Source: Holophagaceae bacterium (GTDB lineage: Bacteria > Acidobacteriota > Holophagae > Holophagales > Holophagaceae). From it: DNA of 64,000 bases. The position numbers and the translations under genes are program-made. The notes below the pieces were generated by a model. The model was not told the origin of the DNA. It was given only the letters and a program-made list of their open reading frames with translations, and searched no databases. Positions 1 to 64,000 of this stretch are shown here, in pieces; the stretch's first letter is position 1; the number at the start of each line of letters is the position of its first letter. Where the stretch lies: positions 62,001-126,000 of the forward strand of contig JAJTBS010000005.1 in assembly GCA_021286765.1 (NCBI GenBank). The letters are read 5' to 3'.

Positions 1-2
1 AG

Positions 3-275
<273 letters not shown>

Positions 276-363
276 TCCTGGACGCACTGACGACAGGGGA
301 AAAAGACCTGGACTGGGGGGCGGGCCCGTCCGATGATCGGGGGACCATCGACCGGAAATCCCC

Positions 364-1713
364 GTGCTGACGCGTCTTGGCAAGTTCGAAATCGTACGGC
401 TGCTGGCCCAGGGAAGCATGGGCGAGGTTTACGTGGGCCGCGATCCGATCATCGGGCGCGAGGTGGCCATCAAGGTCATCCACACGGCAGCCGGCATGGG
501 CCTCCAGGCCCGGGAGCGCTTCGCCACCGAGGCCCGGGCCGCCGGCGTGCTGAATCACCCCAACATCGTGACCGTCCATGAACTGGGTGAGGAGCAGGGC
601 GTCCTCTACCTGGCCATGGAGCTGGTGAAGGGTGAGGACCTGGGCACGCTCATCCGGGCTGGGACGCTGTCTCCGAAGGACACCCTCGAGGTGCTGGCCC
701 AGGTCTGCGACGGCTTGGCCATGGCCCACCGCCACCAGATCCTGCACCGGGACATCAAGCCCTCCAACATCCGCGTGGTATGGGATGGGAAGAGCCTCCA
801 GGCCAAGGTGCTGGACTTCGGCGTGGCCAAGATCATAAACACGGACACCACGGACGAGGGCACGGTCTTCGGCACCGTGAACTACATGGCACCGGAGTAT
901 CTGCAGAGCGGCCGTCCCGATTCTCGCAGCGACCTTTTCGCCGTGGGCGTGATCCTCTACGAATCCCTGGCCGGAATCCCGCCCTTCGACGGCCCCAGCC
1001 CCGGCTCGGTGATCTACCGCCTGCTCCATGAGAACCCCACACCGCTGCCGCCCACGGCCTTCCAGGGCATCAGCCGCGACGTGCAGGGCATCCTCCACCA
1101 CGCCTTGGCCAAGGATCCGGCCAACCGCTTCCAGACCGCCGAGGACCTGGCCTCCGTCCTTCGCGCGGCCAAGGACACGGCCTGGCGCTGGGAGCAGGAG
1201 CGGCCCACGGTGGCCCTCAAGATCAAGGGGCTGATTTCGCCCAGCCGCACCCCCACGCCGCCCACGCCGCCCAGGGGCGTGTCGATGGTGCCGCCCGCCG
1301 CTCGCCCAGCCCAGCCGGGGCCGAAAAGCAGCACGGGCTCTGGCGCCATCATCCGGCCCGTGACGGCCCCCCGCAGCGTCGTGCGCGAGCCCCAGGCTCC
1401 CTCGGGTACCGGCCCCTATGGCCGGGCCGAAGTGCGCCAGGACGTGCTGGAGACCACCAAGCTCCAGCTGCTTCAGGCGCTGGAGATCGATCCGAGGAAT
1501 GCCAAGGCCCACGCCATGCTGCTGGTCACCCACTACCGGCTGGGCCGCCTGGATGCCGTGATGCAGACCCTGCGCCAGGCCCGCGACCGCGGCATCCCCC
1601 CGGCGGAGCTCCGGGCCGTGCCCCGCTGCAACCAGGTGGTGGCGGAGGAACTGCAGACCTGCCGCCTGCCCCTGGACCTGCACGGCGAATTCATGGAGTA
1701 TCTCGGGCTCTGA
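364..1713 (+). CDS. Cytosolic Ser/Thr protein kinase (Hanks type)
   Basis: This 449-residue protein begins at a GTG. Residues ~5-275 are a complete eukaryotic-type kinase domain: glycine loop AQGSMGEVYVG, VAIK lysine, HRDIKPSN catalytic loop, DFGVAK, and an APE-like MAPEY. All canonical catalytic residues are visible, so it should be active. After the kinase comes a Pro/Ser/Thr-rich linker (~290-370), then a helical tail (~375-449) that looks like one or two TPR-like hairpins. I see no transmembrane segment, unlike PknB-type receptor kinases, so it should act in the cytoplasm. It stands alone and converges on the lipoprotein gene at 1735-2148; the substrate cannot be inferred from the neighbours. 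Confidence 0.9.
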   Translation: MLTRLGKFEIVRLLAQGSMGEVYVGRDPIIGREVAIKVIHTAAGMGLQARERFATEARAAGVLNHPNIVTVHELGEEQGVLYLAMELVKGEDLGTLIRAGTLSPKDTLEVLAQVCDGLAMAHRHQILHRDIKPSNIRVVWDGKSLQAKVLDFGVAKIINTDTTDEGTVFGTVNYMAPEYLQSGRPDSRSDLFAVGVILYESLAGIPPFDGPSPGSVIYRLLHENPTPLPPTAFQGISRDVQGILHHALAKDPANRFQTAEDLASVLRAAKDTAWRWEQERPTVALKIKGLISPSRTPTPPTPPRGVSMVPPAARPAQPGPKSSTGSGAIIRPVTAPRSVVREPQAPSGTGPYGRAEVRQDVLETTKLQLLQALEIDPRNAKAHAMLLVTHYRLGRLDAVMQTLRQARDRGIPPAELRAVPRCNQVVAEELQTCRLPLDLHGEFMEYLGL

Positions 1714-1734
1714 GGTTGACGGCCTGAGACGGGC

Positions 1735-2148
1735 TCAGAGGGACTGAATCTCCCGGAGGCGCCAATCCCCCCGGAGCCTGCGCCAGGTCAGGCGGAAGGC
1801 GCGGCGCGAGGCGTCCTGGGGCAGCAGTCCCCCCCTGCGGCCCGTGAGGATCAGGTCCACGTCCTGGAGGGCCTCGTCCCCCTGAACGGCCACCTCGTTG
1901 CGGACCACGGTCACGCCAACGCGGTCCTGCCGGAGGGTGGCCATGAGGAAGGCCCTGGCGGTGGGCCGGTCCATGCCTTCGGGACCTCGAAACGCCGGGT
2001 CCAGGGGGGCCATCGCCGCATCGGCATCGCCGGCTTCCACGGCCGCCCGGCAGGCCTCGAAGGACTTCCGCACCTGGGCCTCGGGGCTGTCGGACCGGCA
2101 GGCCAGGAGGGCTGCCAGAACGCATGCCGAGGCAATCCTTTTCCTCAT
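1735..2148 (-). CDS. Small lipoprotein with NTF2/SnoaL-like domain
   Basis: This 137-residue protein has a signal peptide ending in a lipobox (LAALLAC), so it is probably lipid-anchored after Cys16. The mature part, with an early helix (EAQVRKSFEACRAAVEAGDADAAM) and a C-terminal strand-rich half ending WRRLRGDWRLREIQSL, resembles the NTF2-like fold found in many secreted or periplasmic proteins of unknown role. It is transcribed divergently from the trans-sulfuration gene (2192), with only 43 bp between the starts. The function is unknown. Confidence 0.7.
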   Translation of the reverse strand: MRKRIASACVLAALLACRSDSPEAQVRKSFEACRAAVEAGDADAAMAPLDPAFRGPEGMDRPTARAFLMATLRQDRVGVTVVRNEVAVQGDEALQDVDLILTGRRGGLLPQDASRRAFRLTWRRLRGDWRLREIQSL

Positions 2149-2191
2149 GGCCCCACCCCATCACACTGGACGATCACGGAAGGATAACGCC

Positions 2192-3346
2192 ATGGATCAC
2201 GAAGGCCGCTTCGACACCCTCTGCATCCACGCCGGTCAGGCGCCCGACCCTACCAATGGCGCCATCATGACGCCCGTCTACTTCACCAGCACCTACATCC
2301 AGGAAGGGCTGGGCGTCAACAAGGGCTTCGATTACGCGCGCGTGCGCAACCCCACCCGCGATGCGGTGGAGGCCAACCTCGCCGCCCTGGAGGGTGGCGC
2401 CCACGGCATGGCCTTCGGGTCGGGCATGGCCGCGGTGCAGGCCATCTTCGAGCAGCTCAGCAGCGGCGACCATGTGGTGCTGGGCGACAATGTGTACGGC
2501 GGCACCTTCCGGCTGCTGGACAAGGTGATGACGCGCTTCGGCCTCACCTACACGCAGGTGGACACCGGGGATCTGGCGGCCTTCAAGGCCTCCCTGCGGC
2601 CCAACACCAAGCTGGTGATGCTGGAGACACCCACCAATCCCATGCTGGGCCTCACGGACATTCCTGGCGTGCGCCAGGTGATGACGCTGATGGGCTGCCA
2701 GGCGGTGCTGGCCGTCGACAACACCTTCGCCACGCCCTTCAACCAGCGGCCCCTGGAACTGGGGGCCGACCTGGTGTTCCACTCCACGACGAAATACCTC
2801 AACGGCCACAGCGACTCCATCGGCGGCATCGCCATCACCAGCCGCGAGGACATCGCCGAGGGCCTGCGCTTCCACCAGAAGGCAGCGGGCGGCATCCTCT
2901 CGCCCATGGAAGCCTGGCTCATCCTGCGGGGCACCAAGACGCTGCACCTACGCATGGAGCGCCACAACGCCAGCGCCCTGGCCATCGCCCGCTGGCTGGA
3001 GGGCCGCAAGGACTTGAAAGCCGTCTACTATCCGGGGCTGGAGTCCCACCCCCAGCATGCCCTGGCCAAGCAGCAGATGAAGGGCTTCTCGGGCATCGTG
3101 AGCTTCGATACCGGCGATGCCGAGCGCACCCGGCGCATGGCCTCGGCCTTCAAGGTGTTCTCCCTGGCCGAGAGCCTGGGCGGGGTGGAGAGCCTCGTCT
3201 GCCACCCCGCCAGCATGACCCACGGCAGCGTGCCCGAGGCCGACCGCCAGCGCCTCGGCATCAACGACAACCTGCTGCGCCTGAGCGTGGGCGTGGAGGA
3301 CGTCCGCGACCTGATCGACGACCTGGACCGGGTGCTGAAGGTCTAG
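2192..3346 (+). CDS. PLP-dependent trans-sulfuration enzyme (cystathionine gamma-lyase/synthase family)
   Basis: This 384-residue enzyme belongs to the Cys/Met metabolism PLP family. The visible signatures are the substrate/cofactor loop DYARVRNPT, FGSGMAA, NVYGGT with Tyr102, the VDNTFATP segment, and the Schiff-base lysine Lys201 in STTKYLNGHSD. The C-terminal half (AESLGGVESLVCHPASMTH) is typical. The family includes cystathionine gamma-synthase, cystathionine gamma-lyase and methionine gamma-lyase, and the sequence alone does not settle the reaction; gamma-lyase or synthase are favoured. I chose ATG 2192, preceded by GGAAGGA, over the longer upstream reading, which overlaps the divergent gene. 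Its TAG stop shares CTAG with the stop of the converging CYTH gene. Confidence 0.85.
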   Translation: MDHEGRFDTLCIHAGQAPDPTNGAIMTPVYFTSTYIQEGLGVNKGFDYARVRNPTRDAVEANLAALEGGAHGMAFGSGMAAVQAIFEQLSSGDHVVLGDNVYGGTFRLLDKVMTRFGLTYTQVDTGDLAAFKASLRPNTKLVMLETPTNPMLGLTDIPGVRQVMTLMGCQAVLAVDNTFATPFNQRPLELGADLVFHSTTKYLNGHSDSIGGIAITSREDIAEGLRFHQKAAGGILSPMEAWLILRGTKTLHLRMERHNASALAIARWLEGRKDLKAVYYPGLESHPQHALAKQQMKGFSGIVSFDTGDAERTRRMASAFKVFSLAESLGGVESLVCHPASMTHGSVPEADRQRLGINDNLLRLSVGVEDVRDLIDDLDRVLKV

Positions 3347-3867
3347 CCCAGTCCGTTCGCCGCGAAGAGCTCGGGATAGCTCCGGGTCTCCGCGCGGTCG
3401 GGCGCCAGGCCCAGGCCCTCCATGGCGGCGCGGATGGCCTGGGGGTCCCCTTCCAGCTCGAGGTAGCAGCCGAAGGGGGTCTCGTCGAGGCAGGCTTCCA
3501 GCTCCGCCCGCTCCCAGACGGCGCGCACCTTCTCCATGCGCTGGATGGGCGCGAAGCCAAGCGCGCGCAGGATGGCCTCCAGGGCTTCTGGATTCTCAAG
3601 GCCGCATTCATGCTCGGGACGGATCTTCAGGAGGGGATCCGGCACTTTGGGCCCCTTCCAGGTGAGCCGGAACTGGCCGGCATAGGACCGCGTACGCAGG
3701 GCGGAACCTGCGGCGCGAAGCTCTCCGCTCCGGTCCCAGAGCACGCTGACTTCGACCTGGGCCGGGTGGACTTCGTGGAACCCCAGCGCCTCCAGCAGGG
3801 GACGATAGGGCCCCGTGGCCGGGATGCGGAGCTTCAGCTCGGTCTCGATGGCGGATTTGTGCTTCAT
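3343..3867 (-). CDS. CYTH-domain protein (triphosphate tunnel metalloenzyme)
   Basis: This 174-residue protein has the CYTH signature near its N-terminus: the ExExK pattern in IETELKLRI. Further charged strand motifs follow (ALRTRSYAGQFRLTWKGP and CYLELEG near the end), as expected for a tunnel lined with Arg, Lys and Glu. CYTH proteins bind triphosphates with divalent metal and act as thiamine triphosphatases, inorganic triphosphatases or class IV adenylate cyclases. The sequence does not say which applies here. The start is ATG 3867; the frame stays open far upstream, but only as antisense of other genes. Its stop overlaps the stop of the converging gene by 4 bp. Confidence 0.85.
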   Translation of the reverse strand: MKHKSAIETELKLRIPATGPYRPLLEALGFHEVHPAQVEVSVLWDRSGELRAAGSALRTRSYAGQFRLTWKGPKVPDPLLKIRPEHECGLENPEALEAILRALGFAPIQRMEKVRAVWERAELEACLDETPFGCYLELEGDPQAIRAAMEGLGLAPDRAETRSYPELFAANGLG

Positions 3868-3924
3868 CTGCGACCGGCCTCCCGCCGGGGTGGGGCATGA
3901 TGGTGCAAAGGCACCGGAAACCTT

Positions 3925-5217
3925 GTGATCCCCCAACGGTACATCATCGCCAGCCTCTTCATCGCCGCCATGCTGCTGCTCTTCGCGGTGGTGCAGGCGC
4001 CGCGTCCGGTCAGCGCCGGGGGCGTCGCGGCCGTGGAGTCGCCGGCGATCATGAACCTGGGAGGCTACGAGACCCAGTCGGAATTCCGCCTGGCGGAGGG
4101 CTGGGCACCCCGCTTCCAGGGCGCCCAGGATCCAGATCAGCCCGACGCCTGGCCCTTCGAGGGCGGCTTTGGCACGCCCTGGGAACCGGCTTCTCCCTAC
4201 CTGGCGGACCAGGGACTCGCGCTGAACGGACCGGGTGGCCGCAGCGAGGTGGTGCTCTGGCGCGGCCTGGAGTGGCGGCACTACCGCTTCGACGCGCCGC
4301 TCTGCTCGGCGCGCCTGGACCCCGCCAAGGGCAACCGCCTCCTGGTGACGCTGCAGATGGGGCCGGCCCGTTTCGAGACCCGCCTGCTGGAGGTTCCGGA
4401 GGGCCGGGTGCTCTGGTCGGCGCAGTCTGGTCCCTGGAGCCGCTTCAGCTGGGATGGCCGGGCCGTGCTGGTCGGATTCTTCGAGCCCGGCGAATCCAAG
4501 CTGCTGCTCAGTGTGCTGCCCGTGGATGCAGAGCCTGGGGAAGCGACCCTCGCAACCTGGGATGAACCCGGCCTCCCGGCCCCGCCCAAGGGCATCGCCA
4601 CGAAGGCGGAGGCCCTGTCCGAGGACGGCCAGGACCTTCCGGGCCCACGGGTGGAGCTGCCGTGGCGCGGGGGGGATCGGGTATGGATGCCCCGCGGGGA
4701 TCGCCTCTGGCATGGAGGCGCCTCCGGATGGACCCTCTGGGGGCTGGAGGGTTCCCGCTGGAGCCGCCTGGCCGCAGGCCCCGGCGTGCTGACTGCCCAC
4801 CCACCCCAGCGCATGGCCCTGGTGGAGGCCTCTCCTGGCGAGGACATGGTCCGCAAGGTCAGCCCCGTGGCCAAGGCCGATTGGTCGGGGGTCGCTCCCG
4901 ACGCGCTGCCCTGGCCGGCCTGGGATGCCGCCTGGGCCTGGCGCGAGAACGGCGCTTTCGATGCCTGGGATCAGCGCTGGAACGAGAGCGCCCTGCCGCC
5001 CGAGCGGCAACGGCAGACGTTGTTCGAGTCCTACCGCGCCGAGTGGCGCTCGGCCATGGGGCTCCGGGCCTCGGTGAAGGGGTGGCTGCCGCGGGGCCCC
5101 GAGATCGCGCTGCGAGAACCCTTCGGCGTGGCCTGGATCTGGGTGGGGGACCGCGTCCTGATGGTCCGCCTCGTGGAAGTCGAGCGGGTCCGGATCCTCA
5201 GGAAGCTCCTGCGCTGA
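3925..5217 (+). CDS. Membrane-anchored, tryptophan-rich protein of unknown function
   Basis: I do not recognise this 430-residue protein. It starts at GTG 3925 with a basic N-terminus and one hydrophobic segment (residues ~7-23), so it is exported and probably anchored. The rest is soluble and rich in tryptophan (about 26 in all). Repeating WxxG and LW patterns are spaced through the middle (GASGWTLWGLEGSRW and similar), which suggest a beta-propeller or all-beta fold, though I cannot prove repeats by eye. The C-terminus is basic. The next gene in the same direction is the receiver protein at 5302, 84 bp away, so co-transcription is possible but not shown. Confidence 0.6.
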   Translation: MIPQRYIIASLFIAAMLLLFAVVQAPRPVSAGGVAAVESPAIMNLGGYETQSEFRLAEGWAPRFQGAQDPDQPDAWPFEGGFGTPWEPASPYLADQGLALNGPGGRSEVVLWRGLEWRHYRFDAPLCSARLDPAKGNRLLVTLQMGPARFETRLLEVPEGRVLWSAQSGPWSRFSWDGRAVLVGFFEPGESKLLLSVLPVDAEPGEATLATWDEPGLPAPPKGIATKAEALSEDGQDLPGPRVELPWRGGDRVWMPRGDRLWHGGASGWTLWGLEGSRWSRLAAGPGVLTAHPPQRMALVEASPGEDMVRKVSPVAKADWSGVAPDALPWPAWDAAWAWRENGAFDAWDQRWNESALPPERQRQTLFESYRAEWRSAMGLRASVKGWLPRGPEIALREPFGVAWIWVGDRVLMVRLVEVERVRILRKLLR

Positions 5218-5301
5218 TCGATCCATTGCTATCGAAGTGCACATTTCTGGTAGCGTTGTGCCCAGCCACTCTTTCTTCCTCCCGGCTTCCCGAGGTTTCC
5301 G

Positions 5302-6558
5302 ATGCCGCGTCTCCTCCTCGTGGACGACAATCCCAGCATTCACCGGATTGCCGAATCCCTCCTGGCTCCTACGGACGTGGAGCTCGTCTGCGTGGATTCC
5401 GCCGCAGAGGCTCTGGATCGCCTGGAGCGGGGCGAGCGCTTCGATGTGGCCCTGGTGGACACCGCCATGCCCGGCATGGATGGCTGGACCCTGCTGACCC
5501 GCCTGCGCGCCCTGGAGGCCACGGCCCAGATGCCCATCGCGCTCATGGCCGGCGTGTTGGATCCCGTCGATCCTTCCAAGCTGGCGAAGGCGCCCATCCA
5601 GGGTTTCCTGAAGAAGCCCATCGAGCTGCGTGAACTGGGCGACCGGGTGAAGGCCCTGCTGGCCACGCCCGTGGTGGTGACGCCCTCCCCCTTCAGCACC
5701 GTGCCCGCCACGCCGGCCCGGGATCTGGTGAAGCGGGCCGAAGAGGCCCTCCCCGAGCTGCGGCCTGAGCCGGTGGTGGCCAGCGTGCCTGCGGTGCCGG
5801 ACCTGCCCGTGGCCGAACCTGAAGACGATCTGCTGGTGCTGACCGCCGAGGACCTCTGGCCAGAAGAACCGGAGCCGGTGCTTCCGGAGCCGGACTTCGC
5901 GGTTCCGGCTCTCCCCGATGTCCACCTGGAACTGGAGGAGCTGGACCTCGACAGCCTCCAGGATCTGACCAGTGAGGCCCTGCCTCCGGTGGTCCCGGCC
6001 TTGGAGGAGCATCCCGACCCCGTCCTGCTGGACTTCGACCAGGGGGCGGTCCTCGCCGACGACGATGCGCTGGTTACCCTCTCGGGTCTTGAGGAGCTGG
6101 AGGCCCTGCCAGCCGATTTCCAGATGACCCTCCCGGAACCCGAACCCCTCCCGGCTGTGGAACCCGCCGAGGATGACGATGCCATTGCGGACCTTCCCGA
6201 TGCCGCTTCCCTCATCGGCGGGGGCGTGCCGGCCGCGGGCCTGGTGGCGCATGAGATCGCGGCGCCGGAGGTGCCTGTTCCTGCCTCGGAGCATCTGGAA
6301 CCCGCGCCCGTCGCGGCCGCGGAAACCGAGGGGGCTGCCGCAGGTGGTCAGGTCCCTGCCGCTCCTGGTCAGGTGTCCCTGGGTCCCGCATCGCCCGTCT
6401 CCTCGGAGCAGGCCCAGGCCCTGGTGCAGGCCCTCCTGGCAGATCCGGTGTTGGTGGATGCCCTGGTCAAGGCAGTGGTGGCGCGCATGGGAGACCAGGT
6501 GCTTCGGGAGATCGCCTGGGAGGTCATGCCTGATCTGGCGGGAAGATTGCAACATTAG
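5302..6558 (+). CDS. Response regulator: CheY-like receiver with long acidic Pro/Glu tail
   Basis: Residues 1-120 form a receiver domain with the acidic pair Asp8/Asp9, phosphoacceptor Asp53 (VDTAMPGMDGW) and the conserved lysine at ~Lys105 (FLKKP). The usual Thr/Ser after beta-4 is replaced (IALMAG). Residues ~125-365 are a low-complexity, strongly acidic Pro/Glu/Val/Leu stretch, likely disordered. The last ~45 residues are a conserved-looking helical tail (VARMGDQVLREIAWEVMPD), a type I recall on receiver proteins of Acidobacteria and Myxobacteria. There is no DNA-binding or enzymatic domain, so output is probably by protein contact. The hypothetical protein at 6613 follows 54 bp downstream and may be a partner. 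Confidence 0.8.
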   Translation: MPRLLLVDDNPSIHRIAESLLAPTDVELVCVDSAAEALDRLERGERFDVALVDTAMPGMDGWTLLTRLRALEATAQMPIALMAGVLDPVDPSKLAKAPIQGFLKKPIELRELGDRVKALLATPVVVTPSPFSTVPATPARDLVKRAEEALPELRPEPVVASVPAVPDLPVAEPEDDLLVLTAEDLWPEEPEPVLPEPDFAVPALPDVHLELEELDLDSLQDLTSEALPPVVPALEEHPDPVLLDFDQGAVLADDDALVTLSGLEELEALPADFQMTLPEPEPLPAVEPAEDDDAIADLPDAASLIGGGVPAAGLVAHEIAAPEVPVPASEHLEPAPVAAAETEGAAAGGQVPAAPGQVSLGPASPVSSEQAQALVQALLADPVLVDALVKAVVARMGDQVLREIAWEVMPDLAGRLQH

Positions 6559-6612
6559 GCGCATGAAGCGCTCTGTCCCCCTGTTTCCCAGGCTGTCCAC
6601 CAGGTTCCTCCC

Positions 6613-7257
6613 ATGATCACCGGCTACAACACGGATGTGCGCCACGGAAACCGGGTCTTTCACGTCCAGACGGAGGACAAGGGTCTGTCCAACCCCAAGA
6701 TCGAGACCCTCATCTACGTGGGGGGCGAGATCCTGGACAGCTACCGGTCCTCCTACGAGGATCTGACGGTGGCTCCGCCGGTCATCGAATCCGTGATCCA
6801 GAGCCGCATGGACGAGCAGCACCGGGCGGTCATCCGGGACATCAAGAACGGGAAGTACGACCTCACGCCCCCTGACCTGCTGGAGCAGCAGGCCTTCAAC
6901 GACCGTCCCCTGGACCAGGCCATCCTGGAGTTCCTCCAGCAGGAAGGTGATGTGGACACCCTGGAGCTGGTGCTGGATCAGCCCCTGAAGCCGGCCTTCG
7001 GAAGCCTGTTCAAGGTCCAGGTGCGCGCGCGGCTCTGTCAGAGCCAGAGCCCCGTCGCCGGTGCCGAGGTGGCGGTGAAGCTCGTATCCAGCCTCAAGAA
7101 GGCCACGGGACTGCTCTCGGGTAAAACCGGTGTCGACGGCTTCTTTGTGGGGGAAGTTCAGCTGCCCCCCAGCCAGCCGGGTCAGTGCGCCGTGGTCGTG
7201 AGCTGCACCAGTGACCAGGGTTTCGACGAGGTGAAGGCCACCGTGGTGGCTGTTTAA
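6613..7257 (+). CDS. Conserved hypothetical protein with C-terminal Ig-like domain
   Basis: This 214-residue cytosolic protein has no signal peptide. The N-terminal half begins with MITGYNTDVRHG and an HVQTEDKGL segment, followed by a charged helical region. The C-terminal ~90 residues (from LFKVQVRARL to the end) look like a beta-sandwich of the Big/CarboxypepD-regulatory type, with a GKTGVDGFF turn typical of such folds. It follows the receiver protein in the same direction and may share its transcript. I recall similar small proteins next to receiver genes in Acidobacteria, but no function is known to me. Confidence 0.6.
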   Translation: MITGYNTDVRHGNRVFHVQTEDKGLSNPKIETLIYVGGEILDSYRSSYEDLTVAPPVIESVIQSRMDEQHRAVIRDIKNGKYDLTPPDLLEQQAFNDRPLDQAILEFLQQEGDVDTLELVLDQPLKPAFGSLFKVQVRARLCQSQSPVAGAEVAVKLVSSLKKATGLLSGKTGVDGFFVGEVQLPPSQPGQCAVVVSCTSDQGFDEVKATVVAV

Positions 7258-7275
7258 ATTGTCCTGATATAAATT

Positions 7276-7303
7276 TCGACAAATTCCGCCGAAAGATTAT
7301 CAT
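7276..7303 (+). promoter_or_regulatory. Candidate promoter of the MerR/B12 regulator with overlapping inverted repeat
   Basis: A -35-like TCGACA (7276-7281) and a -10-like TATCAT (7298-7303) lie 16 bp apart, each 5/6 to consensus, in an AT-rich gap. Transcription would start near 7310, which makes GTG 7310 unusable and supports ATG 7325. An inverted repeat TTGTC (7259-7263) / GACAA (7278-7282) overlaps the -35, a sensible place for autorepression. Confidence 0.5.
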
Positions 7304-7324
7304 GACTCCGTGGACGGGGGAGTC

Positions 7325-8173
7325 ATGACCAAGGTCGAGCCGGAACTCCTGAGCATCGGCGATATCTGTTCGGAAACCGGGCTGTCGGCCGATGTGGTCC
7401 GGGTCTGGGAGCGCCGCTACGGTTTTCCCGTGCCGGTCCGGCTGCCCTCGGGCCACCGGCGCTATCGCCAGGAGGATCTCCACCAGCTGCGGCTCATGGC
7501 CGAGGCCGTCGCCCAGGGGCACCGTCCTTCGCTGGTGGCCAAGACTGGTGAGGCGGCCCTGAAGCGGCTGCTCATCCCCAAGGACAATCCCCGCGTGGAG
7601 CGGCTCTTCGAGGCTGTCACGACCCTGGACACGGATGAGATGCGCAGACTCCTGCGGGCGTCGATCGAGCAGATGGGCTGGAAGCCCTTCCTTCAGCAGG
7701 TGGTGGCGCCCTTGTTGGACCGCGTGGGCATGGCCTGGGCGGATGGGACCATCGACATCCACCAGGAACACCTGGTCACCGAGGTGCTGGAGGACCTGCT
7801 GCGGCAGCTGCGCCTGGACTGCCGGATCGTGCCAGGCCTCGGCTCCGTGCTGCTGAGCACCCTGCCCGGTGAGCGCCACCGGCTGGGGCTGCTCATGGCG
7901 GCCCTGGCCTACGCCTCCCAGGGCATCCGGACCGAACTCCTGGGCGTGGACCTTCCCGTGGCGAGCATCGCCCAGGCCGCCCGGGCGCTCAAGGCGGATC
8001 GCGTGGCGGTCAGCCTGTCCATCCAGAGCTCGGGGGAGACGACCCGGCGGCTGCTCATGGACCTGAAGGACCGGCTGCCCGCCGGATGCCGCCTCCTCAT
8101 CGGCGGGCAGGGCGCAGCGCGGACACGGAAGATCGAGGGTGTTGAGCGCATGAGCGGTCTGGAGGTGCTTTGA
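7325..8173 (+). CDS. MerR-family regulator with B12-binding domain (CarH/LitR-like)
   Basis: This 282-residue protein has three parts. Residues ~8-75 are a MerR winged helix (SIGDICSETGLSADVVRVWERRYG and SGHRRY). Residues ~88-165 are a helical cap domain. Residues ~172-282 are a Rossmann-like cobalamin-binding domain. Two motifs match light sensors of the CarH type: Trp138-x9-Glu148-His149 (WADGTIDIHQEH) and ExHxxG with His185 (GERHRLG), the expected lower axial ligand. CarH binds adenosylcobalamin in the dark, represses as a tetramer and is released by light. The residue after Trp138 is Ala; as I recall, Thermus CarH has the light-state ligand His there. No carotenoid genes are nearby, so the target is unknown. 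It converges with the DUF1275 gene at 8180. Confidence 0.85.
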   Translation: MTKVEPELLSIGDICSETGLSADVVRVWERRYGFPVPVRLPSGHRRYRQEDLHQLRLMAEAVAQGHRPSLVAKTGEAALKRLLIPKDNPRVERLFEAVTTLDTDEMRRLLRASIEQMGWKPFLQQVVAPLLDRVGMAWADGTIDIHQEHLVTEVLEDLLRQLRLDCRIVPGLGSVLLSTLPGERHRLGLLMAALAYASQGIRTELLGVDLPVASIAQAARALKADRVAVSLSIQSSGETTRRLLMDLKDRLPAGCRLLIGGQGAARTRKIEGVERMSGLEVL

Positions 8174-8179
8174 ACCAGC

Positions 8180-9094
8180 TCAGCGGCCCGGGCCATCTTC
8201 GTCGGCAGGGGCCCACTGCTTTCGCAGGCGATGGAGCAGGAGGCGGAGCTCCAGCAGCAGGGGGCGGGCGGCCAGGAAGCACAGGAACCCGGCCAGGGGC
8301 ACTGTCACCTTGAAGCCGATGTGCCGGAAGCCGAGCGCGCCCACCACCCCGCCACCCAGGAAGGCCGCCAGGATCAGGAGGAGCAGGGTCAGCTTCTGTC
8401 GATTGGCGACGATCCGTTCGCGGCCGTGGCGGTTGTGGACGTTGACATAGGTGAGTCGGCTCAGCTCGATGCCGATGTCCGTCACGGTGCCCGTCAGGTG
8501 GGTGGTGCGCACCGCCGCGCCGGAGATGATGGAGGTCACCGCATTGTGCAGGCCCATGATGAAGCAGAGCAGCATGACGGTCATGGGCAGCGTGAACTGG
8601 ATCTCCTGCTGGAGGCGGTTCCCCATGAAGCCGAAGATGAGCATCAGCACCGCCTCCAGCGCCAGGGTCAGCGCGTAGCGGCTGCGCATGCGGTGCCGCT
8701 GGCCGAAGCTGATGAGCGTGGTGCAGACGAAGGCGCCGCCCAGGAAGCTGAGCATCATGGCCAGGGCCGCCAGGGCCGTGGTGAGGTCGCCTGCGGCCAG
8801 TTCATCGGCCATGGAGGAGACGACGCCGGTCATGTGGGAGGTGTAGTGGCTCACCGCCAGGAACCCGCCGGCGTTCACCGCGCCGGCCACGAAGGCCATG
8901 GCCCAGGCCAGCTGGCGGTTGAGGGTCTCCGAGCGCAGCACCCCTTCGCGCACCAGGAGCTTCTCCTGGATCGGCAGCGTGGCCAGGGCTGTCTCCACCG
9001 CCGCCTGGAGCTGCTGGCCGTCGAGGCGGTTCCTGAGCAGCCGCCGCAGGTAGCGGGCCACGATCAGCTGGATGGTGCGGGGAATGCGGCGCAT
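8180..9094 (-). CDS. DUF1275 (YoaK-type) integral membrane protein
   Basis: This 304-residue protein has an N-terminal cytosolic stretch of ~70 residues followed by about six hydrophobic segments. The first, MAFVAGAVNAGGFLAVSHY, leads into TSHMTG, the characteristic DUF1275 entry motif. A second conserved segment is GLHNAVTSIISGAAVRTTHLTGT. The family is widespread, probably a transporter, with no established substrate. The N-terminal extension is longer than in short YoaK proteins. A TACACT -10-like element lies 9 bp before the ATG, which predicts an almost leaderless mRNA. The gene is divergent from ansA and converges with the B12 regulator. Confidence 0.85.
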   Translation of the reverse strand: MRRIPRTIQLIVARYLRRLLRNRLDGQQLQAAVETALATLPIQEKLLVREGVLRSETLNRQLAWAMAFVAGAVNAGGFLAVSHYTSHMTGVVSSMADELAAGDLTTALAALAMMLSFLGGAFVCTTLISFGQRHRMRSRYALTLALEAVLMLIFGFMGNRLQQEIQFTLPMTVMLLCFIMGLHNAVTSIISGAAVRTTHLTGTVTDIGIELSRLTYVNVHNRHGRERIVANRQKLTLLLLILAAFLGGGVVGALGFRHIGFKVTVPLAGFLCFLAARPLLLELRLLLHRLRKQWAPADEDGPGR

Positions 9095-9103
9095 CGATGG
9101 ACC

Positions 9104-9109
9104 AGTGTA
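9104..9109 (-). promoter_or_regulatory. Candidate -10 element (TACACT) for the DUF1275 gene
   Basis: On the minus strand GGTACACTG lies 9 bp before the start codon at 9094. No convincing -35 is visible. The same hexamer context recurs before smpB, ftsK and the TPR gene. Confidence 0.4.
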
Positions 9110-9179
9110 CCGGCTCCGGGCCTCCCGCTTCAGGCCGAAGGGCCACGCCAGACGCGCTGCGAGCGTGTCCGGAGCCAGC

Positions 9180-9185
9180 TAGACT
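9180..9185 (+). promoter_or_regulatory. Candidate -10 element (TAGACT) for ansA
   Basis: GCTAGACTG ends six bases before the ansA ATG at 9192, so the predicted transcription start falls on the start codon. No -35 is evident and there is no Shine-Dalgarno sequence, which fits a leaderless mRNA. Confidence 0.4.
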
Positions 9186-9191
9186 GCTTCC

Positions 9192-10199
9192 ATGCGCAGA
9201 ATCCTCCTCCTCCACACCGGCGGCACCCTCGGCATGGCCCCCAGCGGAGAGCCGGCTTCCCTGGCGCCCGGGAAGTTCCTGGACCACCTGCTGGAGCAGG
9301 TGCCGGAGCTGGGCCAGCTCGCAGAGCTGTCGGTGGAGGTGCCGTTCAACCAGGATTCGGCCTGTATGGAACCCGCCAACATCCTGGCCCTGGCCCGGCG
9401 GGTGCGGGCGGCGGCGGAAGGCTTCGATGGTTTCGTCATCATCCATGGCACCGACACCATGGCCTTCACGGCCTCGGTCCTGGGCTTCCTGCTGGCGGAT
9501 CTGGGCAAGCCGGTGGTGCTCACGGGCAGCCAGCGCCCCCTGGCCTTCGTGCGCAGCGATGCCCGCAGCAACCTGGTCAACGCCGTGGATCTGGCCTGCC
9601 GCGCCATCCCCGAAGTGGGCATCTGCTTCGGCACCCACTGGCTGCGGGGCGTGGCCGCCGACAAGCTGAGCGTCAGCCAGTTCGAGGCCTTCCAAAGCCC
9701 CAACCTGGCGCCCCTGGCCGAGATTGGCGCCGAGATCCGCCTGCACCCCGAGGCGGGCCAGTTCCATCGGCAGGTGCCCGCAGGGCTGGGCGCCGAGCTG
9801 GAGCTGACCGTCCGCACGATCACGCCCCATCCCGGCATGGCCTGGTTCCCCGTGCCCGCCGGGGCCCGGGCCGTCCTCATCCAGGCCTTCGGAGCCGGCA
9901 ACCTGCCCATGGACCGCCCGGATCTGCGGGCCCTCCTGGAGGACTGCCGCCAGCGGCAGCTGCCCGTGGTGGTGACCTCCCAGTGCCCCCATGGCGGCGT
10001 CGACCTGTCCGCCTACGAGATGGGGCGGAAGCTGGAGGATCTGGGCGCCATCTCCGGAGGCCTGCACACCCGCTGGGCCGCCCTGGCCAAGCTGGGGCTG
10101 GTGCTGGGCGCCGGAGGTGGCATCGCAGAGGCCCGGGAAGCATTCCAAGGGGCCTGGGCCGGAGAGCCGACGCCCGAAGGGGCCTGGCCCCAGGCCTGA
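9192..10199 (+). CDS. ansA: L-asparaginase (cytoplasmic, type I-like)
   Basis: This 335-residue enzyme hydrolyses L-asparagine to aspartate and ammonia. The first catalytic motif HTGGTLGM carries the nucleophile Thr12, and the second, HGTDTM, lies at 85-90 with Thr87 and Asp88. The TGSQRPL and SDARSNLVNA segments are also typical of the family. There is no signal peptide, so the enzyme is cytoplasmic, which fits the AnsA rather than the periplasmic AnsB type. It stands alone, divergent from the DUF1275 gene, with serS 80 bp downstream behind a hairpin. The lack of a Shine-Dalgarno and the -10-like TAGACT just before the ATG suggest a leaderless message. Confidence 0.9.
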   Translation: MRRILLLHTGGTLGMAPSGEPASLAPGKFLDHLLEQVPELGQLAELSVEVPFNQDSACMEPANILALARRVRAAAEGFDGFVIIHGTDTMAFTASVLGFLLADLGKPVVLTGSQRPLAFVRSDARSNLVNAVDLACRAIPEVGICFGTHWLRGVAADKLSVSQFEAFQSPNLAPLAEIGAEIRLHPEAGQFHRQVPAGLGAELELTVRTITPHPGMAWFPVPAGARAVLIQAFGAGNLPMDRPDLRALLEDCRQRQLPVVVTSQCPHGGVDLSAYEMGRKLEDLGAISGGLHTRWAALAKLGLVLGAGGGIAEAREAFQGAWAGEPTPEGAWPQA

Positions 10200-10221
10200 T
10201 CCTTCCACAAAGGGCCGTCTC

Positions 10222-10244
10222 CAAACGCGCATGTGGCGCGTTTG
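10222..10244 (+). terminator. Hairpin between ansA and serS
   Basis: CAAACGCGC (10222-10230), loop ATGTG, and GCGCGTTTG (10236-10244) form a perfect 9-bp stem 23 bp after the ansA stop. There is no long T-run, so termination would be weak or factor-assisted. It also sits just upstream of the serS -10-like TAGAAT, so an operator is possible. Confidence 0.5.
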
Positions 10245-10252
10245 AGGCCAGC

Positions 10253-10258
10253 TAGAAT
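10253..10258 (+). promoter_or_regulatory. Candidate -10 element (TAGAAT) for serS
   Basis: GCTAGAATG lies 21 bp before the serS ATG (5/6 to TATAAT). No clear -35 at 16-18 bp. It belongs to the recurrent GCTA(C/G)A(C/A)T family seen in this window. Confidence 0.4.
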
Positions 10259-10279
10259 GAAGGTTTCCGGGAATCATCG

Positions 10280-11545
10280 ATGCTCGACGCCAACCTCCTC
10301 CGCAACGACCTTGACGCCGTGGCCGGCCGCCTGTCCGAGCGGGGCTACGCCCTGGACCGGGCCCGCTACCAGGAGCTGGATCAGCGGCGACGTTCCGCGC
10401 TGCAGGAAGCCGAGGCCCTGAAGGCCGAGCGCAACCGCGTCAGCGACGAAGTGGGGCGCCTCAAGCGGGCCAAGGAGGATGCGGATCACCTCATCGCGCA
10501 GCAGCGGGAGGTGGGCGAGAAGCTGAAGGCGTTGGAGGCGGCCGAGCGGGAGATCGAGGCGGCCTTCAGGGAATTCCTGGCGGGCATCCCCAACCCGCCC
10601 CACGCCAGCGTGCCCTCGGGCCGCGATGAGCATGGCAATGTGGAGATCAAGCGCTGGGGGCAGATTCCCGGCATCGAGGCGCCCAAGGATCATGTGGAGC
10701 TGGGCACGGCACTGGGCATCCTCGATCTGGATCGCGCCGCCAAGATCAGCGGCGCGCGCTTCTCGGTGCTGAAGGGGCAGGGCGCCCGGCTGGAGCGGGC
10801 CCTCATCGCCTTCATGCTCGATCGCCAGACGGCCGCAGGCTATCTGGAGGTCATCCCGCCCTACCTGGTGAACGCCGACAGCATGTATGGCACAGGCCAG
10901 CTGCCCAAGTTCGAGCAGGATCTCTTCAAGACGCCCCATGGCGAAAGCGCGCTGTACCTCATCCCCACCGCGGAAGTGCCCGTCACCAACCTCTACCGCG
11001 ACGAGATCCTGAATGCGGACCTGCTGCCGCTGCGCCACTGCGCCTTCACGCCCTGCTTCCGCAGCGAGGCGGGAAGCTACGGCAAGGACACCAAGGGCAT
11101 CATCCGCCAGCATCAGTTCCACAAGGTGGAGCTGGTGACCTTCGCCGCGGCTGACCAGGCGGAAGTTGAACTTGAAAAGCTCACCTCGGACGCGGAAGCC
11201 ATCCTGGAAGCCCTGGGGCTGCCCTACCGCCGCGTGCTGCTCTGCACGGGCGACATGGGTTTCAGCAGCCAGAAGACCTACGACCTGGAAGTGTGGCTCC
11301 CCTCGCAGAACACCTACCGCGAGATCAGCTCCTGCAGCTGGTTCGGGGACTTCCAGGCCCGCCGCGCCAACATCCGCGCCAAGGGGAAGGAGGGTAAACC
11401 CACCTTCGCCCACACCCTGAACGGCAGCGGCCTCGCCGTGGGCCGCACGTGGGTGGCCATCCTGGAGAACTACCAGCAGCCCGATGGCAGCATCGTGGTG
11501 CCGGAAGCCCTGCGGCGCTACATGGACGCCGAGGTGATCCGCTGA
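10280..11545 (+). CDS. serS: Seryl-tRNA synthetase
   Basis: This 421-residue class II synthetase charges tRNA-Ser. The N-terminal ~105 residues form the long antiparallel coiled coil that grips the tRNA long arm (MLDANLLRNDLDAVAGRL, then a Lys/Glu-rich helical pair). The catalytic core shows motif 2 (CFRSEAG) and motif 3 (GLAVGRTWVAILEN), and TAEVPVTNLYRDEIL is highly characteristic. The length matches bacterial SerRS (~425). It starts at ATG 10280. Its stop overlaps the likely start of the ABC ATPase gene, so the two are probably translated from one transcript. Confidence 0.97.
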   Translation: MLDANLLRNDLDAVAGRLSERGYALDRARYQELDQRRRSALQEAEALKAERNRVSDEVGRLKRAKEDADHLIAQQREVGEKLKALEAAEREIEAAFREFLAGIPNPPHASVPSGRDEHGNVEIKRWGQIPGIEAPKDHVELGTALGILDLDRAAKISGARFSVLKGQGARLERALIAFMLDRQTAAGYLEVIPPYLVNADSMYGTGQLPKFEQDLFKTPHGESALYLIPTAEVPVTNLYRDEILNADLLPLRHCAFTPCFRSEAGSYGKDTKGIIRQHQFHKVELVTFAAADQAEVELEKLTSDAEAILEALGLPYRRVLLCTGDMGFSSQKTYDLEVWLPSQNTYREISSCSWFGDFQARRANIRAKGKEGKPTFAHTLNGSGLAVGRTWVAILENYQQPDGSIVVPEALRRYMDAEVIR

Positions 11546-12306
11546 CGCCAGCCCCTTTTCTTTGTGCAGAAGGCCTGGGCCTTCGGCGTGAGGGAAAGCA
11601 GGTCCTCGAGGATGTGTCTTTCCGCATCTCCCCCGGGGAAGCCTGGGGCGTGATCGGCACCAGCGGCGCCGGAAAAACCACGCTGCTGAACCTGGTGCTG
11701 GGTCTGGTGGAGCCGAGCACGGGCCGCATGTCCTTCCAGGGCGCGCCCTGGTCGCCGCTGCGGGAGCGGGAACGGAGGCTTCGGCGGCCCTTCATGCAGG
11801 CGGTCTTCCAGGATGCCCAGGCCAGTCTGCCGCCTCACCGGACTGGCTGGCAGATCCTGCAGGAGCCGCTGGAGGTCTGGAAGCGGGGGACCGCCCAGAC
11901 TCGCCGGGAGGCCGCGGCCCGCATGGCCGCGAAGGTGAAGTTCCCGGAAGCGGCCCTGGCTCAGCTTCCCGGCACCTGGTCTGGCGGCCTGGCCCAGCGG
12001 CTGGCCCTGGGACGGGCCCTCATGCTGGAGCCCGCCCTGCTGCTGCTGGACGAGCCCTTCTCGGCCCTGGACCCGACCCTGGGTGGCCACCTGCTCACGC
12101 TGCTGCTGGCCCTGAAGGAGGAGGGCATCGCCCTGCTCCTGGCGAGCCATGACCTGGAGGTCGTGCGGCGCCTCTGCGACCAGCTGCTCGTGCTGCGGGA
12201 CGGCTTGGCGCTGTGCCAGGGGCCCGCCGGACAGCTGCTGTCCGATCCGCCGCACCCCCACCTGCGAGAGCTTCTGGAGGCTGGCCCCCGGCTGCCGGTA
12301 GGCTGA
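11542..12306 (+). CDS. Orphan ABC transporter ATPase (peptide/nickel NikE/DppF-like)
   Basis: This ~254-residue ATPase has all nucleotide-binding motifs: Walker A GTSGAGKTT, signature WSGGLAQRLALGRAL (a WSGGL variant of LSGGQ), Walker B ALLLLDEPFSALD and the switch LASHD. The C-terminal SDPPHPHLRELLEAGP tail resembles the HPY/HPH tail of oligopeptide and nickel importers (OppF, DppF, NikE). No permease or binding-protein gene is adjacent, so its partners must lie elsewhere. The start is uncertain. No ATG, GTG or TTG lies between the serS coding end and the first conserved strand; a CTG at 11542 overlapping the serS stop (CTGA) is the simplest choice. A GTG at 11449 inside serS would add an unrelated N-terminus. 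Confidence 0.8.
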   Translation: MTPAPFLCAEGLGLRREGKQVLEDVSFRISPGEAWGVIGTSGAGKTTLLNLVLGLVEPSTGRMSFQGAPWSPLRERERRLRRPFMQAVFQDAQASLPPHRTGWQILQEPLEVWKRGTAQTRREAAARMAAKVKFPEAALAQLPGTWSGGLAQRLALGRALMLEPALLLLDEPFSALDPTLGGHLLTLLLALKEEGIALLLASHDLEVVRRLCDQLLVLRDGLALCQGPAGQLLSDPPHPHLRELLEAGPRLPVG

Positions 12307-12323
12307 AGCCGGAGGCCTGAGCC

Positions 12324-14228
12324 CTACTCCTCCACCGATACTTGGGCGGCGGCGGTGTTGATGTAGATGCCGCCGAAGTGGCCCCAGAGGCTGCTGAAGC
12401 CGGGCCGCAGGCGGCCCTGCTGGTCCAGGGACTGCAGCTCCGCGGAGAGGAGCTTCTGGGCTTCGGTGGTCTGAATGTCCTGGATGAGGCTGCGCCGGGT
12501 CTCGAAGGTGAGGGGCGGGGCGGGCTCGCGGGAGGTGATCCGGGCCACCCAGAGCTTGCCGTCCTGGGTCCAGAGCACGGGGGTGACCTGTCCCACCGCC
12601 GTCTCCAGCAGGGCCTTGCGGATGCCGGGGTGGGCGACGAACTCGCGGGCGCCACTGAGAGGGGCGGAAGGCTGGTCCGTCACGGGTCCCACGGCCTGGA
12701 GTCCACCGGCCTTCAGGGCCTGCTGGGCTTTGGCCACGGCCTGCTTGCGGGCCTCCTCGAGGCGGTAGGCCGCCAGGACCTTGGCGCGAACCTCCTTGAA
12801 GGGGGGCACGGCCTCAGGCAGCTCCTCCTGGACGCGGAAGAGCAGGTGGCGGGTCGGGAAGGCCATGGGCTTCGACACATCCCCCACCTTCATGCGGAAG
12901 GCCTCGGCGGCGATCTGGGACAGTTCAGGCAGGCCCTCGACTTGAGCGGAGGGTTCATTGCTGAAGGGCTGGCTGAGCTGGGCAGGGCTGCCCAGGCTCT
13001 TGGCGGCAGCGGCGAGGTCGCCCCCGTTGGCCCGCTTGCGGATCTGCTCAAGGCGCTCCTGGGCGCGGGCGTTGAAGCGGCTGTCGGAGATCTCGCGAGC
13101 CAGCTGGGCCTTCAGATCCTCGAATTTCTTCTCGCGTCGCCCCTCCAGCTTGATGAGGTGGATGCCGAACTGGGTGCGCACGGGCTGGCTGATCTCGCCG
13201 GGCTTCAGGGCCGCGGCGGCCTCGGAGAAGGGCTTGACCATCTTGGAGGCGCTGAACCAGCCCAGGTCGCCGCCGTTGCCCTTGGCGCTGGGATCCTCGC
13301 TCTGCTCCTCAGCGGTCTTGGCGAAGTCCAGGCCCTTGACGAGGCGCTGGCGCAGCAGCTGGGCCTTGGCGGTGGCCTCCTGCATCTGCGTGTCGCCTTC
13401 AGCCTTGAACAGGATGTGGCGGGCCTTGAACTCGGTGGTGTCCCCCTTGCGGGCCTCGAAGGCGGCCTTCAGGGCGGCTTCATCAGGCTCGATGTCCTTG
13501 CCGAGGGCGGCGCGGTCCACGGCCACGAACTGCAGGGTGCGGCGGGGGGGCTGCAGGAAGCGCTCGCCGCCGGCCTTGTAGAAGGATTCCAGGGTGGCGT
13601 CCCCGGGGTCGGCCACGGTGCTGGCGTCCACGGGCAGGGTCACCTGCTGGAAGGCCACCTTCTCATTGCGCAGGCGGTGCTCCTGGGCGATCCAGGCCTC
13701 GTCCACGGGCACCTGCAGGGCGGATTGCTGGACCAGCTTGGTGCGCAGCAGCTCGGAGCGGATGGCCCGCTCCTGCATGGCGGGGTTGAACCCGGTCTCC
13801 TGGAAGATCTGCTTCAGCTCGGCGGTGGACTTCAGGCCGCCCTTGGTGTCCAGCAGCATGGGGTACTGGCGCAGGAAGGCCCGGAGCCGGGCGCCGACCT
13901 CCTCGTCGGTCACCACCACGTGGTGCCGCTCGGCCAGCTCCTCCATGAGCTTCTGGTTCATGAGGTCGCGGAGCGCCTGGGACTGGACGAAGGGTTTGAG
14001 GGCTTCGGGGCTGGCCTGCTTTCCGTAGCGCTGGTAGAGCTCCTGCATGTGGTCGGCCAGCTCCTGCATGGTCACTTCGTGGCCGTAGACCCGGGCCACG
14101 ACCGTATCCCGGGAGACGGCCCCGCCGGTGGGCGCCAGGTAGGCCACCAGACCGAGGAGCACGACGATCATCACCGCAGCCATGGGCGTGCGGTTGGATT
14201 TGAAGACAGAACGGAAAGAACGAAGCAT
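12324..14228 (-). CDS. PpiD-like membrane-anchored peptidyl-prolyl isomerase
   Basis: This 634-residue foldase has one N-terminal membrane anchor (residues ~16-34, AAVMIVVLLGLVAYLAP) and a large periplasmic part. It begins with a SurA-N-like helical chaperone region (~40-220), followed by a parvulin rotamase domain (~255-360) with the classic ARHILFK, GGDLGWF and FGIHLIKLEG motifs. A second, degenerate parvulin-like or helical region fills the C-terminal half. The length and layout match PpiD (~620 residues), which assists folding of exported and outer-membrane proteins. I chose ATG 14228, just before LRSFRSVFKSNRTP. The gene is divergent from def. Confidence 0.88.
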   Translation of the reverse strand: MLRSFRSVFKSNRTPMAAVMIVVLLGLVAYLAPTGGAVSRDTVVARVYGHEVTMQELADHMQELYQRYGKQASPEALKPFVQSQALRDLMNQKLMEELAERHHVVVTDEEVGARLRAFLRQYPMLLDTKGGLKSTAELKQIFQETGFNPAMQERAIRSELLRTKLVQQSALQVPVDEAWIAQEHRLRNEKVAFQQVTLPVDASTVADPGDATLESFYKAGGERFLQPPRRTLQFVAVDRAALGKDIEPDEAALKAAFEARKGDTTEFKARHILFKAEGDTQMQEATAKAQLLRQRLVKGLDFAKTAEEQSEDPSAKGNGGDLGWFSASKMVKPFSEAAAALKPGEISQPVRTQFGIHLIKLEGRREKKFEDLKAQLAREISDSRFNARAQERLEQIRKRANGGDLAAAAKSLGSPAQLSQPFSNEPSAQVEGLPELSQIAAEAFRMKVGDVSKPMAFPTRHLLFRVQEELPEAVPPFKEVRAKVLAAYRLEEARKQAVAKAQQALKAGGLQAVGPVTDQPSAPLSGAREFVAHPGIRKALLETAVGQVTPVLWTQDGKLWVARITSREPAPPLTFETRRSLIQDIQTTEAQKLLSAELQSLDQQGRLRPGFSSLWGHFGGIYINTAAAQVSVEE

Positions 14229-14254
14229 GCGTGGCTCCAGACGGACCCCCCAGA

Positions 14255-14283
14255 TTAACAAGGGATGGGCGTTGGATTACACT
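14255..14283 (+). promoter_or_regulatory. Promoter of the def-fmt operon
   Basis: TTAACA (14255-14260) and TACACT (14278-14283) are separated by 17 bp, the best sigma70-type pair in the window. Transcription would start near 14290, followed by GGAGAGG (14292-14298) and the def ATG at 14303. Confidence 0.6.
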
Positions 14284-14302
14284 GGAATGCTGGAGAGGTT
14301 GA

Positions 14303-14806
14303 ATGGCCGTCTTACCCGTGCTCACCTGGGGGGATCCCCGCCTCAAGAAGAACAGCGAGGACGTCGGAGACTGGACGCCCGAGTTGGAACAGCTCGTGGC
14401 AGACATGTTCGAGACCGCCCTCGACGAAGAGGGGGTGGGTCTGGCCGCGCCCCAGATCGGCCGGAACCTCAACCTGGCCGTGATTGATTGCTCCTGCGGG
14501 GAGGACCCGGCCCAGCAGATCGTGCTCATCAACCCCGAGATCACGCGGGAGGAGGGCTCCCAGGTGGGCCCCGAGGGCTGCCTGTCCATTCCCGGCATCC
14601 GGGAGGTGCTGGAGCGCCCCCAGAAGGTGACCATCCGCAACCGGGCCAAGGACGGCAGCTGGCACGAGCTGAGCGGGGAGGACCTCCTGGCCCGCGCCTT
14701 CTGCCACGAGATCGACCACCTGCGAGGCCGGCTCTTCGTGGAGTACTTCGGGCCCGTGAAGCGGCAGTTTCTCCAGAAGAAATACCAAAAACAGGCCCGG
14801 GGATGA
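14303..14806 (+). CDS. def: Peptide deformylase
   Basis: This 167-residue metalloenzyme removes the formyl group from new polypeptides. All three signatures are present: GVGLAAPQIG (44-53), EGCLS (91-95, metal ligand Cys93) and HEIDH (135-139, two His ligands and catalytic Glu). The length is normal. GGAGAGG precedes the ATG. Its TGA overlaps the fmt ATG in ATGA, the usual def-fmt operon joining the two ends of the formyl-methionine cycle. Confidence 0.97.
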   Translation: MAVLPVLTWGDPRLKKNSEDVGDWTPELEQLVADMFETALDEEGVGLAAPQIGRNLNLAVIDCSCGEDPAQQIVLINPEITREEGSQVGPEGCLSIPGIREVLERPQKVTIRNRAKDGSWHELSGEDLLARAFCHEIDHLRGRLFVEYFGPVKRQFLQKKYQKQARG

Positions 14807-15735
14807 CCCGGATCGCCTTCCTCGGCACCCCCCGCGTGGCTGTTCCCACCCTGAGGGCGCTGGCGGTGGAGGGCCTCGAAGCGGTCTTCTGCAATCCCGA
14901 CCGCCCCGCGGGCCGCGGGCGCCACCTGGAGGCCCCGCCGGTGAAGCTGACGGCCCAGGAGCTGGGGCTGGCCGTCCACCAGCCTCTGAGCTGGAAGGAA
15001 GCGGAGACCCGCCACCTCTGGGAGACCTTGCAGATCGACCTGGCGGTGGTGGTCGCCTATGGCCACCTCCTGCCCCGGTGGATGCTGGATTCCTGCCCCG
15101 GCGGGGTCTGGAACCTGCATTTCTCGCTGCTGCCCCGCTGGCGTGGCGCGGCTCCCGTGAATCACGCCCTGCTGGCCGGGGACGAGGAGACTGGCGTCAG
15201 CCTGATGCGACTCACGCCGGGCCTGGACGAGGGCCCGGTGCTGGCCCAGAGCCACCGCGCCATCAGCCAGGAGGATACCGCTGAGGGGCTGCTGGCCAAG
15301 CTGGCTCTGGACGCGGCGGACCTGCTCCTCGACGAGCTGCCCAAGCTGCTCAGCCACTGCGCCCAGCCGCTGGAGCAGCAGCATGAGCGGGCCACCTATG
15401 CCCCGAAGCTCCATAAGGAGATGGGCCGCCTGGACTGGCGTCGGCCTGCGGCGGACCTGCATCGTCAGGTGCGCGCCCTGTGGCCCTGGCCAGGCTCCGA
15501 AGTGGAGTTGGAGGGCTCTGCCCTGAAGGTCTGCGGGGTGGGTGGCCTGCGGGCCTGCCACCGGGATCCCGGCCAGCTGATCTGGAGCAAGGAGGGCGCC
15601 TGGCTCACCACCGCGGACGGGGCGCTGGAACTCACCCAGCTGCAGCGTCCCGGCAAGCCCGTGCAGCCCGCCTTGCAGGCGCTTCAGCCCTGGGGCGCCA
15701 GCGGGAGCCGGATGCTGGGGGCCGTGGGAGCCTGA
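14803..15735 (+). CDS. fmt: Methionyl-tRNA formyltransferase
   Basis: This 310-residue enzyme formylates initiator Met-tRNA with 10-formyl-THF. It starts MTRIAFLGTPRVAVPTLRAL, and the formyl-THF site NLHFSLLPRWRGAAPV is intact, followed by GDEETGVSLMRL and a GLDEGPV segment. The C-terminal ~100 residues form the tRNA-binding OB-like domain. I chose ATG 14803, which overlaps the def stop by 4 bp; the frame is open upstream only as a shadow of def. The following histidine-kinase gene has its own leader. Confidence 0.95.
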   Translation: MTRIAFLGTPRVAVPTLRALAVEGLEAVFCNPDRPAGRGRHLEAPPVKLTAQELGLAVHQPLSWKEAETRHLWETLQIDLAVVVAYGHLLPRWMLDSCPGGVWNLHFSLLPRWRGAAPVNHALLAGDEETGVSLMRLTPGLDEGPVLAQSHRAISQEDTAEGLLAKLALDAADLLLDELPKLLSHCAQPLEQQHERATYAPKLHKEMGRLDWRRPAADLHRQVRALWPWPGSEVELEGSALKVCGVGGLRACHRDPGQLIWSKEGAWLTTADGALELTQLQRPGKPVQPALQALQPWGASGSRMLGAVGA

Positions 15736-15820
15736 GACTCGCGTCACTTTGGAAATCCCCGGGGATGCCGAAGGGTTCTGTATAGTCGATGCAGATCATT
15801 CCGGCGGTTGTGAACGTCGG

Positions 15821-15849
15821 CTCCCCCTCAGCTGGGGACGCCAGGGGAG
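15821..15849 (+). promoter_or_regulatory. Leader hairpin that can cover the histidine-kinase ribosome-binding site
   Basis: CTCCCC (15821-15826) can pair with GGGGAG (15844-15849), which contains the Shine-Dalgarno of the kinase ATG at 15854. The same CCCC can instead pair with GGGG at 15834-15837. The two pairings exclude each other, as in a simple translational switch. A TATAGT -10-like element at 15781-15786 would start the leader near 15793. Confidence 0.35.
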
Positions 15850-15853
15850 GTTG

Positions 15854-18691
15854 ATGGTGCGGGGCCGTTGGTCAGCCTGGAAGGACTGGGTGGCCCCCGA
15901 TCCGTCCCTGCCCCTGGAGCGGCAGTTCTTCCAGTGGCTCTGCCTGCTGAGCTGCGCGGTCTCGCTCCTGCTGGTGCTTCCGGTGAACAACTACCAGGGG
16001 CTGAGCCCCTGGGTGAACCGGTGGATCGTCGTGTTCGGCTTGGTCTCGCTGGCCCTCGGCTGGGCGGCCCGACGGGGCCGGTACCTCCTTCGGACGATGT
16101 TCCTGGCCTTCGTCATCTGCCTGGACCTCCTCTGGTACCCCAACGGCGGCTCCCAGGGCAGCATCGGGTTGTACTTCTTCCTGGCCGCCCTCTATCCGGT
16201 CCTCTTCTTCCAGGGATCGGCGCGCATCGCGGGACTGATCCTGCTGCTGGCCGACATCCTTGGCCTGCTGGCCGCGGAGCACCGCTGGCCCCAACTGGCC
16301 ACGCCCTTCCCGAGCGCCGCGGACCGGTTCGTGGACCTCGGGGCGGGCTACCTGATCTGCCTTCCGATCAGCGCCCTGATGCTCTGGGTCATCCAGAAGG
16401 GGTTCGAGCGGGAGCGGACCCGCCTCGTCGAGTCCGAGGCCATGTACCGGGAGTTCCTGGAGCGCCAGGGCGAGGGCTTCGCGATGGTGGACGCCAGGGA
16501 GCGCTTCCAGATGACGAATCCGGTGGCCGAGCAGATCTTTGGGGTGCCGTCCGGGGGCCTGGTGGGCCGCTCGCTCCTGGACTTCCTTCCCGAGCATCAG
16601 CAGAACCTGCTCCTCCGGGAATCCCGCCTTCGGGCCGAGGGCCGCGCCAGCACCTATGAGCTTCAGATCCGTCGGGCGGACGGGGCGCTGCGGACCCTGC
16701 TGATCACGGCCACCCCGAGGGTCGACCAGGGCGCGGAGATCCTGCAAGTGCTCGGCGTCTTCCGGGACATCACCGAGCGCAAGGAAGCCGAAGACCGGCT
16801 GCGGGAGAGTGAGGCCAAGTTCCGGACCTACATCGAGCAGTCCATCGACGTCATCTTCACCCTGGACGCCCAGGGTCAGTTCCTCTTCGTCTCCCCAGCC
16901 TGGGAGCGGCATTTCGGCATACCGGCGGACGAGGTTGTCGGCCGGCCCTTCGCGCCCTTCATCCACCCGGAGGACATCCAGCCCTGCGGAGAGCACCTCG
17001 CCCGGGTGCTGGCTTCGGGGCAGGGAGAATCGAGCCCCCCATACCGGGTGCGACATGCCGATGGCTCCTGGCGGTGGTTCCGGGCGAACGGCACCCGCAT
17101 GGCTGCGCCTGGCGGGGACCTGCGCTACATGGGTGTGGCCCATGACATCACCGAGCGCAAGGAAGCCGAGGAGGCGATCCGGGAGAGCGAGGAACGGTAC
17201 CGCACCCAGTTCGACCGCGCGAGTGAGGGCATCCTGGCCCTCTCGGCAGAAGGCGATCTGCTTGAGGTCAACGAAGCCATGGCCAGGATGCACGGCTACC
17301 GCAGGGAGGAGATGCTCGCCCTGCACCTGCGGGACCTCGAGGCCTGGGACGCCCCCAGCCTGCCGCCGGAACGGATGAAGCGCCTGCTCGCCGGAGAGAC
17401 GCTCACCTTCGAGGTGGAGCACATCCGCAAGAACGGCCACGCGTTCCCGCTCGAGGTCTCGGCGAGCCTCGTGTCCATGGGGGGGCGGACGGTGATCCTC
17501 TGCTTCCACCGGGACATCACCGAGCGGAAGCGGGCGGAGGAGACCGCCCGGCTCCTGGTCCAGGAGAAACAGCAGGCCCAGAAGATGGAGAGCCTGGGGA
17601 GCTTGGCAGGCGGCGTCGCCCACGACTTCAACAACATGCTCGGCGGGATCATGGGGTACGCAGACCTGCTGATGGCGGGCGAAACCGATCCCGTCCGCCA
17701 GAAGTACCTGAAGGCCATCCTGGCCGCCTCCTCCCGTTCGGCCGAGCTGACCCAGAAGCTGCTGGCCTTCGGGCGCCGGGGCAAGAACCTGGTGGAGCCC
17801 CTGGACTTGGCCGCGATGGTCGGCGACTGCCTGGACATGATCCGGCCTTCCATGAGCCCCGATCTGCAGGTGGTGGTGGCCATGGAGGATGGCCCAACGG
17901 TGGACGGCGATCCCTCGCAGATCCACCAGGTGCTGGTGAACCTGTGCATCAACGCCATGGAGGCCATGCCCGAACGGGGGGTCCTGACGCTGTCCTCCTG
18001 CGTTCGCGAGGTGTCGGATTCCACCCATCCCGGCCTGCCGGTTCCGGCGGGAAAGTACGTGGAGCTGGCCGTTTCCGATACGGGGCTGGGCATGACGCGC
18101 GAGATCCAGCAGCGGATCTTCGAACCCTTCTTCACCACCAAGAACTCCTCCGGCGTGTCCGGCACGGGCCTCGGGCTCTCCACGGCCTACGGCATCATCC
18201 ATGCGCATGGAGGCGCCATCACCGTTGACAGCAGCAAGGGCAAGGGCAGCACCTTCCGCCTTTTTCTGCCCGTGGGGAGCGCGGCCCCGGGTCCCCGGGA
18301 GGTCATTCCGGGCAGCACCCGCGGAGAGGGGCTCATCCTGCTGGTCGAGGATGAGCAGCTGCTTCGGGAGCTGGGCGCCTCGGCCCTGGAATCCCTGGGC
18401 TACGACGTGGTCACCGCAAAGGATGGCCAGGAGGCCGTCGAGACCTTCGGCCGCCTCCACGGCCGCCTCAGCGCGGTGCTGCTGGATCTGAAGATGCCGC
18501 GGATGGGGGGGCGGGAGGCCTTCCTCGAGCTGCGCCGCATCGATGCGGCGGTGCCAGTGATCATCTGCACCGGCTACGGGGAGAACGAAGAGGTGCAGGA
18601 ACTGCTGACGGAGGGTGCCCGGGGGATGCTGGCCAAGCCCTATCAGATCTCGGCGCTGGCCGCGAAGCTTCGGCGCGTGCTGGCCGGCTAG
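15854..18691 (+). CDS. Membrane hybrid sensor histidine kinase, 6 TM, three PAS, REC
   Basis: This 945-residue protein begins with six hydrophobic segments (~15-195). Three PAS domains follow (~205-330, ~335-455, ~460-585), each closing with a DITERK-type linker. The HisKA box contains the phospho-His (GGVAHDFNNMLGGIMGYADLL) and is followed by an HATPase with DTGLGM and GTGLGLSTAYG. The C-terminal receiver (~825-945) has Glu-Asp acidic residues and phospho-Asp in LLDLKMPRMGG. The missing output domain implies transfer to another regulator, none of which is adjacent. I chose ATG 15854, preceded by GGGGAGG, over an upstream TTG. It converges on the TPR gene with 20 bp between. Confidence 0.9.
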   Translation: MVRGRWSAWKDWVAPDPSLPLERQFFQWLCLLSCAVSLLLVLPVNNYQGLSPWVNRWIVVFGLVSLALGWAARRGRYLLRTMFLAFVICLDLLWYPNGGSQGSIGLYFFLAALYPVLFFQGSARIAGLILLLADILGLLAAEHRWPQLATPFPSAADRFVDLGAGYLICLPISALMLWVIQKGFERERTRLVESEAMYREFLERQGEGFAMVDARERFQMTNPVAEQIFGVPSGGLVGRSLLDFLPEHQQNLLLRESRLRAEGRASTYELQIRRADGALRTLLITATPRVDQGAEILQVLGVFRDITERKEAEDRLRESEAKFRTYIEQSIDVIFTLDAQGQFLFVSPAWERHFGIPADEVVGRPFAPFIHPEDIQPCGEHLARVLASGQGESSPPYRVRHADGSWRWFRANGTRMAAPGGDLRYMGVAHDITERKEAEEAIRESEERYRTQFDRASEGILALSAEGDLLEVNEAMARMHGYRREEMLALHLRDLEAWDAPSLPPERMKRLLAGETLTFEVEHIRKNGHAFPLEVSASLVSMGGRTVILCFHRDITERKRAEETARLLVQEKQQAQKMESLGSLAGGVAHDFNNMLGGIMGYADLLMAGETDPVRQKYLKAILAASSRSAELTQKLLAFGRRGKNLVEPLDLAAMVGDCLDMIRPSMSPDLQVVVAMEDGPTVDGDPSQIHQVLVNLCINAMEAMPERGVLTLSSCVREVSDSTHPGLPVPAGKYVELAVSDTGLGMTREIQQRIFEPFFTTKNSSGVSGTGLGLSTAYGIIHAHGGAITVDSSKGKGSTFRLFLPVGSAAPGPREVIPGSTRGEGLILLVEDEQLLRELGASALESLGYDVVTAKDGQEAVETFGRLHGRLSAVLLDLKMPRMGGREAFLELRRIDAAVPVIICTGYGENEEVQELLTEGARGMLAKPYQISALAAKLRRVLAG

Positions 18692-18711
18692 GGGCGGCCA
18701 GCGAACTCAGG

Positions 18712-21516
18712 CTAGGCCAGGCGCGCGGCGACGTCGCGGTAGTCTGGATCCATTTCGTAGACGGCCTTGAACTCCTCGGCGGCCATGCTCGTGTGGCCCT
18801 GCTGGAGGTAGATCTCCGCCAGGTCGTACCGCAGGCCGATGCTGTCCTCAGGCGGGAAGCCCGGAGCCAGGATGCCCTGGCGCAGCCACTCCACGGCCGC
18901 CGCGAGATCGCCCCGGGCCTGCTCGCAGATGCTGAGCATGGAACAGCACTCCAGCGTCCGTTCCGGATCACCCATGGCGATCTTGAATTCCTCGATGGCG
19001 GGATCGATGAGCATCATCTCCTTGTAGGCGATGCCCAGGTTGTAGTGGGTGTCGTAGTCGTCGCCTTTGACCTGCTTCTCCACGCCCTCGCGGAAGGCGC
19101 TGAACAGCTCGTCCACGCTCTGGATCTTCTCCACCACGTGCGTGGCGTCGTGCATCTCCTCGCCTTCGCCAGTGTCCATCAGCGCCGTGCCCAGCACGTC
19201 CGTGAGGTCGAAGAAGGAGTTGGCGAAGTCGCTCTCGTCGAGGGCGCTGGCCTTGGGGACATGCCCCAGCTTTTGCAGCGCGGCTTCGGCGCGGCTGAGG
19301 CGGGCCTGGAGTTCGGGGTGTCCGGGGAACTGCCGGAGGGCGCCCTCGATCTCGATCTTCGCTTCCTCGGGGCTGCCGTAGTCCAGCTGGAAATCGATGT
19401 CCCCGAGCAGATTGTCGATGTCCTCGACGATGGGCTTGGGGGCTGGAGGCGCAGGCGGTTCTGGTGCAGATGGGCTGGCAGCCTCTGCTTCAGGCAGTTC
19501 GGGCAGGGCCGAGAGCGCGTCGATGACCTCCTGACCCAGCTGCCGGGTGGGCATGGGGGGCAGGGGCGTGGTGGGGGCCGAGGTGGGGCTCTCCGCCTCG
19601 GGCGTGAAGTCCGTGAGGGTCGCATCCATCCAGCTCAGGTCGGAAGGCTCCAGTGCCGGAGGCTCCTGGCTCGGTGCGGTCGGGGCCGACGGCAGGGCGG
19701 GGGGCGAGAAGGGATCCGGCGGCAGCGCGTCGAGGTACGGAAGGAGGGGCAGGCTCTCCCCGAGTCCGTCGCCCAGGGCGATGGGCTCGATGGTCGGGAG
19801 GGCGGCCGCCCGCGGGGCTGGCACCTCGAAGCCCGGAAGGTCGAGGCCGATCAGCATGTCCACATCGTCGGCTGGCGGTGGGGTGACGGGCTGAGCGGGA
19901 GGCGGGGGCGGTGGGGCGGGCAGGCCAATGGGGGCCCGGGAGGCGGGTGGCGGCAGCACGCCCGGTTCGGGCAGGCCCATGGCGCGGCGGTGGATGCGCG
20001 TGGAGCCGGGGAAGAGTTGCTCTGCCAGATCCAGCAGGTGGGCGGCTTCCCGCTTCCGGTCCAGCTGGACCAGGGCCTGGGCGCTCTGCACGTACTGCAT
20101 CTGCACCTGGGTGAGGCGGCCAGTGGTGCGGTGGACGGCGACGATGGCCTCGATGATCGTGAGGTCGGCGGGATCCAGTTCCAGGGCCTTTTTGTAGGTC
20201 TCGATGGCCCGTTCATGGCTGCCGCTCCGCAGCATGGCCTCGGCCTCGCGCGAAAACTGCTCGATGCGCAGCCGCTTGACGGGATCCACCTCGGTCTCGC
20301 CGCCGTGGCGGGTGATCTCCTGGGGAGATCTGGCCTCGAATCCCGACGGGAGGCCGGCGGGGGCAAAGGTAGGTGGCGGCGGGGCGGCGGCCCCGGGCAC
20401 CACGCCCATGCCCTGCAGCTGTCCCGCAAGGTGGCTGATGAGGGCCTGGTCGTTGTTCTGATAGGCCATGCCGTAGGCGCTTTGGAGCGCCTGCACCTGG
20501 TCGGTCCGGTTGCCGCTCTGGTGGGCGATCTCGGCGAGGAGGACCCAGCCCTCGATGCCGATGTTGCCTTGGAGCGCGTTGCGCAGGCTCCGGCCGATGA
20601 CGTCGCCGGAGCCGCGCCGGGCCAGCTCCCGGGCGATGGGCGCGAAGAGGCGCAGGCCCTCTTCTGCGCGATCCCCGTTAACCAGGTTCCGCAGGGCCTT
20701 CTCGCAGAGGGGCAGGGACTTCTCAGGCAGCTGGGCCACTTCCGCCAGGGCCTCCAGGGCCCGGTCCGGGTGGCCGCTCCGCAGCTCGATTTCGGCCAGG
20801 GCCTCCAGCAGCTCGGTGTTTCGGGGGTTGTTGGCGAGCCCTTCACGCAGGTGCTGGGCGGCGGTGGTGTAGTCCCCCTGGATGACCCCCAGACGGCTCT
20901 GCGTCAGGTAGACCTGGGGCGTGGAGATCATCGACTTGGCGCGCTCGAGGATCTGGTTCGCCTCGCCGTGCATCTGCTCCATGGCCAAGGATTCGGCCAC
21001 TTCGAGATAGATGCCCGCGGCGCGGTCCTTCATGCCCTCCTTGTTGTAGAGGTCCGCGAGCTTGACCTTCATCTTCAGGTTCTTCGGGTCCAGGTCGACG
21101 ACCTTGTTGAACTCCTCCAACGCCCGCTTGATGAGGCCCTTCTTCTGGAAGTGTTCGGCGACCTGGAGGTGGACCTTCACCGCGTCACTGGTCTTGTTCA
21201 TCTGGCGGTAGAGGTCCGCCAGACGCTGGGCCGCGTCGATGTCCTCGGGGGCGTTGCGCACCACCTTCTGGAAGATGGCCGCCGCGCGCGCATGGAACCC
21301 GTCCCGCTCGTAGGCTCCGCCCAGGCGCTTGTGGATCTCCACGCCCTCTTTCACCCGGCCGATCTGGACTGAGAGATCGCCGATCTGGTTCAGGGTGTTG
21401 TAGTCCTTCGGGTTGTCGTCGACGAGCTTCTGGAACTCGTCGATGGCCCGGTCCACCTTCCCCGCCGTCAAGAGCTTGTCGGCTTCCTTCTTGACTTTGA
21501 CGCGATCAATGGCCAT
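18712..21516 (-). CDS. Large tetratricopeptide-repeat protein with Pro-rich middle
   Basis: This 934-residue cytosolic protein begins with a long run of TPR units (~1-360), with repeated patterns such as A-x-F-x-K-VV-x-x-x-P and LADLYNKEG. A Pro/Ala linker is followed by a further TPR pair (~395-520), a long Pro/Glu/Leu-rich low-complexity stretch (~530-700), and C-terminal TPRs (~790-934) with YNLGIAYKEM and YDLAEIYLQQGHTSMAAEEFK. I recall a similar layout in Acidobacteria and Deltaproteobacteria proteins linked to motility or cell polarity, but nothing here proves a role. There is no signal peptide. A TACACT -10-like element lies 25 bp before the ATG. Confidence 0.85.
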   Translation of the reverse strand: MAIDRVKVKKEADKLLTAGKVDRAIDEFQKLVDDNPKDYNTLNQIGDLSVQIGRVKEGVEIHKRLGGAYERDGFHARAAAIFQKVVRNAPEDIDAAQRLADLYRQMNKTSDAVKVHLQVAEHFQKKGLIKRALEEFNKVVDLDPKNLKMKVKLADLYNKEGMKDRAAGIYLEVAESLAMEQMHGEANQILERAKSMISTPQVYLTQSRLGVIQGDYTTAAQHLREGLANNPRNTELLEALAEIELRSGHPDRALEALAEVAQLPEKSLPLCEKALRNLVNGDRAEEGLRLFAPIARELARRGSGDVIGRSLRNALQGNIGIEGWVLLAEIAHQSGNRTDQVQALQSAYGMAYQNNDQALISHLAGQLQGMGVVPGAAAPPPPTFAPAGLPSGFEARSPQEITRHGGETEVDPVKRLRIEQFSREAEAMLRSGSHERAIETYKKALELDPADLTIIEAIVAVHRTTGRLTQVQMQYVQSAQALVQLDRKREAAHLLDLAEQLFPGSTRIHRRAMGLPEPGVLPPPASRAPIGLPAPPPPPPAQPVTPPPADDVDMLIGLDLPGFEVPAPRAAALPTIEPIALGDGLGESLPLLPYLDALPPDPFSPPALPSAPTAPSQEPPALEPSDLSWMDATLTDFTPEAESPTSAPTTPLPPMPTRQLGQEVIDALSALPELPEAEAASPSAPEPPAPPAPKPIVEDIDNLLGDIDFQLDYGSPEEAKIEIEGALRQFPGHPELQARLSRAEAALQKLGHVPKASALDESDFANSFFDLTDVLGTALMDTGEGEEMHDATHVVEKIQSVDELFSAFREGVEKQVKGDDYDTHYNLGIAYKEMMLIDPAIEEFKIAMGDPERTLECCSMLSICEQARGDLAAAVEWLRQGILAPGFPPEDSIGLRYDLAEIYLQQGHTSMAAEEFKAVYEMDPDYRDVAARLA

Positions 21517-21541
21517 TCAGCTGCCTCGGGCGAGTTCGGAA

Positions 21542-21547
21542 AGTGTA
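21542..21547 (-). promoter_or_regulatory. Candidate -10 element (TACACT) for the TPR gene
   Basis: The minus strand reads CCTACACTT 25 bp before the TPR start codon at 21516. It belongs to the recurrent -10 family; no -35 is evident. Confidence 0.35.
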
Positions 21548-21568
21548 GGCCGGAGAAGCCGCCCCGAA

Positions 21569-21985
21569 CTAGCGAAAATGTCCACCCGTGAAGCTGTGGG
21601 GGAGCAGGTTTTCCAGCCGGTGGAGCTGGCGGCCGTGGCGGTTGGCCAGGAGTACCGGCAATTCGCCCGCGAACTCGACCAGGGCCTGGCGGCAGGCGCC
21701 GCAGGGCGGCGTCAGTTCCGCCACGTCGGTCACCACCACCGCGGCGACCAGGCCTCCAGGGCGCAGCCCCGCGGCCACGGCGGCGCTGAGGGCCCCGCGC
21801 TCGGCGCAGAGGCACACGGGATAGGCGGCGTTCTCCACGTTGCAGCCGCCGAACACCGCCCCCGAGGCGGTCAGGAGGGCCGCGCCCACCTGGAACCGGG
21901 AGTAGGGGGCATGGGCATGGTCCCGGGCCTTCCAGGCGGCGTCGAGCAGGGGGGCCCAGGCCGGGGATTGCGGATCGTCGAACAC
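21569..21985 (-). CDS. cdd: Cytidine deaminase
   Basis: This 138-residue zinc enzyme deaminates cytidine and deoxycytidine in pyrimidine salvage. The motifs are NVENAAYPVCLCAERGAL (CAE: zinc Cys and catalytic Glu) and PPCGACRQAL (PCxxC zinc ligands). The substrate-binding PYSRFQVGAALL segment is near the N-terminus. The length fits the short tetrameric class. The start is GTG 21985, with TGGAGG five bases ahead. It lies 17 bp downstream of the DUF58 gene and is probably co-transcribed with it. Confidence 0.95.
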   Translation of the reverse strand: MFDDPQSPAWAPLLDAAWKARDHAHAPYSRFQVGAALLTASGAVFGGCNVENAAYPVCLCAERGALSAAVAAGLRPGGLVAAVVVTDVAELTPPCGACRQALVEFAGELPVLLANRHGRQLHRLENLLPHSFTGGHFR

Positions 21986-22002
21986 CAGCGCCTCCAGAGG
22001 AT

Positions 22003-22944
22003 TCAGCTTAGCTGAGCTGCCGGCGCCGCGTCCTCTCCGGTTCCGGTGGCCCGGGCCAGGGCCAGCGTCCTCCAGCAGGGGGCGTGGCCGTGGACTTCCC
22101 GGATCCCTTCGGGGCCCTGCACCTCCAGGCTGATGTCCCGCTTCTGGAGCCGCGCCTGCAGCACCGCCCCGGAGAGGCGCTCCAGCTCCCGCTCGAAGGG
22201 GCGGCCCGGGCCCCAGGCGGAGAGGTCCAGCCGCAGGTGCAGGCCCATGGGTCGCTCCTCCTCGAAGGTGCGAACCCAGGGCTGGCTGCGCTGGGCCGTG
22301 CGCTTCCAGTGGACCCGGCCCGGCGAATCCCCCAGACGAAGGGGTCGGGCCCCCTCAGGGCTGCTGGTCCCCTCCTGGGCCAGGGTGCGGTGACCCTCAC
22401 CGCGCCAGCGGTTGGGCTGGGCGGGCGGGGTGCGGGGATGGGGCAGCACCAGCACCTGCTGGTCCAACTCGATGAAGCGGGACTTCTCCAGCAATCCGAA
22501 GGGGAAGCGGGTCCGGAGTTCGAGGGCGTGGAGGCGGGTCCAGCCCCGGTGGGCGGCCCGGGCCTGCAGGACCACCGTCGTTTCCCCCTCGCGGGTCGCG
22601 GAACCCAGGAAGCCCGGTTCCACGGTGCCGTCGTCCAGGATGAGATGCAGCTCCAGGCCCCGGATTCGGCCGCGGCCCCCATCCTGGAAGCGCATCCGGA
22701 GGCCGCCCCGCACCCGGGCGAAGAGGTTGCCCTCCTCGATGCCCAGCAGGCGAAGCCCCTGCAGCGCCCGGCGGCTGAGGATGCCCGAGACCAGGAAGAG
22801 CCCCAGCATGAGGGAGAACACCAGGTAGAGCAGGTTGTTGCCGGTGTTGACGGAGAAGGCGCCCACCGCCAGCAGGGCCAGCAGGTACTGGACGCCCAGC
22901 CCCGTGAGGGACAGGCGCAGGCGGCGGTCGTTCCAAAGGCGCAT
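22003..22944 (-). CDS. DUF58-domain membrane protein
   Basis: This 313-residue protein opens with two transmembrane segments (~13-30 and ~36-55) containing NTGNNLLYLVFSLML. A beta-rich region and then a DUF58 core follow, recognised by RPLRLGDSPGRVHWKRTA. DUF58 proteins usually accompany a MoxR ATPase and VWA-domain proteins and are linked to cofactor insertion or complex assembly. Neither partner is next to this gene, so its job here is open. It is probably co-transcribed with cdd and is divergent from the amino-acid permease. Confidence 0.85.
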   Translation of the reverse strand: MRLWNDRRLRLSLTGLGVQYLLALLAVGAFSVNTGNNLLYLVFSLMLGLFLVSGILSRRALQGLRLLGIEEGNLFARVRGGLRMRFQDGGRGRIRGLELHLILDDGTVEPGFLGSATREGETTVVLQARAAHRGWTRLHALELRTRFPFGLLEKSRFIELDQQVLVLPHPRTPPAQPNRWRGEGHRTLAQEGTSSPEGARPLRLGDSPGRVHWKRTAQRSQPWVRTFEEERPMGLHLRLDLSAWGPGRPFERELERLSGAVLQARLQKRDISLEVQGPEGIREVHGHAPCWRTLALARATGTGEDAAPAAQLS

Positions 22945-23025
22945 GGCACAAGACTAGCCGGGGCGGCGGGCGAGGGCCGTCCCTCCAGTCCCGCCTGATA
23001 GCATGAACCTTCGCCCAAGGTCCCC

Positions 23026-24600
23026 ATGTTCGAGCGCCTCTTCCGCACCAAATCCCTGGAGCAGCTGCGCGCCAGCGCCGAGGAGCCCGAGCACCAGCTG
23101 AAGAAGAACCTGGGCGCGTTCGACCTCACCATGTTCGGCATCGGCGCCATCATCGGCGCCGGCATCTTCTCCAGCATCGGCACCGCTGCCGCCGGGAATA
23201 TGGCGGACGGGCGCCTTCCCGCGGGTCCAGGCCTGGTGATCTCCATTCTCCTGGTGGCCCTCATCTGCGGCTTCACGGCCCTGGCCTACGCGGAGCTGGC
23301 CTCCATGATTCCCGTATCGGGCAGCGCCTACACCTACGCCTACGCCACACTGGGTGAGCTCATGGCCTGGATCATCGGCTGGGACCTGCTGCTGGAATAC
23401 GCCATCTCCAATGTGGCCGTGGCCATCTCCTGGGGCGACTACGCCCGCAGCTTCTTCTCCACGGTCTTCCACGTGAACATCCCAGGCTGGCTGGGCATGG
23501 ATCCCCGCTCGGCCCTGAAACTGGTGGAAGGCGTGCCGGCCATGGATCTCTCCGCCAAGCTGCACGCGTTGGCCCAGGCCAAGGCGGGCCTCGTCAACGG
23601 GGCGGCCACCTTCGCCAACTGGGAGGTGCTGAAGGCCGCACCCACGATCGCCGGCCTGCCCATCACCATCAACTTCCTGGCGGTGGTCATCACGGCCCTC
23701 ATCACCTGGCTCTGCTACATCGGCATCAAGGAGAGCTCCCGGGTGAACAGCGTGATGGTGGTCATCAAGGTGATGATCCTGCTGGCGGTGGTGGGCCTCG
23801 GCATCAAGTTCATCAGCCCCGGGAACTGGCAGCCCTTCATTCCCCATGGCTGGAAGGGCATCCAGGCTGGCGCGGCCATCATCTTCTTCGCCTTCATCGG
23901 CTTTGATGCCGTGAGCACCACCGCGGAGGAATGTCGCAACCCCGGCAGGGACCTGCCCCGGGGCATCCTGGGGTCCCTGCTCATCTGTACCTTCATCTAC
24001 GCGGCTGTGGCCCTGGTGGTCACGGGCATGCTGCACTACACGAAGCTGGGCGGCATCGCCGATCCCCTGGCCTTCATCTTCACCGAGCACAAGATGGCGG
24101 GCATCGCCGGGGTGATCAGCTTCGGCGCCGTCATCGCCACCACCGCCGCGCTGCTGGTGTACCAGGTGGGCCAGCCCCGCATCTTCATGAGCATGAGCCG
24201 CGATGGCCTGCTGGGCCCATGGTTCGGCCAGGTGCACAGCCGGTTCAAGACGCCCTCCCACGCCACGGTGCTCACAGGTTTTTTGGTGGCCATTCCCGCG
24301 GCCCTGCTCAACATCGATGAAGTGGTGGAACTGGCTAACATCGGCACCTTGTTCGCCTTCGTCATCGTGTGCGCGGCGGTGCTGATCCTGCGCCGCCGCC
24401 GTCCAGAGGCGCCTCGCAAGTTCACCATGCCCTTGGCCTGGGTCATCGCGCCCCTGGGCATTCTGGGCTGCGTGTGGATTGCCAAGGGGCTGCCTGCGCT
24501 CACCTGGTACCGGTTCTTCGGCTGGCTGGGCATCGGGCTGGTGATCTACCTCCTCTACGGATCCCGGAAGAGCCGCCTGGAGGCCTCGACTGGGGCATGA
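23026..24600 (+). CDS. APC-family amino acid permease (cationic amino acid transporter-like)
   Basis: This 524-residue transporter has about 12-13 membrane segments. The N-terminal LGAFDLTMFGIGAIIGAGIFSSIG is the diagnostic APC segment. IFFAFIGFDAVSTTAEECRNPGRDLPRGI is the conserved TM6-loop region typical of the cationic amino acid transporter subgroup (YfnA/CAT). An insertion of ~50 residues (VPAMDLSAKLHALAQAKAG region) lies between early TMs. The substrate is not decidable. The ATG is preceded by AAGG. ribE starts 10 bp after the stop, and co-transcription is likely. Confidence 0.88.
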   Translation: MFERLFRTKSLEQLRASAEEPEHQLKKNLGAFDLTMFGIGAIIGAGIFSSIGTAAAGNMADGRLPAGPGLVISILLVALICGFTALAYAELASMIPVSGSAYTYAYATLGELMAWIIGWDLLLEYAISNVAVAISWGDYARSFFSTVFHVNIPGWLGMDPRSALKLVEGVPAMDLSAKLHALAQAKAGLVNGAATFANWEVLKAAPTIAGLPITINFLAVVITALITWLCYIGIKESSRVNSVMVVIKVMILLAVVGLGIKFISPGNWQPFIPHGWKGIQAGAAIIFFAFIGFDAVSTTAEECRNPGRDLPRGILGSLLICTFIYAAVALVVTGMLHYTKLGGIADPLAFIFTEHKMAGIAGVISFGAVIATTAALLVYQVGQPRIFMSMSRDGLLGPWFGQVHSRFKTPSHATVLTGFLVAIPAALLNIDEVVELANIGTLFAFVIVCAAVLILRRRRPEAPRKFTMPLAWVIAPLGILGCVWIAKGLPALTWYRFFGWLGIGLVIYLLYGSRKSRLEASTGA

Positions 24601-24610
24601 TGGAGAGGAC

Positions 24611-25261
24611 ATGTTCACTGGCCTGATCCGTCATCTCGGCACCCTCGAAGCCCGCTCATCCCGCCCCGGCGGGGCGCGTCTCCGCATCGCGGCCCCGGCG
24701 GACCTGCTGGGCCGCGCGGAACTTGGCGCCAGCATCGCCGTGAATGGGGCCTGCCTCACCAGCGTGGCTGTGGATGGCCGTGCCTGGGAGGCGGAGCTCA
24801 GCGAGGAGACCCTCGACAAGACCACCCTGGGCCGCCTGGCGCTGGGCGCCACGCTGCATCTGGAACCGGCCCTCCGGGTGGGCGACCCCCTGGACGGCCA
24901 CCTGGTCTCGGGCCATGTGGATGGCCTCGGCCAGCTGGTGGCGCGGCCCCGCGGCGAGGGCGCCCTGGACGAGGGCATCTGGCGCTTCAGCCTGCCTCCC
25001 GCGCTGGCGCCCATGACCGCGCCCAAGGGCTCCATCGCCGTGGACGGCATCTCGCTGACCGTGGTGGACTGCGGCAGCGACTGGTTCAGCGTGGCCCTCA
25101 TCCCTGAGACCGTGAAGCGCACGACCTTGAGCGGCATGCGCCCGGGCGATGCCGTCAATCTCGAGGCCGATCCCATCGGCCGCTTCGTGGCCAGGGCGCT
25201 GGCGCTGCGGGGCAGTGACGAGAAGCTGGCCCGCTTCGCCCAGGGCGGCTGGCAGGCATGA
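24611..25261 (+). CDS. ribE: Riboflavin synthase, alpha subunit
   Basis: This 216-residue enzyme dismutates two 6,7-dimethyl-8-ribityllumazines to riboflavin. It shows the internal duplication of the family. The first half has MFTGLI, VNGACLTS and VSGHVDGLG; the second has VDGISLTVV and IPETVKRTTLS. The length is normal. No other riboflavin gene is in the window and no FMN riboswitch is visible, so it is not in a classic rib operon; it follows the permease by 10 bp. Confidence 0.95.
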   Translation: MFTGLIRHLGTLEARSSRPGGARLRIAAPADLLGRAELGASIAVNGACLTSVAVDGRAWEAELSEETLDKTTLGRLALGATLHLEPALRVGDPLDGHLVSGHVDGLGQLVARPRGEGALDEGIWRFSLPPALAPMTAPKGSIAVDGISLTVVDCGSDWFSVALIPETVKRTTLSGMRPGDAVNLEADPIGRFVARALALRGSDEKLARFAQGGWQA

Positions 25262-25285
25262 CGGCCGTACCTTGAGGGGGCTCCC

Positions 25286-25813
25286 ATGAATTGGCTCGGG
25301 CTCATGCTGGCGCTGCCGGGCTTCGCCATGGGGTCGGTCCCCGCCAGGCCCGAGCCTCCACCGAAGACGGCGGCTGGGGCTGCGGCCGATCCCGCCCTGC
25401 GGTTCCTGGAGATGGCCCTGGCCAGCCAGCGCCTCAAGGAGCAGAAGGGCGGGCCGAAGCAGGGCTTCTACCTGCTGATCGAGAACCTGACCACCGACCC
25501 GATCCAGGTCGCCTTCGCCGTGGAGGGCAGCGGGCTTCCACACACCTTCCTGTTCGAGGACGACGGCCTGGTGCAGGGCTGGTGGAAGGTGGAGCCGGGC
25601 AAGACCCGCCGGATCTTCATCGACCGCGTGCTGCCGAAGGTCTACTACCTGCATGCGCGCACGGCGACCCACTTCTGGGGCAAGGACAAGGCCTTCGCGG
25701 TCCCGAGCGGCGACGGTGAGCCGACCGTGACCTTCTCGCGGTATGAGTCCGGGGCCAAGGGCCAGGTGGATGCGGATGGCACCGTGGTCTGCACCCACCG
25801 CTACCGGCAGTAG
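25286..25813 (+). CDS. Secreted DUF1036-like protein
   Basis: This 175-residue protein has an N-terminal signal sequence (MNWLGLMLALPGFAMG). The mature region resembles DUF1036: an ENLTTDPIQVAFAVEG strand, then DGLVQGWWKVEPGKTRRIF with the family-typical GWW..PG core, and VYYLHARTATHFWGKDKAF. DUF1036 proteins are small secreted beta-sandwiches of unknown role. The match is from memory of the pattern and should be tested by profile search. It starts 25 bp after ribE and converges with smpB. Confidence 0.55.
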   Translation: MNWLGLMLALPGFAMGSVPARPEPPPKTAAGAAADPALRFLEMALASQRLKEQKGGPKQGFYLLIENLTTDPIQVAFAVEGSGLPHTFLFEDDGLVQGWWKVEPGKTRRIFIDRVLPKVYYLHARTATHFWGKDKAFAVPSGDGEPTVTFSRYESGAKGQVDADGTVVCTHRYRQ

Positions 25814-25822
25814 GGCGCGGGC

Positions 25823-26278
25823 CTACTCGCGGGCGCCCTTGCGGATGCGGTCCATCTCACGCTTCTGCTCGCGCTGCTTCAGGGCCTCGCGCTTGTCGCC
25901 CACGGCCTTGCCCTCTGCCAGCGCCACCTTCACCTTGATCCTGCCCTTCTCTGTCAGGTAGATGGCCAGGGGGATGATGGTGAGGCCCTTGCGCACGACC
26001 TTGGCGGTGATCTTGGTGATCTCGGCCCTGTGCAGCAGGAGCTTCCGGGCCCGCAGGGGGTCGTGGTTGGCATAGGTGCCGAACTCGTAGGGCGAGATGT
26101 GGGCCTGCTTGAGCCAAAGCTCGCCGCCCACGGCGTCCACGTAGGCATCCTGCAGCTGGCCCAGGCCCGCCCGCAGCGCCTTCACTTCGGTACCCTGCAG
26201 GGCAATGCCCGCCTCCCAGGATTCGAGGACGTGGTAGTTGTGCAGGGCCTTGCGGTTGCGGACGAGATCCTCACTCAT
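25823..26278 (-). CDS. smpB: SsrA-binding protein (trans-translation)
   Basis: This 151-residue protein binds tmRNA and rescues stalled ribosomes. Typical segments are RNRKALHNYHVLESWEAGI, LQGTEVKALRAG, the GKAVGDKREALKQRE C-terminal region and a basic tail (DRIRKGARE). The start is ATG 26278; the frame continues upstream only as antisense of the DedA gene. A TACACT -10-like element lies six bases before the ATG, so a leaderless transcript is likely. The tmRNA gene itself is not in the window. Confidence 0.97.
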   Translation of the reverse strand: MSEDLVRNRKALHNYHVLESWEAGIALQGTEVKALRAGLGQLQDAYVDAVGGELWLKQAHISPYEFGTYANHDPLRARKLLLHRAEITKITAKVVRKGLTIIPLAIYLTEKGRIKVKVALAEGKAVGDKREALKQREQKREMDRIRKGARE

Positions 26279-26284
26279 GCGATC

Positions 26285-26290
26285 AGTGTA
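26285..26290 (-). promoter_or_regulatory. Candidate -10 element (TACACT) for smpB
   Basis: The minus strand reads GCTACACTG six bases before the smpB ATG. The facing TAGACT for dedA lies 10 bp away on the other strand, giving a very compact divergent promoter pair. Confidence 0.45.
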
Positions 26291-26299
26291 GCGCCCCGC

Positions 26300-26305
26300 T
26301 AGACT
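26300..26305 (+). promoter_or_regulatory. Candidate -10 element (TAGACT) for the DedA gene
   Basis: GCTAGACTC places the transcription start near 26312, just before TTG 26313 and 13 bp before ATG 26325. Confidence 0.4.
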
Positions 26306-26324
26306 CATCCTTTTGGATGGCCCG

Positions 26325-26981
26325 ATGCTGCAGAAGATCCTCGCCCCCATCGTCGCCTGGATGGTGGCCGTCATGGCCGCCATGGGCCCCCTGGGCGTCC
26401 TGCTGCTCATGGCCATCGAGAGCGCCTGCATTCCGCTGCCCAGCGAGGTGATCATGCCTTTCGCGGGCTACCTCGCCTACAAGGGCCAGCTCACCTTCTT
26501 CGGCCTGGGCGCCGGCAGTCCCGTGGCGCAGATCTGGATCGCGGGCATCTTCGGGGCCCTGGGCTGCAATCTGGGCAGCATTCCCGCTTACGAGGTGGGC
26601 GCATGGGGGGGGCGGCGCGCCGTGGAGAAGTACGGCAAGTACATCTGGCTGCATACGGGCCACCTGGACCAGGCCCACCATTTCTTCGAGCGCTTCGGCA
26701 CCTGGGCCATCTTCATCGGCCGGCTGCTGCCCGTGGTGCGCACCTTCATCGCGCTGCCCGCCGGCATCGCCAAGATGGACCGCACGCGCTTCCACCTCTA
26801 CACCTTTGCCGGCAGCCTGCCCTGGTGCCTGGCCCTGGCCTGGGTCGGCTACAAGCTGGGCGAGAAGTGGAACACCCTGGGCGCCTACTTCCACAAGCTG
26901 GACGCCGTCATCGGGGTGCTGATCCTCGCGGGCGTGGCCTGGTTCGTGTATGACCACTTCAAGAACCGGGCCAGGGGGTGA
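26325..26981 (+). CDS. DedA-family membrane protein
   Basis: This ~218-residue protein belongs to the DedA/VTT superfamily, now linked to undecaprenyl-phosphate or phospholipid flipping. It has about five hydrophobic segments. ESACIPLPSEVIMPFAGYLA contains the conserved early re-entrant motif, and FIGRLLPVVRTFIALPAGIA carries the arginine motif essential in known members. The start is ambiguous: ATG 26325 is chosen, but TTG 26313 in the same frame would add four residues. It converges on the histidine kinase at 27008. Confidence 0.9.
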   Translation: MLQKILAPIVAWMVAVMAAMGPLGVLLLMAIESACIPLPSEVIMPFAGYLAYKGQLTFFGLGAGSPVAQIWIAGIFGALGCNLGSIPAYEVGAWGGRRAVEKYGKYIWLHTGHLDQAHHFFERFGTWAIFIGRLLPVVRTFIALPAGIAKMDRTRFHLYTFAGSLPWCLALAWVGYKLGEKWNTLGAYFHKLDAVIGVLILAGVAWFVYDHFKNRARG

Positions 26982-27007
26982 AGGTCCACTTCGGGGCGTG
27001 ATGGGGG

Positions 27008-28957
27008 TCAGGCCTGGAGCTTGGCCGCCACCCCGTCCAGGTGTTCCTTCAGGTCGCGCATGCTGAAGGGCTTGGGGATGAGGGTGACCCCGGGATAGGC
27101 GCGGGCCAACTCCAGGGCCGCCTGATCGACGCGGCCCGTGGCGAGAAAGACCGGCAGGTCGGGATGCCGGTCGCGGAGCAGGGGGAGGGTGCCATGCCCT
27201 CCCAGGCCGGGCATGTTCATGTCGAGGATGAGGACCTGGGGCACCTTTCCCGCGGCCAGCCGTCCGAGCGCCTCTTCGCCGCTGAAGGCCAGCGTGACGC
27301 GATGCCCCAGGCAGCGGATCACCGGCTCCAGCGAGGCCCGGACGAGCTCGTCATCGTCCACCAGCAGGACGTCCATGGGACGGGCTGATCCGCCCGGGGA
27401 GCCGAGGGGCCGAGGGGGCTCTTCGATCACCGTGAAATCGATGGCGGGAAACCGGAGGGTGACCCGGGTGCCTTGTCCGGGCTCACTGTGCAATTCCATG
27501 GTGCCCTGGTGGGCGTTCACGGTGCTGTAGACGATGGAAAGCCCCAGGCCCGTGCCCCGGTCCGGGGGCTTCGTGGTGAAGAAGGGATCCATGGCCCGCT
27601 CCAGCACCTCCTGGGGCATACCGGTCCCCGTGTCCTCCACCTCAAGTTCGACCCAGCCCGGGTGCCCCTGACGGGTGCGGAGTCGGAGCTCGCCGCCCTC
27701 CGGCATCGCGTCGACGGCGTTGAGGCAGAGGTTCATGACGGCATGGACGAGGGCGCTGGAGTCGCCGCGGATGTGCGGCAGCTGCGAGGCCAGCTCCGTG
27801 GTGCACTGCACGCGCCCGAGGGTGGTCCGCTCCAGGAGCTGGACCTCCTCCTGGATCAGGACGTTCAGGTCGACCACCCTGTTCTCCGACAAGTCCTGGC
27901 GGGCGAAGTCCAGCAGGCGGCGGACCAGGCCGCCGCCCCGCTGGCAGGCCCGGGCGATGATGGAGAAGGCCTGCTGGGCGGGCGAGTCCACGGGGTGGAG
28001 TTCCTGGTGCATGGAGGCCATGCCGAGGATGGACCCGAGCACGTTGTTCATGTCGTGGGCCACTCCGCCGGCCAGGCTCCCCAGGCTTTCCATCTTCTGG
28101 GAGCGCTGCAGCTGGCGCTCGAGCTTTAGGCGGTTCTCCTCGGCCTGCCGCAGGTTCGTGATGTCGAGGTGGGAGACGAGAAGCCGGGCTGGACCGTGGC
28201 CCTGGAAGGGTGTGACCAGGGCCTGGAACCAGCGCCGCTGTCCCGGGGCGTGGCAGGGATACTCGATGACGAACTCCGGCAGCTCTCCCAGCAGCACGGC
28301 CTTCATCCCTTCCGCCATGGACTGGGCCGTGTCGGCATCGGCGCCCATCGCATGAGCGCAGACTTCCAGGTAGTTGACGCCTTCCCAGTGGAAGCCGGCG
28401 GGCAGGCCATTGGCCGTGGCGAAGTCCTGCCAAGCCCGGTTGATCTTCAGGATCCGACCCTCCCCGTCCAGCACCGTGAGGTTGTGCCGCAGGGCATCGA
28501 GGATGCGGTCGGCGAAGCGCTCGGAGTCGCGGAGCGCCTGCTGCGCCTCCATCCGTTCGGTGATATCCCGGGAGTTGACCACGATGGCCTGGACGGAGGG
28601 CGTGTCCAGGAGGTTGACGGCCACCGCCTCCATCCAGATCCAGGAGCCGTCCTTGCGGGCGTAGCGATATTCCACCCGCACCGGCTGTCCCGGCTGGGCA
28701 AGGCAGGCCTCGAAGGTCTCCGCGACCCGGGGCGCATCCTCCGGGTGGAAGAACTCGAAGGTGCTTCGCCCCTCCATCTCCTGGGAGCTGAACCCATGCA
28801 GGCGCTGGGCTGCCGGGGAGTTGTAGATGAGGTGGCCCTTGTCGTCGAGGAGGGAGAGGATGTCCCAGGAATAGGCCAGGAGCGCCTGCATGCGATCGTG
28901 GGCCAAGCCCGCAGACGCTGGATCAGCCATTGATTGCGTGCGCTCGGGATTCGACAT
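27008..28957 (-). CDS. Cytosolic hybrid histidine kinase, two PAS, REC
   Basis: This ~649-residue protein has no membrane segment. Two PAS domains (~20-140 and ~150-275) end in NSRDITERM- and SHLDITNLR-type linkers. HisKA carries the phospho-His in GGVAHDMNNVLGSILG, and HATPase shows DTGTGM and GTGLGLSIVYS. The C-terminal receiver (~525-649) has the DDD acidic patch, phospho-Asp in LILDMNMPGLGG, and the late lysine in LIPKPFSM. I chose ATG 28957; GTG 28966 and ATG 28930 are alternatives in frame. TATAGT lies ~35 bp before the start. No separate regulator is adjacent. Confidence 0.88.
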   Translation of the reverse strand: MSNPERTQSMADPASAGLAHDRMQALLAYSWDILSLLDDKGHLIYNSPAAQRLHGFSSQEMEGRSTFEFFHPEDAPRVAETFEACLAQPGQPVRVEYRYARKDGSWIWMEAVAVNLLDTPSVQAIVVNSRDITERMEAQQALRDSERFADRILDALRHNLTVLDGEGRILKINRAWQDFATANGLPAGFHWEGVNYLEVCAHAMGADADTAQSMAEGMKAVLLGELPEFVIEYPCHAPGQRRWFQALVTPFQGHGPARLLVSHLDITNLRQAEENRLKLERQLQRSQKMESLGSLAGGVAHDMNNVLGSILGMASMHQELHPVDSPAQQAFSIIARACQRGGGLVRRLLDFARQDLSENRVVDLNVLIQEEVQLLERTTLGRVQCTTELASQLPHIRGDSSALVHAVMNLCLNAVDAMPEGGELRLRTRQGHPGWVELEVEDTGTGMPQEVLERAMDPFFTTKPPDRGTGLGLSIVYSTVNAHQGTMELHSEPGQGTRVTLRFPAIDFTVIEEPPRPLGSPGGSARPMDVLLVDDDELVRASLEPVIRCLGHRVTLAFSGEEALGRLAAGKVPQVLILDMNMPGLGGHGTLPLLRDRHPDLPVFLATGRVDQAALELARAYPGVTLIPKPFSMRDLKEHLDGVAAKLQA

Positions 28958-29017
28958 CGCTGGCACCTGTGGGGTGCCTGACTATATCCCGGGGTCGAAG
29001 GCTACTGCATCACAGGC

Positions 29018-29980
29018 TCAGCCCGCGAACCGGTCCGTGGTGGCCACCAGGCTCCGCGAGATGCCGGCGTCATAGGCACTGTGGCCTGCATCCGGGACGA
29101 TCAGGAGCTCCGCCCCGGGCCATGCCTTGGACAGGGCCCAGGCGCTCTCGATGGGGCACACCATGTCGTAGCGTCCCTGGATGATGGCGCCGGGGATGTC
29201 CTTCAGCCGATGAGCGTCTCGCAGCAGCTGGGCTTCGCTCATCCAGCCCTTGTTCAGGAAGTAGTGGCATTCGATGCGGGCGAAGGCGAGGGTGGTGCCT
29301 TCGTCGCCGTACGAGGCGATGAAGTCGGGGTCGGGGATGAGCTTGCTGGTGGCGCCCTCCCAGATGCTCCACGCCTTGGCCGCCGGCAGGTTCACGGCCG
29401 GATCGTCGCTGAGCAGGCGCTTGGCATAGGCGCTCATGAAGTCGCCGCGCTCGGCTTCGGGGATGGCGTCGCGGTAGGGTTCCCAGGCGTCCGGGAAGAT
29501 GCGGCTGGCCCCTTCCTGGTAAAGCCAGTCCACCTCCCGCTGGCGCAGGAGGAAGACGCCGCGGAGGATGAGTTCCGTCACGCGCTCGGGGTGCTTCTCC
29601 GCGTAGGCCAGGCCCAGCGTGGCGCCCCAGGAGCCGCCGAAGACCATCCACCGCTCAATGCCCAGGTGCTCACGGATGCGCTCCACATCGGCCACCAGAT
29701 CCCAGGTGGTGTTCTCGCGGATCTCGGCGTAGGGCGTGCTCGCGCCGCAGCCGCGCTGGTCGAAGAGGATGATGCGGTACTTCTCCGGGTCGAAGTAGCG
29801 GCGGTGCTTGGGGCTGGTGCCGCCGCCGGGGCCGCCGTGGAGGAAGATCACGGGCTTGCCGTGTGGGTTGCCACTCTCCTCCACATGCAGCTCGTGCAGG
29901 TCCGACACCCTCAGACGCTGGACGCGATGCGGCTCGATGGGCGGATAGAGCCAGCTGACAGGATCCTTGCGCAGCGACAT
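29018..29980 (-). CDS. pip: Prolyl aminopeptidase (proline iminopeptidase)
   Basis: This 320-residue alpha/beta hydrolase removes N-terminal proline from peptides. HGGPGGG is the oxyanion motif, GGSWGATLGL holds the nucleophile Ser, GRYDMVCP the acid and DAGHS the catalytic His. FDQRGCGASTP and the ~320 length are characteristic of the family. It is cytosolic. It is the last gene of a minus-strand run from gmhA through hemW and the EamA transporter, 9 bp after the latter, so it is probably in that transcript. Confidence 0.93.
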   Translation of the reverse strand: MSLRKDPVSWLYPPIEPHRVQRLRVSDLHELHVEESGNPHGKPVIFLHGGPGGGTSPKHRRYFDPEKYRIILFDQRGCGASTPYAEIRENTTWDLVADVERIREHLGIERWMVFGGSWGATLGLAYAEKHPERVTELILRGVFLLRQREVDWLYQEGASRIFPDAWEPYRDAIPEAERGDFMSAYAKRLLSDDPAVNLPAAKAWSIWEGATSKLIPDPDFIASYGDEGTTLAFARIECHYFLNKGWMSEAQLLRDAHRLKDIPGAIIQGRYDMVCPIESAWALSKAWPGAELLIVPDAGHSAYDAGISRSLVATTDRFAG

Positions 29981-29989
29981 GGGCGACCC

Positions 29990-30877
29990 CTACACGAAGA
30001 AGAGTGCCGCGGCCCCGGCGAGGGCCAGCAGTGTCCCGAGGATGGCATGGCCGCCCACCTTCTCCTTGAAGACAAAGTGGGACACGGGCAGCAGGAGGAC
30101 CGGGGACAGGGACATGAGGGTGGCGGCCACGCCCATGGGGGCCTTGGCGATGGCCACGAGGGAGAGGACCACGCCCAGCACGGGGCCCGTCACCGCGCCC
30201 AGGCCGATGAAGGCCGTGGCCCGGCCATCGCGCAGGGCGCCGAGCGTGCCCCGCAGTCGGCCCGTGGCGCCGAACCAAAGCAGGAGCGCCGCCACGCCGG
30301 CCGTGACGCGGATGAGGTTGGCGGAGATGGGGGGGAAATCCCCCGCCAGGCCGAACTTGCTGAAGACCAGGCCGATGGACTGGCCCAGGGCGCCGCCGAT
30401 GCCCAGCAGGATGCCGCGCCAGAGGTGGGGATGCTCCTCATGGTCGCCACCGCCCCACACCACCCAGCCGATGCCGCCGAGGGTGACGGCCATGGCCAGG
30501 AGCTTCGGCACGGTGAGGGCCTGGCCTAGGAACAGCCATGCCAGGAGCGCGCTGAAGATGGGTGAGAGCGTCATGAGCAGCATGGCGAGCCGGGCGCCGA
30601 TGAGCACGAAGGCCTCGAAGAGCACGGCGTCGCCCAGGGCGAAGCCGATGAGCCCCGACACGGCCAGCCAGCCCAGGCGTGCGCCGCCTGCCTGCACGGG
30701 AAAGAGGCTGCCGTAGGCCACCAGATGCACCAGCAGCAGCGTGGCCCAGGCCATGAGCAGGCGCCCCAGGTTCACGGCGGCTGAGCCCACCCGCCGGCCC
30801 GCCACCGTGAAGCAGACGGAGTTCAGGGACCAGCAGAGCGAGGTGAGGAGGGCGGCACTTTCGCCAAGGTAGGGCAA
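29990..30877 (-). CDS. EamA/DMT-family transporter
   Basis: This ~295-residue protein has ten hydrophobic segments arranged as two EamA repeats: the first around LLTSLCWSLNSVCFTV to LGGIGWVVWG, the second around WRGILLGIGGALGQSIGLVF onward. The family exports metabolites or drugs; the substrate is unknown. The start is unclear. TTG 30877 with GGAG five bases ahead gives the normal length; TTG 30937 would add 20 residues without similarity to a membrane start. Neighbours are hemW upstream and pip downstream. Confidence 0.85.
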   Translation of the reverse strand: MPYLGESAALLTSLCWSLNSVCFTVAGRRVGSAAVNLGRLLMAWATLLLVHLVAYGSLFPVQAGGARLGWLAVSGLIGFALGDAVLFEAFVLIGARLAMLLMTLSPIFSALLAWLFLGQALTVPKLLAMAVTLGGIGWVVWGGGDHEEHPHLWRGILLGIGGALGQSIGLVFSKFGLAGDFPPISANLIRVTAGVAALLLWFGATGRLRGTLGALRDGRATAFIGLGAVTGPVLGVVLSLVAIAKAPMGVAATLMSLSPVLLLPVSHFVFKEKVGGHAILGTLLALAGAAALFFV

Positions 30878-30949
30878 GGGGACTCCGCTGCATTCCCCGG
30901 GCCGGGCGGGGCCGAAGACATCATCATACGATGCCAACGGCCTGCTGGC

Positions 30950-32128
30950 TCAGACGAACATCTGCAGGATGCCATTGCTCATGAGCATGCCCCTGGCTCC
31001 GAGGCGCACGTGGTCGCCCTCCCAGATAACGAGGCCTTCTCTGGCCAGAGCGCGCAGGCGGGCCTCCCAGGCATCGCAGAGGGGGCGCAGGTTCCTGCGG
31101 CCGGCTTCCTGGCGCAGGGCCCCCCAGTCGAGGCCGCGGTGCATGCGGAGACCCAGCAAGGGGACCTCGGACAGGATCTCCGCCGCGTCCAGCTCCTGCA
31201 CGTCTGGCTCGCCGCGGCCTTCGGCCCAGGCGGGGATGACACTGGACTCGACCCATCGGAACTCGCCCAGCTGGGAGGCTGCGCTGGGCCCCAGACCCAG
31301 GTAGGGCCGACGTTCCCAGTAGCGGGTGTTGTGGATGGATTCGGCGCCGGGCCGGGCGTAGTTGCTGATCTCATAGGGCTGGAGGCCTAGGCGCGGCAAG
31401 GCTTCCTGCAGGGCCTCGAACACATCGGCCACCTCGTCCTCCGAGGGCAGGGCCAGGCGCCCGGCGTCGATCTCGCCCCGCAGCGGACAGGCCTTGTCCA
31501 GGTCCAGCAGGTAAACGCTCAGGTGCTCGAGGCCCGTGGCGGCGAGGGTGCGGGCGTCCGCCACCACCTTGGCCAGGGACTGTCCGGGAATGCCCACCAT
31601 CAGATCCGCGCTGCGGCGCCGGAAGCCGGCCCGTTCGGCCAGATCGAGGGATTCGAGGGCCTGCGCCGAGCCGTGGATGCGCCCCAGATGCGCCAGCAGC
31701 GCATCGTCCAGGGCCTGCACGCCCAGGCTGATTCGATCCCAACCCAGGTCACGCGCCTGGCTCAGCCAGGCCAGATCCACGGTGCCGGGGTTGGCTTCCA
31801 GCGTGGCCTCCACCAGGGGCCCCAGGTCGAAGGCCTGCCTCAGGGCTGCCGTGAGCGCCGCCAAGTCCTCCGCCGGAAGCAGCGAGGGCGTGCCGCCACC
31901 CAGGTAGATGGTGTCCACCGCTGGGCGGTCCAGGGCCGTACCCCAGGTGGTGACCTCGGCGATGAGGCGCTGGGTCGTCGCCGGCTGGAGGGCCCGGTCC
32001 CGCGTGGTGGTGAAGGAGCAGTAGGTGCAGCGATCCAGGCAGAACGGGACGTGGAGGTAGAGGCCCAGCGGCTCGGCCTGGGCGGCGCTCCGGAGCTCCG
32101 GCAGGCGGCGCTCGAGCTCAGGGGTCAA
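30950..32128 (-). CDS. hemW: Radical SAM heme chaperone HemW
   Basis: This 392-residue protein has the radical-SAM cluster motif CLDRCTYC (CxxxCxxC) preceded by LGLYLHVPF. TIYLGGGTPSLL, ISLGVQALDD and LMVGIPGQ are the usual HemN/HemW segments. The HemN-only N-terminal extension is missing, which favours HemW, a heme-insertion chaperone, over coproporphyrinogen dehydrogenase. The C-terminal HemN_C-like domain is present. The start TTG 32128 overlaps the end of the upstream DUF4124 gene by 11 bp, implying translational coupling. Heme supply fits the c-type heme proteins in this window. Confidence 0.9.
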   Translation of the reverse strand: MTPELERRLPELRSAAQAEPLGLYLHVPFCLDRCTYCSFTTTRDRALQPATTQRLIAEVTTWGTALDRPAVDTIYLGGGTPSLLPAEDLAALTAALRQAFDLGPLVEATLEANPGTVDLAWLSQARDLGWDRISLGVQALDDALLAHLGRIHGSAQALESLDLAERAGFRRRSADLMVGIPGQSLAKVVADARTLAATGLEHLSVYLLDLDKACPLRGEIDAGRLALPSEDEVADVFEALQEALPRLGLQPYEISNYARPGAESIHNTRYWERRPYLGLGPSAASQLGEFRWVESSVIPAWAEGRGEPDVQELDAAEILSEVPLLGLRMHRGLDWGALRQEAGRRNLRPLCDAWEARLRALAREGLVIWEGDHVRLGARGMLMSNGILQMFV

Positions 32129-32855
32129 CCATCACCTGTTTCAGGGTCTGGCGCAGGGCCTCCACCTCGGCGGGGAAGCGCCAGGGAACCTGCAGGGGTT
32201 CCGCGGCCCGCTCGAGGGCCTGGTAGCGCTGCTGCAGGATGGTCCGGTGCTCGGGCCGCAGGGCCCGGTCGGTGCCCATGTGCTGCTCCAGCAGCTCCAG
32301 GTTCTGCCGCAGGCGCACCGCTTGGGGGTGGTAGAGGAAGGCGTTCAGGAGCAGGTGGCCGAAACCCGCCCCCAGCAGGACGAAGCCGGCGACCAGGGGG
32401 AGCCTGGGGCCCGTCCGCAGGCCCAGGGCCAGCCACCAGCCCAGGAGCCCCATCAGCGCCACCGAGAGGAGGGGCACCACGGGCATCGCCCAGAGGCCAT
32501 TGCCCCACAGGCAGTCATTGATGAGGGAAGTGGCCGCCGCCTCCAGGGTGAGGCGGTCGCCCTCGGCGCGGGCCTTGGCCAGGCGCCGGTTCAGGGCTTC
32601 CCAAGCCTGCCGCTGGGCGGGGCTGAGCATCGCCTGGCTGCGTCCATTGCGGTTGGCGCTCTGCCGAAGCACTTCAGGGCGACCCGCGTGGCCGGGCTCC
32701 ACTGCGGGCGGTGGCGGGGCCTCCAGCACCTGGGCGTCCGGAGGGGGCGGCGTGTTGGTGATGTGCCTCTGGCCAGCGGCATCTCGCCAGTAGTAGGTGC
32801 GCGGCTGCGGCTGGCCCAGGAGGGCCAGGACCAGCAGGCCCGCCGCGGTCACCAC
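32118..32855 (-). CDS. DUF4124-containing membrane protein
   Basis: This 245-residue protein begins with a signal-like segment and a short DUF4124 domain (TYYWRDAAGQRHITNTPPP). A Pro-rich linker, a helical segment and two transmembrane helices (~120-140 and ~150-172) follow, with a cytosolic or periplasmic helical tail. DUF4124 is a small exported module of unknown role. GTG 32855 is the first of two GTG codons and lies 9 bp after the gmhA stop. It is coupled to hemW by an 11-bp overlap. Confidence 0.65.
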   Translation of the reverse strand: MVTAAGLLVLALLGQPQPRTYYWRDAAGQRHITNTPPPPDAQVLEAPPPPAVEPGHAGRPEVLRQSANRNGRSQAMLSPAQRQAWEALNRRLAKARAEGDRLTLEAAATSLINDCLWGNGLWAMPVVPLLSVALMGLLGWWLALGLRTGPRLPLVAGFVLLGAGFGHLLLNAFLYHPQAVRLRQNLELLEQHMGTDRALRPEHRTILQQRYQALERAAEPLQVPWRFPAEVEALRQTLKQVMVDP

Positions 32856-32864
32856 CGGCTGGCC

Positions 32865-33428
32865 TCAGAAGTGGGCATCGAGGGCCTCGCACCAGAAGTG
32901 GTAGACCATCTGGTGGACCTCCTGGATGCGCGCGGTCACCGTGGAGGGCACCACCAGGGCCTCGTCCATGAGCCCTGCGAGCTTGCCGCCGTCGCGGCCC
33001 AGCAGGCCCAGGGTGCGGACGCCCAGCTCCTTCGCCGAAGCCACGGCGCGGATGACGTTGGGGCTGTTCCCGCTGGTGCTGATGCCAATGAGCAGGTCGC
33101 CCGGGCGGCCCAGGGCCTCCACCTGGCGGGAGAAGACCTGGTCGAAGCCGTAGTCGTTGCCGATGGCGGTGAGGGCGGAGGTATCGGTGGTCAGGGCGAT
33201 GCCGGCCAGGGCCCGCCGCTCCTTGACGTAGCGCCCGCTGAGTTCGGCGGCCAGGTGCTGGGCGTCCGCGGCGCTGCCGCCGTTGCCGCAGACCAGGATT
33301 CGGCCGCCGCGGCGGAGCCGCTCGGCCATGTCATCGGCCTGGGCGACGATGCGATCCATCTCCCGGTCGAAAAAGACCTGCTTCAGCTGGATGGCGGCTT
33401 GGACGTGCTGGAGAAGGGTCTGTTTCAT
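32865..33428 (-). CDS. gmhA: Sedoheptulose-7-phosphate isomerase
   Basis: This 187-residue SIS-domain enzyme makes D-glycero-D-manno-heptose 7-phosphate, the first step to the heptose of LPS inner core. [26 protein letters not shown] and the C-terminal EVHQMVYH are typical of GmhA. The length matches E. coli GmhA (192). I chose ATG 33428; the longer open frame is antisense to the P460 gene. Together with kdsA at 49.8 kb this supports a heptose/Kdo-containing outer membrane. Confidence 0.93.
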
Positions 33429-33516
33429 GGCGGCAATTGTGACAGCAATTCCCCTCCCTAGATCCGGCGGAGGCTGGCAGACTGCGGGTGAATGCCCATC
33501 GACAGGTTCGGGTCCC

Positions 33517-34473
33517 ATGGATTGGATTGCCCTCAAGCATGCGCTGCTGTCCCACCTCCCCGTGGCCACGGGCCTGTTGCTCCCCTGGGCCCTGATCGCC
33601 TCCCAACGACCGGGGCGGGGGATCCGCCCCTGGTGGACCGTGGCCCGGTACCTGGGTTGGGCGGGCCTTCTCGGCACCCTCTGCGCGTTCGTGAGCGGCT
33701 TTGCCACGGGCCGCTTTCTGGCGTTGATCCCGCCTCATCGTCTGCTCCCTGCGCTTCCCCATGGCCCGGGCCCCGAAGCGCTTCTCATCCGCCATGCGCT
33801 CTGGGGACTGGGCTCCCTGGTCGTGGGCGTCGGCGCCACCTGGGCCATGAACCGCAGCCGAAAGGACCATGAAAGCCTTGGGTTCCTGGCCCTGCTGCTG
33901 GGTCTGACCTGGTGCGCCGCGCTACTGGTGGTGGGGGAAGGAGGCTACCGTCTCGCCCATGGTTCCACCCGAGCGGTGGCCCCGATGACGGCCGCCGTGG
34001 CATTGCCCGCGCCTAGGCCCGACGCGGATCCGGAAGGCCACCTGCCGATCCGCGCCCTGGACTACGGCTCCCTGGAGGCCATCCACCCCGAGCCCGTGAA
34101 GTCCCCTGCCCATGGCGGCCGCTGGATCCGCGCCTGGGTCAGCCCCGATGCCGCCCCGGCCTACCGCGCAGGCCAGCCCCTGCCGCCTGGAGCCCTGGTC
34201 GTGCTCAGCTCCACCGAAGACCGCTGGGGCCGTCCCGGCGTGGAAGCGGGTCCCCTCTTCGCGCTGGAAATGACGGCCTCAGGGCCTTCGTTGACCTTGT
34301 ACTGGGCCCGCATCCCCATGGATCGCCGCCCCGATTTCGGCGGGGAATCCCGCGTCTACTGGCGGGGGCAGGATGTCCACTTGGAAGCCTGCCGGACCTG
34401 CCACGCCGAGGGGATCGCGGATCCCGCCCAGCGCAGCCGCTGGCGGGCGAAGCGGGCGGTCGCAGCGGAATAG
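33517..34473 (+). CDS. Membrane protein with C-terminal cytochrome P460-like heme domain
   Basis: This 318-residue protein has four hydrophobic segments in residues ~8-150, opening with [17 protein letters not shown], in the style of DUF2231. The C-terminal half is periplasmic and ends with a c-type heme motif CRTCH. The stretch [18 protein letters not shown] followed by a Trp-rich segment and the late CxxCH resembles cytochrome P460 family domains (catalytic or NO-detoxifying hemes in nitrifiers and methanotrophs). That assignment is from pattern memory. P460 also needs a lysine cross-link that I cannot place. The gene is divergent from gmhA and converges on the rhodanese gene across a strong hairpin. 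Confidence 0.6.
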
Positions 34474-34502
34474 GAGAGGCCGGCCTGATGGCCGGCCTCT
34501 CC
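34473..34502. terminator. Perfect hairpin between convergent genes
   Basis: GGAGAGGCCGGCC (34473-34485), loop TGAT, and GGCCGGCCTCTCC (34490-34502) form a 13-bp perfect stem that begins at the last base of the P460 stop and ends 14 bp before the rhodanese stop. It can serve both directions. T-runs are poor, so efficiency is uncertain. Confidence 0.75.
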
Positions 34503-34516
34503 GTTCCATTCCGGGG

Positions 34517-35890
34517 TTAGTCGATGGTGAACTCACCGGTGTCGATGATGGTGATCTCCGAGGGAAGGAAGCGGACGTCGTAGCCCTTCTCCTTCAGCAG
34601 GTGGTAGGCCAGCTCCGCCCGGATGCCGGTGGAGCAGTGGCAGAGGACAGGCTTGTCCCGAGGAATCTCCGAGAGCCGGGCCAGCAGCTGGGGCTCCGGG
34701 ATGGTGAGGGCGCCCTTGATCACGCCGTTCTTGGTCTCGTCGGCGTTCCGCACGTCCAGGATCAGGGCCGGGCGGTCTTTGAGGGAGGCTTCGGCGATCT
34801 TGGTGAACTCGCCGGTTGAGATGGAGCCTGGGCGGGGCTTGGGCACAAAGGCCGCCCTGGCGGCGAGGGCGCCGGTCTCGATGGGAAGGGCTGCGGCCTG
34901 CCAGGCCTTGAATCCGCCGGCCAGCACGTTCACGCCTGTGTAGCCAGCCTTCACCAGGTCCATGGCCACGGTCTTCGCCGTTTCGCCGCCAGTCTCATCC
35001 ACCACCACCACGGGGGGCTTCAGCTTGGGGGAGGGGAACGTCTTGAGGAGGTCGGCCACCTTGGCGGGCTCCACGGCCACGGAACCCTTGAGGAACCCCT
35101 TGGCGGCATCGCCGGCGGGACGCGCGTCGAGCACCACCAGCGGCGTCTGCGTGTCGAGGTAGGCGGCCTTCAGGGAGGCCGGGCTCAGCACGCCGGGCGC
35201 CTTCTTGGCCCAGGCGGGCATGCCATCGATGAACACCTTGGCGTTGGTGTAGCCGAGCTTCTTCGCCTTGGCCAGCGAGCCGGGGCTCATGTTGCAGGTC
35301 TTCCCGCTGCAGTAGAAGACCACCAACGCCCCCTTGTCGGCGGGCAGCTTGTCCACCTGCTTGTCGAAGGCGGGGAAAGGCAAGTTCACGGCCGTGGGGA
35401 TGGCCCCCTCCATGAAGCGCGGGGCGGGGCGGGAGTCGAAGAGGAAATACTTCCCCTTCTCAGGGCCCATGGCGACGAGCTTCTGCACCTCGTCCAGGGT
35501 GATGGTCTCGTTCGCCGCCAGCTGGACCGGCGGCTTCACGGCCACCACCGTGGCGGTCTTCACGCCGTCCTTCTCCGTGAACTGGACGCGCACCTCATGC
35601 CCTTTGGCGATGCCCTTGAAGGCGGCCTCCACATTCGCGGCGGGCTCGGGGGTGATCACCTTCACCGTGGCTTTGTCGAAGCGGAGCACTTCCATGCGTT
35701 CGTCGATCTTCAGCTGGAAGGAATGGCTCTTCAGGGCGAAGTTGTCGAAGTGACCCCGGAGGTTGTCCGGCGCCGTGGTGTGGCAGGTGGTGCAGATCTT
35801 GGCGGAGGCTGGCTTGGGGGCGGGCGCGTCGGCGGCGCAAAGGGCCATCGCCGAGGCGAGCGGCAGGAGGCATCGGTGCAGGTGTTTCAT
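34517..35890 (-). CDS. Exported c-heme protein with three rhodanese domains
   Basis: This 457-residue protein has a signal peptide (MKHLHRCLLPLASAMALCAA) and then a single c-type heme motif CTTCH at 33-37. A small beta-rich domain follows (~45-125). Three rhodanese domains come next: ~130-225 with cysteines in FYCSGKTC, ~235-335 without an active-site cysteine (VVVDETGGE), and ~355-457 with an active-site-like CHCSTGIRA. Rhodaneses move sulfane sulfur. Joining a heme to them suggests a periplasmic sulfur-transfer or redox role; this is inference. Neighbours are ftsK upstream and the convergent P460-like gene. The middle domain is probably structural only. Confidence 0.75.
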   Translation of the reverse strand: MKHLHRCLLPLASAMALCAADAPAPKPASAKICTTCHTTAPDNLRGHFDNFALKSHSFQLKIDERMEVLRFDKATVKVITPEPAANVEAAFKGIAKGHEVRVQFTEKDGVKTATVVAVKPPVQLAANETITLDEVQKLVAMGPEKGKYFLFDSRPAPRFMEGAIPTAVNLPFPAFDKQVDKLPADKGALVVFYCSGKTCNMSPGSLAKAKKLGYTNAKVFIDGMPAWAKKAPGVLSPASLKAAYLDTQTPLVVLDARPAGDAAKGFLKGSVAVEPAKVADLLKTFPSPKLKPPVVVVDETGGETAKTVAMDLVKAGYTGVNVLAGGFKAWQAAALPIETGALAARAAFVPKPRPGSISTGEFTKIAEASLKDRPALILDVRNADETKNGVIKGALTIPEPQLLARLSEIPRDKPVLCHCSTGIRAELAYHLLKEKGYDVRFLPSEITIIDTGEFTID

Positions 35891-36123
35891 AGACTCTCCA
35901 TGGGTCGTTAACAATAGGAGTCTAGGGTTGTATTCTCATGAAGCCAGAAAGTTGTGATGAGGGTCTCCGGCCACCCAGGTGGAAGCTTCACGCCACCTGG
36001 AGGGGGGCTGAACCCAGCGCATCCCCCCAAATCGGGGTCATCCCGGATGCATGGCCCGACAGGTCTTCTGTTGGTCTCTGCGTTCCAGCAAGCCGAAGTT
36101 GAATGAACCCTCAAGGCCTGGGG
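35891..36123. other. Intergenic region between ftsK and the rhodanese gene, with two inverted repeats
   Basis: This 233-bp gap is lower in GC than the genes. It holds CCAGGTGG (35975-35982) / CCACCTGG (35993-36000), an 8-bp perfect stem, and G6 (36002-36007) facing C6 (36023-36028). On the minus strand it is the 3' end of ftsK and the leader of the rhodanese gene. I match no known riboswitch class. Confidence 0.4.
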
Positions 36124-38673
36124 CTACTCGGCCTCGACCAGGACCTCGCGGGGCTTGCCGGCGCCACGGTCGGGGCCGACGATGCCCTCCTCCTCCATGC
36201 GGTCGATGAGGCGCGCGGCTCGCCCGTAGCCCAGGTTCAGCTTGCGCTGAAGGAGGCTGGTGCTGGCCTTCCGCTCCCGGCGCACGACCGCGAGGGCCCT
36301 GGCGTAGATGTCGTCGACGCCATTCATCTCCGCCTCGTCGAAGAGGGCGGTCTCTTCTTCGGTCTCCATGGCGCTGATGAGGGCCTGGTTGTAGTCGGGA
36401 CGGCCCCGCTCGCGCAGCCAGGTGACGAGCCGCAGCGTCTCCTCCTCGCTGAGGAAGGGGGCGTGGATGCGCTTGGGATGGCTGGCACCGTTGGGCAGGT
36501 AGAGGGCGTCGCCCGCGCCCAGCAGCTGCTCGCCGCCGCTGCAGTCCAGGATGGTGCGGCTGTCGATCTTGGTGCGCACGCGGTAGCTGAGGCGGCTGGG
36601 CAGGTTGGCCTTGATGACGCCCGTGACCACATCCACGGAGGGCCGCTGGGTGGCGAGGATGAGGTGGATGCCCACGGCGCGGGCCTTCTGGGCGATGCGC
36701 GCGATGCTGTCCTCCACCTCGCTGCGGGCCACCATCATGAGGTCCGCCAGCTCGTCGATGACCACCAGCACGTAGGGCAGGTGCTCCAGCACCGCGGGCC
36801 GGTCCGGCCAGCGCGGATTGGGCGTCCGGTCCGTCAGGTCCATCATGCCGCCGGCCTCGGCGATCTTGGCGTTGAAGCTCTTGAGGTCACGCACGCTGAG
36901 CAGGGCCAGGCGGCGGTAGCGGTCCTCCATCTGAGCCACCACCCACTTGAGGACCCGGCCCGCCTCCTTCATGTCCGTGACCACCGGGGCCCAGAGGTGC
37001 GGGATGTCCTCGTAGACACCCAGCTCCACCATCTTGGGATCCACGAGGATGAGCTTCACCTCATCGGGCATGGCGCGCACCAGGCAGGAGCAGATCATGG
37101 CGTTCACGCCCACGCTCTTGCCGCTGCCGGTGCTGCCGCCGATGAGCAGGTGGGGCATCTTGTTGAGGTCAGCCACCACGGGCCGCCCTGCGATGTCCTT
37201 GCCGAGCGCGAGGTGCAGCAGACCACCCGCGTCGCGGAAGGCGGGACTGTCGATGACCTCGCGGAAGGTGATGATCTCCCGCTTGGGATTGGGCACCTCG
37301 ATGCCCACCAGGTTCTTGCCGGGAATGCGGTCCATGCGGACGGCCTCGGCCTGCAGGGCCAAGGCCAGGTCCTCCTCCATGCCCAGGATGCGTGACAGCG
37401 GGATGCCGGCATCGGGTTGGAACTCGAAGACCGTGACCACGGGACCGGGTTGCATGCCGGTAACCAGGCCCTTGATCTTGAACTCGGACAGTTTCTGTCC
37501 AATCTTCTCCTTGATCTCCTCCAGCGCGGCCAGGCTGACCTTGGCGTGCTGGCCGGGGGGATCGAAGAGGCGGCGGGGGGGCAGGGTCTCGCGCTCGGTG
37601 ACCGAGGGCTGGGCCGGCTCCGGCGGCAGGGGGGGCAGGGGCCGCGAGGGCGTGGGCTCGGTGAGGGGCAGGGGCGGCTGGACAATTTCGCGGCCGAAGC
37701 GATCCTTGACGACCTGGGCCCGCGCCACGGTGGGCTTGGGTTTGGGCGGGGGCGGCGCGGCTGCCAGCAGCTTGGTCCGGAAGGCGGCGGTGGGTTCGGC
37801 GCCCGTGGCCACGGGCCCGGCCACAGGAAGGGTTTCCGCCTCGAGGATGGCCGAAGCGGCATCCAGGTTCATGGACTGGATGGGGGGCAGCAGGTCCTCT
37901 GCCCGGATGAGGGGTTGCTTGCGCTTCGCCTCGGCGGTTTCCAGCTCCGCCCGCAGCAGGGCCTCCCGCTGATCCTCCAGGGCCTGCTGGCGCAGTGCCA
38001 GGGCCTGCAAGGCCACGGCATCCCCCGCGTCGATCTCCGGCTGCTCCGGATTCCGGCCCCGCAGGAAGGGCCGCTTCACCATGGAGAGGAAGCCCTGGAA
38101 GCCTTTGGCGGGCATGGGCTTCATCCAGGGCCAGGCCTTCTCCCCGAACCAGCGTGTGAGGAGGCGGCCCACGGCGCGGGTCAGGGCCGGAGCCAGCACC
38201 AGCGAGCAGATGGTGACCACGATGAGCAGCAGGAGGGGCAGGCCCACGGGACCCAGGAATCGCCGTTCCACGGGCCAGAGGGCGCTGCCCAGCCAGCCAC
38301 CCCAGCGCAGTTGGAGGGTGCCGCCTTCGGGCAGACCGGTCCAGGCGCGGTTGCCGAAGGCGCCCAGGGCGGTCCAGAACGACAGGGCCAGGCCCAGCCA
38401 GGCGAGCCGGCCGGGCCAGTGGCGGCCGTCCCGTGGCCAGGCCTCCCAGATCAGGTAGGGGGGCACGATCCAGGCGCCGATGCCCATGAGGGTCTGCAGC
38501 AGGCCCGCCATGGTCGCGCCGACGGTGCCGCACAGGTTCTGCACGGCGGCGACGGCCGCACCCTGCGTGAAGGGGTGGGGATCCAGGGGGTGGTAGCTGG
38601 CCAGGGAGAGCAGCAGCACCAGGGCCGTGAAACCCAAGCACGCTCTCAGCATCCAGCGGCCGATCCCCTGCAA
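36124..38673 (-). CDS. ftsK: FtsK/SpoIIIE DNA translocase
   Basis: This 849-residue protein has an N-terminal membrane domain of about four helices (~8-195), a Pro/Ala-rich linker (~200-370) and the motor domain. Walker A is GGSTGSGKSVGVNAM, LILVDPKMVELGVYEDIPHL is the classic beta-domain stretch, and VLVVIDELADLMM is Walker B. The C-terminal gamma winged helix (~785-849, RKLNLGYGRAARLIDRME) reads KOPS-like sequences in characterised FtsK. It pumps DNA at the division septum for dimer resolution. The start is TTG 38673, preceded by GGGAG; a TACACT -10-like element is 24 bp upstream. Confidence 0.95.
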   Translation of the reverse strand: MQGIGRWMLRACLGFTALVLLLSLASYHPLDPHPFTQGAAVAAVQNLCGTVGATMAGLLQTLMGIGAWIVPPYLIWEAWPRDGRHWPGRLAWLGLALSFWTALGAFGNRAWTGLPEGGTLQLRWGGWLGSALWPVERRFLGPVGLPLLLLIVVTICSLVLAPALTRAVGRLLTRWFGEKAWPWMKPMPAKGFQGFLSMVKRPFLRGRNPEQPEIDAGDAVALQALALRQQALEDQREALLRAELETAEAKRKQPLIRAEDLLPPIQSMNLDAASAILEAETLPVAGPVATGAEPTAAFRTKLLAAAPPPPKPKPTVARAQVVKDRFGREIVQPPLPLTEPTPSRPLPPLPPEPAQPSVTERETLPPRRLFDPPGQHAKVSLAALEEIKEKIGQKLSEFKIKGLVTGMQPGPVVTVFEFQPDAGIPLSRILGMEEDLALALQAEAVRMDRIPGKNLVGIEVPNPKREIITFREVIDSPAFRDAGGLLHLALGKDIAGRPVVADLNKMPHLLIGGSTGSGKSVGVNAMICSCLVRAMPDEVKLILVDPKMVELGVYEDIPHLWAPVVTDMKEAGRVLKWVVAQMEDRYRRLALLSVRDLKSFNAKIAEAGGMMDLTDRTPNPRWPDRPAVLEHLPYVLVVIDELADLMMVARSEVEDSIARIAQKARAVGIHLILATQRPSVDVVTGVIKANLPSRLSYRVRTKIDSRTILDCSGGEQLLGAGDALYLPNGASHPKRIHAPFLSEEETLRLVTWLRERGRPDYNQALISAMETEEETALFDEAEMNGVDDIYARALAVVRRERKASTSLLQRKLNLGYGRAARLIDRMEEEGIVGPDRGAGKPREVLVEAE

Positions 38674-38696
38674 CGCGACTCCCAGAAATGAATCCC

Positions 38697-38702
38697 AGTG
38701 TA
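38697..38702 (-). promoter_or_regulatory. Candidate -10 element (TACACT) for ftsK
   Basis: The minus strand reads GCTACACTG 23 bp before TTG 38673, leaving a short leader that contains the GGGAG ribosome-binding site. No -35 is recognisable. Confidence 0.4.
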
Positions 38703-38719
38703 GCCCACCGGTCGCGGAT

Positions 38720-40183
38720 TCAGCGGGCCTGCGCGGGGGATCCGTTCAGCAGGGCCAGGCGGTGCCGGGGGTCCCAGGCGGGCTTGCCGAGGTCGCGCAG
38801 GATGGTGCCCGCGGAGACGAAGGTCCAGCCGTCCTTCCGGGCCCGGTCCATGAAGGCGCCGAGGCCATCCGTGGGGCGGTCGCCCTCCTCACGGCCGGAG
38901 CCCAGGTGCATGAGGACGATGAGTCCATCGCCGTCGCGGCTCAGGCGCTGCTGGAGGCGGGCCACGATGGCCTCGCCGCTGCGGTAGAGCTTCCGTTCCT
39001 TGGGCGTGGCCCAGTCGAGGGTGTCGGCCCCTTCGCTCCAGCCCACGTGGCGGTAGCCCAGCTCCTCGGCCCAGCGGCGGATCTCCGCGGTGTGCTCGCC
39101 GTAGGGAGCCCGCCAGTAGGGGTCCATGGGGCGCCCCAGCAGGTTCACCAAGGCTGCGTCGGCGTCGAGGAGCTGGCGCTGGATGCGCTCGCGGGTCCAC
39201 TTGGGATCGCGCTTCATGCCGGGGGCGAAGTGCGGGTGGTCCATGGTGTGGTTGCCCAGCTCGTGGCCCTCGGCGGCCATGCGTTTCACCAGCGCGGGGT
39301 AGCGGCGGATGAAGGCTCCCGTGAGGAAGAGGGTGGTGCGCACGCCGCGGGCCTTGAGCAGGTCGAGCACTTCGGCGGCCACCTCGGCGCTGGAGCCGCC
39401 ATCGAAGCTGAGGAGGATGCGCTTCTGCCCCCCGGGGCCCCGGGTGAGGTTCAGTGCTTCACCCATGCCAGGCCAGGCGGAACCGGCGCCCACGGGGGTC
39501 CTGACCGGGGCGATGGAGGCGGCGGGCGCCGGTGGCGGGGGGGCCGGCCGTGGCGTCACGGGCTCCACGGTGATCGGCGTAAAGAGCGAGGCCCGCGGGC
39601 GCAGCCCGTCCGGGGCCTCCGAGGCGCTGGGGAGGTCGCGGCCCTTGCGGTCCGGGATCGGTGCCACGGGCAGGTTGCGCAGCCTGGCTTCGACGCGGGC
39701 CTTCGGAGCCGGCGGGGGAGGGGGAAGGACGACGGTCGGGGCCTCGGGTTGCCCGGCCCGCCGCGGGGCCGGCGGGGGCGGCGCAGGGACAGGTTCGGCC
39801 GGCCGCTCGGGCTTCCGGGCCAGGCGTGGGGCTGCCAGTGCGGACCGGGGGCGGGGCGCCTGGGAGAAGGTGAAGCGGGCCAGCTCCCTTCCTTCGGCCG
39901 TTCGCAGGATGGCCGTCTCACCCTCGGGGGGGCGGAAGAACTCCCACCGCACCGGGCCGATCTCGGCAAAGCGCCGTTCCCGGATGGAGCGTCCCTCCAG
40001 GAGCAGGTCGGTGGGTTCCGAGACCTCGCCCTCGATCACGGCCAGACCGCCGATGGGATGCCAGGTCCAGGCCCCCACCGAGGGGTCCTGGGCCACGACC
40101 GGGGCGGGGGACGGGCCTGGCCGATCCGTGCGACCGCAGGCTGCCAGGACCAGCAGCAGGGCCGCAGCCTGCGGGGCCTTCAT
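38720..40183 (-). CDS. Lipoprotein polysaccharide deacetylase (NodB homology)
   Basis: This 487-residue protein has a lipoprotein signal (LLLVLAAC). Residues ~50-130 form a small beta domain, and ~135-260 a Pro-rich linker. The NodB-homology domain (~285-475) shows a LLSFDGG first motif with a single Asp instead of the usual TFDD pair, the metal-binding HELGNHTMDHPHF, YWRAPYGEH, and a late LIVLMHLGS. It should act on peptidoglycan or an exopolysaccharide in the envelope. The Ser/Gly in place of the second Asp of the first motif may weaken metal binding. The start ATG 40183 overlaps the stop of the PTPS-like gene by 4 bp. Confidence 0.8.
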   Translation of the reverse strand: MKAPQAAALLLVLAACGRTDRPGPSPAPVVAQDPSVGAWTWHPIGGLAVIEGEVSEPTDLLLEGRSIRERRFAEIGPVRWEFFRPPEGETAILRTAEGRELARFTFSQAPRPRSALAAPRLARKPERPAEPVPAPPPPAPRRAGQPEAPTVVLPPPPPAPKARVEARLRNLPVAPIPDRKGRDLPSASEAPDGLRPRASLFTPITVEPVTPRPAPPPPAPAASIAPVRTPVGAGSAWPGMGEALNLTRGPGGQKRILLSFDGGSSAEVAAEVLDLLKARGVRTTLFLTGAFIRRYPALVKRMAAEGHELGNHTMDHPHFAPGMKRDPKWTRERIQRQLLDADAALVNLLGRPMDPYWRAPYGEHTAEIRRWAEELGYRHVGWSEGADTLDWATPKERKLYRSGEAIVARLQQRLSRDGDGLIVLMHLGSGREEGDRPTDGLGAFMDRARKDGWTFVSAGTILRDLGKPAWDPRHRLALLNGSPAQAR

Positions 40184-40530
40184 CGGCCCACGCCGGCGCG
40201 GCAGAGGGCCCAGTAGTTGGCCTTCTCCCGGATCCGCACCCATTGGGCCCGGAGGGCCGAAGCCTGCAACTCCCGCAGCGCCCACTCGGCCAGGGCCTCG
40301 GCAGTGGGGTTGCGGCCAGCCAAGGCGGGCAGCTCGTTCAGCAGCCGGTAGTCCACACCGCGCACCCAGGCATCCAGGGCCTCGGCGAAGGCCGGCTCAT
40401 CGGCCTCCTGGGCCAGTTCCACGGCAGCCTCCACCTCCCAGTTGTGCCCGTGGCGATCCTCCTGGAAGTCCGGCAGGTCGTGGAAGTGGTCGGCCACGAA
40501 GGGGCGCCGGAGGGAGAGGGTGAAGGCCAT
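40180..40530 (-). CDS. 6-pyruvoyl-tetrahydropterin synthase / QueD-like protein
   Basis: This 116-residue protein has the zinc ligands of the PTPS/QueD fold: His15 (VADHFHDLP) and HGH at 27-29 (RHGHNWEVE). The catalytic cysteine that stands four residues before HGH (CxxxHGH) in QueD and PTPS is Gln23 here, and the usual C-terminal Glu-rich signature is altered (IREKANYW). It may therefore be an inactive or re-purposed member. TATACT ends five bases before the ATG, suggesting a leaderless message. It is coupled to the deacetylase gene by ATGA and follows the HD hydrolase by 28 bp. Confidence 0.75.
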   Translation of the reverse strand: MAFTLSLRRPFVADHFHDLPDFQEDRHGHNWEVEAAVELAQEADEPAFAEALDAWVRGVDYRLLNELPALAGRNPTAEALAEWALRELQASALRAQWVRIREKANYWALCRAGVGR

Positions 40531-40535
40531 GGGGA

Positions 40536-40541
40536 AGTATA
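40536..40541 (-). promoter_or_regulatory. Candidate -10 element (TATACT) for the PTPS-like gene
   Basis: The minus strand reads TATACT, five bases, then ATG. There is no Shine-Dalgarno between. This is 5/6 to TATAAT and predicts transcription from the start codon itself. Confidence 0.4.
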
Positions 40542-40558
40542 TCCGTTCGACCGGCCGC

Positions 40559-41233
40559 CTAATTCCCCCGGAACTCCACGTCGATCTCGATGCGCAGGGC
40601 CTGCAGGAAATCCTCCATGACGCGCTGGCGGGGCTCCGCCATCCGGCGCCCCGTGGCCGTCTTCATGAGTCCGGGAAGCTTCATGAGCTTCTTCTCGAAG
40701 TGATCCAGGGTCCAGGCCTTGTCGTTCAGGTCGCGGTTGCGGGCAAAGGGATCCAGCGGGTGCCAGAGGCCGGCGTTGAAGCTGCCGCCCGTGGCGAAGA
40801 CCCGGGCCACGCCGATGGCTCCCAGGGCCTCCAAACGGTCCGCATCCTGCACCACCGCCGCCTCCAGGCTGAGGGGCCGGCCGCCGCCGCTCCAGCTGTG
40901 GCTGGCCACGGCCGCGGCCACGGCCTCCGCCTTGTCCTCCAGGCCCGGCGTCTCGTGGCACCAGATGGGCACCAGTTCCGCGGCCATCTGGGCTGTCTTG
41001 GATGATTCCGGATGGTTCTTGGGGCGATAGACCAGGTCGTGGAGCAGGGCCGCCGCCAGGCAGATCTCCTGGTCCGCGCCCTCCTCCTGGGCCAGTGTCT
41101 GGGCCAGGGTGGCCGTGCGGAGGATGTGACCCAGGTCGTGGGCCGCGTCCCGGGGGGCGGGCTCGGCGGCCAGGTGGGCCTTTAGGCGGGCGATGAGGGG
41201 GACATACCAGGGATAGGCAAAGGGCAGCGGCAT
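40559..41233 (-). CDS. HD-domain phosphohydrolase
   Basis: This 224-residue protein has an HD metal site: His in AAHDLGHILRTATLA, the HD pair in AALLHDLVYRPKN, and a later Asp in VVQDADRLEALGAIGVAR. It belongs to the YedJ-like group of small HD hydrolases acting on nucleotides or other phosphates; the substrate is unknown. It is cytosolic and divergent from dsbD. Confidence 0.85.
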   Translation of the reverse strand: MPLPFAYPWYVPLIARLKAHLAAEPAPRDAAHDLGHILRTATLAQTLAQEEGADQEICLAAALLHDLVYRPKNHPESSKTAQMAAELVPIWCHETPGLEDKAEAVAAAVASHSWSGGGRPLSLEAAVVQDADRLEALGAIGVARVFATGGSFNAGLWHPLDPFARNRDLNDKAWTLDHFEKKLMKLPGLMKTATGRRMAEPRQRVMEDFLQALRIEIDVEFRGN

Positions 41234-41311
41234 GCCCCTAGGCTACCGGGACCTGCCATCGGGGAGGAACCTCCGGGGCGCTACCATGGAGGATTCTGGT
41301 CTGGAGCCTCC

Positions 41312-43060
41312 ATGCGCTTGTTGACATCGACCTTCCTGAGCCTCTGCCTGGCCCTGCCAGTCCTGGCCCAGCGGGCGGATCCCGGATTCGACCCCATCAA
41401 GGATGTGAGCCTGCGCTTCGAGAAGGGCGCCGTGGTGGTCTCTGCACCAGCCGGGTCACACCTGAAGGCCTCCTTCATGGAAGTCACCAAGAAGGCCGGC
41501 CCCGGCACCCTAAAGATGGGCAAGCTCCCTCCCACCACGGCCAAGGATGAGGTGGGCGACGGCATCTGGCATGGCTCCGTGAAGGTCCCCGTCAGTGGCG
41601 AGGGCCTCAGCGGCACCGTGACGCTGCAGGTGACCTACCAGCCTTGCACCGAGGGCGAAGGCGGCGTCTGCTACCCGCCCACCACGCGGCCGCTGGAGGT
41701 GAAGGCTGCGGAGATTCCGGTGGAGAAGTCCGTGGCTTCTCCGACAGGCAAACCCGTGGATGCGCCGAAGGCGGAGATAGCAGGATCAGCCGCTGCTCCG
41801 GCTCCCGCGCCCGTCTCCGCCTCCGCTCCCGTGCCTGCGCCAGCGCCGGCATCCAAGCACGAGGGCCTGGTGTGGTCCCTGCTCCTGGTCTTCCTGTTTG
41901 GCATGGGGGCCTCCTTCACGCCCTGCGTCTATCCGATGATCCCCATCACCATGGCCATCGTGGGCGCCAAGGGCAGCGGCAAGGCCCGGGGTTTCGCGCT
42001 CTCCCTGGCCCTGGTGCTGGGCATGGCGGTCACCTACACCTCCCTGGGCGTGCTGGCAGCCCGCGCCGGCTCGGCGGCCGGGGCCTGGGCCCAGCAGCCC
42101 GCCTTCCTCATTCCGGTTTCCGTGCTGTTCGCGGCCTTCGCGCTCTCCCTCTTCGGCGCCTTCGAGATCGCCCTGCCCTCGAGCCTCGCCATGAAGCTGC
42201 AAGGCGACGGCTCCCGCAAGGGCCTCAGCGGCGCCTTCTTCATGGGCATGGTGCTGGGCCCCCTCTCCGCGCCCTGCGTGGGCCCCATCATCGGCTCGGT
42301 GCTGGTGGACATCGCCCAGAAGGGCGAGGTGTTCCTCGGGGGTCTCAAGCTGTTCATCTTCGCCCTCGGCATGGGCGTGCTGTTCCTGGCCGTGGGCACC
42401 TTCTCCGCGGCCCTGCCCAAGAGCGGCGAGTGGCTCACCCGCTTCAAACAGGGCATGGGTCTGGTGGTGCTGGGCTTCGCGGCCTGGAATGTGCGGCTCC
42501 TCGTACCAGACTGGGCCAACTTCGCCATGTGGGCCGTGGTGACCCTCACGGGCGCCGCGGTCTTCGGGGCCTTCGAAGGCGCCTCGGGCCTCACGGGGCA
42601 GGTCCGGAAGGGGCTGGCCCTCCTGCTGCTGGCCCTGGCCCTGCTTACGGGCGTGCGGGCGGTGGAGTCCTTCCTGGGGGCGGACCTCCTCCCCAGGGGC
42701 GGCGCCGCGGCGGTGAAGGAGGACCATGCCGGCTGGCTGGAGCAGGACCTGGAAGGGGCGCTGGCCAAGGCCAAGGCCGACAAGAAGCTCGTGCTGGTGG
42801 ACATCTACGCGGACTGGTGCGCCCAGTGCAAGGAACTGGACGAGAAGACCTGGCCGGACGCCGGAGTGAAGGCGTGGATCGCCCAGAACGCCGTGCCCAT
42901 CCGCATCGACACCTTCGCGAAGCGCAAGGATCTGGTCGATAAGCTCAAGATCGGAAGCTACCCGACGGTCATCCTGCTGGATGCGGAGGGCCGTGAGCTG
43001 CGCCGCCTCCTGGGCTTCGAGAAACCCGCGACCATGAAGGCCTGGCTGGAAGGGCGCTGA
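41312..43060 (+). CDS. dsbD: Thiol:disulfide interchange protein DsbD
   Basis: This 582-residue protein carries electrons from cytosolic thioredoxin to the periplasm. After a signal peptide comes the alpha domain (~25-130) with Cys in YQPCTEGEGGVCYPP. A Pro/Ala linker is followed by the eight-helix beta domain (~185-455) with its active cysteines in FTPCVYPMIPI and SAPCVGPIIG. The C-terminal gamma thioredoxin domain (~475-582) holds WCAQC. All six redox cysteines are present. It serves cytochrome c maturation or periplasmic disulfide isomerisation, which fits the heme and TlpA genes nearby. Confidence 0.95.
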   Translation: MRLLTSTFLSLCLALPVLAQRADPGFDPIKDVSLRFEKGAVVVSAPAGSHLKASFMEVTKKAGPGTLKMGKLPPTTAKDEVGDGIWHGSVKVPVSGEGLSGTVTLQVTYQPCTEGEGGVCYPPTTRPLEVKAAEIPVEKSVASPTGKPVDAPKAEIAGSAAAPAPAPVSASAPVPAPAPASKHEGLVWSLLLVFLFGMGASFTPCVYPMIPITMAIVGAKGSGKARGFALSLALVLGMAVTYTSLGVLAARAGSAAGAWAQQPAFLIPVSVLFAAFALSLFGAFEIALPSSLAMKLQGDGSRKGLSGAFFMGMVLGPLSAPCVGPIIGSVLVDIAQKGEVFLGGLKLFIFALGMGVLFLAVGTFSAALPKSGEWLTRFKQGMGLVVLGFAAWNVRLLVPDWANFAMWAVVTLTGAAVFGAFEGASGLTGQVRKGLALLLLALALLTGVRAVESFLGADLLPRGGAAAVKEDHAGWLEQDLEGALAKAKADKKLVLVDIYADWCAQCKELDEKTWPDAGVKAWIAQNAVPIRIDTFAKRKDLVDKLKIGSYPTVILLDAEGRELRRLLGFEKPATMKAWLEGR

Positions 43061-43127
43061 GGCCGATCCATCTCCTCCCGGGTTTCCGGGATTCCGCTAT
43101 CGTCCTGGAACACCCGATGGGGAGCCC

Positions 43128-43511
43128 ATGTTCCCACCCAACACACCGTCCCTGCTCCTGCCCTACCTCCAGGCCTACTTCGCCCATGACTTGGAGGAGG
43201 TCCTGGCCTGCTTCGCGGAAGATGCGACCCTCTGGTCCGCCGGGCTGGAAGCCCCCCTGAAGGGCCGGGAGGCGCTGCGCGCCTTCTACCGCCAGACCCT
43301 GCCGCTGCAGGAGAAGATGAAGCTGCACTGCATCCGGTCCATGGTGCTGGGGCAGGAGGTGGTCTCCCTGTCCGAACTGACCATGGTGCTCCCCAGCCTC
43401 TGGTCCGAGCCCCGGCACTTCACCACAATCACGGTCTACCTCTTCAATGAGGCTGGCCGGATCCAGGACCTGCGGATGTTCGTGGACGTGGAGGGCGCGA
43501 TTCCGCTCTGA
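43128..43511 (+). CDS. SnoaL/NTF2-like protein
   Basis: This 127-residue cytosolic protein has the SnoaL-like pattern: an opening helix (LQAYFAHDLEEVLACFAEDATLW), GREALRAFYRQTL, and three C-terminal strands ending with a VYLFNEAGRIQDLRMFVD hairpin. The fold includes polyketide cyclases, isomerases and many uncharacterised proteins, so no reaction can be assigned. It follows dsbD by 67 bp and converges on the TlpA gene with one base between the stop codons. Confidence 0.7.
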   Translation: MFPPNTPSLLLPYLQAYFAHDLEEVLACFAEDATLWSAGLEAPLKGREALRAFYRQTLPLQEKMKLHCIRSMVLGQEVVSLSELTMVLPSLWSEPRHFTTITVYLFNEAGRIQDLRMFVDVEGAIPL

Positions 43512-43512
43512 C

Positions 43513-44553
43513 TCACTTCCCCAGAAACTTCTCCAGCGTCTTCTCCAGGTTCGCGCCGCGCAGGTCGCCGCCGCTGGCGACGATCTTGCCGTCAGGCCCG
43601 ATGAGCAGGGGCTTGGGGATGCCCTTCACGCCGTAGGCGTCGCTGATGGGGTTCTGGAAACCGTTTTCGATGTAGGCGTGCTTCCAGGGCATGGGGGTGG
43701 CGACCTGGGCGCGGAAGGGCGCGATGTGCTCGACCTTCCGGTCAAAGGAGAGGGAGAGGATGTCGAACGGCTTGGCCTTGAACTTCCCCCAGGCCGCATG
43801 CAGGGAGGGCATCTCCACCCGGCAGGGGCCGCACCAGGTGGCCCAGAAGTCCACGAGCAGGTAGCGGCCCTTGAAACTATCCAGGCTGTAGGTGGTCTTC
43901 GCGTCGCCCAGGGCCTTCAGGCTGAAGGCGGGTGCGGGACGGCCGATGGCGGTCTTCAGCTCGGCTTCGAGGAGTTCCTTGGCCTGCTTGGCCTGGCGGG
44001 TATCGCCGAACTCGGACTGCAGGATGTCGTTGGCGGACCTCCAGGCGGCTTCGTCCTTCGCATCCAGGCGGTCCCAGAAATACTCGAAGAGCAGGTGGCG
44101 GCGGATGGCCGGATCCGGGTGCTTGGCCCGGGCTTCGGTCACGTAGGGGCCCCAGCCTTTCGCGTTCTCGTCAGCCAGCTCGAGGATCAGGGGGACATCG
44201 AGGCTCCAGACGGTGGCCGTGGCGGGCACCTCCTTCTGCACCTGGTCGATAAAGGCGGGCGTCCGGTCCAGCTTGGCCAGCTGCAGGTGGTACAGCTTGC
44301 TCACCAGCAGGGCCTGGCGCACCTCAGGCCGTTTCTCGGCGCCGAGCCGGGCGTCCAGGTCCGCCAGTTCCTTCGCGCAGTCGCCGCGGAAGTCCTTGGT
44401 GTTCTTACCCGCCTGGATGTGGGCGGTGCGGGCCTCCATCACCGACTTGGCTTTGGCGCGGGCCGCGTCCAGGATGGCCGGGACCTCGCCAGCCGGAGTC
44501 GGCGCCTCGGTCGCGGGCACGGCGGTCATCAGGAAGATCAGGGGCAGGGGCAT
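43513..44553 (-). CDS. TlpA/ResA-like thioredoxin protein with helical N-terminal domain
   Basis: This 346-residue exported protein has a short hydrophobic N-terminus (MPLPLIFLMTAVPA) and a ~190-residue helical region. A C-terminal redoxin domain (~205-346) carries WCGPC in LLVDFWATWCGPCRVEMPSL, and its YGVKGIPKPLLIGPDG stretch supplies the cis-Pro loop. It probably reduces disulfides in the periplasm, with DsbD as a plausible electron donor. GGAGG precedes ATG 44553. It follows the degenerate redoxin gene by 55 bp in the same direction. Confidence 0.85.
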   Translation of the reverse strand: MPLPLIFLMTAVPATEAPTPAGEVPAILDAARAKAKSVMEARTAHIQAGKNTKDFRGDCAKELADLDARLGAEKRPEVRQALLVSKLYHLQLAKLDRTPAFIDQVQKEVPATATVWSLDVPLILELADENAKGWGPYVTEARAKHPDPAIRRHLLFEYFWDRLDAKDEAAWRSANDILQSEFGDTRQAKQAKELLEAELKTAIGRPAPAFSLKALGDAKTTYSLDSFKGRYLLVDFWATWCGPCRVEMPSLHAAWGKFKAKPFDILSLSFDRKVEHIAPFRAQVATPMPWKHAYIENGFQNPISDAYGVKGIPKPLLIGPDGKIVASGGDLRGANLEKTLEKFLGK

Positions 44554-44608
44554 GCGACCTCCAGGAGGCGGTGGAGCCTCATGGATCAGGATACATCGGA
44601 AGTTGAGG

Positions 44609-45367
44609 CTACTGCTGGGCGGGCTTGGCTGGCTCGGCCGCGGGCGCCGGCGTGGGAGGCGCTGCCACAGGCGCCGGGCGTTCCCGCAGGGCCCGCATGA
44701 CGGCCTCGCCCACGAACCCTTCCTTGTAGCCGATGTGGATCTCGGCGAGCTTCCCCTGCCGGTCCACGACGAACAGCACGGGCACGGAGTAGACCATGTC
44801 CATGAAGTTGGAGGGTCCCTCCTTGCCGAGACCAGGCGTGAAGACCGGCATCTTGCTGGCTTCGAAGAACTGCCGGTTCCGGATGACGAACTTGTTGATG
44901 GCCCGCCAGCCGCCCTCAATGCCGCCACCGTCCTGCTGGTTCTCATCGAAGTTGATGGCGAGGATTTCGAAGCCGGCCTGGGCCTTCTTGGGGTAAATGG
45001 AGGCGAACTCCATGAGCATCTTGGCGGAGGGGTCGCAGTTCTTGCTCCAGAGCCCCACCAGCACGACCTTGCCCTTCAGGCTCGAGATGGGTGTGCCTTT
45101 GGCCTTCTCGTCGTAGGCTGCGAAGGCTGAGACATCTTTCCGCTCGGCCGGGGGGAAGAACCAGTCCCCCTTCTGGGTGTAGAGGTTGTGGGAGGCATCG
45201 GCCTGGTTACGGCCGTACTGGCTCTTGAAATTCAGTTCGGTCTTGTCCTGCATCAGCCGGGGACAGACGGAGTCGGCGGCACTGGCGGCATTGGTGAAGA
45301 CCCCCTGGGCGGAGAGGGCGATTCCCGAAAGGGCCAGAATCAGGCTGGGGATCAAGCGTCGTGGCAT
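44609..45367 (-). CDS. Exported redoxin-like protein with a single-cysteine active site
   Basis: This 252-residue protein has a signal peptide (LIPSLILALSGIALSAQG). The redoxin domain (~95-225) aligns in style with TlpA (LKGKVVLVGLWSKNCDPSAKML), but the usual WCxxC is NCDPS. Only one cysteine remains at the active site, so it cannot cycle as a normal thioredoxin. It may be a one-Cys carrier, peroxiredoxin-like or structural. SVPVLFVVDRQG supplies the cis-Pro region. The C-terminus is Pro/Ala-rich. It is divergent from the TonB gene and upstream of the TlpA gene. Confidence 0.75.
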   Translation of the reverse strand: MPRRLIPSLILALSGIALSAQGVFTNAASAADSVCPRLMQDKTELNFKSQYGRNQADASHNLYTQKGDWFFPPAERKDVSAFAAYDEKAKGTPISSLKGKVVLVGLWSKNCDPSAKMLMEFASIYPKKAQAGFEILAINFDENQQDGGGIEGGWRAINKFVIRNRQFFEASKMPVFTPGLGKEGPSNFMDMVYSVPVLFVVDRQGKLAEIHIGYKEGFVGEAVMRALRERPAPVAAPPTPAPAAEPAKPAQQ

Positions 45368-45562
45368 CGTTGACCTCTTGGCTGGGATTGGACCCCCAGC
45401 CTAGCGAGTTCTCCGTGACGGGGCCAGCCTTCTCCGCCGTTGGTCTGAGAGCGTCTATCCTAGGGGAATCCAACCCTCTGGAAATCGCCTGTGCCCCTCC
45501 TACCTCCCGGTCTGCATCCTCCTCGCCAGGTGGGCGCCGCCCCATTCACAGAGGTCCGCTCC

Positions 45563-46468
45563 ATGGACCTCCCCCCCACCCTCCAGCCGGCGGCCATCTT
45601 CCGGGCGGCGCCTCCAAGGGACCGGCGCCTGAGCGCGCTGCTGACCTTGAATGTCTACGCGAGTTTGCTACTGATGCTCTGGATCTGGGTTCGACCGAGG
45701 GGGGCCGGGCCACTCCGGGAGGCTCCCCGGCAGACGATGACGCTGGTTTTGGAGGAGCCCTCCGCCCCGGCACCCCTAAGCCTGGCTCCTTCGATCCAGG
45801 GGGGCACCTCCTCTTCGGAGGTTGGCGTCAGTGCCCTCACCCTTGCACCGGACCCGGCGGTTCCCGACTTGATCATGCCGATGGAGGATCACTCGCGCGA
45901 TCTGCCGGAGCCTCCCCAGCCCGTTCCTGTATCGGCGCCCCCGAATCCCGGGGCCCCGGCGGGGGTGGGCCATGGCACGGGTGTGGGTGGTGGGGATGGG
46001 AGGGGCATCGCCAAGGGGTCGGGACGGGCCATGTTCCGTGCCGTGCCAGGCCTGAATCCCGAGATGAATCTGCAAGATCTGGAGGTGATCCACGAGGAGA
46101 TCCCCAGCTACCCCCTGCTCGCTGAGTGGGGGCGGATCCAGGGTGACGTGGTGGTGCGGGTCACGATCAACGAGCAAGGCATTCCCGTTCGCACCGAGCT
46201 GCAGGAGGGACCCGAGGCCCTACAGTCCGAGACGATGCGGGCGGTGAAGCGGTGGCGGTTCGGCCGCGGGATCTTCCGGGGCAAGAAGGTGGATGCGACC
46301 TTCGATATGACCTTCCGCTACATCCTTCGCGAGAAATCTAGAGCGACCTCGCCAGCTCCAGCCCCTCCTCCGTCCGGCTCAGGTACCAGGTTAAGGCCCG
46401 ACCATCCACGAGTCGCACCTCCGCGGCCGGGAGGCGCTTCTGCAACTCGGCCTGGTTCCGGCGGTTGA
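45563..46468 (+). CDS. TonB-like energy transducer
   Basis: This ~301-residue protein has one N-terminal membrane helix (~28-45, ALLTLNVYASLLLMLWIWV) and a Pro/Gly-rich periplasmic spacer with a glycine run (GVGHGTGVGGGDGRG). The TonB C-terminal domain (~175-260) contains YPLLAEWGRIQGDVVVRVTIN and MRAVKRWRFGRG. It should link a proton-motive complex to outer-membrane receptors, but no exbB or exbD is adjacent. I chose ATG 45563 (GAGG ahead); GTG 45491 is possible. The frame runs 131 bp into the converging endonuclease-BtuF gene, adding a Pro-rich tail beyond the normal domain end. Confidence 0.8.
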   Translation: MDLPPTLQPAAIFRAAPPRDRRLSALLTLNVYASLLLMLWIWVRPRGAGPLREAPRQTMTLVLEEPSAPAPLSLAPSIQGGTSSSEVGVSALTLAPDPAVPDLIMPMEDHSRDLPEPPQPVPVSAPPNPGAPAGVGHGTGVGGGDGRGIAKGSGRAMFRAVPGLNPEMNLQDLEVIHEEIPSYPLLAEWGRIQGDVVVRVTINEQGIPVRTELQEGPEALQSETMRAVKRWRFGRGIFRGKKVDATFDMTFRYILREKSRATSPAPAPPPSGSGTRLRPDHPRVAPPRPGGASATRPGSGG

Positions 46469-47798
46469 AGGGGTAGGGCTCGCTGGGCAGCAGGATGAGC
46501 CGGGGCGCGAGATCCTGGAGATCCTCCTCGGACAGCACCGGATAGCCGTCGGGGCCGATGGGCGTGAGGTTTCCCTGACGCAGGAGGTCGCCCATGTAGG
46601 TATCCGGCCCGGCGCTCATCCAGGGCTGCTTCCAGACCAGGGCCAGGGTGCGGGGACCTTTGCGACGGCGGCCCTTCAAGGAGGCCTCCAGCGCCTGGGC
46701 GCGGGGCTCCGCGGCCTCCGACACGCCCAGCCTTGCGCCCAACTGGCGGAGCGCCGCGGCACAGTCCTTCACGCTGCGGATCTGAAGGGCCAGCCAAGGG
46801 ATGCCCAGGGCCGTCAGGGCCTCGGCGGCTTCCTTCGGGTTCTCGTCGCGCTCGAGGATCACCAGATCTGGCGCCAGGTCGCGGATGCGTGCCAGGTCCG
46901 GGTCCTTGGTGCCTCCGACGGTGGGCACGGAGTTGCGGATCCAGCGGGGCTCGATGCAGTAGCGGGTGCGGCCCACGAGCTGTGCGGCCAGTCCCCACTG
47001 CACCAGGAGTTCGGTGACCGAGGGCACCAGGCTCACGATGCGCAGGGGGCTGCTGGAAGGTGGGGGCAGAGGCGTGAGGGCACTGGTAGGAAGGCCTGAG
47101 GCCGGGACCTGGAGCTTCATTCCCAGATGCGGGTCCTTCACCTTCCCCAGGCCAACCGGGCAGAGGTCGAGCAGCGGGCAGGCGCTGCAATCGGGACGGC
47201 GGGCATCGCAGACGCGGCGGCCGTGGAAGATGAGCTGGTGGTGCAGCTCGATCCAGTCCTCCCGCGGGAACTGGCGGCAGAGGTCGGCCTCCACCTTTTC
47301 CGGCGTGGTGGCCTTGGACAGCCCCAGGCGCCGCGCCACGCGGAAGATGTGGGTGTCCACGGCCAGGGCGGGCACGCCGAAGGCATTGGCCAGCACCACG
47401 TTGGCGGTCTTCTGGCCTACGCCGGGCAGGGCGCCCAGGGCCGCGGGATCGGCCGGCACCACGCCGCCGTGCCGCGCCACCAGAGCCTGGCCGAGGCCGA
47501 TGAGGTTCCGGGCCTTGTTGTGGTAGAACCCCGTGGACCGGATGAGGCTTTCCAGGTCCTCCAGGCGGGCTCCGGCGAGGCTGGCGGCATCGGGGAAGCG
47601 GGCAAAGAGGGCCGGCGTGGTGAGGTTCACCCGGGCGTCCGTGCACTGGGCGCTCAGGATGGTGGCCACCACCAGCTGGAAGGGGTCCGCGTGATCCAGT
47701 GCGCAGCGGGCATCGGGATAGGCGCTGCGCAGGCGGGCCTGGAGATCACCGGGCTTGGGCCTGGACTTGGGCCTGGGATTGGGCTTGGGAAGGCTCAT
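46338..47798 (-). CDS. Fusion of endonuclease III and a BtuF/TroA-like binding domain
   Basis: This continuous 486-residue frame holds two complete domains. Residues ~15-222 are endonuclease III: helix-hairpin-helix LPGVGQK with catalytic Lys130, catalytic Asp148 (VDTHIFRV), and a [4Fe-4S] loop with Cys197, 204, 207 and 213. After a Pro/Ser linker (~231-261), residues ~262-486 form a periplasmic-binding-protein-like domain of the BtuF/helical-backbone metal-receptor type (LRIVSLVPSVTELL, LAPDLVILERDENP), without any signal peptide. An internal ATG at 47120 could start a separate BtuF-like protein, but no stop or good ribosome site separates the two. Endo III repairs oxidised pyrimidines; the role of the second domain is unknown. 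Confidence 0.85.
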   Translation of the reverse strand: MSLPKPNPRPKSRPKPGDLQARLRSAYPDARCALDHADPFQLVVATILSAQCTDARVNLTTPALFARFPDAASLAGARLEDLESLIRSTGFYHNKARNLIGLGQALVARHGGVVPADPAALGALPGVGQKTANVVLANAFGVPALAVDTHIFRVARRLGLSKATTPEKVEADLCRQFPREDWIELHHQLIFHGRRVCDARRPDCSACPLLDLCPVGLGKVKDPHLGMKLQVPASGLPTSALTPLPPPSSSPLRIVSLVPSVTELLVQWGLAAQLVGRTRYCIEPRWIRNSVPTVGGTKDPDLARIRDLAPDLVILERDENPKEAAEALTALGIPWLALQIRSVKDCAAALRQLGARLGVSEAAEPRAQALEASLKGRRRKGPRTLALVWKQPWMSAGPDTYMGDLLRQGNLTPIGPDGYPVLSEEDLQDLAPRLILLPSEPYPFNRRNQAELQKRLPAAEVRLVDGRALTWYLSRTEEGLELARSL

Positions 47799-47870
47799 GG
47801 AATCAGCATAGGAGGGCGCCTCGGGCGGGAGGGCGGTAGGATTTCGATAAACTACAGCTTGAGGTGCCGC

Positions 47871-48731
47871 ATGCCCACCACCCTGACGGGAAAGCTCGAC
47901 TGCCAGGAAACCGCCCGCCATTACTTCGAGCTGGTGCGCTCCAACGTGAAGAAGCTGGGCTTCTCCCCCGGCCTGGGCATCGTCCTGGGCAGCCAGGACA
48001 CGGGCAGCCTCACCTACCAGCGCTGGCTCATGAAGGACTGCGAGGATGCGGGCATCAACGCCTCCGACCTGCGGGTGGAGAACGGCATGCAGCTGGTGAA
48101 GCTGGTGGCCCGCCTCAACCAGGACGAGAAGACCCACGGCGTGTTCATCTTCTACCCCCTGCGCTACCAGGAAATCAAGGACGACGAGGTGATGGATCTG
48201 GTGGATCCCGGCAAGGACATCGAAGGCCTGCACGCCATCAACATCGGTTTCCTGAACAAGTACCGGAAGCGCATGGACGATGGCACCCAACACCGCTGCA
48301 TGACGCCCTGCACGGCGCGCGCCGTCGTCAAGACGCTGAAGCGGGGCTTCGGCGAAGCCTGGCTGGCGGGCAAGACCGTGCTCGTCATCAACGACAGCCT
48401 GCGCATCGGCCGGCCCCTCACGGCCATGGTGGCCAACCTGAAGGCCACGCCCATCCTTTGCCACGCGAACACCAACCCGGCTCACCTGGAGGGCTTCATC
48501 CGCATGGCCGACGTCATCGTCAGCGCCGTGCCCGCGCCGGGGTACCAGATCAACACCGACTGGATCAAGGATGGCGCCCTCTGCTTCGACCTGAGCGGCG
48601 AAGGCAACTTCGACTACGAGGCGCTGGTCCGCCGTGGCATCCCCTACACCGACACCACCAAGAACAGCGTGGGCAAGGTCACCCGGGCCATGGCCCTGCT
48701 GAACCTCACCTACGCGGCGGGGCTGGAGTAG
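47871..48731 (+). CDS. FolD-family methylene-THF dehydrogenase, divergent (Mtd1-like)
   Basis: This 286-residue protein has the FolD fold order but altered active-site motifs. In bifunctional FolD the catalytic lysine stands four residues after a conserved Tyr (YxxxK); here Tyr49 is followed at that place by Leu53. QLPLP becomes FYPLR, DVDGF becomes DIEGL, and the Rossmann GRS is NDS (VINDSLRIGRPLTAM). VSAVPAPGYQI and VGKVTRAMALLNL recall yeast Mtd1, a monofunctional NAD-dependent dehydrogenase without cyclohydrolase activity. I infer dehydrogenase-only activity. ATG 47871 has GAGG ahead. It is divergent from the endonuclease III fusion. Confidence 0.75.
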   Translation: MPTTLTGKLDCQETARHYFELVRSNVKKLGFSPGLGIVLGSQDTGSLTYQRWLMKDCEDAGINASDLRVENGMQLVKLVARLNQDEKTHGVFIFYPLRYQEIKDDEVMDLVDPGKDIEGLHAINIGFLNKYRKRMDDGTQHRCMTPCTARAVVKTLKRGFGEAWLAGKTVLVINDSLRIGRPLTAMVANLKATPILCHANTNPAHLEGFIRMADVIVSAVPAPGYQINTDWIKDGALCFDLSGEGNFDYEALVRRGIPYTDTTKNSVGKVTRAMALLNLTYAAGLE

Positions 48732-48735
48732 GAAC

Positions 48736-49185
48736 CTAGAACCGGAAAGTCGCCACCAGCCCCACGTTGCTGCGGCGGCGGGGGGCCAGGCCGCTGGAGA
48801 AGGGTCGTTCCAGGTGCTCGCCCTCCAGGCTTAGGGCCCAGCGCGGGTGGAAGGCCCAGCCGATCCGCAGGCGGGGTCCCAGGAAGGCGCCCTCGCCCTG
48901 GGGTACCTCGACGATGGCGCCGAGTCCCAGGAAGAGCTCGTTGGCCGTGGCATTGGCGTCGGCCACGAAGCGCAGGGCGTTGTCACCATCGTCCCAGTGC
49001 CGGACGCCCAGGCCGACGCCCAGGTGGAGGTGGGCGAAGTCGCCGCGATCCTTCACCTGGAGCTCGGTGATGGGTACGGTGAATTCGACGGCGGTGGCCC
49101 GGGGCTGGCGGATCACCGAGACCAGGGTGGACTGGGCGGCAAGGGGCAGGGCCGCAGACAGGGCGAGGGGCAGGAGGCGGCGCAT
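48736..49185 (-). CDS. Small outer-membrane-type beta protein
   Basis: This 149-residue protein has a signal peptide (MRRLLPLALSAALPLAAQ). Alternating hydrophobic and polar strands follow (FAHLHLGVGLGVRHW, LGPRLRIGWAFHPRWALSLEGEHL), ending in VGLVATFRF with the terminal Phe typical of outer-membrane barrels. With ~8 possible strands it may be a small barrel of the OmpA/OmpW style; no specific family is recognised. It converges with folD, 4 bp apart. Confidence 0.6.
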   Translation of the reverse strand: MRRLLPLALSAALPLAAQSTLVSVIRQPRATAVEFTVPITELQVKDRGDFAHLHLGVGLGVRHWDDGDNALRFVADANATANELFLGLGAIVEVPQGEGAFLGPRLRIGWAFHPRWALSLEGEHLERPFSSGLAPRRRSNVGLVATFRF

Positions 49186-49216
49186 GGGGTGGATACCGCG
49201 TGGGCCGAGCCTGGGT

Positions 49217-49768
49217 TTAGCGCCCCCGCCACTCGGAAGCCAGCAGGCCGTAAACGGCATGATCCACGAAGCGGTCGCCCAGGCGCTCCGCCTGTCGCAG
49301 GGTGCCTTCGTGGCGGAACCCGAGCCGGCGGGGGATGGCCCGGCTGCGCTGGTTGCGCACGCCGGCGCGGATTTCGATGCGGTTGAGCTGCAGGGTGCGG
49401 AAGCCATGGCGGATCAGGGCCGAAACCGAAGCGGTCATGAGCCCCCGGCCCTCGGCCTCCTGTGCCAGCCAGTAGCCGATGGCGGCGCTGCGGTGGGCGG
49501 CGTCGATCCACACGAAGCCGGCGATGCCGACGAGCTGATCCTTCCACCAGAGGCCGAAAGACTGGGCCAGGCCAGCGCGGCCCTGGGCCCGCACCCGCAG
49601 GATGTAAGCCCGGGAATCCTGCAGGCAGAGGTTGGTGGCGGGCCAGGGCAGCCAGCGGCCCAGGCGGTGCCGGTTGGCTTCCACCAGGGCGAAGAGGGCC
49701 TTCGCATCGCGCAGATTCAGCGGGCGCAACTCCAGGCCGCGGCCCGCCTTTAGAACACCGAGGCCCAC
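49217..49768 (-). CDS. GNAT acetyltransferase, RimJ/RimL type
   Basis: This 183-residue protein opens with LELRPLNLRDAKALFALVEANRHRLGRWLPW, the usual RimL-type start. It continues through IGYWLAQEAEGRGLMTASV, a degenerate acetyl-CoA loop (EGRGLM in place of QGKGYA), and RIEIRAGVRNQRSRAIPRRLGF. RimJ/RimL acetylate protein N-termini, but relatives act on small molecules or give self-protection, so the substrate is open. I chose GTG 49768, seven bases after the kdsA stop, with GAGGG ahead; it is likely co-transcribed with kdsA. Confidence 0.85.
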   Translation of the reverse strand: MGLGVLKAGRGLELRPLNLRDAKALFALVEANRHRLGRWLPWPATNLCLQDSRAYILRVRAQGRAGLAQSFGLWWKDQLVGIAGFVWIDAAHRSAAIGYWLAQEAEGRGLMTASVSALIRHGFRTLQLNRIEIRAGVRNQRSRAIPRRLGFRHEGTLRQAERLGDRFVDHAVYGLLASEWRGR

Positions 49769-49775
49769 CCCGCCC

Positions 49776-50606
49776 TCACTTCCCGGCGGGATCTTGCAGG
49801 GCTGCGGCGCGGCCCGCGCGCCACAACACCAGGAGCTGATCCAGCAGGTCGCCGAAGCGGTCCAGGTGCATGGCGTTGGGACCGTCGCTGTGGGCTTTCT
49901 CGGGACAGTCGTGCACCTCGAAGAAGAAGCCATCCACGCAGGTGGCCGCGGCCCGGGCCAAGGTGGGGATCATCTCCCTGGCTCCGCCAGTGGCGTTCCC
50001 CAGGGCGCCAGGTTTCTGCACGCTGTGGGTGGCGTCGAAGATGACGGGGCACCCGGTCTTGCGCAGGTGGGGGAAGCTCTGGAAGTCCACGGCGAGGTTG
50101 CCGTAGCCGAAGGTGGTGCCCCGCTCGGTGACCCACACAGGCCCGTGGCCCGAAATGGATTTCAGCTTCTCCACGCCGTGCTTCAAGTCCCAGGGGGCCA
50201 GGAACTGACCCTTCTTCAGGTTCACGGTGCGGCCAGTGGCGGCCGCGGCGATGAGCAGATCCGTCTGGCGGCAGAGGAAGGCGGGGATCTGGAGTACGTC
50301 CACGGCCTGGGCCGCCGGTGCGCACTGGTCGCTCTCGTGGACGTCTGTCAGCACCGGCACGCCGTAGCGGCTGCGCACCTCCGCGAGGATGTCCAGGCCG
50401 CCCGCCATGCCCGGCCCGCGGTGGCTGCTCGCGCTGGTGCGGTTGGCCTTGTCGAAGCTGGATTTGTAGATGAATGGGATGCCCCGCGCCTCGGCCAGGT
50501 CCCGCAGGGCGGCGGCCATCAGGTGGGCATGGTCCCGGCTCTCGATGACGCAGGGCCCCGCGATGAGGAAGAAGCTCTGGTCGGTGAAGGGTCGGGCGAA
50601 ATCCAT
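49776..50606 (-). CDS. kdsA: 3-deoxy-8-phosphooctulonate synthase
   Basis: This 276-residue enzyme condenses arabinose 5-phosphate with PEP to give Kdo-8-phosphate for LPS. Recognisable stretches are FFLIAGPCVIES, FIYKSSFDKANRTS, GVPVLTDVHE, NLKKGQFLAPWD and VIFDATHSVQKPG. The cysteine in AGPCVIES marks the metal-dependent class; E. coli-type metal-independent enzymes have Asn there. The HDCPEKAHSDGP segment supplies further ligands. It is the first gene of a kdsA-GNAT unit and is divergent from the Lrp gene. It supports an LPS-bearing outer membrane. Confidence 0.95.
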   Translation of the reverse strand: MDFARPFTDQSFFLIAGPCVIESRDHAHLMAAALRDLAEARGIPFIYKSSFDKANRTSASSHRGPGMAGGLDILAEVRSRYGVPVLTDVHESDQCAPAAQAVDVLQIPAFLCRQTDLLIAAAATGRTVNLKKGQFLAPWDLKHGVEKLKSISGHGPVWVTERGTTFGYGNLAVDFQSFPHLRKTGCPVIFDATHSVQKPGALGNATGGAREMIPTLARAAATCVDGFFFEVHDCPEKAHSDGPNAMHLDRFGDLLDQLLVLWRAGRAAALQDPAGK

Positions 50607-50675
50607 GGCTACCTCCCATCCAGTTTAACGCCAAGGGGCGCATTGACGGGTTGTCATCCTTCCTGTTGAATTCAC

Positions 50676-50684
50676 TGTCATAAT
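50676..50684 (+). promoter_or_regulatory. Extended -10 promoter candidate for the Lrp operon, with TGTCAT repeats
   Basis: TGT followed by CATAAT (50676-50684) fits an extended -10 element 40 bp before the Lrp ATG. TGTCAT occurs at 50652-50657 and again at 50676-50681, overlapping the -10. TGAATTCA (50667-50674) is palindromic. Autoregulation by Lrp is plausible but unproven. Confidence 0.4.
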
Positions 50685-50723
50685 GTTCATCAGAACCCTG
50701 TCCCCTCATGTCCGGAGTCCCGC

Positions 50724-51227
50724 ATGGCGAAGCTGCTGATGGAAGACGACCTGAACCGCCGCCTGGTGGCCCTGCTCCAGAAGGATGGCCGCATGAGCCA
50801 TGCGGAGCTGGCGGAGCGCCTCGGCGTGAGCCGCCCCACGGTCATCGACCGGGTGAAGCGCCTGGAGGCCGATGGTGTGCTGGGTGGCTACGCGGCCCGG
50901 GTGACGCCTGCCGCGGTGAACAAGCCCACCGTGGCCTTCGTGGCGGTGCGCTACAAGGACAACAATGAGGCCATCGAGCAGCGCTTCATCAAGGCCCTGG
51001 AGGAGGAGCCGGACATTCTCGAGGCCCACACCATCGCCGGGGAGGACGCCCTGCTGCTGAAGGTGGTGGCCGACACGCCCGCCGGCATCGCCGAGCGGCT
51101 GCGCCGCATCCGCGTGCTGGGGCTCATGGTCACCACGCGCACCACCATGGTGCTGGAGACGCACTGGGAGAAGGCCGGCCCGAGTCCCTTCCCCATCGAG
51201 GGGCAGACCAAGAAGGTCAAGAAGTGA
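50724..51227 (+). CDS. Lrp/AsnC-family transcriptional regulator
   Basis: This 167-residue protein has an N-terminal winged helix (~8-68: RLVALLQKDGRMSHAELAERLGVSRP with an IDRVKRLEADGVLGGY wing). A C-terminal ligand-binding RAM domain (~75-150) includes VAFVAVRYKDN and ILEAHTIAGEDALLLKV. The family senses amino acids or related small molecules. It leads a tight three-gene operon with an ABM-like protein (GTGA overlap) and an EamA exporter, so it may control efflux of its own ligand. It is divergent from kdsA. Confidence 0.92.
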   Translation: MAKLLMEDDLNRRLVALLQKDGRMSHAELAERLGVSRPTVIDRVKRLEADGVLGGYAARVTPAAVNKPTVAFVAVRYKDNNEAIEQRFIKALEEEPDILEAHTIAGEDALLLKVVADTPAGIAERLRRIRVLGLMVTTRTTMVLETHWEKAGPSPFPIEGQTKKVKK

Positions 51228-51550
51228 TCGCATCCACCCCGGAGCCGCCCTACCTCGCCGTGATCTTCAGCAGCCAGCGCACCGAAGGGGACCAGGGCTA
51301 CGGGGCCATGGCCGATCGCATGGTCGAGCTGGCCCGCGCGCAACCGGGCTTCCTCGGGGTGGAGAGCGCCCGGGATGCGGAGGGCTTCGGCATTACGGTG
51401 TCCTACTGGAAGGACGAGGCCTCGATCGCAACCTGGAAGGCCCATGCCGAACACGCCGTGGCCCAGCGCCTGGGCCGGGACCGCTGGTATGCGGATTTCC
51501 AGCTTCGGGTCTGCCGGGTGGAGCGGAATTACGGAAAGAGTGGGCGCTGA
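51224..51550 (+). CDS. Antibiotic-biosynthesis-monooxygenase (ABM)-like protein
   Basis: This 108-residue dimeric alpha+beta barrel protein is recognised by YLAVIFSSQRTEGDQGYGAM, the QPGFLGVESARD strand-turn-strand, and VSYWKDEASIATWKAHAEH, typical of ABM/heme-monooxygenase-like folds. Members degrade heme, oxidise quinones or have no known activity. The start GTG overlaps the Lrp stop, and its own stop overlaps the EamA ATG (TGATG), so all three are translationally coupled. Confidence 0.8.
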   Translation: MIASTPEPPYLAVIFSSQRTEGDQGYGAMADRMVELARAQPGFLGVESARDAEGFGITVSYWKDEASIATWKAHAEHAVAQRLGRDRWYADFQLRVCRVERNYGKSGR

Positions 51551-52428
51551 TGCTCGCCTGGCTCGCCTACCTGACCGTGGCCGTAGTGTGGGGCTCCACC
51601 TACTTCGCCATCGCCCTGGGGCTCGCCACCTTCACGCCCTACGGCATGGTGGCCGCGCGGTTCTCCTTGGCGGCGGTGTTGGCGTTGGCCCTGGGCCGCT
51701 TGCGGCGGGAAGCCTGGCCGTCCTGGCGCGAGGTGCTCCACCTCATGGTGGTGGGCGCCCTCCTGCTGGGCGGGTCGAACGCCCTGGTGTCCTATGCCGA
51801 GTTGCACGTCTCCACAGGTCTGGTGGCCGTGCTGGCCGCCCTGGTGCCTTTGTGGTTGGCGGTGTTCTCCATGGTCAAGGAGCCGCTCGGGCCCAAGGGC
51901 TGGGCCGGCATCGCCCTGGGCATCGCCGGCGTGGCGGTCCTGGTGTGGCCCAGCGGTGGGCTGCGCATCCACCCCGGCGGCCTGGCGGCGATGGTGGCGG
52001 CGCCCCTCATCTGGGCCTGGGGCACCCTCCACGGCAAGCACTTCGTCCACGGTGGGGGGCTCATGACCAATGTCGGCCTCCAGATGCTCACCGCGGCGCT
52101 GATCGGCCTGATCATTGCGCCGCTGTCGGGCGGCTTCCTGCGGGGGCCGCTCACAGCCAAGGCGCTGTGGGCGGTGGGCTACCTGACCCTCTTCGGTTCC
52201 CTGCTGGCCTTCTCCGCCTACATCTACCTGGCCAAGGCCTGGCCGCCAGCCAAGATGGGCACCTACGCCTACCTGAACCCGCTTGTGGCGGTGCTGCTCG
52301 GCAGCCTCGTCCTGCACGAGGCCTTCGGCCTCCGCGAGATCGCCGGCATGGCCACGATCCTGGCCGCCGTGGCCCTGGTGCAGCTGCGGCAGAAGCCGAC
52401 GGCGGGGAAGCCAGCCTCGACCTCGTGA
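51550..52428 (+). CDS. EamA/DMT-family exporter (YedA-like)
   Basis: This 292-residue protein has ten membrane helices in two EamA repeats: WLAYLTVAVVWGSTYFAI at the start, and LIWAWGTLHGKHFVHGG to the end for the second. FSAYIYLAKAWPPAKMGTYAYLNPLVAVLLG is a classic conserved stretch of the YedA/RhaT-type group. It probably exports an amino acid or metabolite under control of the Lrp gene that leads the operon. Confidence 0.9.
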   Translation: MLAWLAYLTVAVVWGSTYFAIALGLATFTPYGMVAARFSLAAVLALALGRLRREAWPSWREVLHLMVVGALLLGGSNALVSYAELHVSTGLVAVLAALVPLWLAVFSMVKEPLGPKGWAGIALGIAGVAVLVWPSGGLRIHPGGLAAMVAAPLIWAWGTLHGKHFVHGGGLMTNVGLQMLTAALIGLIIAPLSGGFLRGPLTAKALWAVGYLTLFGSLLAFSAYIYLAKAWPPAKMGTYAYLNPLVAVLLGSLVLHEAFGLREIAGMATILAAVALVQLRQKPTAGKPASTS

Positions 52429-52498
52429 CCTTCGGGGAATGCACAAGGCCACCGTGGCCACCTCCATCCGGGTTCATTTCCGGATGTCGCGGGGTGGC

Positions 52499-52669
52499 TC
52501 AGCCGATGGCCCGTTTCGTCAGCTCTCCATAGCGGGGAGGGGCGAGGCGAGGCGTTTTGCCGGACTTGGGGGCCGCACGCCTGGCGGCCGCATGCTTCGC
52601 CGCCAGACGGACCACGTGATCGGTTCCCACGAAGGCGAGGAACAAGAACATGACGAGCAGAACGGTCAT
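52499..52669 (-). CDS. 56-residue single-helix membrane protein, last gene of the hybAB-like operon
   Basis: The minus strand carries an ATG at 52669 with GGGGAG five bases ahead and a 56-codon frame. The N-terminus is one hydrophobic helix (MTVLLVMFLFLAFVGTD), followed by a strongly basic tail rich in Ala, Arg and Lys (KHAAARRAAPKSGK, ending LTKRAIG). I recognise no family. Its position 15 bp after the 52-residue protein and in line with the HybB/HybA-like genes suggests an accessory subunit of that membrane complex. Confidence 0.6.
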   Translation of the reverse strand: MTVLLVMFLFLAFVGTDHVVRLAAKHAAARRAAPKSGKTPRLAPPRYGELTKRAIG

Positions 52670-52684
52670 GACGGCTCCCCTCGG

Positions 52685-52843
52685 CTACCGCTTGGCATTC
52701 GGCTTGTGGCCAAGGGCCGTGTGTTCGTAGATGGCCGAGCCACAGATCCAGACCAACAGCACGATGGTGGCGATCCCGAGCAGGCCGTTCGTGATGTTCA
52801 GGAAGAGGGTTTCCGGATTCCGCCAGTTGGCGAGATCGAACAT
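52685..52843 (-). CDS. 52-residue single-helix membrane protein in the hybAB-like operon
   Basis: ATG 52843 has a perfect GGAGG five bases ahead, inside the end of the HybB-like gene, which ends one base before. The product starts with an amphipathic stretch (MFDLANWRNPETLFLNIT), then one membrane helix (NGLLGIATIVLLVWICGSAI) and a basic tail (EHTALGHKPNAKR). I do not recognise a family. The strong ribosome site and tight packing argue that it is real and made together with the HybB-like subunit. Confidence 0.7.
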   Translation of the reverse strand: MFDLANWRNPETLFLNITNGLLGIATIVLLVWICGSAIYEHTALGHKPNAKR

Positions 52844-52844
52844 G

Positions 52845-54086
52845 TCAACCTCCGTAGTGCTGTGCGCGGGAGAGGGCATCCGCTTGCGAAGGACGCGGGT
52901 CTTCGCATTCGGGAGGCCTGGGCAGCGGGTCCTGCAGGCCGCCCTGAGCCTCATGGTGGTGGCTGCCGGCTGATTCCCCAGCCGGGAAGATGGCCAGGCG
53001 TCCGGCGATGAACGAGAAGGCGCAGAAGCCGCAGGCCGTGATGCCGAGCATGATGAAGATCTCGATGATGGAGGGGAAATAGGTCTGGCTCGGGTAATGC
53101 TCCAGCCCTGTGATGGCCGTGTTCATCCGGTTGAAGGCGAAGCCGAGGACCACCATCAGGCTTGCGGAATAGAGGCCTGACGGTGAGATGCGGACCTTCT
53201 CGAAGAGCAGCATGCCGAAGGGGATCACAAAGCCGATCAGCAGCTCCGCCCAGAAGGCCGCGCTGTAGTAGGTCAAGGTGGTCATGTCCCGGAATCCGCT
53301 CCGGGACAGAAGATCCTGGATCCGCACCACGAAGTACACCGCCAGGGCCAGGGCGACGGCTTTCGCGAGGTTGGCCCGCAGCCGCGTCGGTAGGAAGGGG
53401 CGCCCGCTTCTGGAGAAGATGAGCGACTCCAGGATGATCATCGACAGGCCGGAGGCGATGCACGAGATGAAGAACAGGATGGGCAGCAGAGGGGTGTACC
53501 AGAGTGCGTGCAGGCGGTTCGGGACGATCAGGTAGAGCGACCCGAACGAGGACTGGTGCAGGGTCGACAGGAGGACGCCGAAGATCATGAAGGGCAGGGA
53601 GACCGCGTGGATCCACTTGATGGGCGCGTGGATGTGGAACTTCTCGAGGATGATGGGGGCGAATTCAAGGGACAGAACCGTGGTGTACAGCATTAGGCAC
53701 CAGCTGATCTCGCACATGACCGAGTGGGGATTCCACATGACCAGGGGGTGCCAGAAATGGTCTGGCCGGCCAAGGTCGATGATCAGCACCAGCACCACCA
53801 GGAGGTACCCGATGAAGGCGGTCAGGATGGCCGGCCGCACGATGGGTTCGTACTCCTCGGCATGGAAGAGGTGCACGGCGGCGACGATGGTGAAGCCGGA
53901 GGCCGCGAGGCCGATGCCGAGGAAGTCGAAGCCGATCCAGAGGCCCCAGGGGAACTCGTCGTTCAGGTTGGTGGTCGCGCCGAGCCCGAGGGTGAAGCGC
54001 GCCACGGCGGCGAGGAGCCCGGCCAGGATGAGGGTGGTGGCGATCGGCCGCCAGCCGGTGAGGCGGGGCAGTCTCAGGATTCTCAT
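52845..54086 (-). CDS. HybB/NrfD-type quinone-linked membrane subunit
   Basis: This 413-residue protein has about ten membrane helices in the style of the HybB branch of the NrfD/PsrC family. FPWGLWIGFDFLGIGLAASGF, DLGRPDHFWHPLVMWNPHSVM and LSTLHQSSFGSLYL are recognisable. Such subunits exchange electrons and sometimes protons between a ferredoxin-like partner and the quinone pool. The C-terminus has a His/Glu/Pro-rich tail of ~45 residues beyond the last helix. Its ATG overlaps the HybA-like stop (ATGA). No hydrogenase large or small subunit is in the operon. Confidence 0.9.
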   Translation of the reverse strand: MRILRLPRLTGWRPIATTLILAGLLAAVARFTLGLGATTNLNDEFPWGLWIGFDFLGIGLAASGFTIVAAVHLFHAEEYEPIVRPAILTAFIGYLLVVLVLIIDLGRPDHFWHPLVMWNPHSVMCEISWCLMLYTTVLSLEFAPIILEKFHIHAPIKWIHAVSLPFMIFGVLLSTLHQSSFGSLYLIVPNRLHALWYTPLLPILFFISCIASGLSMIILESLIFSRSGRPFLPTRLRANLAKAVALALAVYFVVRIQDLLSRSGFRDMTTLTYYSAAFWAELLIGFVIPFGMLLFEKVRISPSGLYSASLMVVLGFAFNRMNTAITGLEHYPSQTYFPSIIEIFIMLGITACGFCAFSFIAGRLAIFPAGESAGSHHHEAQGGLQDPLPRPPECEDPRPSQADALSRAQHYGG

Positions 54087-54856
54087 GCCTCGTCCTCCTG
54101 GGCGTGGGCCTTCCCCTGCTTCAGGGCGGACTCATGGGCCTGGACTTCGGTACGGCGATTGGTGATCCACCAGATGCCCGCCAGGAGGACGCCCCCCACG
54201 GAGAGCACGTTGGGAACCTTGGACAGGGCGCTCATGGTGAGCATGGGCATGGGGGTCTTCCCCAGGCGCGGATCGAAGCCCAGCTGTTCGAAGGGCACCG
54301 GACTGAGATACAGCATCGAGGTGCCGCCGACATCCTGCTCGCCGTAGATCCTGGTGATGTACTTCCCGGGCTCTGCCTGGATTCGGCGGGCGGCTTCGGC
54401 CAGCAGTTCGTCGCGGTCGCCGAAGATCGTCGCTCCGGTGGGGCAGGCTTCAGCGCAGGCGGTCGGAAGCCCCTTGGCGATCCGGGTGGGACAGAACTTG
54501 CATTTGCGGATGGATGGCTTGGTGCTGCTCCATTCGTACTTGGGGACATGGAATGGACAGGCCTGCAGGCAATAGCGGCAGCCGATGCATTTCTCGCCGT
54601 CATAGGAGACGGGCCCGGCGGCGGATTTGGTGAGGGCCCCCACGGGGCATACAGACACGCAGGTGGGGACATCGCAGTGCTGGCACATGCGGCGGACGTA
54701 GAGGTCGTTGTACTTGGTCAGCGCGGTGTAGGCCGTCAGGGAAAGGTATTTCTCTTCATCGGGAGGAAGCCCGTTCTCTCCCTTGCATCCCGCCTGACAG
54801 GCGTTGCAGCCCACGCAGAGTGAGATGTCGATCAACATGGCCTTCTTGTGCGTCAT
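54083..54856 (-). CDS. HybA-like four-cluster ferredoxin subunit with C-terminal anchor
   Basis: This ~257-residue protein has 16 cysteines in four clusters of four: CVGCNACQAGC (14-24), CQHCDVPTCVSVC, CIGCRYCLQAC, and the spread CKFC...CAEAC pair, i.e. four [4Fe-4S] clusters. YGEQDVGGTSMLYLSPVPFE matches the HybA style, and one membrane helix sits near residue 220 (VGGVLLAGIWWI). Unlike E. coli HybA it lacks a Tat signal; it begins directly with MTHKKAMLIDISLCVGC. It either faces the cytoplasm or is carried by a partner. I chose ATG 54856; TTG 54868 would add four residues. It is the first gene of the unit, ~70 bp after a sigma54-like promoter. Confidence 0.9.
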   Translation of the reverse strand: MTHKKAMLIDISLCVGCNACQAGCKGENGLPPDEEKYLSLTAYTALTKYNDLYVRRMCQHCDVPTCVSVCPVGALTKSAAGPVSYDGEKCIGCRYCLQACPFHVPKYEWSSTKPSIRKCKFCPTRIAKGLPTACAEACPTGATIFGDRDELLAEAARRIQAEPGKYITRIYGEQDVGGTSMLYLSPVPFEQLGFDPRLGKTPMPMLTMSALSKVPNVLSVGGVLLAGIWWITNRRTEVQAHESALKQGKAHAQEDEA

Positions 54857-54934
54857 GGCTGGGTCCAATCAAGAAGGGAAGGGCCGGAAGGAGACGGGCT
54901 TTCAAGGCCGCAGCAGGACACTGCGCTCTGTTCA

Positions 54935-54952
54935 TCTCAAGTCGCGTGCCAA
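54935..54952 (-). promoter_or_regulatory. Sigma54-like promoter of the hybAB-like operon
   Basis: The minus strand reads TTGGCACG-CGAC-TTGAG. The -24 GG and the rest of the -24 box match the sigma54 consensus fully, with the correct ten bases to the -12 box, where the usual GC is GA. Transcription would start near 54926, ~70 bp before hybA. The same variant -12 box occurs in the second copy at 56950. Confidence 0.65.
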
Positions 54953-55059
54953 AGGGGTCGGATGATCTGCAGGGCATCATCTGAATGAAAGATTGGGTTT
55001 GACTGGTCCGCATCTGGGGCATCGACACCGCATTCCGGGCTAGCCCACCGCGACATGGC

Positions 55060-55081
55060 GCAGAACCGTCAAATGCGACGG
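55060..55081 (-). promoter_or_regulatory. UAS1: putative activator-binding element of the hybAB-like operon
   Basis: On the minus strand this 22-bp element contains the core CGTCGCATTTGACG, a near-palindrome, flanked by C on the left and GTTCTGC on the right. It matches UAS2 (56819-56840) at 19 of 22 positions, in the same orientation relative to its promoter. Its centre lies about 124 bp upstream of the -24 GG. Confidence 0.65.
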
Positions 55082-55164
55082 GCACGGAAGGTCGTGGCCG
55101 TACTTTCGAGAAAATTTGCTGGGTGGGGTTTTCTGGGATGGGAAAGGCCTACACTTATTAATGA

Positions 55165-55182
55165 CCGTTGAGTAATTAACGG
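55165..55182. repeat. 18-bp inverted repeat before the sigma54 activator gene
   Basis: CCGTT (55165-55169) and AACGG (55178-55182) flank eight bases (GAGTAATT), 17 bp before ATG 55199. The place suits an operator controlling the activator gene itself; nothing more can be read from it. Confidence 0.35.
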
Positions 55183-55198
55183 ATCTGTTGAGGTATTG

Positions 55199-56806
55199 AT
55201 GCTTATGCAGACATCCTCGTACGCCATTCGACGAGTCGTTGCCGCGGTTGGAGGCCGCCCTGAGGTGAGGCCGGTGAAGAAACACAGGTCCTTCTCTGCG
55301 CAGGTTTCGGCCCTGCTTCTGAAGCGCACGGAGATGAATGCCATCTTGGACACCACGCCGAATGCCGTGTTCATCCTCACCCACGAAGGAATCACGCGCT
55401 GCAACAAGGCCGCGGTGCGGATGCTGGGCGTCGCCTCCCTGAATGAGTTGCGGAGCAGATATGGAAAGAGGGGCGAGGGCTTCCTGCTCCGCTGGCCAAA
55501 GAACCTGCTTCCCCTGCGCGAAGATGAGCATCCGCTCACCCGCGCCTTCAGAGGCGAGAAGGTGACGGAAGTGGTGCTGGCCATCCACGCCGAAACCGGT
55601 GAGGAGATCACCCTCAAGGTGACGGCGGCACCCATCCTGGTGAAAGGCAAGATCATCGGCGCGGTCGCGATCCACTCGGACATCACTTGGGGGAAGCGCC
55701 CTTGTCCGTACTCACCCGCGCCCGATCAGGGCGAAGATCTCCTCACGCATGAAAAGGCTCTCCGGCGGCAGGCGGAGAATGAGCTGCACAAGGCCAACGC
55801 GGAGATCCGGGCCCTGAAGGACCGCATCCAATCCGCGGACATGTATCCCTTTCACGAGGTCAACCACACGTACCATTTCGGAGAAGTGATTGGGCAGAGC
55901 CGCTGTCTGGAAACGGTCTTCTTCCGGGTCGAGGCGGTGGCGCCGCAGGATTCGACGGTGCTGCTCCTCGGAGAGACGGGCACTGGGAAGGGGCTCGTGG
56001 CGCGCGCCATCCACAGCCGCAGCCTGCGCAGGAACCGACCCCTGGTCATGGTCAACTGCACGGCACTTCCCGCGAGCCTCATCGAAAGCGAGCTGTTCGG
56101 ACGGGAAAAGGGTGCATTCACGGGAGCCAGCGCCCAGCAGCTGGGCCGCTTCGAACTGGCGGACAAGGGCACCATCTTGCTGGACGAAATCGGCGATCTG
56201 CCTTTCGAGCTGCAGGCAAAGCTGCTGCATGTGATCCAGGACGGCGAATTCAGCCGATTGGGCAGTTCCAGGACCGTGAAGGTGGACGTCCGCATCATCG
56301 CGGCCACCAACCGCGACCTCTACGAGGAGATGCGCCTGGGGCGTTTCCGGGAGGACCTCTTCTACCGGCTCAACATCTTCCCCATCACCATCCCGCCCCT
56401 GCGGGACCGGACTGAAGACATCCCGCTGCTTGTGGAGTACTTCCTGGAGAAGTTCAACCGCAAGCTGGGCAAGAACCTTCAGCATGTCACGAAGGAAACC
56501 ATGGGCCGCCTCATGGCCCACGCCTGGCCAGGAAACGTCCGGGAGCTGGAAAGCGTGATCGAGCGGGCCGCGATCGTTTCGCAGGGCGCGACTTTGCAGG
56601 TGCTGGATCAATTCAACGCTCCGAGCCTGGCGGCCCCGCAGGCGGAGACCAAGGCCCTGGTGGACCTGGAGCGCGACTACATCAGCCAAGTGCTGCGCAA
56701 GACCAACTGGAGGATCGAGGGGGCCAACGGCGCGGCCCACATCCTCGGCATCAATCCCAGCACCCTCCGGGGCCGGATGCGCAAAGAGGGGATCCACCGC
56801 CCCTGA
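55199..56806 (+). CDS. Sigma54-dependent transcriptional activator (PAS-AAA-Fis)
   Basis: This 535-residue enhancer-binding protein has a PAS sensor (~44-165), a short coiled linker (~185-212) and a complete AAA+ domain. Walker A is GETGTGKG (258-265), GAFTGA (305-310) is the sigma54-contact loop, Walker B is ILLDEIGDLP (~326-335), and the arginine-finger region FREDLFYRLN and sensor II PGNVRELE are intact. A Fis-type helix-turn-helix closes the protein (~490-535, NGAAHILGINPSTLRGRMRKEG). There is no receiver domain, so it senses directly through PAS rather than via a kinase. It sits between two units with matching promoters and UAS sites, its likely targets. ATG 55199 has GAGG ahead. Confidence 0.93.
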   Translation: MLMQTSSYAIRRVVAAVGGRPEVRPVKKHRSFSAQVSALLLKRTEMNAILDTTPNAVFILTHEGITRCNKAAVRMLGVASLNELRSRYGKRGEGFLLRWPKNLLPLREDEHPLTRAFRGEKVTEVVLAIHAETGEEITLKVTAAPILVKGKIIGAVAIHSDITWGKRPCPYSPAPDQGEDLLTHEKALRRQAENELHKANAEIRALKDRIQSADMYPFHEVNHTYHFGEVIGQSRCLETVFFRVEAVAPQDSTVLLLGETGTGKGLVARAIHSRSLRRNRPLVMVNCTALPASLIESELFGREKGAFTGASAQQLGRFELADKGTILLDEIGDLPFELQAKLLHVIQDGEFSRLGSSRTVKVDVRIIAATNRDLYEEMRLGRFREDLFYRLNIFPITIPPLRDRTEDIPLLVEYFLEKFNRKLGKNLQHVTKETMGRLMAHAWPGNVRELESVIERAAIVSQGATLQVLDQFNAPSLAAPQAETKALVDLERDYISQVLRKTNWRIEGANGAAHILGINPSTLRGRMRKEGIHRP

Positions 56807-56818
56807 GTGGACGCCCGT

Positions 56819-56840
56819 CCGTCACATTTGACGATTCCGC
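56819..56840 (+). promoter_or_regulatory. UAS2: putative activator-binding element of the coiled-coil gene
   Basis: This element contains CGTCACATTTGACG, an inverted repeat CGTCA/TGACG around CATT, and extends into ATTCCGC. It is 19/22 identical to UAS1. Its centre is ~126 bp upstream of the -24 GG at 56952, against ~124 bp for UAS1. A weaker related copy may lie at 56890-56903. Confidence 0.65.
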
Positions 56841-56949
56841 CTCATGGCGCGGTGGGCCGGATCACAGGGCGTCATCCGTGGATCGGCTAGGTCACATTCA
56901 ACATGAGCGTGCTTAGCGAAATACGACGCATGGGCACGCCCGGCGGTGA

Positions 56950-56966
56950 TTGGCATGTGACTTGAT
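56950..56966 (+). promoter_or_regulatory. Sigma54-like promoter of the coiled-coil gene
   Basis: TTGGCATG-TGAC-TTGAT repeats the arrangement found before hybA, including the variant -12 (GA for GC) and the GACTTGA block. Transcription would start near 56977, leaving a ~107-bp leader to ATG 57084. Confidence 0.6.
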
Positions 56967-57083
56967 TTTCGCCAGGGGACGGAACCGTTCGGGTGGGGTC
57001 ACTTCACGACTGGGAAGTTGGCGCTGTCCTTCGGTTCAGCATCGAGCGGCGACGGCTCGCCGGGCGAGGAAAGGGGACCGTCC

Positions 57084-57410
57084 ATGCGCACGACTGAGCA
57101 GGCGCCGCCATCCCGAGCAACCACCCTGGCAGGCCGGAGGGCCGATCTGGAGCGGTTGGAAGCCCAGGTGGCGGAATGGACTGCGTTGATCGGCCAGTAC
57201 CGGGCCAGCGCCCGGCGGGTGGAGATCCAGGCCCGCCTCGAGCTCGACCGCATCACCGACGACCTGCAGCGCCAGCGGAATGAAGCCAGTGCCCAGGTCA
57301 TGCGCCTGAAGCGCTCCGCCGAGACCGAATGGGAGCGCGGGAAGGCTGACCTGGAGATGGCCTGGGAGGCCATCCGCTCCTCATTCCGGAAGGCAGGGGG
57401 GCGATTCTGA
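57084..57410 (+). CDS. Small coiled-coil protein (sll1863-like stress family)
   Basis: This 108-residue soluble protein is almost entirely helical and charged, with heptad-like spacing from LERLEAQVAEWTALIGQY through LELDRITDDLQRQRNEA to WERGKADLEMAWEAIRSSF. It resembles short coiled-coil proteins annotated as the sll1863 stress-response family; that link is from memory. ATG 57084 follows AGGAAAGGGG; a TTG at 57018 would add 22 residues without helix potential. It is preceded by the second sigma54-like promoter and UAS2, so it is a likely target of the adjacent activator. Confidence 0.65.
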   Translation: MRTTEQAPPSRATTLAGRRADLERLEAQVAEWTALIGQYRASARRVEIQARLELDRITDDLQRQRNEASAQVMRLKRSAETEWERGKADLEMAWEAIRSSFRKAGGRF

Positions 57411-57419
57411 ACAGGGGTT

Positions 57420-58628
57420 TCAGCCCTTCTGTGTGGGCTCCGGGCGCAGCAGGCGCAGAGCCGTCCAGCCCAGTACCAGCAGCGCCAGCCCCGCGAGCCA
57501 CGGCATCCAGGGGCGGGCCCGCTGATCGGCGCCTTCGCGGGTGGGGAGGCCCTGATCGTCCGGCTCACGGGTTCCGAGGCTGAGGGGCATGCGGCTGGCC
57601 AGGGCCCGGATGGAAGGCAGGGCGCCGAGGCTGCCGGGGGCGCGCTTCGCCTCGCCGCCCAGGTGCAGGGCGTAGACCTGCCCAGCCTCCGCCGGGAAGA
57701 TGAGGGTCTGCCGCCGCACGAGGACGCGCACGCTCTGGGGCGTCGCCCCTTCGGGGAGGGTGAGGGAGAGGCTCTTCGCCTGCACCGGCGCGAGGGCGAT
57801 GCGGGTAGCCTTCGTGCGCAGAGCTGGCAGGTGCCACACCAGGTCGCTGCAATAGGCGTCCGGATAGGCCTTCGGGTCTTCCCGAAATCGGATCTCCGGC
57901 CGGAGGGGTGCCGCAGGCGGGGCCAGCAGAAGGTCCAGGCCCACGATGCGGTCTTCCTCCGGCAGGCTGAGCCGCCAGGTGCCGGGCTGGCCGGGCTCTG
58001 GCGCGAGCGCGGGTTCCAGGGCCAGTTCCGCTTCCAGGGCCTCGAGCCGGGCTTCGGCCTTCGCGGACATGCCCCGGATCCGCGGGGCCTGGCCCTGGGA
58101 GGCGAGCAGGGTCAGGCGGTAGCGCTGGCCATCCCACGGCAAGTCCAGGGTCCGGCGGCTGCCCGAAGGGGACAGGTCGTAGAGATGCAGGGGGGACACG
58201 GGATCGTAGGCGATGAAGGCTCCGCCCTCGCGTTGCCGTTCAGCCTTCACTTGCGCCACCCAGGGGGCGGCGCCCTCCAGATCCAGGTCAAGCCGCAGCA
58301 CCTCGCGCTCGCCCACCTGCCAGCCGTCGGGGAGCTTGAGCGAGAACTCGATGGTCGGCCGCCCTTCCGGGTCCTTGCCCGAGAGCACGTCCACCAGGGG
58401 CAGCAGACGGGGTTCCCACAGACCTTCGCGGGCTTCCAGGAAGGGGACGCTGCGGCCTGCCGCATCCCCGATCCAGGCGCCCTTCACCTGCCGCTGGCTC
58501 TCTGCATCCAGAGACACCCACGCCCAGCCGCTGGCAGGCGCGGGCGAGATGGGGCGGCGGTGCAGGGCGGTGCGGTCCTGCCGGGCGCAGGCCAGGCCGA
58601 GGATCAGGAGGAGCGCCGTGCGCTTCAT
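57420..58628 (-). CDS. DUF3999 lipoprotein
   Basis: This 402-residue protein has a lipobox (LLILGLAC) and a long periplasmic part of beta-sandwich character, with segments such as VPFLEAREGLWEPRLLPL, EVLRLDLDLEGAAPWVAQVK and FREDPKAYPDAYCSDLVWH. One membrane helix lies near the C-terminus (PWLAGLALLVLGWTALRLL). DUF3999 genes commonly sit beside DUF2339 genes, as here (ATGA overlap), and the two products probably form an envelope complex of unknown function. Confidence 0.8.
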   Translation of the reverse strand: MKRTALLLILGLACARQDRTALHRRPISPAPASGWAWVSLDAESQRQVKGAWIGDAAGRSVPFLEAREGLWEPRLLPLVDVLSGKDPEGRPTIEFSLKLPDGWQVGEREVLRLDLDLEGAAPWVAQVKAERQREGGAFIAYDPVSPLHLYDLSPSGSRRTLDLPWDGQRYRLTLLASQGQAPRIRGMSAKAEARLEALEAELALEPALAPEPGQPGTWRLSLPEEDRIVGLDLLLAPPAAPLRPEIRFREDPKAYPDAYCSDLVWHLPALRTKATRIALAPVQAKSLSLTLPEGATPQSVRVLVRRQTLIFPAEAGQVYALHLGGEAKRAPGSLGALPSIRALASRMPLSLGTREPDDQGLPTREGADQRARPWMPWLAGLALLVLGWTALRLLRPEPTQKG

Positions 58629-60382
58629 GACGCGTCCCCTGCGCGTTTGCGGTTGGCGAGAATGGCCGCGGCCATGCCGATGGCGCCGACGCCGAGGAAG
58701 GCGAGGGCCCGCAGGGGCGTGTCGGCATGGTCGAGGTCTGCCGCGATGAGCTTGAAGCTGGCGATCCCCATCCAGGCGTAGCCCGCGATCATCAAGGCGC
58801 GGCGGGCCTCATCCCGCAGCCCGAGGCCGCGCATCCACTGCCAGGCTCCGGACAGCGCCCAGACCAGGGTCATGGCGATGGAGGCGGCGCGGGAGGGGCC
58901 ATAGCCGAAGCCCGGGCGGGCGGGCATCTGGAGCCGCTGGACCAGGCGGGCGGCCTCGAAGGCCAGTGTCACGTTGGCCGTGACCTGCAAGGCCATGAAC
59001 GAGATCAGGCCCAGGGGGCCGCCCCGGCGCGACAGCAACCACCAGGCGGCGGCGGCCAGGGCCCCTTCGGCGAAGCTGGGATTGAGGAAGGGGGCGTGGA
59101 CGCGGCTGCTGAAGAGCAGTCCGTCGAGGCCGTGGAAGGCCCAGCGCAGGGTGGTGGCCAAGGCCAGGGCCGCGGCGAGCCAGCGCAGCGCAGTGGCCTC
59201 TTCGGCGAAGTCGCTGTCCTCGGCCTTGAGGGATGCCCAGGCCAGGCCCAGGGCGAAGGCGCCCCAGAGCGGACCCACCCAGGCCCAAGCCAGGGCCACG
59301 GGCACCGCTAGGGCCAGGTGTCCGGCGATCAGTGCCAGCAGTCCCCAGTCGGCGCGGCGGCCCTCCATGCGGCGGCGGAGGGGCAGCACGAGCGCGAGGT
59401 TCAGGGCCGCCACGAGGAGGACGGGCAGGGCGAAGGTCTCCACGGCCAGACCCATGCGCTTCCAGAGCAGCCAGCCGTACGAGGTGGCCAGGATCGAGGC
59501 CACCAGCCAGAGCACCGTGGGCGTGCCCGGCAGTTCCTCGGTGCCCGGAAGCCAAGCCCACAGGCCCGCGAGCGCCAGGTGGAGGACCAGGAGCAGCGAG
59601 AGGGCGGCGGCATCGCCCTTCATGACTTCGAGGCAGGCAGGCAGCAGCAGAAGCCAGACGCCCACGAGGGCCGTCCAACGGGCCCCGTGCCAGGAACCGC
59701 CGGTGCGGGCGAGGTAGGGCACGGCGAGCGCGGCGGCCATGAGCACGGCGAGGTAGACCGCCAGAGCCAGCTCATGATGGCCGCCTTGACTGAAGACCAG
59801 GGGCGCCACCAGGCCAGAGACCAGCGCGACCGTGAGCGCCCCGCCACTGCGGCTCCGGGCGGCGAGCCCGCCAGCCAGCAGGGTGACCAGGGCCGTCGCC
59901 GCCAGGCCCAGGGGCGCGGCGTAGAAGTGGTACTCCATGGCGCCGGCGCGGAAGGTGAACTGCAGGGTGCCAAGGCCCGCCAGCAGCAGGGCCACGCCCA
60001 GGCGACGGCTGTCGCCCAGAATCAGCTTCGCGGCGAAGGCGGCGATGGCAGCGCCCACCAGCAGGCCCAGGAGGAAGCGCAGTTCCGCGCCCACCCAGCC
60101 TTGCTGGATGGCCCAGCGGAAGAAGAAGATGGTGCCGAGGAGGAAGATGGAGGCCGCGATACCGGCGATCCATACCACCGGCGAGATCTCCTTCCGGGGA
60201 GCTGCGGGGCGCACGACGGGACGGGGCTGGGGGCGGGGCGCAGTGGGTGCCTGGGGCGCCGGGGCCTGGGGCATGGGGGCCTGCTGCCGCTGCAGCAGCC
60301 AGGCCACCTGGGCTTCCAGGCGCGCCACGCGTTCGGCGAGGTCAGGCTGGGCGGAGGGATCCTGAGGGGCCAGGGGTTCCAT
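58625..60382 (-). CDS. DUF2339 polytopic membrane protein
   Basis: This 585-residue protein begins with a short coiled coil (LAERVARLEAQVAWLLQRQ) and a Pro/Gln/Ala linker, followed by about 16 hydrophobic segments from VWIAGIAASIFLLGTIFFF to the C-terminus. The run WAIQQGWVGAELRFLLGLLVGA is typical of DUF2339. The function is unknown. Its stop overlaps the DUF3999 start. The ribosome-binding site (GGAG) lies inside one arm of a hairpin, so translation may be controlled. Confidence 0.88.
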   Translation of the reverse strand: MEPLAPQDPSAQPDLAERVARLEAQVAWLLQRQQAPMPQAPAPQAPTAPRPQPRPVVRPAAPRKEISPVVWIAGIAASIFLLGTIFFFRWAIQQGWVGAELRFLLGLLVGAAIAAFAAKLILGDSRRLGVALLLAGLGTLQFTFRAGAMEYHFYAAPLGLAATALVTLLAGGLAARSRSGGALTVALVSGLVAPLVFSQGGHHELALAVYLAVLMAAALAVPYLARTGGSWHGARWTALVGVWLLLLPACLEVMKGDAAALSLLLVLHLALAGLWAWLPGTEELPGTPTVLWLVASILATSYGWLLWKRMGLAVETFALPVLLVAALNLALVLPLRRRMEGRRADWGLLALIAGHLALAVPVALAWAWVGPLWGAFALGLAWASLKAEDSDFAEEATALRWLAAALALATTLRWAFHGLDGLLFSSRVHAPFLNPSFAEGALAAAAWWLLSRRGGPLGLISFMALQVTANVTLAFEAARLVQRLQMPARPGFGYGPSRAASIAMTLVWALSGAWQWMRGLGLRDEARRALMIAGYAWMGIASFKLIAADLDHADTPLRALAFLGVGAIGMAAAILANRKRAGDAS

Positions 60383-60388
60383 GGGGAC

Positions 60389-60408
60389 TCCATACGGAAG
60401 CGTATGGA
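60389..60408 (-). promoter_or_regulatory. Hairpin that includes the DUF2339 ribosome-binding site
   Basis: TCCATACG and CGTATGGA form a perfect 8-bp stem with a four-base loop. On the minus strand the second arm contains the GGA of the GGAG ribosome site six bases before the DUF2339 ATG. It could mask translation or act as a weak terminator for the diguanylate cyclase gene upstream. Confidence 0.45.
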
Positions 60409-60454
60409 ATCATGCGGCCAGGGTGCGGGGCCTGTCAAGGCTCTCGATTCGGGC

Positions 60455-61912
60455 TCAGTCGACGACGCGGTTCCGGCCCTCGGCTTTGGCCCGGTAGAGG
60501 GCCTTGTCGGCCCGGGAGAGCAGGCGCTCCAGGGTATCCTCGGGGCCTTCCCAACTGGCCAGGCCGATGCTCAACGTGACGCGGTCATTGGCGGGCAGGC
60601 CGGGAATGGAATCGATGGCCACCTGCTCACGCAGCCGTTCGGCCAGGGCCCGGGCGCCCTCCAGATCGGTCTGGGGGCAGTAGGCCAGGAATTCCTCCCC
60701 GCCGATGCGGCCGAGCTGGTCCACCTTGCGGAGGCCGAAGGCCATGCGCTGGGCCATGACCCCCAGCACCTGGTCCCCGGCGGCATGGCCGAAGCGGTCG
60801 TTCACGGCCTTGAAGTGGTCGAGGTCCACCAACATGACGGAGAGGCCTTGGCCGAAGCGGCCGCACTGGTCCAGCTCCATGCCGAGCATGTCGAGGATGT
60901 GTTTGCGGTTGTAGAGGCCCGTCAGGGGATCCCGGATGGCCTGGTGGTAGAGGCGCAGGCGGGAGTCCTCCAGGCTCAGGAGGCGGCCCAGCTCCTCCGC
61001 GGCGATTTCGAAGAGCCGCTCGTGGTCCTCCGCTGCCCGCCGCTCGGTGAGGAAGGCCAGGGCCCCGACCACGGGGTAGCCGGGCGCGCTGGCGGGGAAC
61101 ACGCGGAGGATGGGATCACGGAGGCTGCGCCGCCGCTCATCATCGTCCGCGGCGGGGTGCCAGTGGCAGTCGGGGGGCGCGTGGAAGAGGCCCTGGTCGG
61201 CCACGGCCTGCTGCAGCGCCTGGCGATCCTCGGCGCTGGCGGAGGAGCCGTGGACGCCGTGGCACCAGAGGCCATCCTCGCCCAGGTAGGAGACCAGCAG
61301 GGCGCCGGGCAGGACGAGCTCCTGGAGGATCTCGATGAAGCCCTGGATCAGGCGGGAGGTGTCGTGCTCGGCGGTGTAGAGGCGGGCGATGGAATCCCGG
61401 AGAGCCGTCTCCACAAGGCGCTGTTCCAGGGCCTGGGCGAGGCGACGCTGGATGGCGTCCACCCCGAAGTTCTCCTGGGCCAGCTTGGGGACGGCATGGG
61501 CCGTGTGGGGGCGGGAGGACTGCTTGGCCAGGGCGGTGGCCACTTCCACCACGTGATCCAGGTCCCGGCCCTTCACCAGGAAGCGGTCGGCACCGCAGGT
61601 CTTGGCCCAGAAGCGGGCCAGGCCGGCCCCCTGGGCGGTGAGGAGCAGGACAGGCAGGTGGCGCGTGGCGCGGTCGTCCTTCACCAGGCGGCAGAACTGG
61701 TAGCCGTCGAGGAGGGGCATCACGCAGTCGCTCACCACCACGTCCGGGAACTGTGTGGCCAGGACAATGAGGGCCTCGGCGCCGTTGCGGGCCTCGATGG
61801 TCAGGTGCCCATGCCGCTGGAAGAGGTGCCGCAGGAGGCTCAGCTGGATGGGGTTGTCGTCCACCAGGAGGACCTGGAGCGACTGGGGACCCTTCGGCGT
61901 GGCAGCAGTCAT
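60455..61912 (-). CDS. Diguanylate cyclase with receiver and GAF-like domain
   Basis: This 485-residue protein makes cyclic di-GMP. Residues ~12-128 are a receiver with acidic VDDN, phospho-Asp in VVSDCVMPLLDGY, LLLTAQG and the late Lys in FLVKG. Residues ~150-320 look GAF-like. The GGDEF domain (~325-485) has DPLTGLYNRKH, VDLDHFKAVND and an active GGEEF. An RxxD inhibitory site (RKVD) stands five residues before GGEEF, so product inhibition is expected. No membrane segment. It lies 72 bp upstream of the DUF2339 gene on the same strand and is divergent from the RqcH gene. Confidence 0.93.
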   Translation of the reverse strand: MTAATPKGPQSLQVLLVDDNPIQLSLLRHLFQRHGHLTIEARNGAEALIVLATQFPDVVVSDCVMPLLDGYQFCRLVKDDRATRHLPVLLLTAQGAGLARFWAKTCGADRFLVKGRDLDHVVEVATALAKQSSRPHTAHAVPKLAQENFGVDAIQRRLAQALEQRLVETALRDSIARLYTAEHDTSRLIQGFIEILQELVLPGALLVSYLGEDGLWCHGVHGSSASAEDRQALQQAVADQGLFHAPPDCHWHPAADDDERRRSLRDPILRVFPASAPGYPVVGALAFLTERRAAEDHERLFEIAAEELGRLLSLEDSRLRLYHQAIRDPLTGLYNRKHILDMLGMELDQCGRFGQGLSVMLVDLDHFKAVNDRFGHAAGDQVLGVMAQRMAFGLRKVDQLGRIGGEEFLAYCPQTDLEGARALAERLREQVAIDSIPGLPANDRVTLSIGLASWEGPEDTLERLLSRADKALYRAKAEGRNRVVD

Positions 61913-62058
61913 AAATACCGTTTATCAATCGGGGTGGGCCGCAGCAGAAGTGGACGGGTCGTGGCAGGTGGAAGGCCCGGCCATGGGATGCTGGGGCAAG
62001 GAGTACGCCCCATCATGACCGCGGACCTCGAAAACCGACAAGGAAAGAGGCCCTAGGC

Positions 62059-63507
62059 ATGGACGCGCCGCTGCTGCTCGCCCTCACCCGTGCCTGGCTG
62101 CGGGAACGCGGCGACCTGCCGGTGGAGGCCGTCTGGGCCTCCGCCCGGGCCCTGGGTTTGAAGTGGGCCGGGCGCCGTGCCGCAGAGGGCTGGCTGCTGC
62201 TGCTGCAGCCAAAGCCGGAGCTGTGGCTGCTGGGCGCGGAGCACCCGGCCTGGAAGCGCCTGCAGGCCGAGGCTCCCAGGGACAGTGGAAAGGTGTGGAG
62301 CCCCTGGTTCCAGGGCGCCCGGCTGCGGGCCGTGGAAGGCGATCCCCGGGAGCGCTGGATTGGCCTCCACTTCCAGCGGCGGGCCATCACCGGGCGGTTG
62401 GAGTCCCTGCGCCTCGCCTTCCAGGCCATCCCAGGACGGCCTGGCATCCGCGTGGACGGCGTGGATACCCAGGTGCCGAGGCTGGGCCTGGGTGTCCCGT
62501 TTCCCGCAGCCCCGCCCCAGCCACTGGAAGACCCGCCGCCCTTCCGGCGCTGGCAGGAGCGCTGGGGGGACCAGCTGGAGGCCGCCATGGCCGGGACGCT
62601 TCCCGAGGTGCTCGAAGGCGAAGGGGATCTGCTGACCAGGCATCGGACCTGGTCCGAAGGGCGGGCCGAGGCGTTGATCCTGGCCCCGGTCCAGGCTGCG
62701 GCAGAACGGCGGCGGCAGGCCGAGTCCGCCCGACTGGAGCGCCTGGAACAGGCCTTGTCCCGGGATCGCGCCAAGCATGAAGCGCAGCTCCCCCTGAAGC
62801 CGTTGGCGCGGAACCTCGCCGCGGAGCTGTACCGATTGAAGGGGGCCACTCGGGAAGCCGTCTTGCTGGACGGCAGCCGCATCGCCTTGCCGGAAGGCGC
62901 CACCGCGGAGGAGGCTGTGCAGGCCTGGTTCACGGCCGTGAAGAAGGCCGAGCGGGGGCTGGCCCGCGTGGCTGAGCTTGCGGCAGAGCTCGCGCGGGAG
63001 CGGGCCGCCTGGCTGAAGCGCGCGGAGCAGGAGGCGGAGGGCCTTGCGCCGGAGCTGCCGCCTGCGAGACAACCTAGGGGGAAGCAGCCCACGAAGGATA
63101 GGGGGACGAAGCGGATGCAGGGTGGCGAGGGCAAGCGCAAGGACGGCAAGGGCGCGGCCTTCCGCAGCGTCATGGTGGATGGCTTCGAGGTGCTCATCGG
63201 CAAGGGCGACGCCGAGAACGACCAGCTCACCTTCAAGGTCGCCGACAACCTGGACTTTTGGTTCCATGTGGCCAGCGTGCCGGGCAGCCATGTGGTCATC
63301 CGCAATCCCGACAAGCTGAGCGACCTGCCCCGCGGCGTCGTCGAGCGTGCCGCCGAGTTGGCCGCCTACCACAGCAAGGCCCGGGACGGCGGCAAGGTGG
63401 AAGTCCACATGGCCCGCATTGCCGACATCAGCAAGCCCCGCGGGTTCGCGCCAGGGAAGGTGATCCTTAAAAAGTGGACGGGTCTGCGCGTCTATCCCAA
63501 GCCCTGA
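62059..63507 (+). CDS. NFACT/RqcH-like ribosome quality-control protein
   Basis: This 482-residue protein has an N-terminal NFACT-N-like part (~1-205), a helical coiled-coil middle (~215-350, rich in Arg/Glu/Ala), and a C-terminal NFACT-R (DUF814) domain (~370-482). The last shows DGFEVLIGKGDAENDQL, DFWFHVASVPGSHVVIRN and PGKVILKKWTGLRVYPKP. RqcH binds stalled 50S subunits and adds alanine tails. The N-terminal half is shorter and more divergent than in Bacillus RqcH, with no clear NFACT-N active motifs, so full function is not certain. Confidence 0.82.
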   Translation: MDAPLLLALTRAWLRERGDLPVEAVWASARALGLKWAGRRAAEGWLLLLQPKPELWLLGAEHPAWKRLQAEAPRDSGKVWSPWFQGARLRAVEGDPRERWIGLHFQRRAITGRLESLRLAFQAIPGRPGIRVDGVDTQVPRLGLGVPFPAAPPQPLEDPPPFRRWQERWGDQLEAAMAGTLPEVLEGEGDLLTRHRTWSEGRAEALILAPVQAAAERRRQAESARLERLEQALSRDRAKHEAQLPLKPLARNLAAELYRLKGATREAVLLDGSRIALPEGATAEEAVQAWFTAVKKAERGLARVAELAAELARERAAWLKRAEQEAEGLAPELPPARQPRGKQPTKDRGTKRMQGGEGKRKDGKGAAFRSVMVDGFEVLIGKGDAENDQLTFKVADNLDFWFHVASVPGSHVVIRNPDKLSDLPRGVVERAAELAAYHSKARDGGKVEVHMARIADISKPRGFAPGKVILKKWTGLRVYPKP

Positions 63508-63517
63508 TCCGCGACCA

Positions 63518-64000
63518 CTACTCCGCCTTCACAGGGAAGGGCTTGAAACCGGCCTTCTTCAGCTTTTCGGCGACCTTGTCCGCGGCGGCGCGATCCGTGG
63601 CTTTCAGAAGGCGCACCTTCAGCTGGCCCTTCTCCTTCACGGTCGTCGTGGCGAAGCCGGCGGCCTTGGCCTTGTCGGCCACCCGCTTGGCTTCGGCGGC
63701 CTCGGCGGTGGCGACCAGCTGGAGGGTCCAGGCCTCAGGCTCGGCGGGCTTCTCTGCCGGCTTGGCTTCGGTCTTCGGCTCTTCCTTGGGCGTGGCCGCG
63801 TCCACCTTCGGGGTGGGGACCAGCTTGTCCGGGCCTTCGCCTTCGAAGATCTTGAGCTGGTCCAGCAGGGGTTCCGGCAGGTCCTTCAGCTCCTCCTCCA
63901 CGCCCTTCTGCATGGGGCGGCGCAGGGCGGCGCTCTGCTTGCCCACCTGCACGCCCAGGACGAAGGCCAGGGTCAGCAGGCCCACGCCCACGCCCGCCAC
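63518..64000 (-). CDS. SPOR-domain membrane protein, N-terminal part cut by window end
   Basis: The visible 160 residues begin within or just after a membrane helix (GVGVGLLTLAFVLGVQVGK). A Lys/Glu/Pro-rich linker follows (~65-110), then a C-terminal SPOR domain (~112-185 by family length) starting EAWTLQLVATAEAAEAKRVADKAKAAGF and ending LKKAGFKPFPVKAE. SPOR domains bind denuded peptidoglycan at the septum. The true start is outside the window. It converges with the RqcH-like gene. Confidence 0.85.
   Translation of the reverse strand: MAGVGVGLLTLAFVLGVQVGKQSAALRRPMQKGVEEELKDLPEPLLDQLKIFEGEGPDKLVPTPKVDAATPKEEPKTEAKPAEKPAEPEAWTLQLVATAEAAEAKRVADKAKAAGFATTTVKEKGQLKVRLLKATDRAAADKVAEKLKKAGFKPFPVKAE

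Follow-up and report, generated by a model that had tools for sequence, protein, structure and literature searches.

The joining of endonuclease III (Nth) to a substrate-binding domain of BtuF/TroA fold (hereafter the C-domain) in one reading frame is confirmed here as genuine and as conserved in Geothrix and most of its family, the Holophagaceae; the fusion is ancient. Within the searches made, it is a novel domain architecture built from known families: a universal repair glycosylase has gained a binding partner that we did not find described, fixed over a bacterial family, and a widespread, uncharacterised cytosolic receptor family is tied to a defined cellular process. An earlier note on this DNA knew of no described repair enzyme with such a partner, and neither did we find one: our literature searches on the fusion architecture or the cytosolic receptor returned no relevant description, and the terms periplasmic, TroA, fused and fusion are absent from a review of non-catalytic DNA glycosylase domains (PMC9266487).

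The fused reading frame and its distribution

The window, a stretch of 64,000 nucleotides from a Holophagaceae bacterium, holds the gene as an uninterrupted frame of 486 codons on the minus strand (Table 1), at the coordinates that the earlier note had given. Within it, TIGR01083 (nth, NCBIfam) matches residues 20-204 with 253 bits (1.6e-75; cut-off 211.7) and NF038402 (TroA_like, NCBIfam) residues 253-472 with 143.3 bits (7.6e-42; cut-off 30). The Pfam families HhH-GPD (residues 44-175), HHH and Peripla_BP_2 (PF01497; 57.7 bits on the C-domain against a cut-off of 27.5) score above their cut-offs, and EndIII_4Fe-2S, at 20.2, falls just below its cut-off of 20.5.

Table 1. Features of the fusion locus in window coordinates
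Feature	Position	Strand	Basis or remark
Fusion ORF, 486 aa + TAG stop	46338..47798	-	ATG at 47798, TAG at 46338-46340
Endonuclease III region, residues 1-226	47121..47798	-	profile and structure matches, active-site residues
Linker, residues 227-252	47043..47120	-	alignment of relatives, predicted model
Helical-backbone substrate-binding (TroA/BtuF fold) domain, residues 253-486	46341..47042	-	profile and fold matches
FolD-family gene	47871..48731	+	divergent; conserved neighbour in family
TonB C-terminal-domain gene	45491..46468	+	convergent; ORF overlaps fusion 3' end by 131 bp

K130, D148 and the cluster cysteines C197, C204, C207 and C213 are unchanged in 47 of 47 aligned fusions, and the Nth part closes with a conserved D222-P-H-x-G226. 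The earlier note's reading of a complete endonuclease III, based on Lys130, Asp148 and the four cysteines, is borne out by this invariance and the TIGR01083 match; by profile and residues, glycosylase/AP lyase activity and a [4Fe-4S] cluster would be predicted. The same note had the enzyme running without a stop into a BtuF/TroA-type domain that lacks an export signal, as the intact frame and the NF038402 match bear out: the C-domain starts at residue 253, directly behind Nth and linker, and therefore lacks a separate export signal at its N-terminus. Besides MutY, the fusion is the only endonuclease III found in the source genome, where the query has one further match, a MutY-like frame of 366 aa.

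How widespread is this architecture? Of 77 family genomes (Geothrix and other Holophagaceae), at least 60 hold the two domains within a single open frame (hand count of the search rows, threshold 1e-20); they include those of Geothrix fermentans DSM 14018 (type strain), G. paludis, G. campi, G. terrae, G. rubra and G. limicola as well as Holophagaceae MAGs. With at least 60 genomes in agreement, an assembly or frameshift artefact is ruled out. Three further genomes are broken at contig ends (G012, G016, G062), eight have Nth alone and six have no match. A locus scan found 38 of 39 Holophagaceae-type loci fused, the remaining one (L115) starting at a contig edge; some MAGs in this count (L097, L105, L154 and others) were assigned to the family by sequence and matching genome places. 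All 41 loci from other groups in the same scan are stand-alone receptors, and their examined flanks contain no Nth match.

The earlier note had proposed to look for the architecture across Acidobacteriota. We found it in Geothrix and in the larger part of its family; outside the family no fusion was present among the matches listed from 297 Acidobacteriota genomes (best ~150), nor, outside the phylum, among those listed from 296 Gracilimonas-phylum and 251 Chloroflexus-phylum genomes (547 in all; best ~150 each). As a fusion is expected at the top rank of such lists, the best ~150 matches are informative for absence. A long match in G749, taken up as a candidate fusion, turned out to be Nth alone.

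Linker and predicted structure

Does the gene yield one polypeptide or two? The window has an ATG at the domain junction (47120), from which internal initiation could make two proteins out of one frame, and the earlier note had named such initiation as a refuting case. We give it next to no credence: the ATG is replaced by GTG in the closest relative (L031), the linkers of four relatives (L016, L039, L045, L048) contain no ATG, GTG or TTG at all, and in genus g9, with its reduced genomes of 0.9-1.2 Mb, the linker measures only 16 aa. Across 41 relatives we counted 17 distinct linker lengths (16-67 aa, measured between the end of the LCPVGL motif and the binding domain), with the frame kept in all, and none of the start codons within linkers is conserved across the aligned relatives. 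Together, these two observations make separate proteins unlikely, and the comparison favours a single-chain product. Nor did separate genes in relatives, the other refuting case, come to light: family members are either fused or carry Nth alone, and a separate receptor of this type was not found. In the unfused members (genera g10, g11, g17 and g18, and G079 of g14), of whose scanned genomes only some are near complete, the receptor profile has no match at 1e-3.

Linker sequence is unconserved across relatives. In 12 close pairs, dN/dS is 0.02-0.16 for Nth, 0.09-0.24 for the C-domain and 0.02-0.77 for the linker, which is the least constrained portion of the gene. Purifying selection acts on Nth and C-domain alike, as both ratios are well below 1.

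Several Geothrix species (L050, L049, L051, L019, L011) carry, in frame within the fusion linker, a palindromic repeat with the core TCGCGAGCGAAGCGAGCAGGCGGTCCCCC. This repeat is dispersed, with 1-7 copies (up to 3 mismatches) in nine of ten Geothrix genomes searched, e.g., G014, G017, G044, G045 and G048; it is absent from the source genome, and a reversed control gave 0 matches. Rickettsia palindromic elements likewise sit in frame within protein genes. The linkers of L015, L018, L020 and L022 seem, by eye, to hold another inverted repeat, which is rich in GC: CTCGGGGGGCG...CGCCCCCCGAG.

An AlphaFold2 model, built on an alignment that is shallow in diversity, has two confident domains (mean pLDDT 86.8, pTM 0.55) with pLDDT below 50 at linker residues 233-247. 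The linker is thus predicted to be disordered, and the model predicts no fixed arrangement of the two domains. Foldseek searches match the folds to EndoIII and to BtuF/haem-binding proteins. The N-domain (residues 12-232) aligns with the EndoIII-DNA complex 1p59 (Z 23.4, rmsd 3.3, 210 aligned), and MutY structures also align with the Nth part. The C-domain model has the two-lobed helical-backbone fold, for which haem and B12 binders tie as matches: 2r7a, a haem binder, gives Z 23.0 and the B12 binder BtuF (1n2z) Z 22.7, both with rmsd 2.6 over 232 aligned residues.

With endonuclease III of known structure (1p59/1orn; E. coli 2abk) the fusion shares the HhH-GPD fold, the catalytic Lys and Asp and the C-x6-C-x2-C-x5-C loop, at 41-44% identity to the Nth part by structural alignment. 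The solved enzymes, however, stop after the cluster region, where the fusion adds a C-terminal binding domain. In this respect it resembles MutY, an HhH [4Fe-4S] glycosylase with a C-terminal domain grafted on by a linker, but its partner is a substrate-binding fold rather than a Nudix domain, its linker is unconserved, and the source genome has a separate MutY-like gene.

Function, origin and loss of the partnership

What might the partnership be for? We think it probable that the product is a two-function cytosolic protein, with flexibly tethered domains that are both supplied together. The N-domain would perform ordinary base excision repair, the C-domain would use its interlobe cleft to hold a small ligand from the cytosol, by residues unlike BtuF's B12 cage, and the flexible tether would provide equal amounts and proximity of both without a fixed interface.

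Alternatively, repair could be gated by a ligand, the C-domain sensing a metal, a tetrapyrrole or another metabolite and altering Nth activity or DNA binding. The preservation of the frame through 17 linker lengths would fit such gating, as would the lack of a split form in the family, the pocket changes specific to fused proteins and, by analogy, the position of the partner, which takes the place of MutY's Nudix-like domain. In MutY, that C-terminal domain reads the lesion's partner base. The long, variable linker, predicted to be disordered, however, speaks against a conserved interface, and several relatives have lost the C-domain and kept Nth, so that we regard gating as unlikely. The fuller proposal, in which the cytosolic domain senses a cofactor or metabolite, adjusts endonuclease III and couples repair to the cofactor or redox state, strikes us as slightly more doubtful again. 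We rate direct allosteric control of repair as less likely than co-supply or co-localisation. Two observations count against our main reading as well: at least eight family genomes, one of them (G079) from a genus with fused members, keep Nth without the C-domain, which can thus be dispensed with and has no need to act on Nth, and the stand-alone relatives do not lie near nth.

Where did the C-domain come from? In a tree of 80 sequences, 30 fused C-domains fall together in a single clade (100/98), and the stand-alone relatives, which come from Bacteroidota, Balneolota, Chloroflexota and other Acidobacteriota, lie outside it; as far as the sequences tell, the fused C-domain has one origin. One unfused genome, G079, is congeneric with two fused ones, and its Nth has a linker-like tail; the two facts together suggest that it lost the C-domain. 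We infer an ancestral fusion with later losses; the Nth tree is poorly resolved and cannot root gain versus loss.

The same history might also describe an accident, the loss of a stop codon having joined two unrelated housekeeping proteins that are both useful but functionally unlinked. A single origin would be expected of such an event, C-domain loss is repeated or at least patchy, and the stand-alone receptors have varied neighbours, none of them matching Nth within the examined flank. Against this, no re-split form occurs among the ~60 fused genomes despite linkers that tolerate insertions. We consider an accident a real possibility, though one we lean against, and retain joint supply of two tethered functions as the preferred reading.

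Ligand pocket and gene neighbourhood

The earlier note had suggested that the C-domain could tune repair to the cobalamin or metal state, or simply hold two proteins together. B12 in BtuF is caged by Y50, W66, W85, F162, F168 and W196 (PMC5269720). The corresponding residues in the window are Y280, T297, E316, V388, M394 and Y419, of which two of six are aromatic; four are replacements (W66 to T297, W85 to E316, F162 to V388, F168 to M394), the F162/V388 pairing being read by eye from a gap-free BtuF alignment. In the window, all Rfam families, the one for the cobalamin riboswitch among them, stay below their gathering scores. A specific cobalamin link is not supported by these results. That the C-domain is a BtuF-like cytosolic B12 binder could be argued from its best PDB sequence matches, which are BtuF, from the fold match to BtuF, and from B12-binding enzymes and a FecCD permease throughout the family genomes, reduced ones included. 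Yet haem-binding proteins are equal by fold, the cage is largely replaced, and B12 enzymes also occur in genomes without the domain, so that their co-occurrence does not discriminate; the proposal is, in our view, highly doubtful.

Instead, the C-domain family has a signature that argues for a ligand of its own. Across 80 C-domain sequences, C281, P284, G296, E319, N320, W389, P392, P441, F444 and W471 are invariant, and T297 and K298 nearly so; Cys281, Thr297, Lys298, Glu319, Asn320, Trp389 and Trp471 mark the family. A flat cofactor would still be compatible with the nearby tryptophans. The pocket signature recurs in 'helical backbone metal receptor' proteins that are cytosolic and stand alone, from Bacteroidota, Balneolota, Chloroflexota and other Acidobacteriota. 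They start close to the domain, with a few to several tens of residues ahead of it, and no export signal is visible by eye. Fused proteins differ from these in E316 (Asn elsewhere), L473 (Gly) and W268 (Leu), among others. Lying in or near the predicted cleft, these fixed changes suggest that the ligand or surface of the C-domain was re-tuned after fusion. Geothrix is cultured, so that the ligand as well as any influence on repair is open to direct testing, and an answer there would also shed light on the stand-alone receptors in Bacteroidota, Balneolota and Chloroflexota.

BtuF Glu72, in the first lobe, docks onto the permease. Its position is A303 in the window, and D, A, E or others in relatives. 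Although the C-domain shares fold and profiles (NF038402, PF01497) with BtuF and the TroA-like periplasmic haem-binding proteins ShuT, HmuT and BhuT, it is cytosolic, without a signal and attached to Nth, with most B12-cage residues and the docking Glu replaced and with its own invariant Cys/Thr/Lys/Glu/Asn/Trp set. It thus lacks the export signal, docking Glu and adjacent permease/ATPase genes of a substrate-binding protein of ABC importer cluster A-II (BtuF/FhuD type).

The immediate neighbours of the fusion are folD and the TonB-domain gene; the genome's FecCD permease lies ~115 kb away (C3:222850). Nearly all fused loci, those of genus g9 among them, and the unfused g11 locus have a divergently transcribed FolD-family gene upstream, which makes the nth locus orthologous in fused and unfused members. 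The TonB-domain ORF overlaps the fusion on the opposite strand at 46338-46468, and the sister species L031 aligns along the entire ORF.

Operon context gave no clue to the ligand, since no consistent neighbour emerged from 41 distant and nine Acidobacteriota loci; the stand-alone receptors have varied neighbours and are not near nth. In Balneolota, the receptor is often preceded by a low-molecular-weight phosphatase gene and a fructosamine kinase gene (9 and 12 loci; these include L135, L136, L138, L139, L152, L157, L160, L168 and L171), a possible clue to the stand-alone receptor's role. Isobutyryl-CoA mutase is an adenosylcobalamin enzyme, and in four flavobacterial loci (L155, L159, L166, L169) a protein that resembles, by eye, a fused form of this enzyme is encoded downstream of the stand-alone receptor, at a distance of ~3 kb.
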